50,611 bases of DNA from contig JAFZQX010000018.1 of the NCBI GenBank assembly GCA_017620205.1, positions 1-50,611 on the forward strand, written 5' to 3'. The stretch's first letter is position 1; every line of letters begins with the position of its first letter. The DNA comes from Clostridia bacterium (GTDB lineage: Bacteria > Bacillota > Clostridia > UMGS1883 > UMGS1540). The notes under the pieces are model-generated. The model worked only from the letters and a program-made list of their open reading frames with translations, was not told the origin of the DNA and made no database searches. Both the position numbers and the translations under genes were made by a program. This document shows positions 1 to 50,611 of this stretch, in pieces.

Positions 1-142
1 TCCTTTCTGTGTGGTTTTTGGTGGTACTTAAACTTTAACACAAAAAGTTTCTGTTCGCTACTTTTTTAGCCGACATATTTTTATATGAGTTTACTCGTAT
101 GAAAATATGCCGGAATGTAACACATCTATTGTAAACCTACAC
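1..142. other. Left-edge intergenic segment
   Basis: No gene is seen here. On the minus strand the first bases read AGAAAGGA, which could be the ribosome binding site of a gene starting just outside the window. An AT-rich inverted repeat at about 78-111 (CATATTTT-TATATGAGT against ACTCGTATG-AAAATATG) could form a hairpin in the leader of that gene. Confidence 0.4.
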
Positions 143-168
143 AAAAGGCGCGGCAAAATTGCCGCGCC
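143..168 (-). terminator. Rho-independent terminator after the SLH remnant
   Basis: A perfect 10-bp stem, GGCGCGGCAA / TTGCCGCGCC (147-168), is followed on the minus strand by TTTTGTG. It lies only about 15 nt beyond the stop codon of the decayed SLH reading frame and about 230 nt beyond the stop of the large beta-helix gene. This spacing suggests the SLH frame was the original 3' end of the transcription unit. Confidence 0.8.
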
Positions 169-182
169 CGTAAATATAATGT

Positions 183-350
183 TTAAATATTTGACATTCT
201 GTATATAAATGTTACTATCTGACCTCTCGAACAGCGGTCATCGGGACTGAATGTTTTTTCTGTTGTTCCCTCGGTTATGCCGTTTTCATAAGCCCAGAGC
301 ACCGCTTCGCAGTAATATGCGCACGGGCATACATCTCTTTTTGTAAAGCT
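183..350 (-). pseudogene. Decayed SLH domain remnant
   Basis: Read on the minus strand in the frame that stops at 183-185, this stretch encodes a clear half-to-whole S-layer homology repeat. It has an AYYCEAVLWAYENGITEGT segment, then KTFSPDDRCSRGQIVTFIYR, then a stop. No start codon or full gene precedes it: an in-frame TAA occurs at 351-353, and the large CDS that ends at 397 is in another frame. SLH repeats bind pyruvylated cell-wall polymer and normally sit at a protein terminus in sets of three, so this single orphan copy is best read as the tail of a lost or frameshifted surface protein. A terminator follows immediately. Whether it belonged to the neighbouring beta-helix protein is inference. 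Confidence 0.75.
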
Positions 351-396
351 TTAAAATTTGTATCCCTTGCGGCAGGCTGGGTTTGTCAGCGGTTTA

Positions 397-3300
397 TTAA
401 TTATTAACTTTCCCTGTGCTTATATTAAACGTCTCTCCGTTATGGAAGCTTATCCAGTGCGAATCGGTTGTGCCGTACTGTCCGCTTGCAGCATTGCCGT
501 AGCCCTGATATTCAACATAAATATCATACGTACCTGCTTTAACTGTCTGATCTAAATTCTCCGTCAGAATAACGGTTTTCCACTGTTCGTTTTGGGGCGC
601 TACATAATCCTGAATGTTAATCTTTTTAACGAGAGTTTTGGATACGGTAGTGCCGCTGTCTGTTTTCCCCTGCACATAAATATTTATATTACAGTAAGAA
701 TACTGACCGCCCGTACTGAAGCGCATTGAGATCTTTGATGAGTCCTTTTCGATCCTGCGGTTTTTATAAATAGGTTTACGGCTGTACGTTTCGTGAAGCA
801 TCCAGTTTGTGCCTTTGTCAATAAGCTCATCGTCGGTCTTCAGATATACGGGCAGTGCGTCGCCGCCCGATACCCACGAATCAAACGAGCCGAGTAAAAT
901 TGTTGTGCCGTCATAAGGATATGGGCAGTCGGGCGATGTTGCTTTGGCTTCATAGTCAATATCAGCAAACACAAGCTTATCCGGTCTTATGAAAATGGGA
1001 TCTCCGTTTTCGTTTTGGCTGACACTTACGGTTACATCGCAAACCCCCGCCATGTCTTTGTCAAGATACAATATAAGTCTTGCCTGGTTATCGAGGTATT
1101 CTCCCTGCGCAAAAGCTTTTGCTTTAATCTCTTTAGTTCTGTTTCCGTAGTCAAACGTAAACGTAATTTCGGGGATATACTGTTTGCGCGTTTTATTATA
1201 GGAGTTTATTACCGCCTTTGACTGCTTCTCAAACTCATATTTATCGCCTGCGTAGTAGAGCGAAAGCTCTGTGCCCTTGCTGCCGCAAACTACATTATGA
1301 AACGTAACCGTCGAGTCTTTGCTGTTTAAGTCAACAAAGCCGTCGTCCGAAACCTTTTCTATATCAGACGAAAACGTTGTCGCATCACTGCTGCCGCCCG
1401 GCAAAGTATTATTCTCCGCCAGTCTTATGTTGTTTTCCGATACTCTGTCATAGTTTAGCATAAAGCGGCTGTCCCCGTCTCTTACGGCGCCTGCATTAAA
1501 AGGTTTGCCGTACGGATAGTCTTTATACGTAAGCGCGCCTATGCCGCCCGTAACAAGACCTAAATCAACGTTGCCCCATTTTTTAAGATAGTTTATAAAC
1601 GCGCTGTTTTTGTCACGGTGCTGATAAATCGCGGTTTCAACGTATTCGGGCGCCGTGTAGAGCGCAACGTTTGAATATGTTTCCATAAAGCTCGCATAGC
1701 CGTCATGGTATATAAGAGCGTTCATAAACGAGTGATCTGCTTTTGTGCCGATATCGCAAACAACGTTATGGTGCAGACCCGTTTTAATAAGATCGTTTCC
1801 CGCAGAGACGCGCGTAGCATAAAAGTTTCCGGTGTCTTTTGTGCATATTGAACCCATCTCTAAACGGTTATATGACATATCGCACGCGATATACGGCGAA
1901 TAACAGGTTTCGTATTTATCCGAAAATCCGTTGCTCAGATACAAATTTGCGCGGCCGGACCCCACGCATGTGTTTTCGACAACCGTATGTCCGCCGTGAG
2001 TAGGCTCCGAAGCGTCATTTGCGCCCTTACATCTTTCAAGCGTTATGGCGCCGGGGTACGGTCCCATATAGCCCGCGTTTTCAATATAGTTATTCTCTAT
2101 ATACGAATATTTACCCGTGACATAAATTCCTGCAAACGCTGAATAATATATGTTTGTATTTACAAAGGCGTTGTTTTTACCGCCCGCAAAAAATCCTACT
2201 TCGCCGAGCTCCGGACCGTCTTCCGTGATTTCCCAGCAGTCTGTATTCTTATTCTCGCAATATCTGCCGTCGTGAGTCGCGTGAGCAGCGGTCCAGTCTA
2301 TCTGCGAAATATATTTATGCGTGCCGCCGTTTATGATATTCATTTCGGTATCGCCCGCCATTGTGATGCCGCCGCCGCGCGTGTTGATGTTTTTAAACTG
2401 TATAAATTTCTTATCCCTTAAGTCAATTACCCTCTGACGGACTTTTGTTTCAACCTCAAGATCTTCGCCGGCAACACCTTCGGGAGGAATTATATAAAGC
2501 GTTGTTCCGCTTACATACCATTCTCCGGGCTGAGTGACCGTTTCTATATGGTGCGTAATATAGCCGTAGTCATCGGGCTCCTTTGTCGTATAATAAGGTG
2601 CGTTCGGCCCAACAAAGTCGTATCCGCCCTTTTGGTTGTCAACCAAATGAATCCAGCCCGTATTATCGTTATCGCCGATGTGATTGTCGCTCGCGTCAAT
2701 ACGCGCAAAAGACAATGTATATCCCTCGCCGGTTTGTGTTACAAACATTCCGTCTTTCCAGAAGTTCTTTGTCTGGTTTAAATCCGTGTCGCTTACGGCA
2801 AAATCATATTCATACTGTTTTGAAACGTTTCCGTCGCTTGTTGAATATGTAAATGTTTTACCGCTGACCGCGCTTGGCGAAGGCATTGCAATATTGCCCA
2901 TTGTCGCACGCATTACGTTTTCATTCGCGTTCGGATGACGGTATGCGCCCGGTTTTGTATCAACATCGGGGTATCTTCCCTCGCGGAGAATTTCATCGTC
3001 TTTGATTATAAAGTTTCTGCCGTAGCTCCATGAACTCAAGTTTTTATTAGCCGCCTGATACGCCTCATTACCAACCTTCTCCATGGACGGAATCTTAACC
3101 GTATATAAATCATATCCGTTGTGAGTTACGGGTTTTTTGTTTTTTAAATACTTTGTAAAGCCGCTTACCTTTTCAAACGCGGAGATTGTTACATCTTCAC
3201 CTTCGGCCGCCTTGAATATCACAGGCTGCGCCGCCATGCCGCCGTTTTGCGGAGTTACGGTCTCGCGGTAAACGCCTTCATGGATGATAACCGTATCTCC

Positions 3301-4734
3301 CGCCTGTGCCAGATCTGCGGCTTTCTGAATTGTTTTAAACGGCGTCTCTTCCGACAGTCCGTCGTTTTCGTCGGAGCCGGACGATTGCGAAACATAATAT
3401 GTATTATTTCTGTCCAGAACTTTTATATCAAACTGAGCAAATTCATCTGTCAGAGCACGGAAAACGTCGTCGTTTGATACGATAGCCTCTGCTCTTATCC
3501 TATCGTCCGCAATTGCAAAGCCGTCGCCGTCGTCGGCGCAGCGCCATACTACGGTTTCACCGAGCAGCTCAGCAAGCTGGCGGAAAGGCACCCAGGCAGT
3601 ACCGTTTGAATATACCATGAATCTGCCGTAGTATTCCTTTTTGCCGTTTTTAATTACATAACACTCGCCGTTTTTCTGATATAACTCAAAGTTATCGTTG
3701 CTTAAATAAGCATAGTTTTTGTCGGGATAGTCTTCATAATAAAGCGAAAACGCCCTTGCCGCCGCGTGTATCGGAAGATACAGTCTGCCGTCAATATTTA
3801 TAGGCGAAACCGCTGTGTCGTCATAATCAAGATAACGGAACGCGCCGTTTACTTTCAAGGCTATTTTTTGGTCGGAAACCACCACCGCTGTCTGCATGGC
3901 TTTATCGTATTCTCCGTACTCAATCTGTAAATCGGCACGGTTGCTGATACCCTCTATTTTTGCCTTGTGAAACGTTACGGAGGTTACCGTTACGTTTGCG
4001 GAAGAACTCAGAGTTACCGTATGGGAGCCGCATCTCTCCGAAAAGCTCTTTTTCTGTGTGTCGGAACCGTTTACCTGAAAGACGCATGATTTTTTTCCGG
4101 TGCTTACGGTAAGCGTGCCGCTTGAAGCGTTTTTATATGTTACACTAACATCCTCAACATCAGCGTCAAAAAACATATCAAACGACGCTTTGCCGCCCGC
4201 GTTTATTGTTACGCCTCCGCTTGACACATTTGCATTTTCGCTCATAGTGCAGCTTGATAAATCCAACACGTAAACTGTGGGTCCTGCGTATTCAGACGTG
4301 TATGTATTAATCGTCTCTTTGTAATTAACGGTCATACTTTTTATTGTAACCGCAGAGCTTGATGATATTTTAAGCTCATGCGCGCCGCCTGATATGGCGG
4401 CAGTCAGGCTCTGTGCCGAGTAACCTTTTTTTACGTCAATACTATAGTCTTTTGTGCCGTCTGCCGTTATTGTCACTTGACCCGCCGCCGCGGCTTCGCA
4501 GGTAAATTTGACCGTCGCCGTCTGATAGCCAAAAGATACATCATATACTGCCGAGCCGCCTGCGCTGAGGCTTATGCCGCCGTTTATGACGGTTGCGCCC
4601 GTGCCGGATTTCATCTGTGATAAATCCAAAACGTAACACATCGGATTTACCTCGCCGTATTCCAAGGCAAAAGCCGTCTGTCCCAATAATGCAATCATAC
4701 AAAGTGTTAAAAATAATGCTGCTGCTTTTTTCAT
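397..4734 (-). CDS. Giant secreted beta-helix (pectate-lyase-like) protein with stalk domain
   Basis: The product is a 1445-residue secreted protein. The start is the ATG at 4734 (MKKAAALF), because GGGAGAG lies 4 nt upstream and a signal peptide begins there; the longer frame from 4770 has no ribosome binding site. In order: signal peptide (about 1-24); two homologous beta-sandwich repeats each opening with a YVLDLS-type strand (about 26-140 and 149-260); a split copper-amine-oxidase-N-like stalk domain (about 285-410, with RLYLPIHAAARAF and AWVPFRQLAELLG); then from about 443 a DUF1565/right-handed beta-helix region opening with NTYYVSQSSGSDENDG and running through Asn/Gly-rich coils; and a C-terminal beta-sandwich. 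The fold is typical of polysaccharide lyases and glycoside hydrolases, but no catalytic residues can be assigned, so the substrate is unknown. It has no SLH or sortase anchor, although an SLH remnant lies just beyond its stop. Confidence 0.8.
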   Translation of the reverse strand: MKKAAALFLTLCMIALLGQTAFALEYGEVNPMCYVLDLSQMKSGTGATVINGGISLSAGGSAVYDVSFGYQTATVKFTCEAAAAGQVTITADGTKDYSIDVKKGYSAQSLTAAISGGAHELKISSSSAVTIKSMTVNYKETINTYTSEYAGPTVYVLDLSSCTMSENANVSSGGVTINAGGKASFDMFFDADVEDVSVTYKNASSGTLTVSTGKKSCVFQVNGSDTQKKSFSERCGSHTVTLSSSANVTVTSVTFHKAKIEGISNRADLQIEYGEYDKAMQTAVVVSDQKIALKVNGAFRYLDYDDTAVSPINIDGRLYLPIHAAARAFSLYYEDYPDKNYAYLSNDNFELYQKNGECYVIKNGKKEYYGRFMVYSNGTAWVPFRQLAELLGETVVWRCADDGDGFAIADDRIRAEAIVSNDDVFRALTDEFAQFDIKVLDRNNTYYVSQSSGSDENDGLSEETPFKTIQKAADLAQAGDTVIIHEGVYRETVTPQNGGMAAQPVIFKAAEGEDVTISAFEKVSGFTKYLKNKKPVTHNGYDLYTVKIPSMEKVGNEAYQAANKNLSSWSYGRNFIIKDDEILREGRYPDVDTKPGAYRHPNANENVMRATMGNIAMPSPSAVSGKTFTYSTSDGNVSKQYEYDFAVSDTDLNQTKNFWKDGMFVTQTGEGYTLSFARIDASDNHIGDNDNTGWIHLVDNQKGGYDFVGPNAPYYTTKEPDDYGYITHHIETVTQPGEWYVSGTTLYIIPPEGVAGEDLEVETKVRQRVIDLRDKKFIQFKNINTRGGGITMAGDTEMNIINGGTHKYISQIDWTAAHATHDGRYCENKNTDCWEITEDGPELGEVGFFAGGKNNAFVNTNIYYSAFAGIYVTGKYSYIENNYIENAGYMGPYPGAITLERCKGANDASEPTHGGHTVVENTCVGSGRANLYLSNGFSDKYETCYSPYIACDMSYNRLEMGSICTKDTGNFYATRVSAGNDLIKTGLHHNVVCDIGTKADHSFMNALIYHDGYASFMETYSNVALYTAPEYVETAIYQHRDKNSAFINYLKKWGNVDLGLVTGGIGALTYKDYPYGKPFNAGAVRDGDSRFMLNYDRVSENNIRLAENNTLPGGSSDATTFSSDIEKVSDDGFVDLNSKDSTVTFHNVVCGSKGTELSLYYAGDKYEFEKQSKAVINSYNKTRKQYIPEITFTFDYGNRTKEIKAKAFAQGEYLDNQARLILYLDKDMAGVCDVTVSVSQNENGDPIFIRPDKLVFADIDYEAKATSPDCPYPYDGTTILLGSFDSWVSGGDALPVYLKTDDELIDKGTNWMLHETYSRKPIYKNRRIEKDSSKISMRFSTGGQYSYCNINIYVQGKTDSGTTVSKTLVKKINIQDYVAPQNEQWKTVILTENLDQTVKAGTYDIYVEYQGYGNAASGQYGTTDSHWISFHNGETFNISTGKVNN

Positions 4735-5078
4735 AATACTCTCCCATAAAAAAACCCAATGTTTTGACATTTAAATAAACAGCCGCTTAATACGCGGATA
4801 TTTATTTAAATGCCTAAACTCTCAAAAAGGGCTGTAAAGAGACGTCGGAGATAAAAAATCCAACATTTTTACAGCCCTTCAGAGTGTTTAGAAATTAATA
4901 ATTGTTCAGCAAATTCTGAAAGCTCCGGGGGAGTTTGGTCAGACCCTCCCCCGGCGGAAAACTCCGGTTTCCTTTTACGGCCGCTTAAAAGCAAAAAGCA
5001 AATGACATTTAAAAATCATAGTCGCCTCTAAACAATGGCCGTTCGTTTTTTCATCTATCCCTATTAAATAAATCTATA
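4735..5078 (-). promoter_or_regulatory. 344-nt hairpin-rich leader between the binding-protein and beta-helix genes
   Basis: No gene is seen. Read on the minus strand it holds three separate stem-loops: 4925-4954 (CCGGGGGAG / CTCCCCCGG), 4815-4890 (imperfect outer arms around AAGGGCTGTAAA / TTTTACAGCCCTT, followed by TTTTTGAG, terminator-like), and 4768-4812 (perfect 12-bp CATTTAAATAAA / TTTATTTAAATG plus an inner CCGC / GCGG). No convincing sigma-A promoter was found between the last hairpin and the ATG at 4734, so the downstream gene may depend on read-through. Confidence 0.6.
4827..4879 (-). terminator. Terminator-like hairpin of the GGGCTG family
   Basis: The arms are AAGGGCTGTAAA and TTTTACAGCCCTT with a loop of roughly 28 nt. 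On the minus strand the hairpin is followed by TTTTTGAG. It probably ends or attenuates transcripts from the solute-binding protein gene. Weaker complementarity extends outward to about 4815 and 4890. Confidence 0.6.
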
Positions 5079-7043
5079 TTATGCAGCAGGTTTTTCAGCA
5101 GCGTCTGTCGACCAATCTGCAAGATCCTGATATGAGTCGTCGCATCTCTCTTTGAGAACTTCGTTCATTTCGTTTATTCCGTTTTCGTCAAGACCGTTTT
5201 CATGGAATGTTGTGAGCAGTTTTTCATAAAGAGAATCAAATTCGGCACGGTCTTTTGCCGCGAACAGTCTGCCGAAAGCTTCTTCGTTTGCGTCACGCTG
5301 ATTCCAGAAATCCTTAACGGATTCGCTGTATTTGTTAAAGCTGTATATCTGCCATGCGAAGTATGTGAACGGGAAGTCGGGCAACGGCTCAAAATTAGCA
5401 TAGTTCCAAGCTTTTTCCCAATCAGATTCCTGTGCTTCTGTTTCCTCATCAGCATATTCGAGCGCGGGCTGATATTTGTTTATGCCCTTGTTCTGAACGA
5501 AGTAGTCGATACGCGGGAAAGAATAGAGACCGTAGTCTTCATATACCTTCGGATCTCCGCCGAGAAGCTGTGCAGCTTCGTATCTTTCATCCGTATAACG
5601 CATTTTGCCGTTTTCGTCAACTTCATACATGCCGGCTTTCTCCGGACCCCAGTTTGCAAGCTTCATGCCGGGTTCCGTATAGAAGAAGTCAATGAAGCGG
5701 AGGAAATGTTCAACCTCCGTGGGAGTCATAGATGTATATACATACATGTTGTGTGCGTCAAATACGTTTTTGCTTTCGTTGCGGCGAACGAACTTGTTAT
5801 AGTCGCAGGGAATGTCGATCATAACTTTTCTGTATGCGTAGTTTTTGCCCGATGTCTTGAGTTCGTCATCGGAGGGGGGCAGCTGGTTTCCGTAAACTAT
5901 AGCGTATTCGCCGTTTTTAAGCTTAGCCTGGAAAGCGGAATCGTCATCAGCCAAAGCGTCTTTTGAGGAAAGACCGTCTATAACGAGCTGATCAAAGAAC
6001 CAGCAAATATCCTTAAACCATTCCTGCTCCGCAGTAACTACCATCGAATCCTTTTCGCCGTCATAGTATGTATAATCGCTTACAACGTCGCCGCCGAGAC
6101 CTTCAGCACCGCCGCCCGCAAGCGGAATACCGAACATCGTTAAAAGATCCCAATAATCGTCAACGCCGGCTCTTGTATAGAACGGCCAAACCTTTTTGCC
6201 GTCTTCTTCAATATTCAAAGCTTTGATGTCTTCAAGAAGCTTTCTGAATTCATCTTTGTCTTTGATTACGAAGTCTGTCATGTCCGCCTGCGTGAATTCA
6301 CCGTTTTTCATGAATATGTCTTTGATTTCAGCCTGTGTTTTAGCTTCGGGATGAATCTTTTTAAGTATATCGTCTCTTATCCAAAAGTAGTTGCGCGAGT
6401 CAACCGGCTGAAGAACAGGTCTGTATTTACCCGCTTCATAGCCTTCGGGGTCGGTAAACTGGAACGCTCTTGTATGGAAACGCTTTATAGCAAACGTACC
6501 CTTGTCGCCCTGTGTGTTTTTCCACTGTCTTTCAACCTCGGGGTCGCTGTGAATAACCGCGTCATAGTGCGGCATGAACTGCGGGATATAATCGGTAAGG
6601 TCATAGAAATAGCCGTGGTCGATAAAGTCTTCGGCAATAGATGTTTCAAGACCCATGCTGACATGCGGATAATCGCCCGATGCCGCTATTTCGGAAACAA
6701 CCTGATCGGCTGTTTTGCCGTTGTTGTCATACGACTGATCGCTGATGCGAACGCCCGTAACTCTTTCGATTTCAGCGCGGAACTTGTCGTCTGTTGCAAC
6801 AGAGTTCTTGTAAACATCACCTGTGCCTGTGCCGTACCAAACTATAAGATCGAGTACATCTCCTTCATAGTCGGGCATTTCGTCAATCGTTTCATAGTTG
6901 TCAGCTTCTTCATTAAAGTTTGTTGCCAACCCTTCACTCTGACCGCCGTTTTCCTTGTCTTTTCCGAGATTGCCTTTGCTGCCGCAGCCCGAAAAGCTGA
7001 GCACAAAAACAAAACTCATAAGAAGTGCAATTAGTTTTTTCAT
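5079..7043 (-). CDS. Extracellular solute-binding lipoprotein (family 1, LipO-like)
   Basis: The product is a 654-residue lipoprotein. The start is the ATG at 7043 (MKKLIALL), preceded by AGGAGAG. The signal peptide ends in a lipobox (LSFSGC), which places the protein on the outer membrane face as an ABC importer receptor. The mature part begins with an acidic linker, then DLIVWYGTGTG and alternating alpha/beta segments with a characteristic AGGYADYPHV-type patch, here written AASGDYPHV. It is longer than the usual 420-550 residues and resembles the LipO group, which bind oligosaccharides for MsmX-type importers. No permease or ATPase gene is in the window. It is transcribed alone from a promoter with direct repeats and is followed by the beta-helix gene, which fits capture of sugars released outside the cell. 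The ligand is unknown. Confidence 0.85.
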   Translation of the reverse strand: MKKLIALLMSFVFVLSFSGCGSKGNLGKDKENGGQSEGLATNFNEEADNYETIDEMPDYEGDVLDLIVWYGTGTGDVYKNSVATDDKFRAEIERVTGVRISDQSYDNNGKTADQVVSEIAASGDYPHVSMGLETSIAEDFIDHGYFYDLTDYIPQFMPHYDAVIHSDPEVERQWKNTQGDKGTFAIKRFHTRAFQFTDPEGYEAGKYRPVLQPVDSRNYFWIRDDILKKIHPEAKTQAEIKDIFMKNGEFTQADMTDFVIKDKDEFRKLLEDIKALNIEEDGKKVWPFYTRAGVDDYWDLLTMFGIPLAGGGAEGLGGDVVSDYTYYDGEKDSMVVTAEQEWFKDICWFFDQLVIDGLSSKDALADDDSAFQAKLKNGEYAIVYGNQLPPSDDELKTSGKNYAYRKVMIDIPCDYNKFVRRNESKNVFDAHNMYVYTSMTPTEVEHFLRFIDFFYTEPGMKLANWGPEKAGMYEVDENGKMRYTDERYEAAQLLGGDPKVYEDYGLYSFPRIDYFVQNKGINKYQPALEYADEETEAQESDWEKAWNYANFEPLPDFPFTYFAWQIYSFNKYSESVKDFWNQRDANEEAFGRLFAAKDRAEFDSLYEKLLTTFHENGLDENGINEMNEVLKERCDDSYQDLADWSTDAAEKPAA

Positions 7044-7138
7044 ACTATCTCTCCTTTTTTTCAAAATGGAACCGGATTTAAACAGGAATAACCCAAACAG
7101 CGCTTAAGACCATACTTGCACTATTTTAATATATTCCT

Positions 7139-7193
7139 ATTATATTACAATAATAAAATATATTTGCGAGAATATCCATGATTATATTTGCGA
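7139..7193 (-). promoter_or_regulatory. Promoter with tandem TATATTTGCGA boxes
   Basis: On the minus strand a TATAAT -10 element (7139-7144) lacks a good -35. Instead two identical 11-bp boxes, TATATTTGCGA on the plus strand, lie at 7159-7169 and 7183-7193. They are spaced exactly 24 bp and overlap or precede the -35 position. This is the layout of an activator site upstream of the solute-binding protein gene. The regulator is not identifiable here. Confidence 0.6.
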
Positions 7194-7222
7194 AAACTTG
7201 ATTATTTTTGTTAAAAATTGCG

Positions 7223-7278
7223 CAAAACGCACCGCCAGAGCCTTGTAAAAGACTTTGACGGTGCGTTTGTTTTTTTTA
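7223..7278. terminator. Bidirectional-type terminator downstream of the stalk-domain genes
   Basis: The stem is AAACGCACCG / CGGTGCGTTT with additional pairing inside. The plus-strand side has a T8 tract, and the minus-strand side continues GCGTTTTGCGCAATTTTT. It lies between the 3' end of the stalk-domain operon (7303) and the promoter of the solute-binding protein gene. Confidence 0.75.
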
Positions 7279-7302
7279 TATTCAATTGCAGATATTCTTA
7301 AA

Positions 7303-8364
7303 CTATTTACTGATTATAACGGCATTGTTTGTGCCGTCCCAATCAACCTTGCAGCCCATAGCATTTGCAACAGCGCGAACGGGGAGATATGTGCGGCTTT
7401 CAAAAATCATGGGCGCCACGTCAATTATGATATTTGTGCTGTTGTGGTAAAGCGATTTTGAGCCTATTGAAAGCTGAACAAGGTCGCTTCCTTTCTGCAT
7501 TGATACCGTTTGGCTTTCATCAAACCAGTTGACGGAATAACCAAGCTTTTCGGCAATTGCACGGATGGGAACGAGAGTGCGGTCATTTACAATAAGAGGA
7601 TTTGTATCGGGCTTTATGCGCGCACCGTTTACATAAATCTTTATAGCGTCATCGCCCCTGTATTCTACGATTTGCATACCGTCATCATAGGTTATCGTCC
7701 TTTTGCCGCCCCAACCAAGCTTTTCTTCGTCGGCAGGAGCCGGCGCAGAAGTTGAAGACGAACCGGAGGATGATTTTTGTTTAAGAGAAACCGTTTTAAG
7801 AACATCAAAGAAATCATCTTTATATCTCTGCGCTATGTCTGTTGAGGGTTTATATCTATAGCATAAACTGTATATTTCCCCACTTTCCGCCGGCGCGTAA
7901 AGAATAATCTCTTCTATGCCGTTTATGGTATAGTCAATTCTGTAAAACTCAACGCCGTTATACGTTTCCTTCTTTTGCGAAGATATCTGTGCGTTGTCAT
8001 TACTTATTTCCTCATGCATGAAATACTTTTTCCATCCATTATCGTCAAATTCGGACACCGATGAAACGGGTGAGAAATAGGTACATCTTACGTATATTTC
8101 TTCGGGGTGATAGAAAAGACCTCCCGATGCAGGCTCTCTTACAGCGTAGTCGTATTCTATATATTCGTCTGTTTTCGAAACGCCGTTGTCATCTGACCAG
8201 CCGGTGTGTGCCTCCCAAGGCGATTTCATGTTTTTATCTTTATACTTTTGCAGATCAATGGGTGTTGTGAACGTAATTCCATTAATTGTTTCAGCAGACG
8301 CGGAAACAATTAATGTCAAGACTATAAAAAATGTCAAAATAAGTGCTAAAACCGATTTTTTCAT
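7303..8364 (-). CDS. Secreted protein with C-terminal copper-amine-oxidase-N-like stalk domain
   Basis: The product has 353 residues. The ATG at 8364 is preceded by GGAGGTTAAA. A signal peptide (about 1-24) is followed by a domain of about 180 residues that is not recognised (Tyr-rich beta segments, no obvious catalytic motif), a Ser/Ala/Pro linker near 200-212, and a C-terminal stalk domain (about 235-353) with the two family repeats NDRTLVPIRAIAEKLGYSV and SRTYLPVRAVANAMGCKV. Such domains are common on clostridial surface proteins; they do not imply amine oxidase activity. It starts 18 nt after the neighbouring stalk-only gene and probably shares its transcript. The function is unknown; a structural or wall-associated role is inferred. 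Confidence 0.75.
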   Translation of the reverse strand: MKKSVLALILTFFIVLTLIVSASAETINGITFTTPIDLQKYKDKNMKSPWEAHTGWSDDNGVSKTDEYIEYDYAVREPASGGLFYHPEEIYVRCTYFSPVSSVSEFDDNGWKKYFMHEEISNDNAQISSQKKETYNGVEFYRIDYTINGIEEIILYAPAESGEIYSLCYRYKPSTDIAQRYKDDFFDVLKTVSLKQKSSSGSSSTSAPAPADEEKLGWGGKRTITYDDGMQIVEYRGDDAIKIYVNGARIKPDTNPLIVNDRTLVPIRAIAEKLGYSVNWFDESQTVSMQKGSDLVQLSIGSKSLYHNSTNIIIDVAPMIFESRTYLPVRAVANAMGCKVDWDGTNNAVIISK

Positions 8365-8382
8365 TTTAACCTCCGTATAGCT

Positions 8383-8826
8383 TTATTTTGTTGCAACTAC
8401 CGTTCTTGTATCATTGTCCCACTCAATGGTAACGCCGAGCGCCTCTGCAGCCGCGCGCAGCGGCACAAATGTGCGGTCATTGTAAATTTCTGCCTCAACA
8501 TCGGAATATAACTCCTCGGGGGCTTCGCCTTTAGCTGTCTTTAAAATAAGATTACTGCCGACAAACATGCTTATTTCAGTATCTCCGCTGACAATTTTAA
8601 CCGCCTTGTATTCATTTAACCATTTAACCTCATAGCCGAATGCTTCCGCTATGAAACGGATGGGCACAAGCGTTCTGTCAGATACAATAACCGGCGGTGT
8701 ATCGGGCTTTATTTCTTTGCCGTTTACGGTAATTTTAATGTCATCCGCCGAAACGGGCGCGCAAACAGCAACCGCCAATACAACAACCGCCAAAAGTGCC
8801 GAAATCAGTTTTAAATACTTTTTCAT
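8383..8826 (-). CDS. Small secreted stalk-domain (copper-amine-oxidase-N-like) protein
   Basis: The product has 147 residues. It starts with a signal peptide (about 1-27) after GGAGAAGAAA, and the rest is essentially one stalk domain. It contains both diagnostic repeats, SDRTLVPIRFIAEAFGYEV and NDRTFVPLRAAAEALGVTI, each followed by a W-x-D/N strand. No other domain is present, so it resembles the C-terminal half of the next gene without its N-terminal module. The two genes are 18 nt apart and are likely co-transcribed, this one first. The role is unknown; the domain probably mediates cell-surface contact or protein stability. Confidence 0.8.
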   Translation of the reverse strand: MKKYLKLISALLAVVVLAVAVCAPVSADDIKITVNGKEIKPDTPPVIVSDRTLVPIRFIAEAFGYEVKWLNEYKAVKIVSGDTEISMFVGSNLILKTAKGEAPEELYSDVEAEIYNDRTFVPLRAAAEALGVTIEWDNDTRTVVATK

Positions 8827-9234
8827 TTTCTTCTCCGTTTCCGCCGCCTTGCGGCTTATAATTCTGCATTTTTATGTTTTTTTCATATTTTTATTCTAAC
8901 ATAAACAAATAATATATTCAATATTTTTTGCAAAAAAAGCTTCTGCAAAAAGCAGAAGCTCAGACCGCAGACAAACTCGGTCTACCGCAAGGGGAATGTA
9001 TTTTTTTATTGGTTTTAAAAGAATAAATATGGTTTTTCTATTTAAAAAAACAGTCCCAAGAGATTTTGGAATCCTTAAGACAGATTGCTTTTCGCGAATT
9101 CAAACTCTACCGTACCCTCGTACGCCGACGAATTTGAATTCGCGAAATATACCATCGTTTCTCAGCATCCCAACAGAATGATGACAAAGTCATCATTCTG
9201 AGCTTCTGCAAAAAGCAGAAGCTGAAAAAACGTT
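8827..9234. repeat. 408-nt non-coding hairpin island
   Basis: No gene is seen. The island holds two identical 23-bp palindromes in the same orientation (8938-8960 and 9201-9223: AGCTTCTGC, A5, GCAGAAGCT), a small hairpin AGACCG / CGGTCT (8962-8983), a long composite hairpin (9091-9146) and a perfect 12-bp hairpin CAGAATGATGAC / GTCATCATTCTG (9174-9200). None has a convincing U-tract on the minus strand, so terminator function for queA is uncertain. Confidence 0.8.
9091..9146. repeat. Composite hairpin element, CGTAC-core family (copy 1)
   Basis: The outer stem is 14 bp and perfect (TTCGCGAATTCAAA / TTTGAATTCGCGAA). It encloses CTCTAC, then an inner stem CGTAC-CCTC-GTACG, then CCGACGAA. The inner part is shared with the element at 42731-42790, while the outer stem is different in sequence yet still pairs. 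Confidence 0.7.
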
Positions 9235-10251
9235 TTAAACAATAAACATCGCGTCACCAAAGCTGAAAAAGCGGTAGCGCTCTTTTACTGCCTCTTCATA
9301 CGCGCGCATTACGTTGTCTTTTCCCGCGAACGCGGAAACAAGCATTATAAGAGTTGATTTCGGAAGATGGAAATTTGTTATAAGCGCGTCTACAACTTTA
9401 AATTTGTACGGCGGATAAATAAAGATACTCGTATCGTCGCTTTTTGAAAGCACCGTTCCGTCATCCAGCGAGGCGCTCTCAAGCGTCCTGACGCTCGTTG
9501 TGCCTACTGCTATTATCCTGCCGCCTTCGCGTTTTACTCTGTTTATCGTGTCCGCCGTCTCCTGCGGCACGGTGTAGTGTTCGGAATGCATAACGTGCTT
9601 TGTAACGTCGCTGACTTTTACGGGACGGAAAGTTCCAAGCCCCACGTGAAGCGTTACAAAAACTACATGCACGCCCATGCCGCGCACTTCATTTAAAAGG
9701 TCTTCGGTAAAGTGCAGACCCGCTGTCGGCGCGGCGGCAGAGCCTACCTCTCTTGAATAAACCGTCTGGTATCTGTCTTTGTCTTCAAGCTTTTTCGTAA
9801 TATAAGGCGGCAGAGGCACTTCGCCGAGCCTGTCAAGTATCTCCTCAAAAACGCCCTCGTATGTAAAGCGGACTATTCTGTTGCCCGTGTCAAGCACATC
9901 CATAATCTCCGCATGAAGTATATCGCCAAAAACAAATTTGGCGCCCCTCTTTGCTCTGCGTCCGGGCTTTAAGATAACTTCCCAAGTATCAAGATCGATA
10001 CGCTTCAGAAGAAGAAATTCTATAGCCGCACCTGTCTCTTCCTTAACGCCGAAAAGACGCGCCGGCATAACCTTTGTGTCGTTTAAAACAAGGCAGTCGC
10101 CCTTTTTTAAATATTTAGTTATATCCGTAAAAACCCCGTGCGTGATTTTATCACCGTGCATAATCAAAAGACGGGAGTCGCTTCTACACTGAAGCGGCTC
10201 CTGTGCAATAAGTTCTTCGGGTAAATAATAATCAAATTCTTCCGTTGTCAA
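9235..10251 (-). CDS. queA: S-adenosylmethionine:tRNA ribosyltransferase-isomerase
   Basis: QueA transfers and isomerises the ribose of S-adenosylmethionine onto 7-aminomethyl-7-deazaguanine in tRNA, giving epoxyqueuosine, in the cytoplasm. The protein matches the family end to end: [15 protein letters not shown] at the N-terminus, then [49 protein letters not shown] and [12 protein letters not shown]. The start chosen is TTG at 10251 (338 residues), because GAGAAAGGG lies about 9 nt upstream and family members begin just before the FDY segment. A GTG at 10284 would overlap the preceding gene by 17 nt. It lies 16 nt after the spoIID-like gene and is probably co-transcribed with it. No other queuosine gene is in the window. 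Confidence 0.96.
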
Positions 10252-10267
10252 AATATATTTCCCTTTC

Positions 10268-11413
10268 TCAGTAAATCTCAACACCTGTATAATAATATGT
10301 CAAGATATCTTTATAGCTAAATCCCATATCCGCCATGGCTTTTGCACCCCACTGGCTCATACCTACCGAATGTCCCCAGCCGCCTCCGCTGAATTGGTAA
10401 CTGCCGTCTTCGTTTTTAACCAACGTAAACGGCTGGCTCGGAAGGCCGAAAAACGATCTTGTATCGGAGCGTTTTACGGAATACGAGCCGTCCGTACCGG
10501 TAACAGTCACCACAGTTGCTCTGCCCATTTCGGATTTTTCCGTTATTTCAACATTTAATATTTCTCCTACGCCTGCGTTTTTCGAAGCAAGCTTTGCCTT
10601 AATATCGTCCGGCGTAAGCGTTACATCCCAGGAATATTTGGTTGCCTCTTCGCTTTTCTCATACGGATCGGCAACACCCAAAAGATAAGGCGACTCTCCG
10701 CCCCATACGTTTTCGGCGTTTTCTGTCGCGCCGCCGTCGGATGAAAAATAAAGAGCTTCAACCGGTTTGCCGTTATATCTTATTGTCTGTCCCACGGTTT
10801 CCGTAACCGCGCGGCGGGTCGACTCCGTTTCCGATGAAAGACCGGGATATACCTGACAGTTTTGAGTTGTGTCAAGGTCAAAACCGTATTTGCCGTATTT
10901 ATTCAGATGCGTCCATGTATAGCTTCGCGCGCAAACAGCCTGCGCCTTTAAAGCTTCTATGTTCCATGAAGGCGACATTTCCTGACCGATAACGGACGCG
11001 AGATAATCTTCAATACTTAAAATATTTATAACGGTAATATCGCTGCTCTGCTGTCTGCGAAGTAAAATAAAACCTCTGTACGGCTTACCGTTTACCGAGA
11101 TTACGCCGTATGCAGGTTTTATGGCGAACTGGCCCGATGTTATATAATAGTTTCCGTTTATATAAAAATCTGTTGTGCCGCACTTTGTCACCGTTATATC
11201 TTCTTCAAGCATGGAAAAACGGTATGCGTAGTTTCCGTCTTCGCCGAGGCAAATATTAAAGCCGCCGGAGCTGTGAAGCCTTACGGTGTCAAGCGCGCCC
11301 CAACCATAGAAAAGACCTATCTTCGGTTCCATATATTCATTATACACGTCTGCCGATACGTTATATGTAATAAGCATCGACAGCATTATGAGCAAAACAG
11401 CAAGCTTTTTCAT
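10268..11413 (-). CDS. SpoIID/LytB-domain protein (peptidoglycan lytic transglycosylase-like)
   Basis: The product has 381 residues: a signal peptide (about 1-21), a beta-rich N-terminal part, and a SpoIID domain (about 125-375). The essential acidic residue of the family is visible as Glu145 in [10 protein letters not shown], followed by [32 protein letters not shown] and the C-terminal [15 protein letters not shown]. SpoIID cleaves glycan strands during engulfment in sporulation; LytB-type paralogues act in other wall remodelling. Which of the two this is cannot be decided without spoIIQ or spoIIID neighbours, none of which are seen. The Shine-Dalgarno sequence AAAGGAG is part of an inverted repeat (see 11423-11468), so translation may be regulated. 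queA follows at 16 nt. Confidence 0.88.
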
Positions 11414-11422
11414 TTTTGTTTT

Positions 11423-11468
11423 CTCCTTTGTGAGAATATTAATTCAAGTTTATATTACTACAAAGGAG
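11423..11468 (-). promoter_or_regulatory. Inverted repeat covering the spoIID-like ribosome binding site
   Basis: CTCCTTTGT at 11423-11431 is the complement of the Shine-Dalgarno region (minus-strand ACAAAGGAG), and its exact inverse ACAAAGGAG lies at 11460-11468. On the transcript the upstream arm CTCCTTTGT can pair with the ribosome binding site across a 28-nt loop and hide it. Confidence 0.6.
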
Positions 11469-11524
11469 TTTTCTTTTCAACCTGCTTTGCCGTTTTGTAA
11501 CACAAATAAAATGTTTGGGGTATA

Positions 11525-12277
11525 TTACTGTAATTTTGAAAGCAGCTTTTCAAAAGCATTGGCGTTTAAAATTGTGTTTGATATAAATCTGCCGTTATAA
11601 AAATTTGCCCAGTTTAAAAATACGCACGGCGCATTTTTGGCTTTTTCGATAGAATCTATTTTAATAAATTTAAGCTTCATTCCCTTTTTTGCGGCATACT
11701 CCGAAAGCTCTGAAACCTCGTGTTCAACATAGGGACATGCATTGGAATAAAAAACCGTAAACCCTTTATCTTCTATCGCCATTTTTCTTGCGCCGTCATT
11801 AAACCGGGGCGTTTTACCATCTTTAAATTTAAGCGCCAAAAGCTCAAAATCATCTATTGTGTCAACGACATCAAATCCGAAATGCAGGAAAAATTTTTTC
11901 TCGCCGAGAAACGGTTTTTTCTTTTTTGCAACCAATGTACAAATTCCGTTTCTGCCTTTTTTCTTCGCGTCGTCTATCGCATATTCCAAAAGCTCACGGC
12001 CTATCCCCTTTTCTTTGAAACTGCCGGCAACCCAAAGACAGTAAATATATTCGTAGTTTTCACCGCTTACGGGAACCCAAGCAGTATCAAGCGGCTCATA
12101 TTCAATAAATGTTTTTCCGCGCGCATCAAGCTTTCTGAAAACATGACCGTCTTTGAGTTTCTCTTTTATCCATTCTTTTTTCTTATCAACACCCGGCTGA
12201 TGCTTCGGGTCGCCTATAGCGCAGCAAATATGCTCTTTTTCTATGTTTTCGTCAGTCAAATTTATATATGCGTTCAT
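11525..12277 (-). CDS. GNAT acetyltransferase with C-terminal YoaP-like domain
   Basis: The product has 250 residues. An N-terminal GNAT fold (about 1-155) contains the acetyl-CoA-binding region around LWVAGSFKEKGIGRELLEYAI, whose GIG-R element replaces the classical QxxGxG/A. A C-terminal domain (about 160-250) resembles the YoaP-like domain found after GNAT modules in clostridia and bacilli, with a thioredoxin-like VFYSNACPYVEHE and FLNWANFYNGRFI. The ATG at 12277 overlaps the TAA of the HD gene by 1 nt, so translation is probably coupled. It is the last gene of the five-gene operon. The substrate is unknown. Confidence 0.85.
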   Translation of the reverse strand: MNAYINLTDENIEKEHICCAIGDPKHQPGVDKKKEWIKEKLKDGHVFRKLDARGKTFIEYEPLDTAWVPVSGENYEYIYCLWVAGSFKEKGIGRELLEYAIDDAKKKGRNGICTLVAKKKKPFLGEKKFFLHFGFDVVDTIDDFELLALKFKDGKTPRFNDGARKMAIEDKGFTVFYSNACPYVEHEVSELSEYAAKKGMKLKFIKIDSIEKAKNAPCVFLNWANFYNGRFISNTILNANAFEKLLSKLQ

Positions 12278-12861
12278 TACTTGAGACTTCCTTTTTTTAT
12301 ATTATCTTTTATAATGCCGTCTATAACCTCAAAAAGCTTTTCCGAGCCTTCGCGCGACTTACTTTGTCTGCCGTAAACATCTTTGGCAGATACGCCGTGC
12401 GCAATCCAGTCTGCACCGCCGTTTGAGTTATTTAAAATAATCGGCTGAAGGTTATCCATTGTGTGCGCAAATTTTGCCTCCGCCGTTTCGTTTTCCTCGA
12501 ATTCGTCAAAAAGCGCGCCAAGCTCCGCCTTCTGGTCTTCGGGCAGGAGCGAAAAAATCCTCTCCTTTGCGGCGTCTTCCCTTGCCTTCTGCGTTTTAAG
12601 GCTCTCTTTGTCATACGCATACGTATCGCCCGCGTCAATTTCAACTATATCGTGGATAAGGCACATGAGCATAACTTTTCCGATGTCAATTTTTTCGTTT
12701 GAGTATTCTCGGAAAATATACGCCATTATAGCCATATGCCAAGCGTGCTCCGCGTCGTTTTCCCGTCTGCCGTTGCAGGAGAGATGCGTTTGTCTTAAAA
12801 TATTTTTTTCTTTGTCAATTTCAAGAGCGAACGAAAGCTGCTCTTTTAATCTTTTGTCCAT
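12277..12861 (-). CDS. HD-domain phosphohydrolase (YfbR/HD_3-like, probable 5'-nucleotidase)
   Basis: The product has 194 residues, starting at the ATG at 12861 because GGAGA lies just upstream. It matches the HD_3 group that includes the 5'-deoxynucleotidase YfbR: RRENDAEHAWHMA (metal ligand His39), LIHDIVEIDAGDTYAYD (His70-Asp71) and FAHTMDNLQP (Asp136), the full H..HD..D metal set. Members remove phosphate from (deoxy)nucleoside monophosphates. Its neighbours include a guanine-deaminase-like fusion upstream in the same operon, which would fit nucleotide or nucleobase turnover, but this is inference. The stop codon overlaps the next start (TAATG). Confidence 0.88.
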   Translation of the reverse strand: MDKRLKEQLSFALEIDKEKNILRQTHLSCNGRRENDAEHAWHMAIMAYIFREYSNEKIDIGKVMLMCLIHDIVEIDAGDTYAYDKESLKTQKAREDAAKERIFSLLPEDQKAELGALFDEFEENETAEAKFAHTMDNLQPIILNNSNGGADWIAHGVSAKDVYGRQSKSREGSEKLFEVIDGIIKDNIKKGSLK

Positions 12862-12877
12862 TTTCTGTCTCCGTTTT

Positions 12878-13342
12878 TTAAGGATTGCAGTTTTTGCACG
12901 GAACATATCCCATGGCTATTGCCTCGTCTCTGCTGCAAGTTAAATATGCTTTGTTTTTATCTTTCATCTGCTTAACGCTTTTGCATGACGGATAGTGGAA
13001 TTTTCCCGTGTTCTTGTTGCCTATGTATTTTACCTCCGTACTTTCGGGCGCTGTCCCCCGCTGCGGCGTTTCATCTACAACGGGCGCGGCAACAGGCTCG
13101 GGCGACGGCGCAATTGTCGGTTCTATTGTCGGTTCGGGTGTGGGCTCAGGCGTCGGAGCCGGCGTCACTTCTGGTGTCGGTTCCGGAGTGGGATTTGGCG
13201 TTTCCTCGGGTTTTACGGTCTGCACGGGAGCGTTTTCGCCGCCGGGAATGCCTTTCGTCTCCATATTTGCTCCGCCGGAGCATCCTGCCAAAACAAAACA
13301 TACGATTATGGACAATAATAAAAACAACAACCGTTTTTTCAT
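12878..13342 (-). CDS. Pro-rich lipoprotein with C-terminal Cys-rich (Ada-type) metal-binding motif
   Basis: The product has 154 residues from the ATG at 13342 (AGGGTG upstream). The signal peptide ends with the lipobox VLAGC. A long TPEPTPEPT-type proline-rich spacer (about 30-95) precedes a C-terminal module of about 45 residues with the pattern K-F-H-x3-C...Y-L-T-C...G-Y-V-P-C-K-x-C-N-P. This is the short Cys-rich domain seen at the C-termini of secreted nucleases and clostridial lipoproteins and is related to the zinc-binding Ada domain. There is no nuclease domain here. It would be membrane-anchored with the Cys module held away from the membrane. It is operonic with tfoX-like (10 nt upstream) and the HD gene (16 nt downstream). 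Confidence 0.8.
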   Translation of the reverse strand: MKKRLLFLLLSIIVCFVLAGCSGGANMETKGIPGGENAPVQTVKPEETPNPTPEPTPEVTPAPTPEPTPEPTIEPTIAPSPEPVAAPVVDETPQRGTAPESTEVKYIGNKNTGKFHYPSCKSVKQMKDKNKAYLTCSRDEAIAMGYVPCKNCNP

Positions 13343-13352
13343 TTTCTTCACC

Positions 13353-13670
13353 CTATTTCTTCTTTTTCTTCGGTGCGGGAAGCTCGCCGACCGTTTTTTC
13401 AAAAAGCTCTTTTAAAAACTCTTTGTTTTCAACCTCATCTACAAGAAGCATTTCCTTCGCGCCCTCATAAGGCAGTTCCAAAACGGCATCCGGCATAAGC
13501 TCTCTTGCAGTCTTTGTATTTTTTACAAGAAAGCGGTCGTCATATATGCCGCCGATTACTTTCCCTTGAAAATAGATTATGTATTCGCCCATCATAGGAC
13601 GGTATGATATTTCCTGAAGTTCCGAAAGACAGTCCAAAATAAAATCAAGGTATTCTTTACTTGAAGCCAT
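13353..13670 (-). CDS. TfoX/Sxy N-terminal-domain protein
   Basis: The product has 105 residues, starting at ATG 13670 with GGAGA upstream. It matches the TfoX N-terminal domain, with a start like ASSKEYLDFILDCLSEL, then RPMMGEYIIYFQGKVIGGIYDDRFLVK and a lysine-rich tail. In Haemophilus and E. coli, TfoX/Sxy promotes competence gene expression; single-domain Firmicute homologues have no established role, so no competence function is claimed. It lies 14 nt after the nitrilase-deaminase gene and 10 nt before the lipoprotein gene. Confidence 0.88.
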   Translation of the reverse strand: MASSKEYLDFILDCLSELQEISYRPMMGEYIIYFQGKVIGGIYDDRFLVKNTKTARELMPDAVLELPYEGAKEMLLVDEVENKEFLKELFEKTVGELPAPKKKKK

Positions 13671-13684
13671 ATTGTTTCTCCTTC

Positions 13685-15025
13685 TCAGTAAATTGTTTTG
13701 TCAAGTTTTAAGTATTCTTCAAAAAGCTTAAGGCACGCTTTTCTGTCAATTTCTGTAAGATAGCCGTTTATATTCTTTCTGCCGCCGAGCATGCCGTCTA
13801 TCTTTCTGTCCCTGAAACCTATTTGTGAGTTGTCTTCTATCGTGCATCCGTAATAAACACGCTCAATGTTTGCCCACATACACGCCGCGAGACACATAGC
13901 GCAAGGCTCTCCGGTTGTATATAATTCGCAGTCCGATAAATCATGGGTTTTTAAGTTTTCTTCCGCGTCTCTTATAGCGGCTATTTCTCCGTGACAAGTT
14001 GAATCGTTATTTAAAATAACGCTGTTATGCCCCCTGCCCAAAACCTTTCCGTCTTTAACTATAACACAGCCAAACGGTCCGCCGTCTCCGTTATATATTC
14101 CGTCACGCGCTTCGTCAATAGCCGCCTGCATAAAAATGTTTTCCGCCTTATAGTCTGCCGCGGGCGGTGTTATACGTTCTTTGCCGCCGTTGTTTTCCAA
14201 AAGTATTTTGTATTTTTCGGGGCGCCTGAATTTATCGCCCATTACATCTTCCTCTCTGTGCTTTCGAAGCTGGTCTAAATCAAGCTCCGCTATATAAACG
14301 TCCTCCGCACCCGGCGCAAGAAATGTGCACATATCCCTTATCCCGGGTTCGCTTAAAAGCCAGGGTACGCCGTCAAACAATGAGGATCGTCCGTTGCAGT
14401 CGGGCTGACCTGTCGGGTAATTGCACGTTGCAACCGCAAGCATATTTTCATAAGCGCGTGTTCTGAGTGCCGAAAGGCGGTTTATTTCCATCGGGCAGGC
14501 GTTCGGCGCCAAAATCAGTTCCGCCCCCGAAAGGCCTAAAATTCTCGCGCTTTCTGGAAACTCGCGGTCAAAGCATATCATAGAGCCTACTTTGACTTTA
14601 CCGCGCCCGAAATCAAGCTCAGAAACGCAAAAACCGTCGCCGCCGCAAAGTACTTTTTCAGCGTCAAATGCGCAGGTATGCACCTTTGAATAGTGCAAAA
14701 CCTCTTTGCCGCATCTGTCAAAAAGCACTACCGAGTTTCGCGGTTTTGGTTCATGCTTTTCAAGAAACGTAACTGCTATCGCCATGGAAAGCTCTTTACT
14801 CAAATCTTTAAACGCATTTACAAAACCGCTGTCTTTACTTATCGCAATGCTTTTAAGCTCATTTATATCCTGCGGTATACTGTATCCGCAGCTAAACATC
14901 TCGGGAAAAAGCGCAATATCCGCGCCCATCTCTGCGGCTTTTCTGCACGCCGCCGCACCCTTTTTTATATTATCTTCAATTCTTTTTTCGGGCGTCAACT
15001 GAAGAAACGCAATTTTTAGGTTCAT
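13685..15025 (-). CDS. Fusion of nitrilase-family amidohydrolase and guanine-deaminase-like domain
   Basis: The product has 446 residues. The ATG at 15025 is chosen because GGAGAAG precedes it and the frame then opens with the family-typical MNLKIAFLQL. The N-terminal domain (about 1-275) is a carbon-nitrogen hydrolase with the complete triad: Glu42 (LFPEMFSCGY), Lys114 (YSKVHTCAFD) and Cys151 (GSMICFDREFPES). The C-terminal domain (about 295-446) is a zinc-dependent deaminase of the guanine/cytidine deaminase superfamily: GGPFGCVIVKDG, His345 and Glu347 in CHGEIAAIR, and Cys375/Cys378 in EPCAMC. The GGPFG-VIVKDG block is closest to bacterial guanine deaminase. Both halves look catalytically intact. 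The joint substrate is unknown; a nitrogen-releasing purine or amide pathway is inference. It is the first gene of a five-gene operon. Confidence 0.88.
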   Translation of the reverse strand: MNLKIAFLQLTPEKRIEDNIKKGAAACRKAAEMGADIALFPEMFSCGYSIPQDINELKSIAISKDSGFVNAFKDLSKELSMAIAVTFLEKHEPKPRNSVVLFDRCGKEVLHYSKVHTCAFDAEKVLCGGDGFCVSELDFGRGKVKVGSMICFDREFPESARILGLSGAELILAPNACPMEINRLSALRTRAYENMLAVATCNYPTGQPDCNGRSSLFDGVPWLLSEPGIRDMCTFLAPGAEDVYIAELDLDQLRKHREEDVMGDKFRRPEKYKILLENNGGKERITPPAADYKAENIFMQAAIDEARDGIYNGDGGPFGCVIVKDGKVLGRGHNSVILNNDSTCHGEIAAIRDAEENLKTHDLSDCELYTTGEPCAMCLAACMWANIERVYYGCTIEDNSQIGFRDRKIDGMLGGRKNINGYLTEIDRKACLKLFEEYLKLDKTIY

Positions 15026-15053
15026 ATTCTTCTCCGTATATTTATAGTTTAAG

Positions 15054-15075
15054 CCTTCCCCTAATAAGGGGAAGG
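15054..15075. repeat. Intergenic palindrome CCTTCCCCT / AGGGGAAGG
   Basis: A perfect 9-bp stem with an AATA loop lies in the leader of the nitrilase-deaminase operon, followed by TGGCAGACGGC. Palindromes of this CCTTCCCCT-type with an adjoining GTGGC are, from memory, common as dispersed intergenic repeats in clostridia. This looks like a shortened copy; no further copy was found in the window. Confidence 0.55.
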
Positions 15076-15147
15076 TGGCAGACGGCATTTTGAATTACAT
15101 CTTACGTATACTCTTTACATTTAGACTCTCTTTTTAATTGCCGCCAA

Positions 15148-16116
15148 TTATTTCCAAATATATGTAACAGGTTTTGTTACAAACCTATCAAACTTTAGTT
15201 TTCTGCAAACAAATAAAACAAAAAGCGGACCTACAACCCCTGTGACAGTTGCAATTATTAGTGAGATCACAGGTAGACATCCCGGCAATCTTGTGCAAAC
15301 AGTATTTGACATCGATGTAAAATAAGGGTGGAAAATAAATATCCAAATACAGTAAACACCAATTTCTGTAAAAAGACAACATTTTTTATTAAGTCTTACA
15401 GATCCTATTTTTACAAATAACAATGACATTGTTATTGCAACAAATAAAACAAGCGTTTTATTTAAATATATACTTTCCAATGAAATTAACGGCAAAACAG
15501 CACCAAGCAACGTTCCAATAATGCATACCCACATCGGTGTTCTTTTTGTAACCATATACTGTCTTCCGCATTCAAAAAACAAAAGCATATATAATACTTT
15601 GGAATAATACCCAAATGATGTAAACATACTGCTTGCGGAAATAGCAAAAGCTACCGCCAGTTTCACTATATCATTTTTAACTGCTTTGTTTAAAACAAAG
15701 TCAAGCAAATAAAAAATAAATAGCGCATGTAAATACCACAAGTGACCGACAGGCTCAATCAGGAAATTATAAAAGCTTTTCATGGATAACACATTTTGTG
15801 TTTTTACAAAATTCTGCAGATTAATGTTAAGCGTTATGTAGATAACGCTCTGAATTACAAAAATCAACGCAATATTAAGCGCATTTCCCCAAAACTTTTT
15901 TTCTCCTCTGTTTAAAACCAAGCCAAAAGTAACTCCGCTTAACATAAAAAACAATGGCATGTGAAACTCATATATGAAGTCTATTATATACTTTATCACA
16001 CAGTTGCTATAATAGCCTGCATGTCCTACCACGACCAAAATAATGGCAATTGCTTTTACGTTGTCAAGCCACTGGAATCTTTCTAATCTAATGACACTGT
16101 CTTGTTCAGCATTCAA
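15148..16116 (-). CDS. Acyltransferase family 3 membrane protein (OafA-like)
   Basis: The product has 322 residues. Translation starts at TTG 16116, since AGGAGG lies 8 nt upstream and no ATG in frame is nearby. The protein is largely hydrophobic with about ten membrane segments. The family signature is present: QWLDNVKAIAIILVVVGHAG with the catalytic-type His32, then YEFHMPLFFMLSG. Such enzymes O-acetylate (or acylate) exported sugars of cell-wall polymers, exopolysaccharide or glycolipids. The gene is visibly richer in A and T than its neighbours, with many AAA and ATA codons. It sits between two unrelated operons with its own leader, which suggests later acquisition. The acceptor substrate is unknown. 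Confidence 0.88.
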   Translation of the reverse strand: MNAEQDSVIRLERFQWLDNVKAIAIILVVVGHAGYYSNCVIKYIIDFIYEFHMPLFFMLSGVTFGLVLNRGEKKFWGNALNIALIFVIQSVIYITLNINLQNFVKTQNVLSMKSFYNFLIEPVGHLWYLHALFIFYLLDFVLNKAVKNDIVKLAVAFAISASSMFTSFGYYSKVLYMLLFFECGRQYMVTKRTPMWVCIIGTLLGAVLPLISLESIYLNKTLVLFVAITMSLLFVKIGSVRLNKKCCLFTEIGVYCIWIFIFHPYFTSMSNTVCTRLPGCLPVISLIIATVTGVVGPLFVLFVCRKLKFDRFVTKPVTYIWK

Positions 16117-16263
16117 ATCAATTGCCTCCTTCTATGTAATTCTTTTTCATTCATATCTATTATTCTTTGATACGCGATATATCACAACCGCCATCTATTC
16201 TAATAGGTTTCATTTTAGGTTTTGCCGAAAGTAATAACTGTTTATCTGCGCCGCCGGTTTAAT

Positions 16264-16674
16264 TCATACAATCATCTCTTTAAGTTTTTTGTCTATCTCC
16301 GGGAAAGTCTTTTTAAGAATTATAGGCTTTCCGCTTTTATCCAAAAAGCAGTGAATGCTCTCTGCCGTCAGTACGGTCTCTCCCGTTTTAGCATTTGTCA
16401 TTTTATATGAAAGTACAAGCCGTACGCCTTTAAATTCTTTTATAAAAACTTCTATCTCGACTTTATCGTCAAAGGTAGTAGGCGTTTTATATTCGCACTC
16501 GATTTTTACAACGGGCGACACAATGCCGTCATCTTCCATCTTTTTATAGCCGCAACCGATTTTATCGAGAAAATCTATTCTCGCTTCTTCCATCCATCTT
16601 ACATAGTTTGAATGGTGCGTTATTCCCATTTTATCCGTTTCATAGTAATTTACTTTGTGAATATACTTCTCCAT
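16264..16674 (-). CDS. Acyl-CoA thioesterase (4HBT hot-dog family, YbgC-like)
   Basis: The product has 136 residues starting at ATG 16674 after AAGGAC. The hot-dog-fold thioesterase pattern is clear: YYETDKMGITHHSNYVRWME, with the family Tyr/Asp region and the HHSNYVR turn, then a long beta-sheet ending in a CFLDKSGKPI-type strand. Members hydrolyse short or medium acyl-CoA or 4-hydroxybenzoyl-CoA thioesters; the substrate is not predictable from sequence. It is the last gene of an apparent operon with the L,D-transpeptidase and metallophosphoesterase genes (gaps of 12 and 18 nt), which gives no metabolic clue. Confidence 0.9.
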   Translation of the reverse strand: MEKYIHKVNYYETDKMGITHHSNYVRWMEEARIDFLDKIGCGYKKMEDDGIVSPVVKIECEYKTPTTFDDKVEIEVFIKEFKGVRLVLSYKMTNAKTGETVLTAESIHCFLDKSGKPIILKKTFPEIDKKLKEMIV

Positions 16675-16686
16675 TTAAAGTCCTTC

Positions 16687-17421
16687 TTACTCAGCGGTTT
16701 CCTGCGTTTTATATTCCTCGTGAATTATTATTCTCATTCCGGGATCTGCATACTGTAAAACGGTTTTCATACACTCCTCGTCTATAGCTATGCATCCACC
16801 CGTAAACACTTTCGCGCCCTTGCAGTGCAGGAATATTTCAGAGCCCTTGGGATATTCGTTTTCCGCGTTATAGTCCGTAACTATTCCGTAGTTATATTCG
16901 GGAGTATATATAAACATTTCCTCGCCTTTGCAGTCATGCTCCGTCTCGTTTAGGTCTATAAGTTGGTTATAAAACTCACAGTCCTCGTCGCACGCAAATG
17001 TGCTTTCCTTAATATCGACATAGTCTAAAGCCGTTCCGGGGTTATTAAGTATACCGAAAGCATACTGCACGCCGAAATCGCCGAGAGGAGTTTTCGCGTC
17101 GCCCTCCTGCGTTTTGCCTGTACCGTTTTTGCCGATATAAGCGTCCGTTTCAAACAAAAGCGTCCATGCGTTATTTTGGTCTGTAAGTTTATTATAAAAC
17201 TGAACAATTGCATTGCTGCCCTCAGTGCAGCGCACAAGCATAACCTGGTGAACACTGTCGTCCTTGCGGTATTTTTGGAGCACTTCGCGCCAATATGCCT
17301 GATTGTCGGGATTGAATGCGTAGTTTTCTTCCGTTACCGCAGTACTGTTCCCGCATCCCGATACCGAAATCAAAAATGCCGCAGCAGTTAAAGCCGTAAG
17401 AATTCTTGTTATTTTTTTCAT
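16687..17421 (-). CDS. L,D-transpeptidase-type (YkuD) lipoprotein
   Basis: The product has 244 residues; the ATG at 17421 follows AGGAGGG. The signal peptide ends in a lipobox (SVSGC, lipidated Cys23). The C-terminal catalytic part carries the YkuD signature: TPLGDFGV, His199 in EIFLHCKG, and the nucleophile Cys210 in FTGGCIAI. L,D-transpeptidases form 3-3 peptidoglycan cross-links or attach proteins to the wall and give beta-lactam tolerance; some members with this HC..GGCIAI variant are annotated as carboxypeptidases. Membrane tethering puts it at the wall. There is no LysM or peptidoglycan-binding module. Confidence 0.87.
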   Translation of the reverse strand: MKKITRILTALTAAAFLISVSGCGNSTAVTEENYAFNPDNQAYWREVLQKYRKDDSVHQVMLVRCTEGSNAIVQFYNKLTDQNNAWTLLFETDAYIGKNGTGKTQEGDAKTPLGDFGVQYAFGILNNPGTALDYVDIKESTFACDEDCEFYNQLIDLNETEHDCKGEEMFIYTPEYNYGIVTDYNAENEYPKGSEIFLHCKGAKVFTGGCIAIDEECMKTVLQYADPGMRIIIHEEYKTQETAE

Positions 17422-17439
17422 AATTTACCCTCCTGAGTT

Positions 17440-18420
17440 TTATTTTAAAATAATTTCCCCGTTATAATCCATTGTTATAAGGTTCATTGCGGGGCTTGCC
17501 GAAAGCAGAGCCGTTATATTCCCATCATGCTTTTCATAATCATTCGGAATATACTCCGCCGAAAACACAAAGTTTTTACCCGCGCGGACTGCTTCTCTTG
17601 TAAGGCCTTCCTTTGCAGTCTCGCAGAGTGCCTCAAGGCAAATGCAGGAAAGGCCTCTGTATGTTTCACCGTTTATATATCTTCCCTTTATATTTGAATC
17701 TATATTGAAAGAGCGAAGCTCTTCACAAAAAAACATGTGCTGTTTTGAGAAGAAAAGGCTTTTTTCGCCGTAAGTAAAAACATCTTTATTCTTAAAAAAG
17801 CAGTATGGGGAGTGCGCGTGAATTATGCATGCGTTTTTTGCTCTAAGATCATCCTCCGAAGGCCAGACACGGTTATCGGAAGTGCGCGAATAAAGTCCCC
17901 TGCTTGACCATGTAATTTGCCTTAAAGGCGCGCGCGTGCCGCGCTCCGTGCACAAATCGTCAAGCTTATATGCAAAAACCTTCTTATTCGGTGTCTTTTC
18001 CATATCATCATTTATAAGGCGAAAAGCCTCAAAAACCATTCCTGCATGGACAAGAAAAAATGTCAGAGCGTCGCGTTTTAAAACTATTATATCGGGAAGG
18101 TTCTCTAATGGATATAAAGGACCCAGTTCTCTTTCATGGTTTCCCCTGATAAGATGAAATCCCGCTTTTTCATAGTCCGCACTGTAGTATTTTGAAATAA
18201 AGGAAAGCAAGGCGGCAACATCTCCGCCCTCGTTATAGTCGCCCAGTAAAAACACTTTGTCGCGCATGGGGTCAAACTTTATTTTTTCCATAAGCGCTTC
18301 AAGTGTTTTCTGCTCTCCGTGCGTATCGCCCACAACAAACGTAAGACCGTCTTTATTTTTTTCTCTGAGTTCTTTAATATTATCTTCTTCGCTTACAAAA
18401 ATTTTCTCATTTAAATCCAT
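17440..18420 (-). CDS. Cytoplasmic metallophosphoesterase (calcineurin-like)
   Basis: The product has 326 residues from the ATG at 18420, which has GGTG 6 nt upstream; the GTG at 18429 is part of that binding site. Metal-binding motifs of the calcineurin-like family are intact: GDTHG (31-35), GDYNEGG (60-66) and GNHE (93-96), with further histidines in FFLVHAG and CIIHAHSPY. There is no signal peptide, so it is cytosolic. The arrangement is closest to Ser/Thr-phosphatase or ApaH-like bacterial phosphoesterases; protein, dinucleoside polyphosphate or RNA could be the substrate. It leads an operon with the L,D-transpeptidase gene. Confidence 0.85.
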   Translation of the reverse strand: MDLNEKIFVSEEDNIKELREKNKDGLTFVVGDTHGEQKTLEALMEKIKFDPMRDKVFLLGDYNEGGDVAALLSFISKYYSADYEKAGFHLIRGNHERELGPLYPLENLPDIIVLKRDALTFFLVHAGMVFEAFRLINDDMEKTPNKKVFAYKLDDLCTERGTRAPLRQITWSSRGLYSRTSDNRVWPSEDDLRAKNACIIHAHSPYCFFKNKDVFTYGEKSLFFSKQHMFFCEELRSFNIDSNIKGRYINGETYRGLSCICLEALCETAKEGLTREAVRAGKNFVFSAEYIPNDYEKHDGNITALLSASPAMNLITMDYNGEIILK

Positions 18421-18513
18421 TTTTTTCACCGTTTATAAAAGCCTGATTTTTCTATACTAAAACTATATCACAATTCGGAGAAAAATACAACTATCATAAA
18501 TTTTTCCGTATAC

Positions 18514-18557
18514 AAAAATTGCCCCCGCCCACGCATTTTTGCGCAAACAGGGACAAT
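18514..18557 (-). terminator. Terminator of the metallophosphoesterase-LamG gene
   Basis: On the minus strand, ATTGTCCC pairs with GGGGGCAAT around an inner TGCGCA-A4-TGCG stretch, followed by TTTTTG. It lies 13 nt beyond the stop codon at 18570. Confidence 0.65.
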
Positions 18558-18569
18558 CAGTTTTAAAAA

Positions 18570-21500
18570 TTATTTATAAAGTGTTTTAATCTTCTGTATC
18601 GGCATTAAGCTTTCGCCGTTCCATGTAAAGATTCTCACCTCGTTAAATCCCGCCGGAAGAGTGAGGCTTATCGAGCCCGATCCCTCCGCAACAGCTGTGT
18701 TTGACGAAAGGAGTACGCCGTCCGCATCATATGAAGCCACAAACACTCTTGTGCCGGGCGTTGCGTTTTCTTCATAGTTTATTGTGATGGTGCTGTTATC
18801 GGCAAGGTCCGTAAGCTTATTTATGTCGGAGCCGCCGCTTTGAACAGTAAGTTTGTTATAAGCTATATTGTCATAGAAGGTTTTTTCCGTATCGTAAAGG
18901 TCTGCGATATCCTCTGCAGACATAGCGCCTGCATATACTTTTACATCGCCGAAGCTTATGTCGCCCGGAATGTATCTGCCGACTTCGCTTGAAGCAAGAC
19001 CTATCCATGACTCAGAAAGCGCGTGACCGCCGAGGCTTACCGTTTCAGTAAGCTTTTGCACGCCGTCAACATAAATGTCTACGGTTTTAACGCCGTCCGT
19101 GAACTTCGGAATAGTCATAACAACGTGATGCCACTGTTTTGATCTGCCGACCGTAAAGTCAGCTGCCCATGCCTTGCCCCAATGATACGGGTTTTGCGTA
19201 TCCATATTGTACTGCCACAAGGTTCCTCTTGAGTTTGTGCCGTCGGAATCGTTTTTGAATGTTCCGTCATCGCGCTTTGCGTTGTACTGCGCAATAGCGA
19301 GGAACGAGTTGCCCGCCGTCTGTTTTGAAATCGGGTCTACGTTTGTCCAGAACGAAAGCGTTATATCCTGCTCTTCAAACGCGGGGTCCGTAATCTTAAA
19401 CTGTTTAGCGTCTGCAGCCGCAATGCCGCCGGGCACGTTATGTGTTATTCTCATAACCTTCTTAACTGTTGACTGGTCATCTTTATCATAGAGATAATCT
19501 GCCGTAAGCGTTACAAGATTTGACGAGTACATATCAAGTACAGCTGTCTGCGATGTGCCCGAGTTTACTATGCCGGATGAGCCCGACTGCGTTGAGGGCG
19601 CGAGATTTGTAAAATCAAGTTCTACAAGTATTTCGCCGTCATTTCCGGGGTCTTGCTGACCTTCTTCGATTGTAAGCGTCGCGTTTAAAACAAGGTCATT
19701 ATAACCTGATTTTGTAAGCGTTGCCGTTACGTTATATGTGCCTACGTCCGTTGCGCCCGTAAACGCTGTGCCGCCGCATGTATAAGCAATGTCTACTCCC
19801 TCTGTTGCACCCTGTGCCGCTGTAACTGTAATGTTGTGGCTCTGACCGTCATACGTTACCGTGCTGCCAGAGAATGTGTATCCCTCTATATCAGATAAAA
19901 CGGTCTGTCCCGACCATTCCGTAAATTCAGGAAGTTGTTCTGCATAAAGCGCTGATATTTCCTGAGAAGACAATACGCCCTCATATACTTTAAAATCGCC
20001 GAGCGTACCGTGCGGAGGCACTGCGTCACGCGTTCTCCACCACCCGTCCGTTGAATTGGCTTTTGAGAAAAACGAGCAGGATACCGTGTTTATGGAAGCG
20101 TTATCGGGAATATCAAGAGTTACGCTCTTTACATATGAACCGTTTACATAAACATCCATAGTTTTCTGGCCGTTTGAACGGACAGGGTTTGTAATAACTA
20201 TATGCTTCCAGCCCGTGGGCGCCTCAAATGCGCCGGTAACACCGGAGGGGAGACAGAACGCCTGTGTTGAGGAAATAGCTTTGTCCGACGTCGGAACGCT
20301 TACGGCGTTCCATGTTCCGTCTGCATTTACGCCGAGGTCAAACGATTCAACGGCGCTGCTGCCGCTTGTATAATCTACTCTGTATGCAAAGATTTCTTTC
20401 CATACGTTACTGTTATCAATATCAGCCCAGAACGAAATTGTGTTGGCGGTGCTTTCAAACGCATCGTTACGCAGTTTCATATTCATTAAATGCTGGTTAT
20501 AAGAATTGCCCGTCGCAACGTTAGGATACGTCTTTTCATCATACAAATCAACATAGTATGTAGTGCCATCGTTTGCGTTATGCAAAGATTCTTTTGTCAT
20601 TCTGTTTTCGGAAGGTCTTTTTGAAAAGCCGAGGGTCGTGCCGCTTGCCCATGTTCCGCTTGCGGTAACGCCCGAGGGACCCGAGGACGGAACTATTGAA
20701 GTTTCGGTCGGAGCATAAGCTACCGCTTCGAAATTTGAAAAGTCAAGCTCTAAAAGGGGACCGCCCGCACTCTGCTGGGACGTAATTGTAAGCGTTGCAT
20801 TTAATACTAAATTATTGTAGCCCGATTTTGTGATTGTTGCCGTTACGGGGTATGTGCCTACTGCCGTAGCACCCGTAAACGCCGCGCCGTTTGAAGTGTA
20901 TGTAATATTTACGTCCTGCGTTGCGCCCCCAGCCGCCGTTACTGTTATGTTATGGCTTTCGCCGTCATATACTACCGACGAATTTGAGAACGTATATCCC
21001 GTGATATTTTGGAGCGCGGGTTCTGTAATCGTAAGCGTCGCGTTTAAAACTAAATCGTTATATCCTTCTTTTGTGATTGTTGCAGTTACGGGGTATGTGC
21101 CAACTGCTGTTGCGCCCGTAAATGCTGCGCCGTTTGAAGTATACGTAACGGTTACGCCTTCTGTTGCGTTTGCACCTGCCGTAACATTTATCATGTGGCT
21201 CGCACCGTCGTAAGTTACCGAGCTGTTTGAGAAAGTATAGCCCTCAATATCCTCAAGTTCTGACGGTGCTGTGCCTTCAACAAATTTGTATGAGTTTTCG
21301 TTATAAAGGGCAGTAATCTCTGACTGCGAAAGCTCACCGGGGTAAACCTTAACCTCGGCAAACTGCATGTGCAAAGGAGTTACTATCGTCTGATTTGAAT
21401 ACGGGTTCTGACCTGCTATACAAAATCTTGCTGTCGTAACAGTACCTTCGGGCTGCGTTGCTGTTGTTTCGCCGAGCAGCGTACCGTTTATGTAAGTTTT

Positions 21501-23729
21501 CATTACTTTCGTGCCATTTGAATACGTCGGATTTGTAATTACAAGGTTTGCCCACTGATTGTTTGCGTCATTTACCGTCGTTTTGAAATTATAGCCCGTA
21601 TAAGCGTCACAGAGAATCATGTTGTTCGACGTTGTTCTGTCTGTACGGAGCGTATAGAGATGCGTTCCGTTTACGGAATAGTCTACTATGCTCTTATAAA
21701 TATATGCCGTAGGATCGTTATCCGCGGGATTATACTTAAACCACAGAGAGATGGTATTTGCCTGTGATTCCAACGCGGGTTCGTTTATAAAACGCTTACG
21801 GTTGTTTGTCTGACAGTTTGTTTTAGCCTGCGAGAAATCAAGATAATATGTCATTTCACCTTGCGAATTCCAAAAGCCCGCCAAATCAAGCTCGTTTGCG
21901 TAGCTTGAATCATCGGACGCCATAACAACCGTTGTTGAGTTTTTAAGAGTACCGTTATTTGTAACGCTGCCTATGCTCGAAGTCGGGTTAGATGAAGTTG
22001 ACGTTGTTTTATCTTTTACATACGTGCTGAAATCAAGGTCAACAAGCAGATCGCTCTGCGTCGGGTCTGAAGTGGAATTAATTCTGAGTGTTGCCATAAG
22101 TACCAGATCGTTATAGCCTTCTTTTGAAATAGTAGCCGTTATGGGGTATGTGCCGACAGCCGTTGCGCCCGAAAATGCCACGCCTCCGCATGTATATGTT
22201 ACGGTTACGCCCTGCGTTGCGTTTGCGCCTGCCGTAACATTTATCATATGGCTCGCACCGTCATAAGTTACCGTGCTGCCGTTAAATGTATAGCCCGATA
22301 CGGTTTCAGCCGCGCCGCTTAAAGTTATTTGACTTGAAACTTCGTTTCCGACAACTTCAAGCGCGGATATGGGAGCTACGCCTACCCTGTATGTCGTGCC
22401 GGAGTCGAGCCCCGTGAAATACGTCTTCTTTGTTGACGGTTGACTTGTCAGAAAGAAATCGCCGTAAATATTCTTTGTTGCAACCTGCGCGCCCGTTGAA
22501 GCATTATAGAGTGTTACCTTATAGCCTTTAACGTAGTTGTCGCAAAGGCCGGGTGCGGATTCCGTATCTTTTGTCGCATTGTTTGAAAACAGAACCTGAA
22601 TTTTGCCCTGCTCGGGTTCTGACAGGTCTACAGTTGCGTTTGAAGGATATGTAGGCGCGGTTGCTCTTGCGCTTCTGTAACTGTCTGTATAAATATAACC
22701 GCCTGTGCCCGCTGCCATCTTCGGAACATCAATAACATAGGGATCGCCTATGTAGCGGTTATTTATTACGTCAAGCTTATGAATATATACTACATTATCT
22801 TTAACTTCCATGAGATACGTGCCCGATACGCCGTACCAAAGCTCGCTGTCATCAGTATGCCAGAGTTCGTCTTTTTCATATTTTACGGCGCCCGATATAC
22901 GGAATTTGGTAAGACCTGACATAGGCAAATCTACACACGTATAACCGCCCTGATACTGATAAATATTCTGGGGATCCTGTACCGGGGGATGGCTGTGACC
23001 GCAAAGGAAAACTATCTGCGGAGTTGTATGCAGAAAGTTATAAAACGTTGTAGAATAAAAAGCAGGAACATTCGTATACATGGTTCCGTAATACACATCT
23101 TTCGGAGGATGATGTATCAAGAGAAATACAGGCTTATTGGGGTTTTGTGCTATTGCCGCCTGCGCGTTTGTCATGATAAAGTTTTCGGTATCAGACGAAA
23201 GCGCGCCGAGGTAGTTTTTCGGAGCTGCCGTTATAAACGTAAAGCCGTTTATTGTTTTAACAGAATCATAATCGCCGATTTTGTTCTGAAAAGCCTGTTT
23301 TGCCGTTGCCGACTGTGTAGCGTCCGAGGAGTTTAAAGTAAACTCATGGTTACCCATGGTATATACCATCTCGGGCGGATTTGACGTAAACACACTGTTC
23401 CAGCCGTTTAAAGCATTGTCGTAAAGCGCCTCTCTCTGCGCGAGAGTTTCAACGCCCGAAGCCGTGTATACAAGGTCACCGACGATGCCTATGGCGTCAA
23501 CGCCTCCCATTTGTTTAAACGGTGTTAAAGCTCTCGTAAACACATCGTTTACCGAGCCTCTTATGTGACAGTCCGACACAAGACCCACACGGAGGTCGGG
23601 CGAGCTTATGGCCTGCGGCGGAAGCGACCAGGCAGCCGATACCGCAGTCGGGATAAGCGTCATCACAAAAGCAAGCGCCATAAAGGCTACAAGTAAATTT
23701 TTAAATCTCTTTTTCATTTTCTCATACAT
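18570..23729 (-). CDS. Giant secreted mosaic protein: metallophosphoesterase, FN3-like, MBG and LamG modules
   Basis: The product has about 1719 residues. The start is ATG 23729 (GGGAG just upstream) or 23717; both give the same signal peptide, ending near VSAA. Modules in order, counted from the long frame: metallophosphoesterase (about 60-375; VGLVSDCHIRG, IVGDLVYT, TMGNHEFT, LLIHHPPKD, LCGHSHPP, all metal ligands present); FN3-like (about 380-490); four MBG/Ig-like repeats of about 75 residues, opening GYTF-x-x-S and ending in GYNDLVLNATLTI; and three LamG-like concanavalin-type domains, each with WK/QWHHVV and DVYVNG. A C-terminal tail of about 90 residues ends in QKIKTLYK. Expected outside the cell, but no SLH or sortase motif is seen. 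The 3' two-thirds is paralogous to the next gene. Confidence 0.85.
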   Translation of the reverse strand: MYEKMKKRFKNLLVAFMALAFVMTLIPTAVSAAWSLPPQAISSPDLRVGLVSDCHIRGSVNDVFTRALTPFKQMGGVDAIGIVGDLVYTASGVETLAQREALYDNALNGWNSVFTSNPPEMVYTMGNHEFTLNSSDATQSATAKQAFQNKIGDYDSVKTINGFTFITAAPKNYLGALSSDTENFIMTNAQAAIAQNPNKPVFLLIHHPPKDVYYGTMYTNVPAFYSTTFYNFLHTTPQIVFLCGHSHPPVQDPQNIYQYQGGYTCVDLPMSGLTKFRISGAVKYEKDELWHTDDSELWYGVSGTYLMEVKDNVVYIHKLDVINNRYIGDPYVIDVPKMAAGTGGYIYTDSYRSARATAPTYPSNATVDLSEPEQGKIQVLFSNNATKDTESAPGLCDNYVKGYKVTLYNASTGAQVATKNIYGDFFLTSQPSTKKTYFTGLDSGTTYRVGVAPISALEVVGNEVSSQITLSGAAETVSGYTFNGSTVTYDGASHMINVTAGANATQGVTVTYTCGGVAFSGATAVGTYPITATISKEGYNDLVLMATLRINSTSDPTQSDLLVDLDFSTYVKDKTTSTSSNPTSSIGSVTNNGTLKNSTTVVMASDDSSYANELDLAGFWNSQGEMTYYLDFSQAKTNCQTNNRKRFINEPALESQANTISLWFKYNPADNDPTAYIYKSIVDYSVNGTHLYTLRTDRTTSNNMILCDAYTGYNFKTTVNDANNQWANLVITNPTYSNGTKVMKTYINGTLLGETTATQPEGTVTTARFCIAGQNPYSNQTIVTPLHMQFAEVKVYPGELSQSEITALYNENSYKFVEGTAPSELEDIEGYTFSNSSVTYDGASHMINVTAGANATEGVTVTYTSNGAAFTGATAVGTYPVTATITKEGYNDLVLNATLTITEPALQNITGYTFSNSSVVYDGESHNITVTAAGGATQDVNITYTSNGAAFTGATAVGTYPVTATITKSGYNNLVLNATLTITSQQSAGGPLLELDFSNFEAVAYAPTETSIVPSSGPSGVTASGTWASGTTLGFSKRPSENRMTKESLHNANDGTTYYVDLYDEKTYPNVATGNSYNQHLMNMKLRNDAFESTANTISFWADIDNSNVWKEIFAYRVDYTSGSSAVESFDLGVNADGTWNAVSVPTSDKAISSTQAFCLPSGVTGAFEAPTGWKHIVITNPVRSNGQKTMDVYVNGSYVKSVTLDIPDNASINTVSCSFFSKANSTDGWWRTRDAVPPHGTLGDFKVYEGVLSSQEISALYAEQLPEFTEWSGQTVLSDIEGYTFSGSTVTYDGQSHNITVTAAQGATEGVDIAYTCGGTAFTGATDVGTYNVTATLTKSGYNDLVLNATLTIEEGQQDPGNDGEILVELDFTNLAPSTQSGSSGIVNSGTSQTAVLDMYSSNLVTLTADYLYDKDDQSTVKKVMRITHNVPGGIAAADAKQFKITDPAFEEQDITLSFWTNVDPISKQTAGNSFLAIAQYNAKRDDGTFKNDSDGTNSRGTLWQYNMDTQNPYHWGKAWAADFTVGRSKQWHHVVMTIPKFTDGVKTVDIYVDGVQKLTETVSLGGHALSESWIGLASSEVGRYIPGDISFGDVKVYAGAMSAEDIADLYDTEKTFYDNIAYNKLTVQSGGSDINKLTDLADNSTITINYEENATPGTRVFVASYDADGVLLSSNTAVAEGSGSISLTLPAGFNEVRIFTWNGESLMPIQKIKTLYK

Positions 23730-23879
23730 CTCCCTATATTTTTCTCTATATAAACATCCCAAGAAGATATCTGCTTCATTACGCATACGGTAATATTACC
23801 AAAAACGAAGGGAATGTTTTGTGCACCTTGCTCAACGGGCTGTCGATACCAACCCACTGTACTGTCATTTTACACAAGC

Positions 23880-23932
23880 ATTATACTACAACCTCAATCT
23901 AATGTACATGCAAAAATGTATTTGAAACATGT
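23880..23932 (-). promoter_or_regulatory. Promoter with paired ACATGT-type boxes (copy 1)
   Basis: Minus-strand -10 TATAAT (23880-23885) and -35 TGTACA (23903-23908) are separated by 17 bp. GCATGT (23906-23911) overlaps the -35, and an exact ACATGT (23927-23932) lies 21 bp further upstream. The same arrangement with identical distances occurs at 28422-28474. Confidence 0.7.
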
Positions 23933-23945
23933 ATTTTTGTAAACT

Positions 23946-23979
23946 AAAAGCACCCCGCGGCGAACCGCGGGGTGCTTTT
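23946..23979 (-). terminator. Strong rho-independent terminator of the esterase-LamG gene
   Basis: A perfect 15-bp stem (AAAAGCACCCCGCGG / CCGCGGGGTGCTTTT) with a 4-nt loop and a T4 end lies 19 nt after the stop at 23998. It is symmetrical and could work in both directions. Confidence 0.92.
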
Positions 23980-23997
23980 ATGTCTTTTAATATTTCA

Positions 23998-26900
23998 TTA
24001 TTTATAAAGTGTTGATACCTTCTGAAGCGGTGAGAGATTTTGTGCATTCCATGTATAAATCTTAACCGAGTTAAATCCGGAAGGTAAGGAAAGCGTAAAT
24101 TCTCCCGTACCGTCTGCATTTGCCAAGCTTGCGGAAATAAGATTATCGTCCTCGTCGTAGCAAGCTGCAAATACGGTAACGCCAGTTTCCATGTTTTCGT
24201 TATAGCTTATTGTAACCGAATCTCCCGCTTCAAGATTTGAGAGCTTATTTATAGCGCTGCCGTTCTTTGAAACGGTGATCTTGTTATACGCCATGTTATC
24301 GTAAAAGTCTTTTTCGCTGTCATAAAGAGCCGAAATGCCGTCTGCACTCATAACTCCTGCGTATACTTTAACGTCTGAGAGGCTCATGTCGCCCGGAATA
24401 TAATTGCCGTTTTCATCACAGCCGAGACTGATCCAGGAATCCTGGAGAGTTTTGCCGCCGAGACTTAAGGATTCCGAAAGCTTTTCTACGCCGTCTACAT
24501 ATACTTTAACGAGTTTAGCTCCACCCTGGAACTTCGGAATTGTCATTACAACGTGATGCCACTGTTTAGCTGTGCCTACTACAAACGTGTCGTTTGCCCA
24601 GTTGTTGCTCCAGAGGTATCCGCTGTTAGGATCTGTTTCAAGAGATGTCTGCCATACTCTGCCGCGTGAGTTTGTGCTGTCAGCGGCGTTTCTGAACGTG
24701 CCGTCGCTGCGTTTAGCGTTATACTGCGCTATTGCGTAGTATGAATTTGCGGAAGTCTGTTTTGAAACAGGGTCTAAGTTAGTCCAGAACGAAAGCGTTA
24801 TATCCTGCTCTTCAAACGCGGGGTCTTTAATTTCAAAGCGGTTTGCCGATATTTTTTCGGGATCGGGGTTATTTAAGTGCGTTATTCTGAGTACCTTCTT
24901 TGAAACGGACAAATCATCCTTATTGTGGAGATAGTCTGTTGTAAGCGTTACATCGCTTGAAGAATGCGCTGTGATCTGAGCCGTAGTGCTTGTGCCTTTA
25001 TTTGCAAGTCCTGCGGGGCTTTCCGTAGAACCGGGCGCAAAGTTTGAAAGGTCAAGTTCAAACAAGATATCACCGTCGTCAACGGGCTGTGCCGCTTTGG
25101 GCTCGATTGTAAGCGTTGCTGTTAAAATAAGCTTGTTATAGCCGGCTTTTGTAAGCGTTGCCGTTACATTATATGTGCCTACTTCCGTTGCGCCCGTAAA
25201 TGCTGCGCCGTTTACGGTATAAGCTACATCTACGCCTTCCGTAGCGTTTTCGCCTGCCGTAACTGTGATATTATGGCTTGCGCCGTCATATTCTACGGTT
25301 GCGTTTTCAAATGTATAACCCGTGATATTTTCAAGGGTTGAAGCGCCTTCCGTAAACAAGGGAAGCTGTTCTTCATAAAGGTCTTTAATATCCTGCTCGT
25401 CCATAATGCCCTGACGAACCTCAATATTGCCATACTTCGCGGACTTTTGTACGCGGTATTTAAATCCGTCGCCCTGGTTGCGTGCTGCAAGGGATACTGT
25501 AGCGTTCGTAATTGCAGCGTTGTCGGGAATGTTTAGTGTTACTGTATCTTTAAGCTGACCGTTTATATAAACGTCCATCGTCTTTGCGCCGCCGGAGCAT
25601 TTCGGGTTTGTGATAACAACGTGCTTCCAGCCGCCGGACACCGAATATGCATCCGCAGTTGTATCGGTTGAATTATTCTGTGCGTTCCATGCGCCTTCCG
25701 TGTTCATTGAAAGGTCAAACGAAGCTGTGCCGCCGTTATACTCTACATAGTACTGCAGGATTTCCGTATTTTTGCCCGTATACCTTTCGGGGTCAACCCA
25801 GAAGGAAATTGTGTTATCGTTATCTTCAAGCTCCAATGTGCTGAAATTAAAGCCTATTGTATTGGTTATCCAATCTGCATTTGTATTTTCGAGTGAAATA
25901 TATTCTGTCGTGTTGCCGTTTGCGTTTGTGAAAGTACCTTTATCGATTGTAACGCCCTCTTTAGATCGGATAACAAGGCTTGTATCGTCTGCCCAATCGC
26001 CCGTACCTTCAACACCCGATGTGCCTGTATAAGGATGCGTACCTACATCTTTTTTCATTTTTGAAAGATCCAAGCCGTAGAGTACATATCCTGTTGCATT
26101 CGGATCCACCGGTGCTTTAATCTTAAGCGTTGCGTTTAATATGATAGTGTTATAGCCTTCTTTTGTAAGCGTTGCCGTTACGTTGTATTTGCCGGCTTCC
26201 GTAGCGCCCGTAAACGGTGCGCCGTTTAATGTATAAGCTATATCTACACCTTCCGTTGCGTTTGCGTCTGCCATTACTTCTATATTATGGTTTTCGCCGT
26301 CATAATCTACCGTAAGGTTTGAGAAAGTATAACCCGTAATGTTTTGTGCAAGCGGATCGGGTTCTATATACTGACCGGTATGCTCTTCCTCTACGGAAAC
26401 TTCCTCCGGTATCGTATATGCGTTCTGGTCGCATGCGCTTTCAACAAGCTCACGTGACGGTATTACGCCGTATGTAGCATAGTAAAGATACATGAATATC
26501 TCTTTCTGCTCAAGAGGCCAAGCGTGTCCGCCCCAATTTGTTTTAGCTATAAATCTTGTAACACCGTCGGGAGCATTATAGCTGATAGCCTCATGGTAGC
26601 GGTTTATCGTATCTACAAACTCGCCTACATACTGATGACCTTCCTGCGCGCCTGCGGAAAGGTATACGTGCGTGCCGGGATTTGACGATACGTGAATATC
26701 TTTCATGCTTTCATATGAGTCTTCAAATTTTCCTTCGCCCTCATAGAAATACTTAGCAGGACTGAGGCCGCCTGTAAGTTCAATGCGCGTATTATAATCA
26801 GCCGCTATCTGCGTAGCCGCTTCGCCGCCCATAGAGAAGCCGGCAACGAGGATACGTTTGTCTGTTCCTATCTGCTGTGTAAGCTCACCGTTTTCAACGC

Positions 26901-28389
26901 TCGTTAAAAGAGTTTTGAATCTGTCGTATGACGGGGAAACGTACTTCTGGAAGTCTGTTATCTCAAGAATACTGCCGCTTGCAGGTTTAATAACCGGAAA
27001 TACAACAACCATGGGCGGGAAATAGCCCGCTTTTACCCAGTTGTTGATGCTTGACGGAACCCTCTCTTTTACTTGTTTAATCCCGCCCTGACCGTGTATC
27101 ATAATAAACGTCGGATATTTACCTGCCAGTTTAGGCGTCATATAATATCCGGTACAGTTGCTGTTTAAACTGTAAGTTACTATCTTATTGCTGTATACAT
27201 CCTGTGAGGACGGCGGATAAGCCGGTCCGCCCTCGGGAATCTGCGCGTCGTTAATCGTCAGCGTAGCATTTAAAACGAGGTCGTTATAACCGTTCTTTTT
27301 AATAGTTGCCGTAATGGGGTATACGCCGGGCTCTTCCGAGCCTATAAACTTTGAACCGTTGCATGTATAATGAACATTAACTTTTTCCGTTGCATTAGCT
27401 GCGGGAGTTACATAATTCATATGCGTTGAAAGGTCATAGTTTACGGTTTTATCAGTAAATGTGAAGCCCGTGATGTCAGGCATCGGATCTGTTACAGTAA
27501 ATTTATTCTTGCTTGCATTGTAAGCTGACTGTATGTCGCTTTCAGAAAGTACACCGTCGTATACTTTAACATCGCCGAAGCTCAAATCCATAAGCTGGAA
27601 AATACCTGATGCTGAAATTTCGCCGCCGAAAGCAAACTGCGCATCCTGGAGAGTACCCGAAGGCTTCGTTACAGTCTGCTTACCTACATAAGCGCCGTTT
27701 ATGTAAAGCTTCATATCCTTTGAGCCGTCAACATACTCAGGGTTTGTGATTACATAATGTGCCCATTTACCACCGCATTTAGCTGTCTGATCGCCGTAGT
27801 TGACAGCAACATATCTGCCTACAAGCGGGAATTTTGACATAGTTGTCTGGTTCTGGTCAAGGTTGAAAAGGTTTTTCTCTGTGCCGTCATATTTAACACA
27901 GTAGTTAAACATGTTATACTCTGTCTGATTTCTGTTTACAGGGTAGGGACGCGCCCAGAACGAAATTGTATTTGCCTGTGTTTCCAAAGCAGACTGTGAT
28001 ACTGTGGCGTAACGGTTTGATTCTTTGCAGACATTATGCTGTACTGTTTTGTGCAGGAACTGTGTTTGACCGCCTTCTGCGTTATTAAAGCTTTCCTTTT
28101 TAATGTCAAGACCGTACGAAGAGCCTGACCAGGGATACATTTTGACAACCGTTGAGCCGTTTAATGTACCGCTATCTGTGATGTTGCCGATTGAGCCCTG
28201 AATATCTGCGGGCTTTGTAGAACTTGCGTTCCTTTGATACGTGCTCACGTCAAGATCGATGAGCAATGTGTTTGCCGCCTGAACTGCAACTATTTCAGAC
28301 GGGAGCAATGAAACTGTCATCATTGCACAAAGCAAAACCGCCAATGTGGTCATTGCTTTTTTGCCTAATTTTCCAATTACTTTTTTCAT
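23998..28389 (-). CDS. Giant secreted mosaic protein: LamG, MBG and serine-esterase modules
   Basis: The product has 1463 residues; the ATG at 28389 follows AGGAGGTATAGT. A signal peptide (about 1-39) is followed by LamG-like 1 (40-300), MBG 1 (305-385), an alpha/beta-hydrolase (about 395-660), MBG 2, LamG-like 2, MBG 3, LamG-like 3 and the same tail as the neighbouring paralogue (ends QKVSTLYK). The hydrolase has the oxyanion-loop MIHGQGG, nucleophile motif GFSMGG and a probable catalytic His in GGHAWPLEQKE. This fits the esterase D/feruloyl or acetyl-xylan esterase type, so removal of ester groups from plant or microbial glycans is likely but unproven. It is secreted, with no visible anchor. 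It probably shares regulation with its paralogue through the ACATGT promoter. Confidence 0.87.
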   Translation of the reverse strand: MKKVIGKLGKKAMTTLAVLLCAMMTVSLLPSEIVAVQAANTLLIDLDVSTYQRNASSTKPADIQGSIGNITDSGTLNGSTVVKMYPWSGSSYGLDIKKESFNNAEGGQTQFLHKTVQHNVCKESNRYATVSQSALETQANTISFWARPYPVNRNQTEYNMFNYCVKYDGTEKNLFNLDQNQTTMSKFPLVGRYVAVNYGDQTAKCGGKWAHYVITNPEYVDGSKDMKLYINGAYVGKQTVTKPSGTLQDAQFAFGGEISASGIFQLMDLSFGDVKVYDGVLSESDIQSAYNASKNKFTVTDPMPDITGFTFTDKTVNYDLSTHMNYVTPAANATEKVNVHYTCNGSKFIGSEEPGVYPITATIKKNGYNDLVLNATLTINDAQIPEGGPAYPPSSQDVYSNKIVTYSLNSNCTGYYMTPKLAGKYPTFIMIHGQGGIKQVKERVPSSINNWVKAGYFPPMVVVFPVIKPASGSILEITDFQKYVSPSYDRFKTLLTSVENGELTQQIGTDKRILVAGFSMGGEAATQIAADYNTRIELTGGLSPAKYFYEGEGKFEDSYESMKDIHVSSNPGTHVYLSAGAQEGHQYVGEFVDTINRYHEAISYNAPDGVTRFIAKTNWGGHAWPLEQKEIFMYLYYATYGVIPSRELVESACDQNAYTIPEEVSVEEEHTGQYIEPDPLAQNITGYTFSNLTVDYDGENHNIEVMADANATEGVDIAYTLNGAPFTGATEAGKYNVTATLTKEGYNTIILNATLKIKAPVDPNATGYVLYGLDLSKMKKDVGTHPYTGTSGVEGTGDWADDTSLVIRSKEGVTIDKGTFTNANGNTTEYISLENTNADWITNTIGFNFSTLELEDNDNTISFWVDPERYTGKNTEILQYYVEYNGGTASFDLSMNTEGAWNAQNNSTDTTADAYSVSGGWKHVVITNPKCSGGAKTMDVYINGQLKDTVTLNIPDNAAITNATVSLAARNQGDGFKYRVQKSAKYGNIEVRQGIMDEQDIKDLYEEQLPLFTEGASTLENITGYTFENATVEYDGASHNITVTAGENATEGVDVAYTVNGAAFTGATEVGTYNVTATLTKAGYNKLILTATLTIEPKAAQPVDDGDILFELDLSNFAPGSTESPAGLANKGTSTTAQITAHSSSDVTLTTDYLHNKDDLSVSKKVLRITHLNNPDPEKISANRFEIKDPAFEEQDITLSFWTNLDPVSKQTSANSYYAIAQYNAKRSDGTFRNAADSTNSRGRVWQTSLETDPNSGYLWSNNWANDTFVVGTAKQWHHVVMTIPKFQGGAKLVKVYVDGVEKLSESLSLGGKTLQDSWISLGCDENGNYIPGDMSLSDVKVYAGVMSADGISALYDSEKDFYDNMAYNKITVSKNGSAINKLSNLEAGDSVTISYNENMETGVTVFAACYDEDDNLISASLANADGTGEFTLSLPSGFNSVKIYTWNAQNLSPLQKVSTLYK

Positions 28390-28421
28390 ACTATACCTCC
28401 TATTTTACAACAGTTATAAAT

Positions 28422-28474
28422 ATTATACTACTTATTATTTTTACAGTACATGTAAAAAAATAAACAAAACATGT
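28422..28474 (-). promoter_or_regulatory. Promoter with paired ACATGT boxes (copy 2)
   Basis: Minus-strand -10 TATAAT (28422-28427) and -35 TGTACT (28445-28450) are separated by 17 bp. Palindromic ACATGT boxes lie at 28448-28453 (overlapping the -35) and 28469-28474, 21 bp apart. The geometry matches copy 1 at 23880-23932 exactly. The transcript leader would be only about 25 nt. Confidence 0.72.
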
Positions 28475-28630
28475 AAATTTGTATATGCGGTTATTTTTGT
28501 TTATTATAAACATTTTGCGTATCGCCGCATCAACAGCAGTGCCGTTTTTTTTGTTTAATTTCCATAAACTTTGCGCGCGAATATGGAAAAAAATACTATT
28601 TTTTCACCGTTTTTTGCCGATTTTGAAGGC

Positions 28631-28667
28631 AAAAAAACACCTCCGGAAGAATTATCTTCCGAAGGTG
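28631..28667 (-). terminator. Terminator of the dCMP deaminase gene
   Basis: The stem CACCTTCGGAAGA / TCTTCCGGAGGTG (one G-T pair) with an ATAA-type loop is followed on the minus strand by T7. It lies about 18 nt beyond the stop at 28685. Confidence 0.92.
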
Positions 28668-28684
28668 CTGCAAAATTTCGTTAT

Positions 28685-29173
28685 TTAGTATCCGAGTTCG
28701 TCTGAAAGCGAATCATCATCTGTGATCCACTCATGGACGTTTATTATTTTATACTTATCTTTTGTCTGACGTATAACAACCATTTCTATACCGGCGTTTA
28801 TGATAAGTCTTTTACACATTGCGCACGCGGTTGCATCAGGCACGAGTGCGCCCGTCTGCATGTCTTTTCCCGCGAGATAGAGCGTTGCGCCAAGCATCGC
28901 GCTGCGTTTTGCGCTTATTATGGCGTTTGCTTCGGCATGAACGCTTCTGCAAAGCTCATATCTTTCGCCTCTCGGGATATTCATTTGCTCTCTTCTGCAA
29001 TAACCGAGGTCAATACAATTCTGTCTGCCTCTCGGTGCGCCGGAATATCCGCTTGAAACTATTTCATCGTGCTTAACTATTATAGCGCCGTAATTCCTGC
29101 GAAGGCAGGTACCGCGTTCCATAACAGTTTCGGCAATATCGAGATAGTAATTACATTTATCGCGTCTTTCCAA
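28685..29173 (-). CDS. dCMP/cytidine deaminase family protein (ComEB-like)
   Basis: The product has 162 residues and starts at TTG 29173, with a G-rich AGGAGGGGG upstream. Zinc-deaminase motifs are intact: the catalytic His79-Ala-Glu81 in VHAEANAI and Cys117/Cys120 in ACAMCKR. Further features of deoxycytidylate deaminases are GTCLRRNYGAIIVK near the N-terminus and the PRG-x-x-NC segment. It would convert dCMP to dUMP for thymidylate synthesis. In Bacillus the homologue comEB lies in a competence operon; there is no such context here. The short acidic C-terminal tail (DDDSLSDELGY) is extra. It is probably transcribed separately from tuf, whose terminator lies between them. Confidence 0.92.
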   Translation of the reverse strand: MERRDKCNYYLDIAETVMERGTCLRRNYGAIIVKHDEIVSSGYSGAPRGRQNCIDLGYCRREQMNIPRGERYELCRSVHAEANAIISAKRSAMLGATLYLAGKDMQTGALVPDATACAMCKRLIINAGIEMVVIRQTKDKYKIINVHEWITDDDSLSDELGY

Positions 29174-29281
29174 GCTTTATACCCCCTCCTACGGCTTGAT
29201 AAAACCGTGCAGAACACATAAAGCAAGGGCTCCGTTTGTCCGTTCTGCGCAATTTTCTCTTCGCCTTTAATTCATTTAATT

Positions 29282-29315
29282 AAAAGGGCTGCAGCAAATA
29301 TTATTGCTACAGCCC
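29282..29315 (-). terminator. Terminator of tuf (str operon end)
   Basis: The stem GGGCTGTAGCAA / TTGCTGCAGCCC with one mismatch is followed on the minus strand by TTTTAATT. It lies about 15 nt after the tuf stop and belongs to the recurring GGGCTG/CAGCCC family. Confidence 0.9.
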
Positions 29316-29330
29316 AGTTTAAAAAACTAA

Positions 29331-30530
29331 TTAGCCGTTGATTGCACTTACGACACCGGAGCCAACTGTTCTGCCGCCTTCGCGGATAGCGAAACGGAGA
29401 CCTTCTTCGATAGCGATAGGTGTGATAAGTTCAACATCCATTTCAACGTTATCGCCGGGCATGCACATTTCTACACCGTCGGGGAGAGAAATAACGCCTG
29501 TAACGTCAGTTGTTCTGAAGTAGAACTGAGGTCTGTAGTTGTTGAAGAACGGAGTATGACGTCCACCTTCGTCTTTTGTTAATACGTAAACCTGACCTCT
29601 GAATTTTGTATGAGGATTGATTGAACCGGGTTTAGCAAGAACCTGGCCTCTTTCAATTTCGTCTCTCTGAACACCACGGAGAAGAGCACCGATGTTATCG
29701 CCTGCTTCTGCTTCGTCAAGAATCTTTCTGAACATTTCAACGCCTGTGATAACAACTTTACGTGTTTCTTTGATACCAACGATTTCAACTTCGTCGGAGA
29801 TTTTAACTGTACCTCTCTCAACACGGCCTGTAGCAACAGTACCACGGCCTGTGATTGTGAATACGTCTTCGACAGGCATAAGGAAAGGAAGATCTTTCTT
29901 TCTGTCGGGTGTGGGGATATATTCGTCAACCTTCTGCATGAGCTCAAGGATAGGAGCGTATACAGGATCGGAAGGATCTGTAGATGTAGATTCGAGAGCC
30001 TGGAGAGCTGAACCTGCAACGATCGGGATTTCGTCACCCGGGAATTCGTATTCGTTTAAGAGGTCACGGATTTCCATTTCAACGAGTTCGAGAAGTTCGT
30101 CATCGTCAACCTGATCTCTCTTGTTAAGGAATACAACGATATAGGGAACGCCAACCTGACGAGCGAGAAGGATATGTTCTCTTGTCTGGGGCATCGGGCC
30201 GTCTGCAGCGGAAACAACGAGGATAGCGCCGTCCATCTGAGCAGCACCTGTGATCATGTTCTTAACATAGTCAGCGTGTCCGGGGCAGTCAACGTGAGCA
30301 TAGTGACGAGCGTCTGTTTCATACTCAACGTGAGCTGTGTTGATTGTGATACCTCTTTCTCTTTCTTCGGGAGCTTTATCGATGTTTGCGTAATCTTCGA
30401 ACTGAGCTTTGCCCTGGAAAGAAAGTACTTTTGTGATAGCAGCTGTAAGAGTTGTCTTACCATGGTCAACGTGACCTATTGTACCAATGTTAATATGCGG
30501 TTTGGTTCTTTCATATTTTTCCTTTGCCAT
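29331..30530 (-). CDS. tuf: Elongation factor Tu
   Basis: EF-Tu carries aminoacyl-tRNA to the ribosomal A site as a GTPase. It has 399 residues, the normal length, starting after AAGGAGG. GTP-binding motifs are present: GHVDHGKT (P-loop), DCPGHADY and NKRDQVDD; the usual NKCDMVDD has Cys and Met replaced by Arg and Gln. Effector region [12 protein letters not shown] is normal. It is the last gene of the str operon, 83 nt after fusA, and the gap holds a possible extra promoter. Confidence 0.99.
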
Positions 30531-30571
30531 TTTTAATTCCTCCTTTTAATAGCTAAAAACTAATTACACTT

Positions 30572-30600
30572 ATTTTAATATAAATTGTGGAAAAAATCAA
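30572..30600 (-). promoter_or_regulatory. Possible internal tuf promoter
   Basis: On the minus strand TTGATT (30595-30600) and TAAAAT (30572-30577) are 17 bp apart in the AT-rich fusA-tuf gap. An extra promoter here would raise EF-Tu above the other str products, as is known in other bacteria. The match is only moderate. Confidence 0.4.
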
Positions 30601-30613
30601 TAGTTTTTTTAAA

Positions 30614-32689
30614 TTATTGTTTCTTTCCGCTGATAATTTCTTCCATAATGCTCTTCGGCACTTCTTCATAGTGGCTGGGCTGCATTGTGTACTGACCTCT
30701 GCCCTGTGTCTTGGAACGCAAATCTGTTGCGTAACCGAACATTTCGGAGAGTGGTACAAATGCGCTTATAGCCTGAGCGCCCGGTCTTGCTTCCATACCC
30801 TGAATCTGGCCGCGGCGTGAGTTTAAGTCACCCATAACATCGCCCATGTATTCTTCAGGTACGATAACGTCAACCTGCATTATTGGTTCTTTTAAGACGG
30901 GATCGCCCTTGCGGCAACCCTCTTTAAATGCCATTGAAGCTGCGATTTTAAACGCCATTTCTGACGAGTCAACTTCGTGGTATGAACCGTCAACGAGCGT
31001 AACTTTTACGTCAACTACGTTATATCCTGCGAGAACACCGTTCTGCATTGCGCCCTGAATACCGGCGTCAACAGCGGGAATGTATTCTTTCGGAATAGCA
31101 CCGCCGACAATCTTGTTGATAAATTCATAACCTTTACCCGGCTCTTGCGGCTCCATGTCGATAACAACGTGACCGTACTGACCTTTACCGCCCGACTGTC
31201 TCGCATATTTATGATCAACATGCGCAGCTTTGCGGATAGCTTCTTTGTAAGAAACCTGAGGCTTACCAACGTTTGCTTCAACTTTGAATTCGCGAAGCAG
31301 ACGGTCAACGATGATTTCAAGGTGCAGCTCGCCCATGCCGGCGATAATTGTCTGACCTGTTTCTTCGTCTGTATAGGTACGGAATGTCGGGTCTTCTTCC
31401 GCGAGTTTCGCAAGAGCTATACCCATCTTTTCCTGACCTGCTTTTGTCTTAGGCTCAATAGCAACGCGGATAACGGGATCCGGGAATTCCATAGATTCAA
31501 GGATAACGGGATTGCTTTCGTCGCAGAGAGTATCGCCCGTGCCGGTGTTTTTAAGACCAACGGCTGCTGCGATATCGCCGGAATAAACAATATCTATATC
31601 CTTTCTGTCGTTTGCGTGCATCTGAAGAATTCTGCCGACTCTTTCGTTTTTATCCTTTGTTGAGTTGTAAACAGCAGAGCCCTTATCGAGAGTACCGGAG
31701 TACACTCTGAAGAAGCAGAGCTTACCAACGAACGGGTCGGTCATAACCTTAAATGCCAAAGCCGAGAACGGCTCTTCATCGCTTGCGTGACGAACTGTTT
31801 CTTCTTCCGTGCGCGGAACTATGCCGGCAATCGGGGGAATGTCCGTCGGGGCGGGCATATAGTCAACAACAGCGTCAAGCAGGTTCTGAACGCCCTTATT
31901 TCTGTAGGATGTACCACAGAGAACGGGAACCATTTCGTTAGCAATAGTTGCTTTTCTTATTACTCTTTTGATTTCAGCTTCTGAAATCTCTTCGCCTTCA
32001 AGGTATTTTTCCATAACTTCTTCGTCCGCTTCTGCAACGGCTTCGAGAAGTGCGGAATGATATTCGTTGGCTTTGTCAAGCATATCAGCCGGAATATCTT
32101 CTATTCTTTCGTCCTGTCCGAGATCGTCGTAATAAACATACGCTTTCATTGTAACAAGGTCGATAAGACCCTTAAAGTCATCTTCAGCACCGATGGGGAG
32201 CTGAATCGGAACAGCGTTGCACATAAGTCTGTCTTTCATCATCTGGACAACATTGTAAAAATCAGCGCCCATAATGTCCATCTTATTTACATAAGCCATT
32301 CTGGGAACTTTATATTTATCAGCCTGTCTCCAAACGTTTTCAGACTGCGGTTCAACGCCGCCTTTTGCGCAGAATACCGTAACTGAACCGTCAAGTACAC
32401 GGAGCGAACGCTCAACTTCAACAGTAAAGTCAACGTGACCGGGGGTATCGATAATGTTTATACGGTGACCCTTCCAGTGCGCTGTAGTAGCAGCGGATGT
32501 GATTGTGATACCACGCTCCTGCTCCTGCGCCATCCAGTCCATTGTTGCAGTACCGTCATGAGTTTCGCCTATCTTATGCACACGGCCAGTGTAAAACAAG
32601 ATACGCTCTGTTGTAGTTGTTTTACCGGCATCTATATGCGCCATAATTCCTATATTTCTTGTTTTTTCCAAAGAAAACTCTCTAGGCAA
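30614..32689 (-). CDS. fusA: Elongation factor G
   Basis: EF-G drives translocation and, with RRF, ribosome recycling. It is 691 residues from a TTG start at 32689. That start is chosen because the family begins M[21 protein letters not shown] and AGGAGG lies 7 nt upstream. An ATG four bases earlier is out of frame and meets a stop after three codons. Motifs present: [32 protein letters not shown] and domain [18 protein letters not shown]. It lies between rpsG (55 nt) and tuf in the standard order. Confidence 0.99.
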
Positions 32690-32744
32690 ACATATTCCTC
32701 CTAACAACAAGCATTTTTAGCAGTTTTAAGCTGTAAGCTTCAAA

Positions 32745-33215
32745 CTACCATCTGTAGTGTGCAAAAGCTTTGTTTGCTTCTGCCATTTTGTGTGTGTCTT
32801 CGCGTTTTTTAACCGCACCGCCGATATTGTTTATGGCATCCAAAATTTCTGCGGCAAGTCTTTCGCTCATTGTTCTCTCGCTTCTGGCACGTGAATATGC
32901 TGTAAGCCATCTGAGACCCAATGTCTGACGTCTCTCGGGACGAACCTCCATCGGAACCTGGTATGTTGCACCGCCGACACGGCGAGCTTTAACCTCCAAT
33001 ACAGGCATGATATTCTCCATTGCCTGGTTGAATACCTCAAGCGGTTCTTTGCCCGATTTTTCACGAATTATATCGAATGCATCGTATACTATTCTCTGGG
33101 CTACACCCTTTTTGCCGTCCAGCATGATGTTGTTTATAAGACGTGTAACAGTCTTGTCGTTGTAAAGCGGATCCGGCAAAACATCTCTTTTTGCAATAAA
33201 ACCTCTTCTTGGCAC
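32745..33215 (-). CDS. rpsG: 30S ribosomal protein S7
   Basis: S7 nucleates assembly of the 30S head by binding the 3' domain of 16S rRNA. It is 156 residues, starting at the GTG at 33215, preceded by AAGGAGGG with 8 nt spacing; family members begin with [15 protein letters not shown]. The ATG at 33233 would lie within the ribosome binding site region. Conserved blocks: NKTVTRLIN-type [28 protein letters not shown] and AHYRW at the end. The 151-nt gap from rpsL holds hairpins (see separate entry). Confidence 0.98.
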
Positions 33216-33366
33216 TTTACTTCCCTCCTTCATATAATTTTGATGAATTCATAGGTACTCAAAACATTTAAGTTTTGTCAGTGCAACTTACGTTTAAATA
33301 TATAAACCGTACGTTACACCTTGAAAGGCCACCTCAATGCCCTTCAATTTTTGCGTACAGGTAAGA
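33216..33366 (-). promoter_or_regulatory. Structured rpsL-rpsG spacer
   Basis: This spacer is unusually long for the operon. On the transcript it can form TTGAAGGGC / GGCCTTTCAA-type pairing (9 bp, one G-U) and a second AT-rich stem around GTTTATATATTTAAAC before the rpsG ribosome binding site. In E. coli the equivalent spacer is the S7 autoregulatory site; that this one has the same role is inference. Confidence 0.45.
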
Positions 33367-33780
33367 TTACTTTTTGTTTCTCTTTGCCCCATACCTGCTT
33401 CTTGCCTGATTTCTGTTCGCAACGCCGGCTGTATCAAGTGTTCCCCTGATGATATGGTATCTTACACCGGGGAGATCCTTAACTCTTCCGCCACGGATAA
33501 GAACAACGCTATGTTCCTGCAGGTTATGACCTACGCCGGGAATATAAGCTGTAACTTCTATACCGTTGCTGAGTCTTACTCTGGCGATTTTACGAAGCGC
33601 TGAATTAGGCTTTTTGGGCGTCATTGTTTTAACAGCTGTGCAAACGCCTCTCTTCTGCGGTGCGCTCTGGTCTGTAAGCTCTTTTTTAAGAGAATTGAGG
33701 CCTTTCTGAAGCGCAGGAGAAGTGGATTTGGTTATGCTTGTTTCTCTGCCCTTGCGAACCAGTTGGTTAAATGTTGGCAT
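33367..33780 (-). CDS. rpsL: 30S ribosomal protein S12
   Basis: S12 lies at the decoding site and controls accuracy. It has 137 residues, with [11 protein letters not shown] at the start and the conserved [11 protein letters not shown] and [14 protein letters not shown] loops. The lysines at which streptomycin-resistance mutations occur in other bacteria (in TPKKPNS and GGRVKDLPG) are both unchanged. Its ATG overlaps the stop of the rplGB gene by one base (TAATG), so their translation is coupled. Confidence 0.99.
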
Positions 33781-34064
33781 TAATCTTTCACCTCCTCATT
33801 ATTAATTATATTTGAAAAAGACATGTCGTCTTTTTTCAGCACTGCAACGGCCGCGCCGACATCTATTTTGCATGCGCTGCCGAGTTCTTTGCAGGTTTTG
33901 CAGTATTCCACGGGAACACCGTATTCCCTGCAAACGCTTATAAACGGCTCGCGGACGTGAAAATCCGCGTCCTCCGCGACAAAGGCCTTTGCCGCGGAGC
34001 CGCTTTTAACCGCTTTAAGGGACTGTTTAAGTCCTATTATAGTATCAGATAAGTCGCTGTCCAT
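33780..34064 (-). CDS. rplGB: Ribosomal protein L7Ae-like (YbxF/RplGB type)
   Basis: The product has 94 residues from the ATG at 34064, with GGAGG just upstream. It is a small L7Ae/L30e/Gadd45-fold protein, recognised by the segment [11 protein letters not shown], then [27 protein letters not shown]. In Bacillus the homologue YbxF occupies the same place between rpoC and rpsL and binds kink-turn RNA. This copy is longer at both ends, with an Asn/Asp-rich tail, and has Cys residues not typical of the family. Translation is coupled to rpsL. Confidence 0.85.
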
Positions 34065-34087
34065 TTTTCCTCCGTTTGGGAGCAAAT

Positions 34088-37000
34088 TTAGCCTATTATT
34101 ACGGGTTCTTCTTCATGCTCCGTTTCGATAGATATATCTCTGTATCTCGGAACACCTGTTCCGGCAGGGATGAGTTTACCGATAATAACGTTTTCCTTTA
34201 AGCCGACTAACGGATCTATTTTACCTCTAATTGCCGCATCTGTCAATACCCTTGTTGTTTCTTGGAATGAAGCTGCCGAGAGGAACGAATCCGTAGCGAG
34301 GGACGCCTTGGTGATACCGAGCAGCACATCTTTTGCTTTCGGGAGCTCATTGCCCTTTGCTGCCTCTTCCTCACAAATCTCTTCAAACGCCATTCTGTCT
34401 TCAAGAGTTCCGACAAGAAGGCTTGTTGCGGCGCCGTCTTCAATGCGCACTTTGCGCATCATCTGACGTGCTATAACTTCGATATGCTTATCGGCTATAT
34501 CAACGCCCTGCTGGCGGTATACTTTCTGAACTTCTGAAATAAGGTAAGCGTAAACAGCGTCCGCACCCTTGATTCTTAAAAGATCATGCGGGTTTATTGA
34601 ACCTTCCGTAAGCTCGTCGCCAGCTTTAATCTGATCGCCTTCATGAACACGCATCTTGGAGCCGTACGGAATGAGATATGTCTGGCTGTAGCCTTCTTCA
34701 TCGTCTGTTACCGTAACTTCTCTCTTGCGTTTAGCTTCGGTGATCGAAACTACGCCGCCGTGGTCCGCGATAATAGCAAGACCTTTAGGTGAACGCGCCT
34801 CGAAAAGCTCCTCGACACGGGGAAGACCCTGTGTGATATCGCCGCCGGCAACACCGCCGGTGTGGAACGTTCTCATTGTAAGCTGTGTTCCGGGTTCGCC
34901 TATTGACTGAGCCGCGATAATACCAACGGATTCGCCTACATTTACCATCTCGCCGTTTGCAAGGTTTGCGCCGTAGCAGTGAGCACAAACGCCGACCTTG
35001 GAATGACAGCAAAGAATTGTTCTTATTTCAACTTCCGTTATACCCGCGTCTGTAATAGCCTTAGCTGTATCTTCATGTATCATTTCGTTTGCGGGAGCTA
35101 TAATCTCACCCGTTTTGGGATCAACAACGTCGTGAACCGGAACTCTGCCGACAAGTCTTTCCGTAAGAGTTTCGATTATTGCGTTTCCGTCTTTGATATC
35201 GGAAATTACGATACCGTGCTGTGAACCGCAGTCGTCTTCTCTTATGATAACTTCCTGGCTGACATCAACAAGACGTCTTGTGAGGTAACCGGAATCGGCT
35301 GTACGAAGAGCCGTATCGGCAAGACCTTTACGCGCACCGTGAGATGAAATGAAGTATTCCAAAACATTAAGACCGTCTCTAAAGCACGCTCTGATAGGAA
35401 TTTCGACTGTTCTACCGGATGTATCGGCCATAAGACCGCGCATACCGGCAAGCTGTCTGATCTGGTTTACACTACCACGGGCACCGGAATTTGCCATCAT
35501 GAATATCGGATTGAATTTATCGAGGTTATCCATAAGAGCTTTTGTAACTTTATCATTTGTTTCTTCCCATGTTTTGATAACCTTCTGATAACGTTCTTCT
35601 TCTGTCAAAGTACCGCGTCTGAAGAGTTTTGTGATTTTTTCAACTTCTTCGTCTGCTTCGGAAAGATAACCTTTTTTCGCCTCGGGGATAACTATATCCG
35701 ATACGCTTATCGTAATAGCGCCCTTGGTTGAGAACTTGTAACCGAGTGATTTGATTTTATCAAGGAGCACCGCGGTTTCTGTTATGCTGTGCGTTTTAAT
35801 GCACTTGTCAATAATCTTTCCGAGTTTTTTCTTATCAACAACGAATGTAACCTCAAGGTCAAATTCGTGTTCTGGATCAGATCTGTCAACAAAGCCTAAA
35901 TCCTGGGGAATAACTTCGTTGAAGATTATCTGACCCACGGTAGCGTCGATAAGCTTTTTCTCGATTTTGCCGTCTATTTCTTTTTCGTTTATAACTTTAA
36001 TCGGAACGTGAAGTCCTACTTCTTTATTTTCATAAGCGAGCTTCGCTTCCGTAAAGCTTGCAAACATTTTGTCTTTGCCGATCTCGTCGTCCTTTGTGAT
36101 TGTAAGGTAATAACTACCCAAAATCATATCCTGTGTAGGAATTGTAACAGGGCGGCCGTCCTGCGGCTTTAAGAGGTTGTTTGCGGAAAGCATCAAAAAT
36201 CTTGCTTCACTCTGCGCTTCGGGTGAAAGCGGAACGTGAACAGCCATCTGGTCACCGTCGAAGTCGGCGTTAAATGCCGTACATACCAGCGGGTGAAGTT
36301 TTAATGCTTTGCCTTCTACAAGAACCGGTTCAAACGCCTGGATACCGAGCCTGTGAAGTGTAGGAGCACGGTTAAGCATAACCGGATGCTCTCTTATAAC
36401 TTCGTCAAGCACATCCCAAACCTCGGGACGGATTTTTTCAACCATTCTCTTTGCGCTCTTTATGTTATGAGCGAGACCGTTATTTACAAGTCTCTTCATT
36501 ACAAACGGTTTGAAAAGCTCCAAAGCCATTTCCTTCGGCAAACCGCACTGGTAAATCTTAAGTTCGGGTCCTACAACGATAACGGAACGGCCCGAATAGT
36601 CAACACGTTTACCCAAAAGGTTCTGTCTGAAACGGCCCTGCTTACCTTTGAGCATATCGGAAAGAGATTTTAAAGGTCTGTTTCCGGGACCCGTTACGGC
36701 TCTGCCGCGTCTGCCGTTGTCTATAAGCGCGTCAACGGCTTCCTGAAGCATTCTCTTTTCGTTGCGCACGATGATATCGGGCGCGCCGAGTTCTAAAAGT
36801 CTTTTAAGTCTGTTGTTTCTGTTTATAACACGTCTGTATAAGTCGTTTAAATCGCTTGTTGCGAATCTGCCGCCGTCGAGCTGTACCATAGGACGGATTT
36901 CAGGCGGGATAACGGGCAGAACGTCCATTATCATCCACTCCGGTCTGTTTCCTGACTGGCGGAAGGACTCTACAACTTCAAGTCTTTTTACAATTCTTAT

Positions 37001-37612
37001 TTTCTTCTGACCGGTTGATGCGTCTGCTTCTTCTCTGAGTTCTTCAGCGAGAGCGTCAACATCAATTTCCTGCAGAAGCTCTTTTATGGCTTCCGCGCCC
37101 ATTCCTGCGCGGAATGCGTCCTCACCGAATTTTTCGCAGTGTTCGCGGTATTCTTTTTCGGTGAGTATCTGAGTTTTTGTAAGGTCTGTCTTGCCGGGAT
37201 CTATTACGATATATGCAGCGAAATAGAGCACGTTTTCGAGCTCGCCGGGCGATATGTTTACCATAAGCGCGAGGCGGCTGGGACTGCCCTTAAAATACCA
37301 GATATGGCTGACGGGAGCCGCAAGCTCTATATGACCCATTCTTTCACGGCGCACTTTGGCTCTTGTAACCTCAACGCCGCAGCGGTCGCAGACAATACCT
37401 TTAAATCTGATTCTTTTATATTTTCCGCAGTGACATTCCCAGTCCTTTGTAGGTCCGAAAATTCTTTCGCAGAAAAGACCGTCTCTTTCAGGTTTTAAAG
37501 TACGGTAATTGATAGTTTCGGGCTTTTTAACCTCACCGTGAGACCATTCACGGATTTTTTCCGGAGAGGCAAGTCCTATTTGTATAGCTTCAAAAGTGTT
37601 AAATTCTAACAC
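34088..37612 (-). CDS. rpoC: RNA polymerase subunit beta'
   Basis: Catalytic largest subunit of RNA polymerase, 1174 residues. It starts at GTG 37612, with GGGGGAA upstream. The N-terminal zinc ribbon is intact (Cys60, Cys62, Cys75, Cys78), as is the second zinc site (DDCGSQHG with [12 protein letters not shown]). The active-site aspartates lie in [15 protein letters not shown] (about residue 450). The bridge/trigger region is recognisable from [19 protein letters not shown]. The gene follows rpoB after 31 nt and precedes rplGB. Confidence 0.99.
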
Positions 37613-37643
37613 TGAAATTCCCCCTAACCTTGAAAATTAAATC

Positions 37644-40600
37644 TTATTCTTCGTCTTCGGAATCGAAATCCTCTCCGTCTTCATCGTCTTCGATATCATC
37701 GATATCGTCGAGTTCATCGAAATCGTCTTCTTCGTCTTCCGAATTGTCGTCGGTTAATCCGAGTTCGCTCATAATAAGATCTTCCTCGTCAACTTCCGAA
37801 AATCCGTTTTCGCCGAGATTATCGTCTCCCGGCATGGAGGACATTTCATCCGAAAGTTCCTCAAGGCTTATTTCGTCTATGTCATCGTCCGTAGACTCTG
37901 CAAGCGCAACTTCTTCCATATCTCTTGAAAGGAGTTTTACGTCAAGGCCGAGACTCTGAAGCTCTTTTATAAGTACTTTAAATGATTCCGGAATGCCCGG
38001 CTTCGGTATATTTTCGCCCTTAACTATTGATTCGTATGTCTTAACACGGCCGACAACGTCATCTGACTTAACCGTTAAGATTTCCTGCAGAGTATAAGCA
38101 GCGCCGTAAGCTTCCAGCGCCCAAACTTCCATTTCACCGAAACGCTGTCCGCCGAACTGGGCTTTACCGCCGAGAGGCTGCTGCGTAACGAGAGAGTAGG
38201 GGCCTGTGCTTCTCGCGTGAATCTTATCGTCAACAAGGTGGTGGAGCTTTAACATATACATGTATCCGACCGTTACGGGGTTGTCAAAAGGCTCACCCGT
38301 TCTGCCGTCGTAGAGCACCGTTTTGCCGTCGCGTCTGAATCCCGCTTCTTCGAGGGCCGCCATAATGTCGTCCTCGTTTGCGCCGTCAAATACAGGCGTT
38401 GCAACTTTAAAGCCCATCTCTTTAGCCGCGCGGCCGAGATGCACTTCAAGTACCTGACCTATGTTCATACGCGAAGGTACGCCCAAGGGGTTTAAAACAA
38501 CGTCAAGCGGAGTACCGTCCGGCAAGAACGGCATATCCTCTTCGGGAAGTATTCTTGATACAACACCCTTGTTTCCGTGACGGCCTGCCATCTTATCGCC
38601 GACGGATATTTTTCTCTTCTGTGCTATATAGCAGCGTACAAGCTGGTTAACGCCCGGGGGCAGCTCGTCGCCGTTTTCTCTTGTAAATACTTTAACATCG
38701 ACTATGATGCCGTATTCGCCGTGCGGAACACGAAGCGATGTATCTCTTACTTCGCGCGCCTTTTCGCCGAATATCGCACGGAGAAGTCTCTCTTCGGGAG
38801 TAAGCTCCGTTTCGCCCTTAGGCGTCACTTTGCCGACAAGGATGTCGCCCGCGTGAACTTCCGCGCCGACTCTTATAATACCGCGCTCGTCGAGGTCTTT
38901 TAAAGCGTCCTCGCCGACGTTGGGGATATCTCTTGTGATATCCTCAGGTCCGAGCTTTGTATCACGCGCTTCGGATTCGTATTCTTCTATATGAAGTGAT
39001 GTTAATACGTATTCTTTAACAAGGCGTTCGTTTAATAGGATAGCGTCCTCGTAGTTATAACCTTCCCAGGTCATAAATCCGATAAGAACGTTTCTGCCGA
39101 GCGCGATTTCGCCGTTATCGGTTGAAGGACCGTCGGCTATAATATCGCCCGCCTTAACTTTTTCGTTCTTGGAAACTATGGGCTTCTGGTTTATGCATGT
39201 GCCCTGGTTTGAACGGCTGAATTTGATAAGCTTATGAGTATGTCTTTCGCCTTCTTTATCTTTAATAACTATCTTATCCGCCGAAACCTTTTCAACAACG
39301 CCATCTGCATCCGAAAGTACAACAACGCCGGAGTCTTTGGCAGCCTTGTATTCCATACCCGTACCGATAACAGGTGATTCCGTTTTCAAGAGAGGCACCG
39401 CCTGACGCTGCATGTTTGAACCCATGAGCGCACGGTTAGCGTCATCGTTTTCAAGGAAGGGTATCATAGCAGTAGCGACAGATACAACCTGCTTAGGCGA
39501 TACGTCCATGTAGTCAACCTGCGTGGGCAAAACCTCAACGAACTGGTCAATTCTTCTGCACGTAACCTTCTTTGAAGCGAAAGTTCCGTCTTCGTTTAGG
39601 GGCTCGTTTGCCTGTGCAACGGTGTAGTTATCTTCAACGTCCGCCGTCATATATTCAATTTCATCAAGCACTCTTCCGTTTTCCTTGTCAACCTTACGGT
39701 AAGGCGCTTCGATAAAGCCGTATTCGTTAATTTTAGCAAATGTACTTAAAGAGTTTATAAGGCCGATGTTAGGACCTTCAGGCGTTTCGATAGGACACAT
39801 ACGGCCGTAGTGCGTATAGTGAACGTCACGAACCTGGAAGCCTGCACGCTCACGGCTGAGGCCGCCCGGTCCGAGGGCGCTGAGCCTTCTCTTATGAGTA
39901 AGCTCACCCAAGGGGTTTGTCTGATCCATAAACTGCGAAAGCTGTGAAGAGCCGAAAAACTCTTTTATTGTTGCAACAACAGGTCTGATATTTATAAGAG
40001 ACTGGGGCGTTACGATATCGAGATCCTGAATGCTCATTCTCTCTCTTACGCCTCTCTCCATTCTCGCAAGACCCATGCGGAACTGGTTTTGCAAAAGCTC
40101 GCCAACGCCGCGCAGACGACGGTTTCCGAGATGGTCGATATCGTCAACCTGACCTACGCCGTAGGAAAGGTTTAAGCAGTAGTTTACGGAAGCCATGATA
40201 TCGTCAACCGTTATATGCTTCGGCACAAGCTCGTCCCTGCGCATGTCGATCGCCTTTTTAATTTCTTCTTCCGTGCCGCCCTGCTCCATAATTTCTTCAA
40301 TTACGCTGCGTACAACTTTTTCTTTGATTTTAAGGTCCGAAATATCAAAATCAACATAGTTTTTGATATCAACCATGTTATTTGAAAACACTTTGATTTT
40401 CTTTTCGTCAACGAGAAGCATAACGGTATTAATGCCGAGCTTTTCAATTTCTTCTGCCGCTTCTCTCTTTATAAGCTCGCCTGCCGCTACAAGGATTTCG
40501 CCCGTTTCGGGGTTTACGATATGGTCAGCCGAAATGTGACCCGAAATTCTCGCCGCGATAGCGAGTTTTTTGTTGAATTTATATCTTCCGACTTTAGCGA

Positions 40601-41399
40601 GGTCATATCTTCTCGGATCAAAGAAGAACGCGTTTATAAGCGATCTCGCGCTGTCCTCTGTCGGGGGTTCGCCCGGACGGAGACGACGGTAAAGCTCAAG
40701 CAGTGCGCTTTCTTCGTTTTTGGTGCTGTCCTTTTCGAATGTTGCGTAAAGCTTTTCGTCTTCGCCGAACATATTTATAATATCTATATCCGTGCCGAGA
40801 CCGAGACAGCGCAAAAGAATTGTAACAGGCAATTTTCTTGTTCTGTCAACACGTACATAGAAAACATCGTTTGAATCTGTTTCATATTCAAGCCAAGCAC
40901 CGCGGTTGGGGATAACCGTGCTTGCCAAAAGTTTTTTGCCTACTTTGTCATACTGTGTGGTATAATAAATGCCGGGTGATCTTACGAGCTGGCTGACAAT
41001 AACTCTTTCAGCTCCGTTTATGATAAATGTACCCTGGTTTGTCATGAGAGGGAAATCGCCCATAAAGATTTCCTGTTCCTTTATCTCGTGAGTATCCTTA
41101 TGGATAAGTCTCACCTTAACGCGCAGAGGTGCACAGTAGTTAGTATCTCTTTCTTTGCATTCTTCAATATCATACTTCGGATTGTTCCTGTCCAAAGTAT
41201 AATCGGTAAATTCCAAAATAAGATTGCCCGTATAATCGGTAATCGGAGACACGTCTCTGAATACTTCTTTAAGGCCTTCCTCAATAAACCAGTTATAAGA
41301 GTCCTTCTGAACGCCGATAAGGTTCGGCATTTCCAAAACCTCATTGATTTTGGCATAACTCATTCTGGTGTTTTTCCCCAGGGTAACCGGATGTACCAT
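37644..41399 (-). CDS. rpoB: RNA polymerase subunit beta
   Basis: Second catalytic subunit, 1251 residues, starting at ATG 41399 with AGGTG upstream. The rifampicin-pocket stretch [20 protein letters not shown] followed by [11 protein letters not shown] is unchanged from the susceptible consensus. The active-site [13 protein letters not shown] block is present. It ends with a very acidic tail of about 60 residues (runs of D and E), longer than in Bacillus. It is the first gene of the rpo/str operon; rplJ and rplL, which often precede rpoB, are not adjacent here, and TyrA lies upstream instead. Confidence 0.99.
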
Positions 41400-41424
41400 A
41401 TAATCACCTCGTCTAAAAATTTGC

Positions 41425-41465
41425 TATATGTAAGTCTTTAATATGGCGCCAAAGATTTACATATA
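41425..41465 (-). promoter_or_regulatory. Palindrome in the rpoB leader
   Basis: TATATGTAAGTCTTT and AAAGATTTACATATA pair over 15 positions with one mismatch around the loop AATATGGCGCC. It lies between the promoter and the ribosome binding site of rpoB. It could be an RNA stem controlling the operon or a protein operator. Confidence 0.6.
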
Positions 41466-41571
41466 TAAGCCATCCGCATAAGTTATCTGAAACTGCAAAC
41501 CGCAGAGATGCTGAATTCATAAGGCATATTACTACAGAATACACCTATTTTAGCTTATAACGTAGATTATT

Positions 41572-41600
41572 ATTGTAACACACGGCATCGGATATGTCAA
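41572..41600 (-). promoter_or_regulatory. Sigma-A promoter of the rpoBC-str operon
   Basis: The minus strand carries a perfect -35 TTGACA (41595-41600), a 17-bp spacer and -10 TACAAT (41572-41577). It lies about 165 nt upstream of rpoB, after the tyrA terminator. Confidence 0.88.
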
Positions 41601-41637
41601 GAGTTTTTTTCGGAAATTTAGCATTTTTTTCTTGTGA

Positions 41638-41667
41638 TAAAAAAAGACCGCAACTTTCATTGCGATC
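41638..41667 (-). terminator. Terminator of tyrA-like gene
   Basis: On the minus strand GATCGCAA pairs with TTGCGGTC (one G-U pair) around TGAAAG, followed by T7. It lies about 110 nt after the stop at 41777 and just before the rpoB promoter. Confidence 0.85.
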
Positions 41668-41734
41668 CTTTTCTATTTCTGCATTTTTCACTATATATTC
41701 TACATTTTTAATGTGCCTGCACATCAAGGTTATC

Positions 41735-41768
41735 CGAAATTCCCGGACTTTAGTTCGTTGGAATTTCG
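41735..41768. repeat. Composite hairpin, possible distant CGTAC-core copy
   Basis: The outer stem CGAAATTCC / GGAATTTCG is perfect and encloses CGGAC-TTTA-GTTCG (inner stem with one G-T). It has the same two-tier plan as the elements at 9091-9146 and 42731-42790 but lacks the CTCT segment. Confidence 0.45.
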
Positions 41769-41776
41769 TGATGTTC

Positions 41777-42631
41777 TTATTTCCAAAGATATTCTTTCTT
41801 ATTATCTATATACTCTTTTTTCTCTCTTCCCTCTTTCAAAAGTCTGAGCATCTCTGTTTCGCTGTTATTTTTCATAGCCGTTTCGTATTCGCGAAGCCTT
41901 TTTATAAGAGCTTCAAGCTCTGTCAGGATATTTTCCCTGTTTTCGAGGAAAAGTTCCGCCCATACTTTCTCATCAAGCGCCGCGTCGCGCGTCATGTTTT
42001 CAAAGTTTAAATCAGAAAAGCCGATGTGCTCCGCTGCGGTTTCGCTTTTTACCAAAGCGCTTGCCACAATACGCATTAGCTGCGTAGTATATGCAGTTAT
42101 TCTGTCATGCTCGCGGGGCGTGCTCATCTCAATATTTGCAAATCCTATCTGCGTTAAAAGCTTGCTTACTTTTTCAAGTGCAAGAAGCGGCGCGTCATTT
42201 TGCGTTGTAACAACAACATCGCATCCCTCAAAAAGCTTGTGCTTTGAGTTTTCAAAGCCCGACTGCACTCCGCCCGCCAAGGGGTCTGTTCCTATAAAAG
42301 TAAAGCCGCGCTCTTTTGCTATTTCCGAAGCTTCTGCCGAAACATACTGTTTTGTGCCGCAGCAGTCAAGAACAATGCAGTCCTCATTTATTTTTTCCGC
42401 ATTGTTTTTGAGATAATCTATAGCCTCTTTCGGGTTTAATGCCAGAAAAATTACTTCACAGCGCGACAAAAGGTCGCCTTCCAGAATATCGTCTATTACA
42501 CGCGTGATTTTTGCTTTAATGTTTATATCGTGGTTTTTATCAATGCCGAAAACAACATGGGATGTGTTGATTTTTAAAGACTTTGCGATGGACGCGCCGA
42601 TAAGGCCGAGACCGACAATACCTATTTTCAT
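41777..42631 (-). CDS. TyrA-like prephenate/arogenate dehydrogenase family protein lacking family histidines
   Basis: The product has 284 residues. It starts MKIGIVGLGLIGASIAKSL (Rossmann dinucleotide motif GLGLIG), has the family's all-helical C-terminal dimer domain, and the usual order of blocks. TyrA oxidises prephenate (or arogenate) with NAD(P)+ on the way to tyrosine. Two family landmarks are changed: the GTHPMAG motif reads GTDPLAG (Asp116 where the catalytic His is expected), and the AYTSQLAH-type helix reads AYTTQLMR (Arg187 where a His is expected). HDR at 175-177 is kept. The enzyme may therefore use another substrate or be inactive. It is transcribed alone with a hairpin-rich leader; no other aromatic amino acid gene is near. 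Confidence 0.8.
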   Translation of the reverse strand: MKIGIVGLGLIGASIAKSLKINTSHVVFGIDKNHDINIKAKITRVIDDILEGDLLSRCEVIFLALNPKEAIDYLKNNAEKINEDCIVLDCCGTKQYVSAEASEIAKERGFTFIGTDPLAGGVQSGFENSKHKLFEGCDVVVTTQNDAPLLALEKVSKLLTQIGFANIEMSTPREHDRITAYTTQLMRIVASALVKSETAAEHIGFSDLNFENMTRDAALDEKVWAELFLENRENILTELEALIKRLREYETAMKNNSETEMLRLLKEGREKKEYIDNKKEYLWK

Positions 42632-42656
42632 AGCATAAAACCCCCTTATTTAAATT

Positions 42657-42690
42657 AAGGGCTGTAAAAATACTTGTTTTTACAGCCCTT
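42657..42690 (-). terminator. Perfect hairpin in the tyrA-like leader (GGGCTG family)
   Basis: AAGGGCTGTAAAAA and TTTTTACAGCCCTT pair perfectly over 14 bp around a 6-nt loop. On the minus strand it is followed by AATTTAAATAA. It lies 26 nt before the tyrA-like start, so it either ends ilvE transcripts or acts as an attenuator for tyrA. Confidence 0.75.
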
Positions 42691-42730
42691 TATGTATGCT
42701 CAAACCGTTGGGTTAGGAAAAAGTATTTGG

Positions 42731-42790
42731 AATGGACAAACGGAATCCGAAGGCGTACAAAAGTACGTCGAGAGGTGACGTTTGTTCATA
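42731..42790. repeat. Composite hairpin element, CGTAC-core family (copy 2)
   Basis: The outer arms ACAAACG (42736-42742) and CGTTTGT (42779-42785) enclose the inner stem CGTAC-AAAA-GTACG (42754-42767). On the minus strand the order CTCT-CG-AC-GTAC-N4-GTACGCC matches the element at 9091-9146, while the outer arms differ. Confidence 0.65.
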
Positions 42791-42901
42791 GCAAAAAGGC
42801 TTAAATTCCGGAAAAATCGATTGACATGAGTTTTTTGAGCATTATGATTTGATTATACCATCTTTGCCTTTTTGCAGCCCGGACTTTTTATTAAACCCTA
42901 A

Positions 42902-43969
42902 TTATTTTACTTCGTATGTCCAGCCGAGCACATCTTCTGCTCTGCCGTTCTGGATATCCGTTATAGAGTTATAAAGTCTTTCCGCTATCGGACCTGTCTT
43001 GCCGCCGTTTATAGTAGCGATTTTGCCTTCCCAGTTGAGCTCGCCGATAGGCGAAATAACAGCTGCCGTACCTGTACCGAAAGCTTCGTCAAGCTTGCCT
43101 GCGTCGTTTGCTTCGTAGAGTTCCTGAATTGAAAGTCTGCGTTCTTCGCAGGGCACGCCCCAGTATTTAAGTATCTGGATAACGCTGTCACGCGTTACGC
43201 CGGGGAGCAAGCTGCCTTCAAGCGCGGGTGTAACAACTTTGCCGTCGATAACAAAGAATACGTTCATCGTTCCAACTTCTTCAACGTATTTTCTCTCTAC
43301 GCCGTCAAGCCAGAGAACCTGTGTATAACCTTTTTCCTGTGCAACTTCCTGGGCTTTGATACTTGCAGCGTAGTTGCCTGCTGTCTTTGTATGACCCATA
43401 CCGCCTTTTACGGCACGAACATAATTATCTTCAACATAAATTTTAACCGGGTTTATGCCTTCGGGATAATATGAACCAACGGGCGAAAGAATTATGATAT
43501 ATTTATATGTCTGAGACGGTTTAACGCCGAGGTGAACGTCCGTTGCGATAATAAAGGGTCTTATATATAAAGCAGTGTCCTTTTCCTGGGGAATCCAGTC
43601 CTGGTCAACTTTGATAAGCTCGCAAAGAGCTTTTGTGCAGAACTCTTCATCAATTTTCGGAATGCAGAGTCTGTCGTTTGAGCTGTTTGTTCTCGCCATG
43701 TTTTTGTCGGGACGGAAAAGCAGGATTTTTCCTTCTTTTGTTTTATAAGCTTTCATACCCTCGAAAATAGCCTGTCCGTAATGGAGAACCATTGAAGCGG
43801 GGTCCATCATAAGCGGAGCATAGGGAACTATTCTTGCGTCATGCCAGCCTTTTTCGGGGCAGTAATCCATAACAAACATATGATCTGTAAAAATTTTGCC
43901 GAAACCGAGCGCAGCACCTTTTTCGGGCTTTGCCTTAGGAGTAGTTGTTCTTGTGATTGAAATTTCCAT
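42902..43969 (-). CDS. ilvE: Branched-chain amino acid aminotransferase
   Basis: A pyridoxal-phosphate enzyme of fold type IV that interconverts branched-chain amino acids and their 2-oxo acids with glutamate. It has 355 residues from ATG 43969 (AAGGAAG, 8 nt spacing). It matches the long IlvE form: MVLHYGQAIFEGMKAY, RPDKNMAR, the cofactor lysine near residue 195 in GHTKTAGNYAAS, EEVGTMNVFFV and FGTGTAAVISPIG. It is transcribed from its own promoter at 44007-44035, divergently from feoA. No T-box or leader peptide is visible in the short leader. Confidence 0.97.
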   Translation of the reverse strand: MEISITRTTTPKAKPEKGAALGFGKIFTDHMFVMDYCPEKGWHDARIVPYAPLMMDPASMVLHYGQAIFEGMKAYKTKEGKILLFRPDKNMARTNSSNDRLCIPKIDEEFCTKALCELIKVDQDWIPQEKDTALYIRPFIIATDVHLGVKPSQTYKYIIILSPVGSYYPEGINPVKIYVEDNYVRAVKGGMGHTKTAGNYAASIKAQEVAQEKGYTQVLWLDGVERKYVEEVGTMNVFFVIDGKVVTPALEGSLLPGVTRDSVIQILKYWGVPCEERRLSIQELYEANDAGKLDEAFGTGTAAVISPIGELNWEGKIATINGGKTGPIAERLYNSITDIQNGRAEDVLGWTYEVK

Positions 43970-44006
43970 TTGAAACACTTCCTTAAACGTTTTTTATTTG
44001 ACTATT

Positions 44007-44035
44007 ATTATACACCCTTTTTCCTGCATAAACAA
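44007..44035 (-). promoter_or_regulatory. ilvE promoter
   Basis: On the minus strand, -35 TTGTTT (44030-44035) and -10 TATAAT (44007-44012) are 17 bp apart, about 38 nt before the ilvE start codon. Confidence 0.6.
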
Positions 44036-44112
44036 TAGTTTTTTCCATAATTTTATTTTTTTTAATAATTTAATTTGCAGCAATTCCGCCAAATTCACAT
44101 ATACTGAATAAC

Positions 44113-44131
44113 GGGAGCGCCGTATGCTCCC
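44113..44131 (+). promoter_or_regulatory. Hairpin in the feoA leader
   Basis: GGGAGC and GCTCCC form a 6-bp stem around GCCGTAT, ending 14 nt before the AGGTG ribosome binding site of the plus-strand feoA-like gene. No known metal riboswitch was recognised. Confidence 0.4.
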
Positions 44132-44154
44132 AACCCGATCTATGAGGTGACATA

Positions 44155-44391
44155 ATGAAAAAACGCATTTTGCCGCTTTGCAATGTACCGGAAGGTAAGT
44201 GCGCCGAAATATATAAAATAATGTGCAAAGGAGAAAACAGACGGCGGTTTTTGGATTTGGGAATGATAAAAGGCACAAAAGTTGTGCCCCTTTTTAAAAG
44301 TCCGGCGGGCGATCCCACCGCGTATCTTGTGCGCTCGGCTGTAATAGCAATCAGAAGCGAAGACGCCAAGAATATACTCGCAAAAATATAA
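44155..44391 (+). CDS. FeoA-domain protein (orphan)
   Basis: The product has 78 residues, starting at ATG 44155 after AGGTGACATA. It is the only plus-strand gene supported in the window. It matches the FeoA SH3-like fold: RRRFLDLGMIKGTKVVPL, SPAGDPTAYLVRS and IAIRSEDAKNI. FeoA assists the ferrous iron importer FeoB, but no feoB follows; instead a two-way terminator separates it from the SLH genes. It may serve a FeoB encoded elsewhere or be a stand-alone regulator-like FeoA. Basic N-terminus (MKKRILPLCNVPEGK) is normal for the family. Confidence 0.88.
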   Translation: MKKRILPLCNVPEGKCAEIYKIMCKGENRRRFLDLGMIKGTKVVPLFKSPAGDPTAYLVRSAVIAIRSEDAKNILAKI

Positions 44392-44414
44392 AGGGCTGTG
44401 AAAGCACAGCCCTT
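44391..44414. terminator. Two-way terminator between feoA and the SLH cluster
   Basis: A perfect 10-bp stem, AAGGGCTGTG / CACAGCCCTT, with an AAAG loop is flanked by A and T runs. It lies between the convergent stops of feoA (44391) and the SLH gene (44420). It is the most compact member of the GGGCTG/CAGCCC family. Confidence 0.88.
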
Positions 44415-44419
44415 TGCTC

Positions 44420-46090
<1,671 letters not shown>

Positions 46091-47785
46091 TTATCTGTTC
46101 TCCAAAAATTTATACATCATTGTACACGTTTCGGCACGCGTTACGTCTTTCTGCGGGCGGAAGGTCTGGTCTTCATAACCGCCGACTATTTTAAGAGTAA
46201 CCATTGTGGCTACGGCGTCTTTTGCCCAGCCGCTTATCTTTTCGGCGTCGTTAAACTTAAGTTCCGAAAGCGTTTCGGGCGGATTTGTGAGCGCTCTTGC
46301 GAGTACCAGCGAGAGCTGTTCGCGCGTTATAATGCCGCGCGGACCGAAGCTGCCGTCATCATAGCCCTTAAATATGCCTTTACTTACCAAAAGATATACA
46401 TAATCCTTTGCCCAATCGGCTATTTCGTCATCATCGGTAAACTTCTCTATATCCGCTGTGCCGAGCTCGCCTTCAAGACCTAAAAGCCTTACAACGGATA
46501 CTGCCATTTCCTGTCTCGAAAGACCTATATCCGGGCGGAACGTGCCGTCTTCATAGCCCTTAAAAATACCGCGTCCTGCCATAGTGTTTGCGTAATCTTT
46601 CGCCCAGTGGCTTGATATATCGGTAAATGAAACATCTGTTTCCGCAGGAGTGTTTCCACTCTCACTTGTGCCGTCATTTATATTAGACGCGTTAGTATCC
46701 TGATTTGTTCCGTCATTTGTATTATTTCCGTTATTTTGCGTCTGAGTATTTCCTGTGTTTGTGTCAGTTCCTGCATTATTTCCGGTGCTTGTGCCGGAAT
46801 TGTTACCTGTGTTATTTCCTGAGTTTGTGCCTTCATTGTAACCGGTGTTATTTCCTGAGTTTGTGCCGTCATTGTTACCGGTGTTATTTCCTGAGTTTGT
46901 GCCCTCATTGTTACCGGTGTTATTTCCGGTATTTGTACCCGAATTGTTGCCGGTGTTATTTCCGGTATTTGTACCCGAATTGTTGCCGGTGTTATTTCCG
47001 GTATTTGTGCCCGAATTGTTGCCGTTATTTTCCGTGTTCTGTCCGTCGTTGCCGTTATTTCCGTTGTTTTCGTTGTTATTTGTTTGTGACGGATTATTAT
47101 TCTGGTTGTCTGATGTTGTATCTTTTTCGATTAAATCATCACTGGTATAACTTCCTAAATCCGGATGGGTTTCTGCAAATTCCTTGCCGGGTTCAAAACC
47201 GTAAGTATCTTCAAAACCGGTTGGCGGGTCTACGGTTTCCATATCGTCTACATATTCATCAAAATAATTTGAATCTTCGTCATTTTCAACACCGTCTAAA
47301 ACCTCAATTGAGCCGTCAACGGTTTGGATTTCAACAAGTTCATAATCCTGTGTTCCCACATCATCGGGTGAATAATCAAGTTTTAACAAAACATTTTGAA
47401 AAGCAGTGTCTTTAACTCTGAACTTGATTTCGCAAAAATCACCGTTGTCATAGCAATTAGAGGCGTTAGCCCATAAAATCATAATTTGGCTGCAGTCTTC
47501 AAGGCTGCCTTCCGGGTCTTGAATATTTGATATAAACTGTCCTTTAAAAATATCAAGTTTGTTAATTGAAACCGGTTCGAGAGCCAATGTATTAAACCTT
47601 ACTATCAGCAGCAGCGCCGCCAATCCCGAATTGTTCTCAACAGACAGCTTAACACTGACCTCATCACCTATCGATGCTGTCTCATTTGACAGGGAGAAAA
47701 CAGGCATTTCATCTGCCAAAACATTTATTCCGCAAAGGGAAACTATAAAAACTAATGTAATTATTATGCTAAAAACTTTTTTCAT
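46091..47785 (-). CDS. Cohesin-like domain protein anchored by SLH repeats
   Basis: The product has 564 residues from ATG 47785 (GGAG, 8 nt spacing). A signal peptide (about 1-25) is followed by a cohesin-type beta-sandwich (about 27-165): FSLSNETASIGDEVSVKLSV, then NNSGLAALLLIVRFN, LDIFKGQFI, ILWANASNCYDNGDFCEI and a final EVLDG strand. An acidic spacer and a long Asn/Gly/Thr linker of 12-residue repeats (about 235-370) follow, then three SLH repeats (about 385-564). This is the plan of cell-surface cohesin anchors of cellulosome-producing clostridia, which bind dockerins. No dockerin is seen in any protein of the window, so a cellulosome cannot be claimed. It is followed by another SLH gene in the same operon. 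Confidence 0.82.
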   Translation of the reverse strand: MKKVFSIIITLVFIVSLCGINVLADEMPVFSLSNETASIGDEVSVKLSVENNSGLAALLLIVRFNTLALEPVSINKLDIFKGQFISNIQDPEGSLEDCSQIMILWANASNCYDNGDFCEIKFRVKDTAFQNVLLKLDYSPDDVGTQDYELVEIQTVDGSIEVLDGVENDEDSNYFDEYVDDMETVDPPTGFEDTYGFEPGKEFAETHPDLGSYTSDDLIEKDTTSDNQNNNPSQTNNNENNGNNGNDGQNTENNGNNSGTNTGNNTGNNSGTNTGNNTGNNSGTNTGNNTGNNEGTNSGNNTGNNDGTNSGNNTGYNEGTNSGNNTGNNSGTSTGNNAGTDTNTGNTQTQNNGNNTNDGTNQDTNASNINDGTSESGNTPAETDVSFTDISSHWAKDYANTMAGRGIFKGYEDGTFRPDIGLSRQEMAVSVVRLLGLEGELGTADIEKFTDDDEIADWAKDYVYLLVSKGIFKGYDDGSFGPRGIITREQLSLVLARALTNPPETLSELKFNDAEKISGWAKDAVATMVTLKIVGGYEDQTFRPQKDVTRAETCTMMYKFLENR

Positions 47786-47810
47786 GTCAAACACTCCATA
47801 AAAAGACGAA

Positions 47811-47904
47811 AGGACTGCTGCAACAAGAACTTTGTCCGTGACACCCGCTGTCCGCGAGGGACAGCGGGTGCCGGAACTTAGTATTTCTTATTAGCAGCAG
47901 CCCT
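47811..47904 (-). terminator. Composite 94-nt terminator between SLH genes
   Basis: The outer arms AGGACTGCTGC (47811-47821) and GCAGCAGCCCT (47894-47904) enclose a perfect 12-bp inner stem, CACCCGCTGTCC / GGACAGCGGGTG (47842-47870). On the minus strand the outer stem is followed by TTTCGTCTTTTT. The outer arms belong to the GGGCTG/CAGCCC family; the inner GC-rich hairpin looks inserted. Confidence 0.7.
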
Positions 47905-47942
47905 AAACATCAATTAGTTATTCAAGCTGTAATCTTAAATTA

Positions 47943-50611
47943 TTAATCTAAGTATTTTGCAGCAAATCTGCTGATCATAGCTGCAGCTTCAGCTCTTGTG
48001 ATCTGGTTCTTACCGAGGAATGTGCCGTCCGGATATCCGTTAACAACTCCTGCTTCTGCCATAGGTGCGATGTACGGTGATGCCCATTCATTTGTTGTTG
48101 TACCGATATCTGTGAACGAAGCTTCTCTGTCGAGAGGTTCATGAGCCGTTCTGGTAAGTACTGTTGAGAGTTCTTCACGTGAGATGATTCTTTCAGGTGC
48201 GAAGTAACCTTCGAGGTAACCTTCATAGATATTCTTCTCAACTGCGAGAGCTACATATTTCTCAGCCCAATCTGCGATTTCGTCTCTGTCTGAGAACTTG
48301 TCGAGTACGCTGAGGTCAGCGGAATCAACTTCGCTTTCAAGACCGAGGAGTCTTACCATTGCAACTGCGATTTCCTGTCTTGTGATACCAAGGTCAGGTC
48401 TGAATGTGCCGTCTCCGTAACCTTCGAAGATACCTCTGTCAACTGCGTCGTTGATTTCATCTTCAGCCCAGTGACCGTCGATGTCTTCAAAACCTTCTTT
48501 TACAGGTGTGGGAGGAGGCGTCGGAGCCTTTTCTTCATACTTAGCATAGAGAGTTATGTCATTCTCTACAGCCTTGTTAAAGTCATAAGGTGTTGTGAAC
48601 TCAGGATCTTCGTACCAGTTATCAAACTCGTAACCTTCACGGTCTTTCGGTGTTGCTTTGCTTTCAGCAAGCTTATCACCTTTCGGAACTTTAACTGTAT
48701 TTGTTGTTCCGTCGCCGTTATCAAGTGTTACAGTCTGGTTTGTAACAGTGGGTTTTCCGCCGCCGCTGGGGCCGCTGGACGATCTGGTTTTAATCGTGAG
48801 ATTAGCTTCGAGATCGAGAGGTTCATAACCGGCTTTTGTGATATGAGCTTTAACTTTGTATGTGCCCTTTTCAACAACATCTGCAGCTTTAACTGCATCG
48901 CCGTTGTTATCGAAGTAAGAGTAAGCTATTTTAACACCGGGTGTTGCGTTTGCGCCTGCCGTAACATCGATTGTCTGCGGCTGACCGTTTCTTGTTACCG
49001 TCTTGTCGGCCATTGTGTAGCCTTCGATAACCGGGTTCTTGATTGTGAATGTTGTTTCAAGTACCTGAGGCTCTAAGTCGCCGGAAGAAACTGTTACTGT
49101 TTCTTTGTATGTTCCGGGTTCTGTCGGAGCTTCATTTGTAGGATCGCCTATAGCTTCACCTGTCTCGGGATTGATCTGCTGATATTCGTATGTGATTTCA
49201 ACAGGTTCTGTTGCACCGTCTGCTTTTTCTACGGGAACAGAATGTTCTTCACCGTCATACGGGAATTCCTTAGCTTCTTCAGGTAATGAGTAACCTTTTA
49301 CTTCAGTCTCGGGTTCGGGATTGATAGTAAATGTTGTTTCAAGTATCTGAGGCTCTAAATCGCCCGCAGAAACAGTTGCTGTTTCTTTGTATGTGCCGGG
49401 TTCTGTCGGAGCTTCGTTTGTAGGATCGCCTATAGCTTCACCTGTTGCAGGATCAACCTGCTGATATGTATATGTAGGTGTTGCATCGGGTGTTGCATCC
49501 TGACCTGCTACAACGTCAACACTGTGCGGTGTTCCGGTGTAATCAAATGTCTGATTTTCGGGGAGGCTGTAACCTTTAACTTCTGTTTCCGCAGGAGCAG
49601 TTGCCGTAACTGTTACGGGAACATCTGTTACAGGTTCATAATGCTCAGCGTCTGCCGGTGTGTAGTTTGCGGGATATGTTTTCTGACCTTCCTCTACGGG
49701 TGTTGTGGGATCTACCCATTCCCAACCTTCGGGAAGAACTATAACATCTGCATAATCTGCAAGCGTCTTGCCGTCTTCGTATACTACTTCATACGGGCCG
49801 GGAACTGCATATCCGGGTGCATTCTCACCGGGAGCCTTTGTAATTTCATATTCTACGCTGATAGGCGTATCCTTGTATTCAGGATCGTCGCTTGAAATTA
49901 CAACTGTTTCTCTGTATTTACCGGGTTCTGTCGGTACTTCGCCGTCATCCATCGGTTTCCAAGTGCCGTCGGTTTCATCATATTTCTCATATGTGGGTTC
50001 GCCGATTGTTGCGTCTGCAGGTGTTGCATCCTGTCCGGGTTCAACTTCGAAGCTGTGTTCTTCACCGTCATACGGTATCGGAGTTTCAACGTCTGCAAAG
50101 TCATAACCTGTGATATCGCCTTTAGCAATTACTGTAACGGGAACGTCTGTTACCGCTTCGTAATGCTCAGCGTCTGCCGGTGTGTAGTTTGCGGGATATG
50201 TTGATTCACCTTTAACTACGGGTGTTGAATCATCAGCCCATGCCCAACCTTCGGGAAGAACTATAACATCTGCATAATCTGCAAGTGTCTTACCTTCTGC
50301 GTATTCTACTTCATACGGACCGGGAACTGCATATCCGGGTGCATTCTCACCGGGAGCCTTTGTAATTTCATATTCTACGCTGATAGGCGTATCCTTGTAT
50401 TCGGGATCGTCGCTTGAAATTACAACTGTTTCTCTGTATTTACCGGGTTCTGTCGGTACTTCGCCGTCATCCATCGGTTTCCAAGTGCCGTCGGTTTCAT
50501 CATATTTCTCATATGTGGGATCACCGATTGTTGCGTCTGCAGGTTCTGCATCAGGTCCTGCTTCAACGTCGAAGCTGTGTTCTTCACCGTCATACGGTAT
50601 CGGAGTTTCAA
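47943..50611 (-). CDS. Large SLH-anchored repeat protein (5' end beyond the window)
   Basis: At least 888 residues, open at the right edge with no start inside the window: the frame upstream of the internal Met at 50474 continues in the same repeat. It consists of tandem Ig-like repeats: a 174-residue (522-bp) unit repeated nearly exactly (49799 and 50321), two copies of an 80-90-residue unit with GYSLPE-type openings, one MBG-like repeat (GYTMADKTVTRNGQPQTIDV), an InlB B-repeat/Flg_new-type module (YEFDNWYEDPEFTTPYDFN), and three SLH repeats (FEDIDGHWAEDEINDAVDRG onward). It is a likely adhesin or S-layer-associated protein. The recent repeat duplications suggest length variation between strains. 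Confidence 0.88.
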   Translation of the reverse strand, partial: ETPIPYDGEEHSFDVEAGPDAEPADATIGDPTYEKYDETDGTWKPMDDGEVPTEPGKYRETVVISSDDPEYKDTPISVEYEITKAPGENAPGYAVPGPYEVEYAEGKTLADYADVIVLPEGWAWADDSTPVVKGESTYPANYTPADAEHYEAVTDVPVTVIAKGDITGYDFADVETPIPYDGEEHSFEVEPGQDATPADATIGEPTYEKYDETDGTWKPMDDGEVPTEPGKYRETVVISSDDPEYKDTPISVEYEITKAPGENAPGYAVPGPYEVVYEDGKTLADYADVIVLPEGWEWVDPTTPVEEGQKTYPANYTPADAEHYEPVTDVPVTVTATAPAETEVKGYSLPENQTFDYTGTPHSVDVVAGQDATPDATPTYTYQQVDPATGEAIGDPTNEAPTEPGTYKETATVSAGDLEPQILETTFTINPEPETEVKGYSLPEEAKEFPYDGEEHSVPVEKADGATEPVEITYEYQQINPETGEAIGDPTNEAPTEPGTYKETVTVSSGDLEPQVLETTFTIKNPVIEGYTMADKTVTRNGQPQTIDVTAGANATPGVKIAYSYFDNNGDAVKAADVVEKGTYKVKAHITKAGYEPLDLEANLTIKTRSSSGPSGGGKPTVTNQTVTLDNGDGTTNTVKVPKGDKLAESKATPKDREGYEFDNWYEDPEFTTPYDFNKAVENDITLYAKYEEKAPTPPPTPVKEGFEDIDGHWAEDEINDAVDRGIFEGYGDGTFRPDLGITRQEIAVAMVRLLGLESEVDSADLSVLDKFSDRDEIADWAEKYVALAVEKNIYEGYLEGYFAPERIISREELSTVLTRTAHEPLDREASFTDIGTTTNEWASPYIAPMAEAGVVNGYPDGTFLGKNQITRAEAAAMISRFAAKYLD
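49799..50611 (-). repeat. Near-identical 522-bp tandem repeat within the SLH adhesin gene
   Basis: The segment beginning at 49799 recurs at 50321 with long identical stretches, for example the coding DNA for APGENAPGYAVPGPYEV. The unit is 522 bp (174 codons), so the frame is kept. The second copy is cut by the window edge. Confidence 0.8.

Follow-up and report, generated by a model that had tools for sequence, protein, structure and literature searches.

A monomer of an AraC/XylS-family regulator reads one half-site through two helix-turn-helix (HTH) motifs placed in adjacent major grooves, and a dimer of such a protein bound over a poor -35 element activates transcription, an arrangement termed class II and exemplified by AraC at araI1-I2 and XylS at Pm. 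The XylS operator, TGCA-N6-GGNTA-N6-TGCA-N6-GGNTA, has a 21-bp period (PMC4514859; for XylS see also PMC5481539), and the MekR operator, CACC-N5-CTTCAA-N6-CACC-N5-CTTCAA, has the same period (PMC4514859). Caldicellulosiruptor contains AraC-family regulators with tandem repeats upstream of promoters, which have been interpreted as activators (PMC8579813). In Clostridium cellulolyticum, XydR of the XydS/XydR system controls a secreted hemicellulase cluster together with the distant gene of a further CBM6 protein (PMC3572039).

The promoters described here share the tandem 21-bp repeat of the XylS, MekR and AraC operators, with sub-boxes about one helical turn apart, and the MekR spacing CACC-N5-CTTCAA-N6 is exactly that of TACA-N5-ACATGT-N6 in the present operator. 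As with XylS, MekR and AraC at araI1-I2, the putative activator site overlaps the polymerase site. The box bases are different, however, and those systems come from Proteobacteria, whereas the present operator is from Clostridia and its binding is predicted. PecR, AxuRS and other regulators of Caldicellulosiruptor bescii are likewise AraC-family proteins encoded beside glycan genes; several of them have been described as local (PMC8579813), whereas here one motif stands at seven promoters, including those of giant LamG/MBG genes. The XydS/XydR system offers another parallel, in that an AraC-type DNA-binding protein governs secreted-protein genes including a distant one, although XydR is a two-component response regulator and the regulator that we favor is a one-component cupin protein.

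Two promoters in the window

The window is the whole stretch of 50,611 nucleotides that was analysed. In it, ACATGT-N15-(A/G)CATGT-N20-TATAAT occurs at 23880-23932 and at 28422-28474, both times on the minus strand, where 23932-23880 reads ACATGTTTCAAATACATTTTTGCATGTACATTAGATTGAGGTTGTAGTATAAT and 28474-28422 reads ACATGTTTTGTTTATTTTTTTACATGTACTGTAAAAATAATAAGTAGTATAAT, and each site lies upstream of a secreted LamG/MBG gene. At both sites 21 bp separate the starts of the two boxes, the end of the proximal box is 20 nt from TATAAT (26 start to start), and both promoters have a TGTAC(A/T) -35 with a 17-bp spacer to the -10. Most bases between these elements differ despite the identical distances. 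Sequence and coordinates thus agree with the first-pass annotation, which had described a paired-ACATGT layout with equal distances at the two genes. The features are the following.

18570-23717, minus strand: target gene 1, secreted 1715-aa protein (Pfam; signal peptide)
23880-23885, minus strand: -10 hexamer TATAAT of promoter 1 (sequence; register common to 7/7 genome sites)
23903-23908, minus strand: poor -35 TGTACA, overlapped by the proximal box (sequence; 17-bp spacer)
23906-23920, minus strand: proximal half-site TACA-TTTTT-GCATGT of promoter 1 (seven-site alignment, columns 26-40)
23927-23941, minus strand: distal half-site TACA-AAAAT-ACATGT of promoter 1 (alignment columns 5-19; 21 bp upstream of the proximal one)
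23949-23978, minus strand: terminator-like GC-rich hairpin and T run after the gene upstream of gene 1 (by eye)
23998-28389, minus strand: target gene 2, secreted 1463-aa protein (Pfam)
28422-28427, minus strand: -10 hexamer TATAAT of promoter 2 (sequence)
28445-28450, minus strand: poor -35 TGTACT of promoter 2, overlapped by the proximal box (sequence)
28448-28462, minus strand: proximal half-site TATT-TTTTT-ACATGT of promoter 2 (alignment columns 26-40)
28469-28483, minus strand: distal half-site TACA-AATTT-ACATGT of promoter 2 (alignment columns 5-19)

By Pfam, gene 1 encodes a signal peptide, an N-terminal Metallophos domain, Laminin_G_3 and MBG_3; its start at 23717 was picked for the signal peptide MKKRFKNLLVAFMALAFVMTLIPTAVSA, and the open reading frame itself runs from 23786. 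The product of gene 2 has a signal peptide, three Laminin_G_3 domains, a weak esterase match and MBG_3. Because the terminator-like hairpin appears, by eye, to end the upstream gene, gene 1 seems to have its own promoter.

Single ACATGT hexamers are no more frequent in the window than chance predicts (8 against 9.5 expected), and the idea of ACATGT as a free-standing palindromic operator was rejected on this chance frequency. The box pair with at most one mismatch gave 4 strand-wise matches against 0.67 expected, a count equalled in 2 of 100 shuffles.

Seven sites across the genome

The 2.34-Mb genome was covered by pattern and profile searches, and the stretches around the matches were examined. 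The single hexamer is common in it, and a pair together with its -10 is rare. Four places match ACATGT-N15-RCATGTA exactly, all four with TATAAT exactly 20 nt downstream, and the reversed control pattern has no match in the genome. When the pattern including the -10 was allowed three mismatches, three further real sites appeared, along with one opposite-strand match overlapping the 28-kb site (promoter 2); the control pattern gave one match. Searched with a profile of these seven sites, the genome returns all of them at E<1e-10 and its next best match at 0.06, so that E-values jump by about nine orders of magnitude after the seventh site. The seven promoters are spread over six contigs, and every site precedes a gene in the correct orientation with TATAAT in register. 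A strict full-site pattern had zero exact matches among the 84,980 species of genome_contigs, a collection that may lack the records of this genome itself, so sites elsewhere were found by way of AraC orthologs.

LamG genes follow four of the seven sites, namely both window genes and those on contigs C9 and C8, a positive outcome of the genome-wide search that the first-pass annotation had proposed. The C9 site precedes the gene of a 2415-aa LamG-esterase-MBG protein, and the C8 site precedes an esterase-LamG gene followed by a second LamG gene. Behind the C14 site are the genes of a secreted Cu_amine_oxidN1 protein and, after it, of a beta-helix protein that weakly matches GH141. The C7 site heads an operon for a YesN-type regulator, two ABC permeases and Cu_amine_oxidN1 proteins, and the C41 site heads one for a sugar isomerase (AP_endonuc_2) and three Gfo/Idh/MocA-type oxidoreductases, one of them with a GH109 domain. 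A LamG/MBG regulon as such was rejected: the genome has 46 LamG matches in about 20 genes, only four of which have a site directly upstream, and three sites precede operons of other kinds. Four LamG genes without a site lie within about 35 kb after the regulator/ABC-transporter operon (G000:C7:100533-136138). Since the genes behind the 28-kb, C9 and C8 sites have similar leaders and signal peptides, the seven sites amount to about five independent cases. Leader length counts against the operator reading, at about 160 nt for gene 1 and about 130 nt for C7 versus the usual 30-36 nt.

Several weaker matches deserve mention. One on C46 (31713) was rejected, with no recognisable gene start in the 214 bases before the contig end. 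A degenerate eighth site on C18 (L218; G000:C18, about 34010-34080, plus strand) lies upstream of a secreted-protein gene, with its proximal half and -10 in register and its distal half about 3 nt closer; the reading frame opened by the first ATG of that gene meets a TAA at codon 3, the contig ends within the gene, and a divergent AraC-family gene adjoins the site. On C41, the promoter of a peptidase_C39-AraC gene pair carries a TTTTTACATGTA box (L048:12979-13033; G000:C41:42978-43032, minus strand). The ACATGT of this weak match at 42978 is 18, not 20, nt from a -10-like TATACA, and the TTTTTACATGTA box may possibly serve autoregulation of the pair.

Architecture of the putative operator

Alignment of the seven sites gives the full site as TACA-N5-ACATGT-N6-TACA-N5-ACATGT, a 21-bp direct repeat, in which a conserved GT(T/A)TACAAAA(A/T)T immediately precedes the distal box and extends into it. 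The first-pass annotation had the boxes right and missed the GT(T/A)TACAAAA just before the distal one; its ACATGT boxes are present but turn out to be parts of the direct repeats of a longer half-site, not isolated palindromes. With all shifts tested, self-match is best at 21 (z 3.0 in the own sites and z 3.8 in 21 ortholog sites). The proximal half-site overlaps a poor -35, TGTACN, which matches TTGACA at 3-4 of 6 positions, and the -35/-10 register is kept in all seven sites.

Three features are those of an AraC/XylS operator: a 21-bp period with two sub-boxes about 10 bp apart in each half, a sigma-70-type promoter whose poor -35 is overlapped by the proximal half-site, and conservation of the site in other species beside the gene of the candidate regulator (38/80 loci, below). 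LytTR regulators also bind direct repeats of 21-22 bp. A regulator of that type was rejected here, the sole LytTR gene of the genome being on C37, near none of the seven sites. The earlier proposal of one regulator acting from one DNA face at both window promoters is well supported.

A candidate regulator and its relatives

The first-pass annotation had placed the regulator itself outside the window, and it is indeed absent there; the candidate that we propose is on contig C41.

L048:11437-12315, minus strand: AraC-cupin gene, contig C41 (Pfam)

The genome has 14 AraC-family genes, and such genes adjoin two of the seven sites. The C41 gene lies immediately upstream of its copy of the site and of the isomerase/oxidoreductase operon. 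Its product scores above Pfam cut-offs for HTH_18, HTH_AraC and AraC_binding and so has the C-terminal double HTH and N-terminal cupin sensor domain of the AraC/XylS family; its DNA-binding domain matches the solved domains of AraC, SoxS, RamA and YesN. The best NCBIfam match is TIGR04094 (YSIRK-targeted surface antigen transcriptional regulator), which shares the AraC-type HTH and is named for surface antigen genes. Membership was rejected, as the match covers the HTH region only and reaches 74 bits against a 200-bit cut-off.

The five closest orthologs of the C41 protein (47-51% identity) have their best operator match in the intergenic stretch preceding araC, pointed away from that gene and in the same register. 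With the full matrix, no more than 1 of 1000 shuffles equalled any one of these matches; with a matrix lacking the -10, between 0 and 31 of 1000 did. A broader survey, with a matrix made from six own sites, the C41 site being left out, took in 80 orthologous loci; they come from named genomes, for the most part MAGs of Clostridia from animal guts. In 38 of the 80 loci the best place was 0-100 nt upstream of the AraC gene and pointed to its divergent neighbor; 60 column-permuted matrices averaged 5.6 such loci and never exceeded 14. Without the -10 the advantage is modest, with 20 of 80 loci against a permuted mean of 4.6 and maximum of 16. Thirty of these 80 loci have an isomerase ortholog (52-73% identity), and its gene is almost always the neighbor divergent from AraC. 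What the ortholog operators have in common with the present one is the TACAAAA..AC.T part and the -10; they lack the exact ACATGT palindrome. A PIG-L deacetylase gene replaces the sugar isomerase as divergent neighbor in two loci (L109, 4170-4868, and L116, 4104-4808), and another (L094 1471-3277, G003:C7) has tandem C41-type AraC paralogs, both matched by the C41 protein at 47-48% identity.

Among 60 relatives, sites at E<1e-6 occur only in the five best carriers of a C41-AraC ortholog (at least 47% identity), and the operator lies beside those orthologs in G003, G004, G005, G017 and G034. Identical copies of the sites of three of these five relatives were in the training set of the second model (R2), so the tests with own-site matrices weigh more. 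Convincing sites number one to three per relative. The additional ones stand in front of genes for a secreted protein in G003, for Gfo/Idh oxidoreductases in G064 and G065, and for an isomerase in G065. Matches in G025 (partial) and G058 were not accepted as sites. The regulon of seven sites looks like an enlargement of a mostly local one. A weaker, similar operator before the gene of a secreted protein that is GH43-like by eye (L220; G016:C18:21362-21426) is kept as a lead; G016 has no C41-AraC ortholog at E<1e-20.

Weighing the explanations

The seven sites, their geometry, their bounded distribution and the operator beside the regulator's orthologs are what the computation itself delivers. 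Chance matching in AT-rich intergenic DNA, to which the chance frequency of the single ACATGT might point, is refuted by the counts: in E-value the seven matches lead the next one by about nine orders of magnitude, and genome_contigs holds no exact match to the strict pattern. Promoter DNA could also have been duplicated and have travelled with paralogous surface genes, with no common regulator, and the 28-kb, C9 and C8 genes are similar in leaders and signal peptides. This is very improbable, however, as gene starts differ for window gene 1, C14, C41 and C7, the C14, C41 and C7 genes differ in domains, the spacers differ, and the operator is kept across genomes beside an AraC gene.

The identity and sign of the regulator are a closer matter. 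We consider it unlikely, though worth keeping in mind, that another AraC-family protein reads the operators, above all the C7 YesN-type response regulator, which would then combine autoregulation of its own transporter operon with control of the surface genes. The C7 site is upstream of the yesN gene, whose product has Response_reg and HTH_18/HTH_AraC domains, AraC-type response regulators such as XydR control glycan genes in Clostridia (PMC3572039), and the AraC-family gene on C18 lies beside the degenerate site that precedes a secreted-protein gene. However, the YesN protein has matches at E<1e-20 only in relatives G033 and G051, at 24-28% identity, whereas the operator stands beside C41-AraC orthologs in G003, G004, G005, G017 and G034, which have no close C7-YesN relative; the absence of such a relative from operator-carrying genomes argues against C7 YesN as the ancestral reader of the site. 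XydR itself is also without autoregulation (PMC3572039). Rather doubtful is a repressor that covers the -35 and blocks RNA polymerase. Overlap of the proximal half-site with the -35 would suit it, but a poor -35 (TGTACN, 3-4/6 to TTGACA) suits dependence on an activator, and Caldicellulosiruptor AraC-family sites upstream of promoters have been read as activator sites (PMC8579813).

We therefore return to the C41 protein: the sites are probably AraC/XylS-type operators read by this AraC-cupin activator, at its neighboring isomerase/oxidoreductase operon and at six further promoters. From sequence we infer its binding, activation as opposed to repression, and its inducer. Two monomers, one per half-site, would bind on the same helix face, the two HTH motifs of each reading TACA and ACATGT in successive major grooves, and the bound dimer over the poor -35 would recruit RNA polymerase (class II activation). 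The C41 protein, as the most likely regulator, would sense a sugar or glycoside connected with the isomerase/oxidoreductase pathway and would control the isomerase/Gfo-Idh-MocA operon beside it. The six further targets in this lineage would be the promoters of secreted esterase/LamG/beta-helix proteins and of the YesN-ABC-transporter operon. The cytoplasmic pathway would then be switched on jointly with the surface esterase/lectin-type proteins and a transporter operon.

Implications

The regulon is new and its kind already known. Its general interest is moderate, and it is useful for a poorly studied lineage: an uncultured group of gut Clostridia gains a defined regulon, a readable operator and a named candidate regulator, and giant LamG/MBG surface proteins that are otherwise uninterpretable would be tied to a program of glycan use. 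Conservation of the operator across animal-gut Clostridia is sufficient to help target prediction in other genomes. Relatives carry one to three sites where this genome carries seven, which makes the system a tractable case of regulon growth. We lean slightly toward the view that a sugar regulator of the AraC type, local in most relatives with only one to three sites beside a sugar-isomerase or oxidoreductase gene, has in this lineage come to govern a dispersed regulon of seven promoters that takes in giant multidomain surface esterases/lectin-like proteins and another regulator; if that is true, a cytoplasmic glycoside pathway has been linked to cell-surface machinery.
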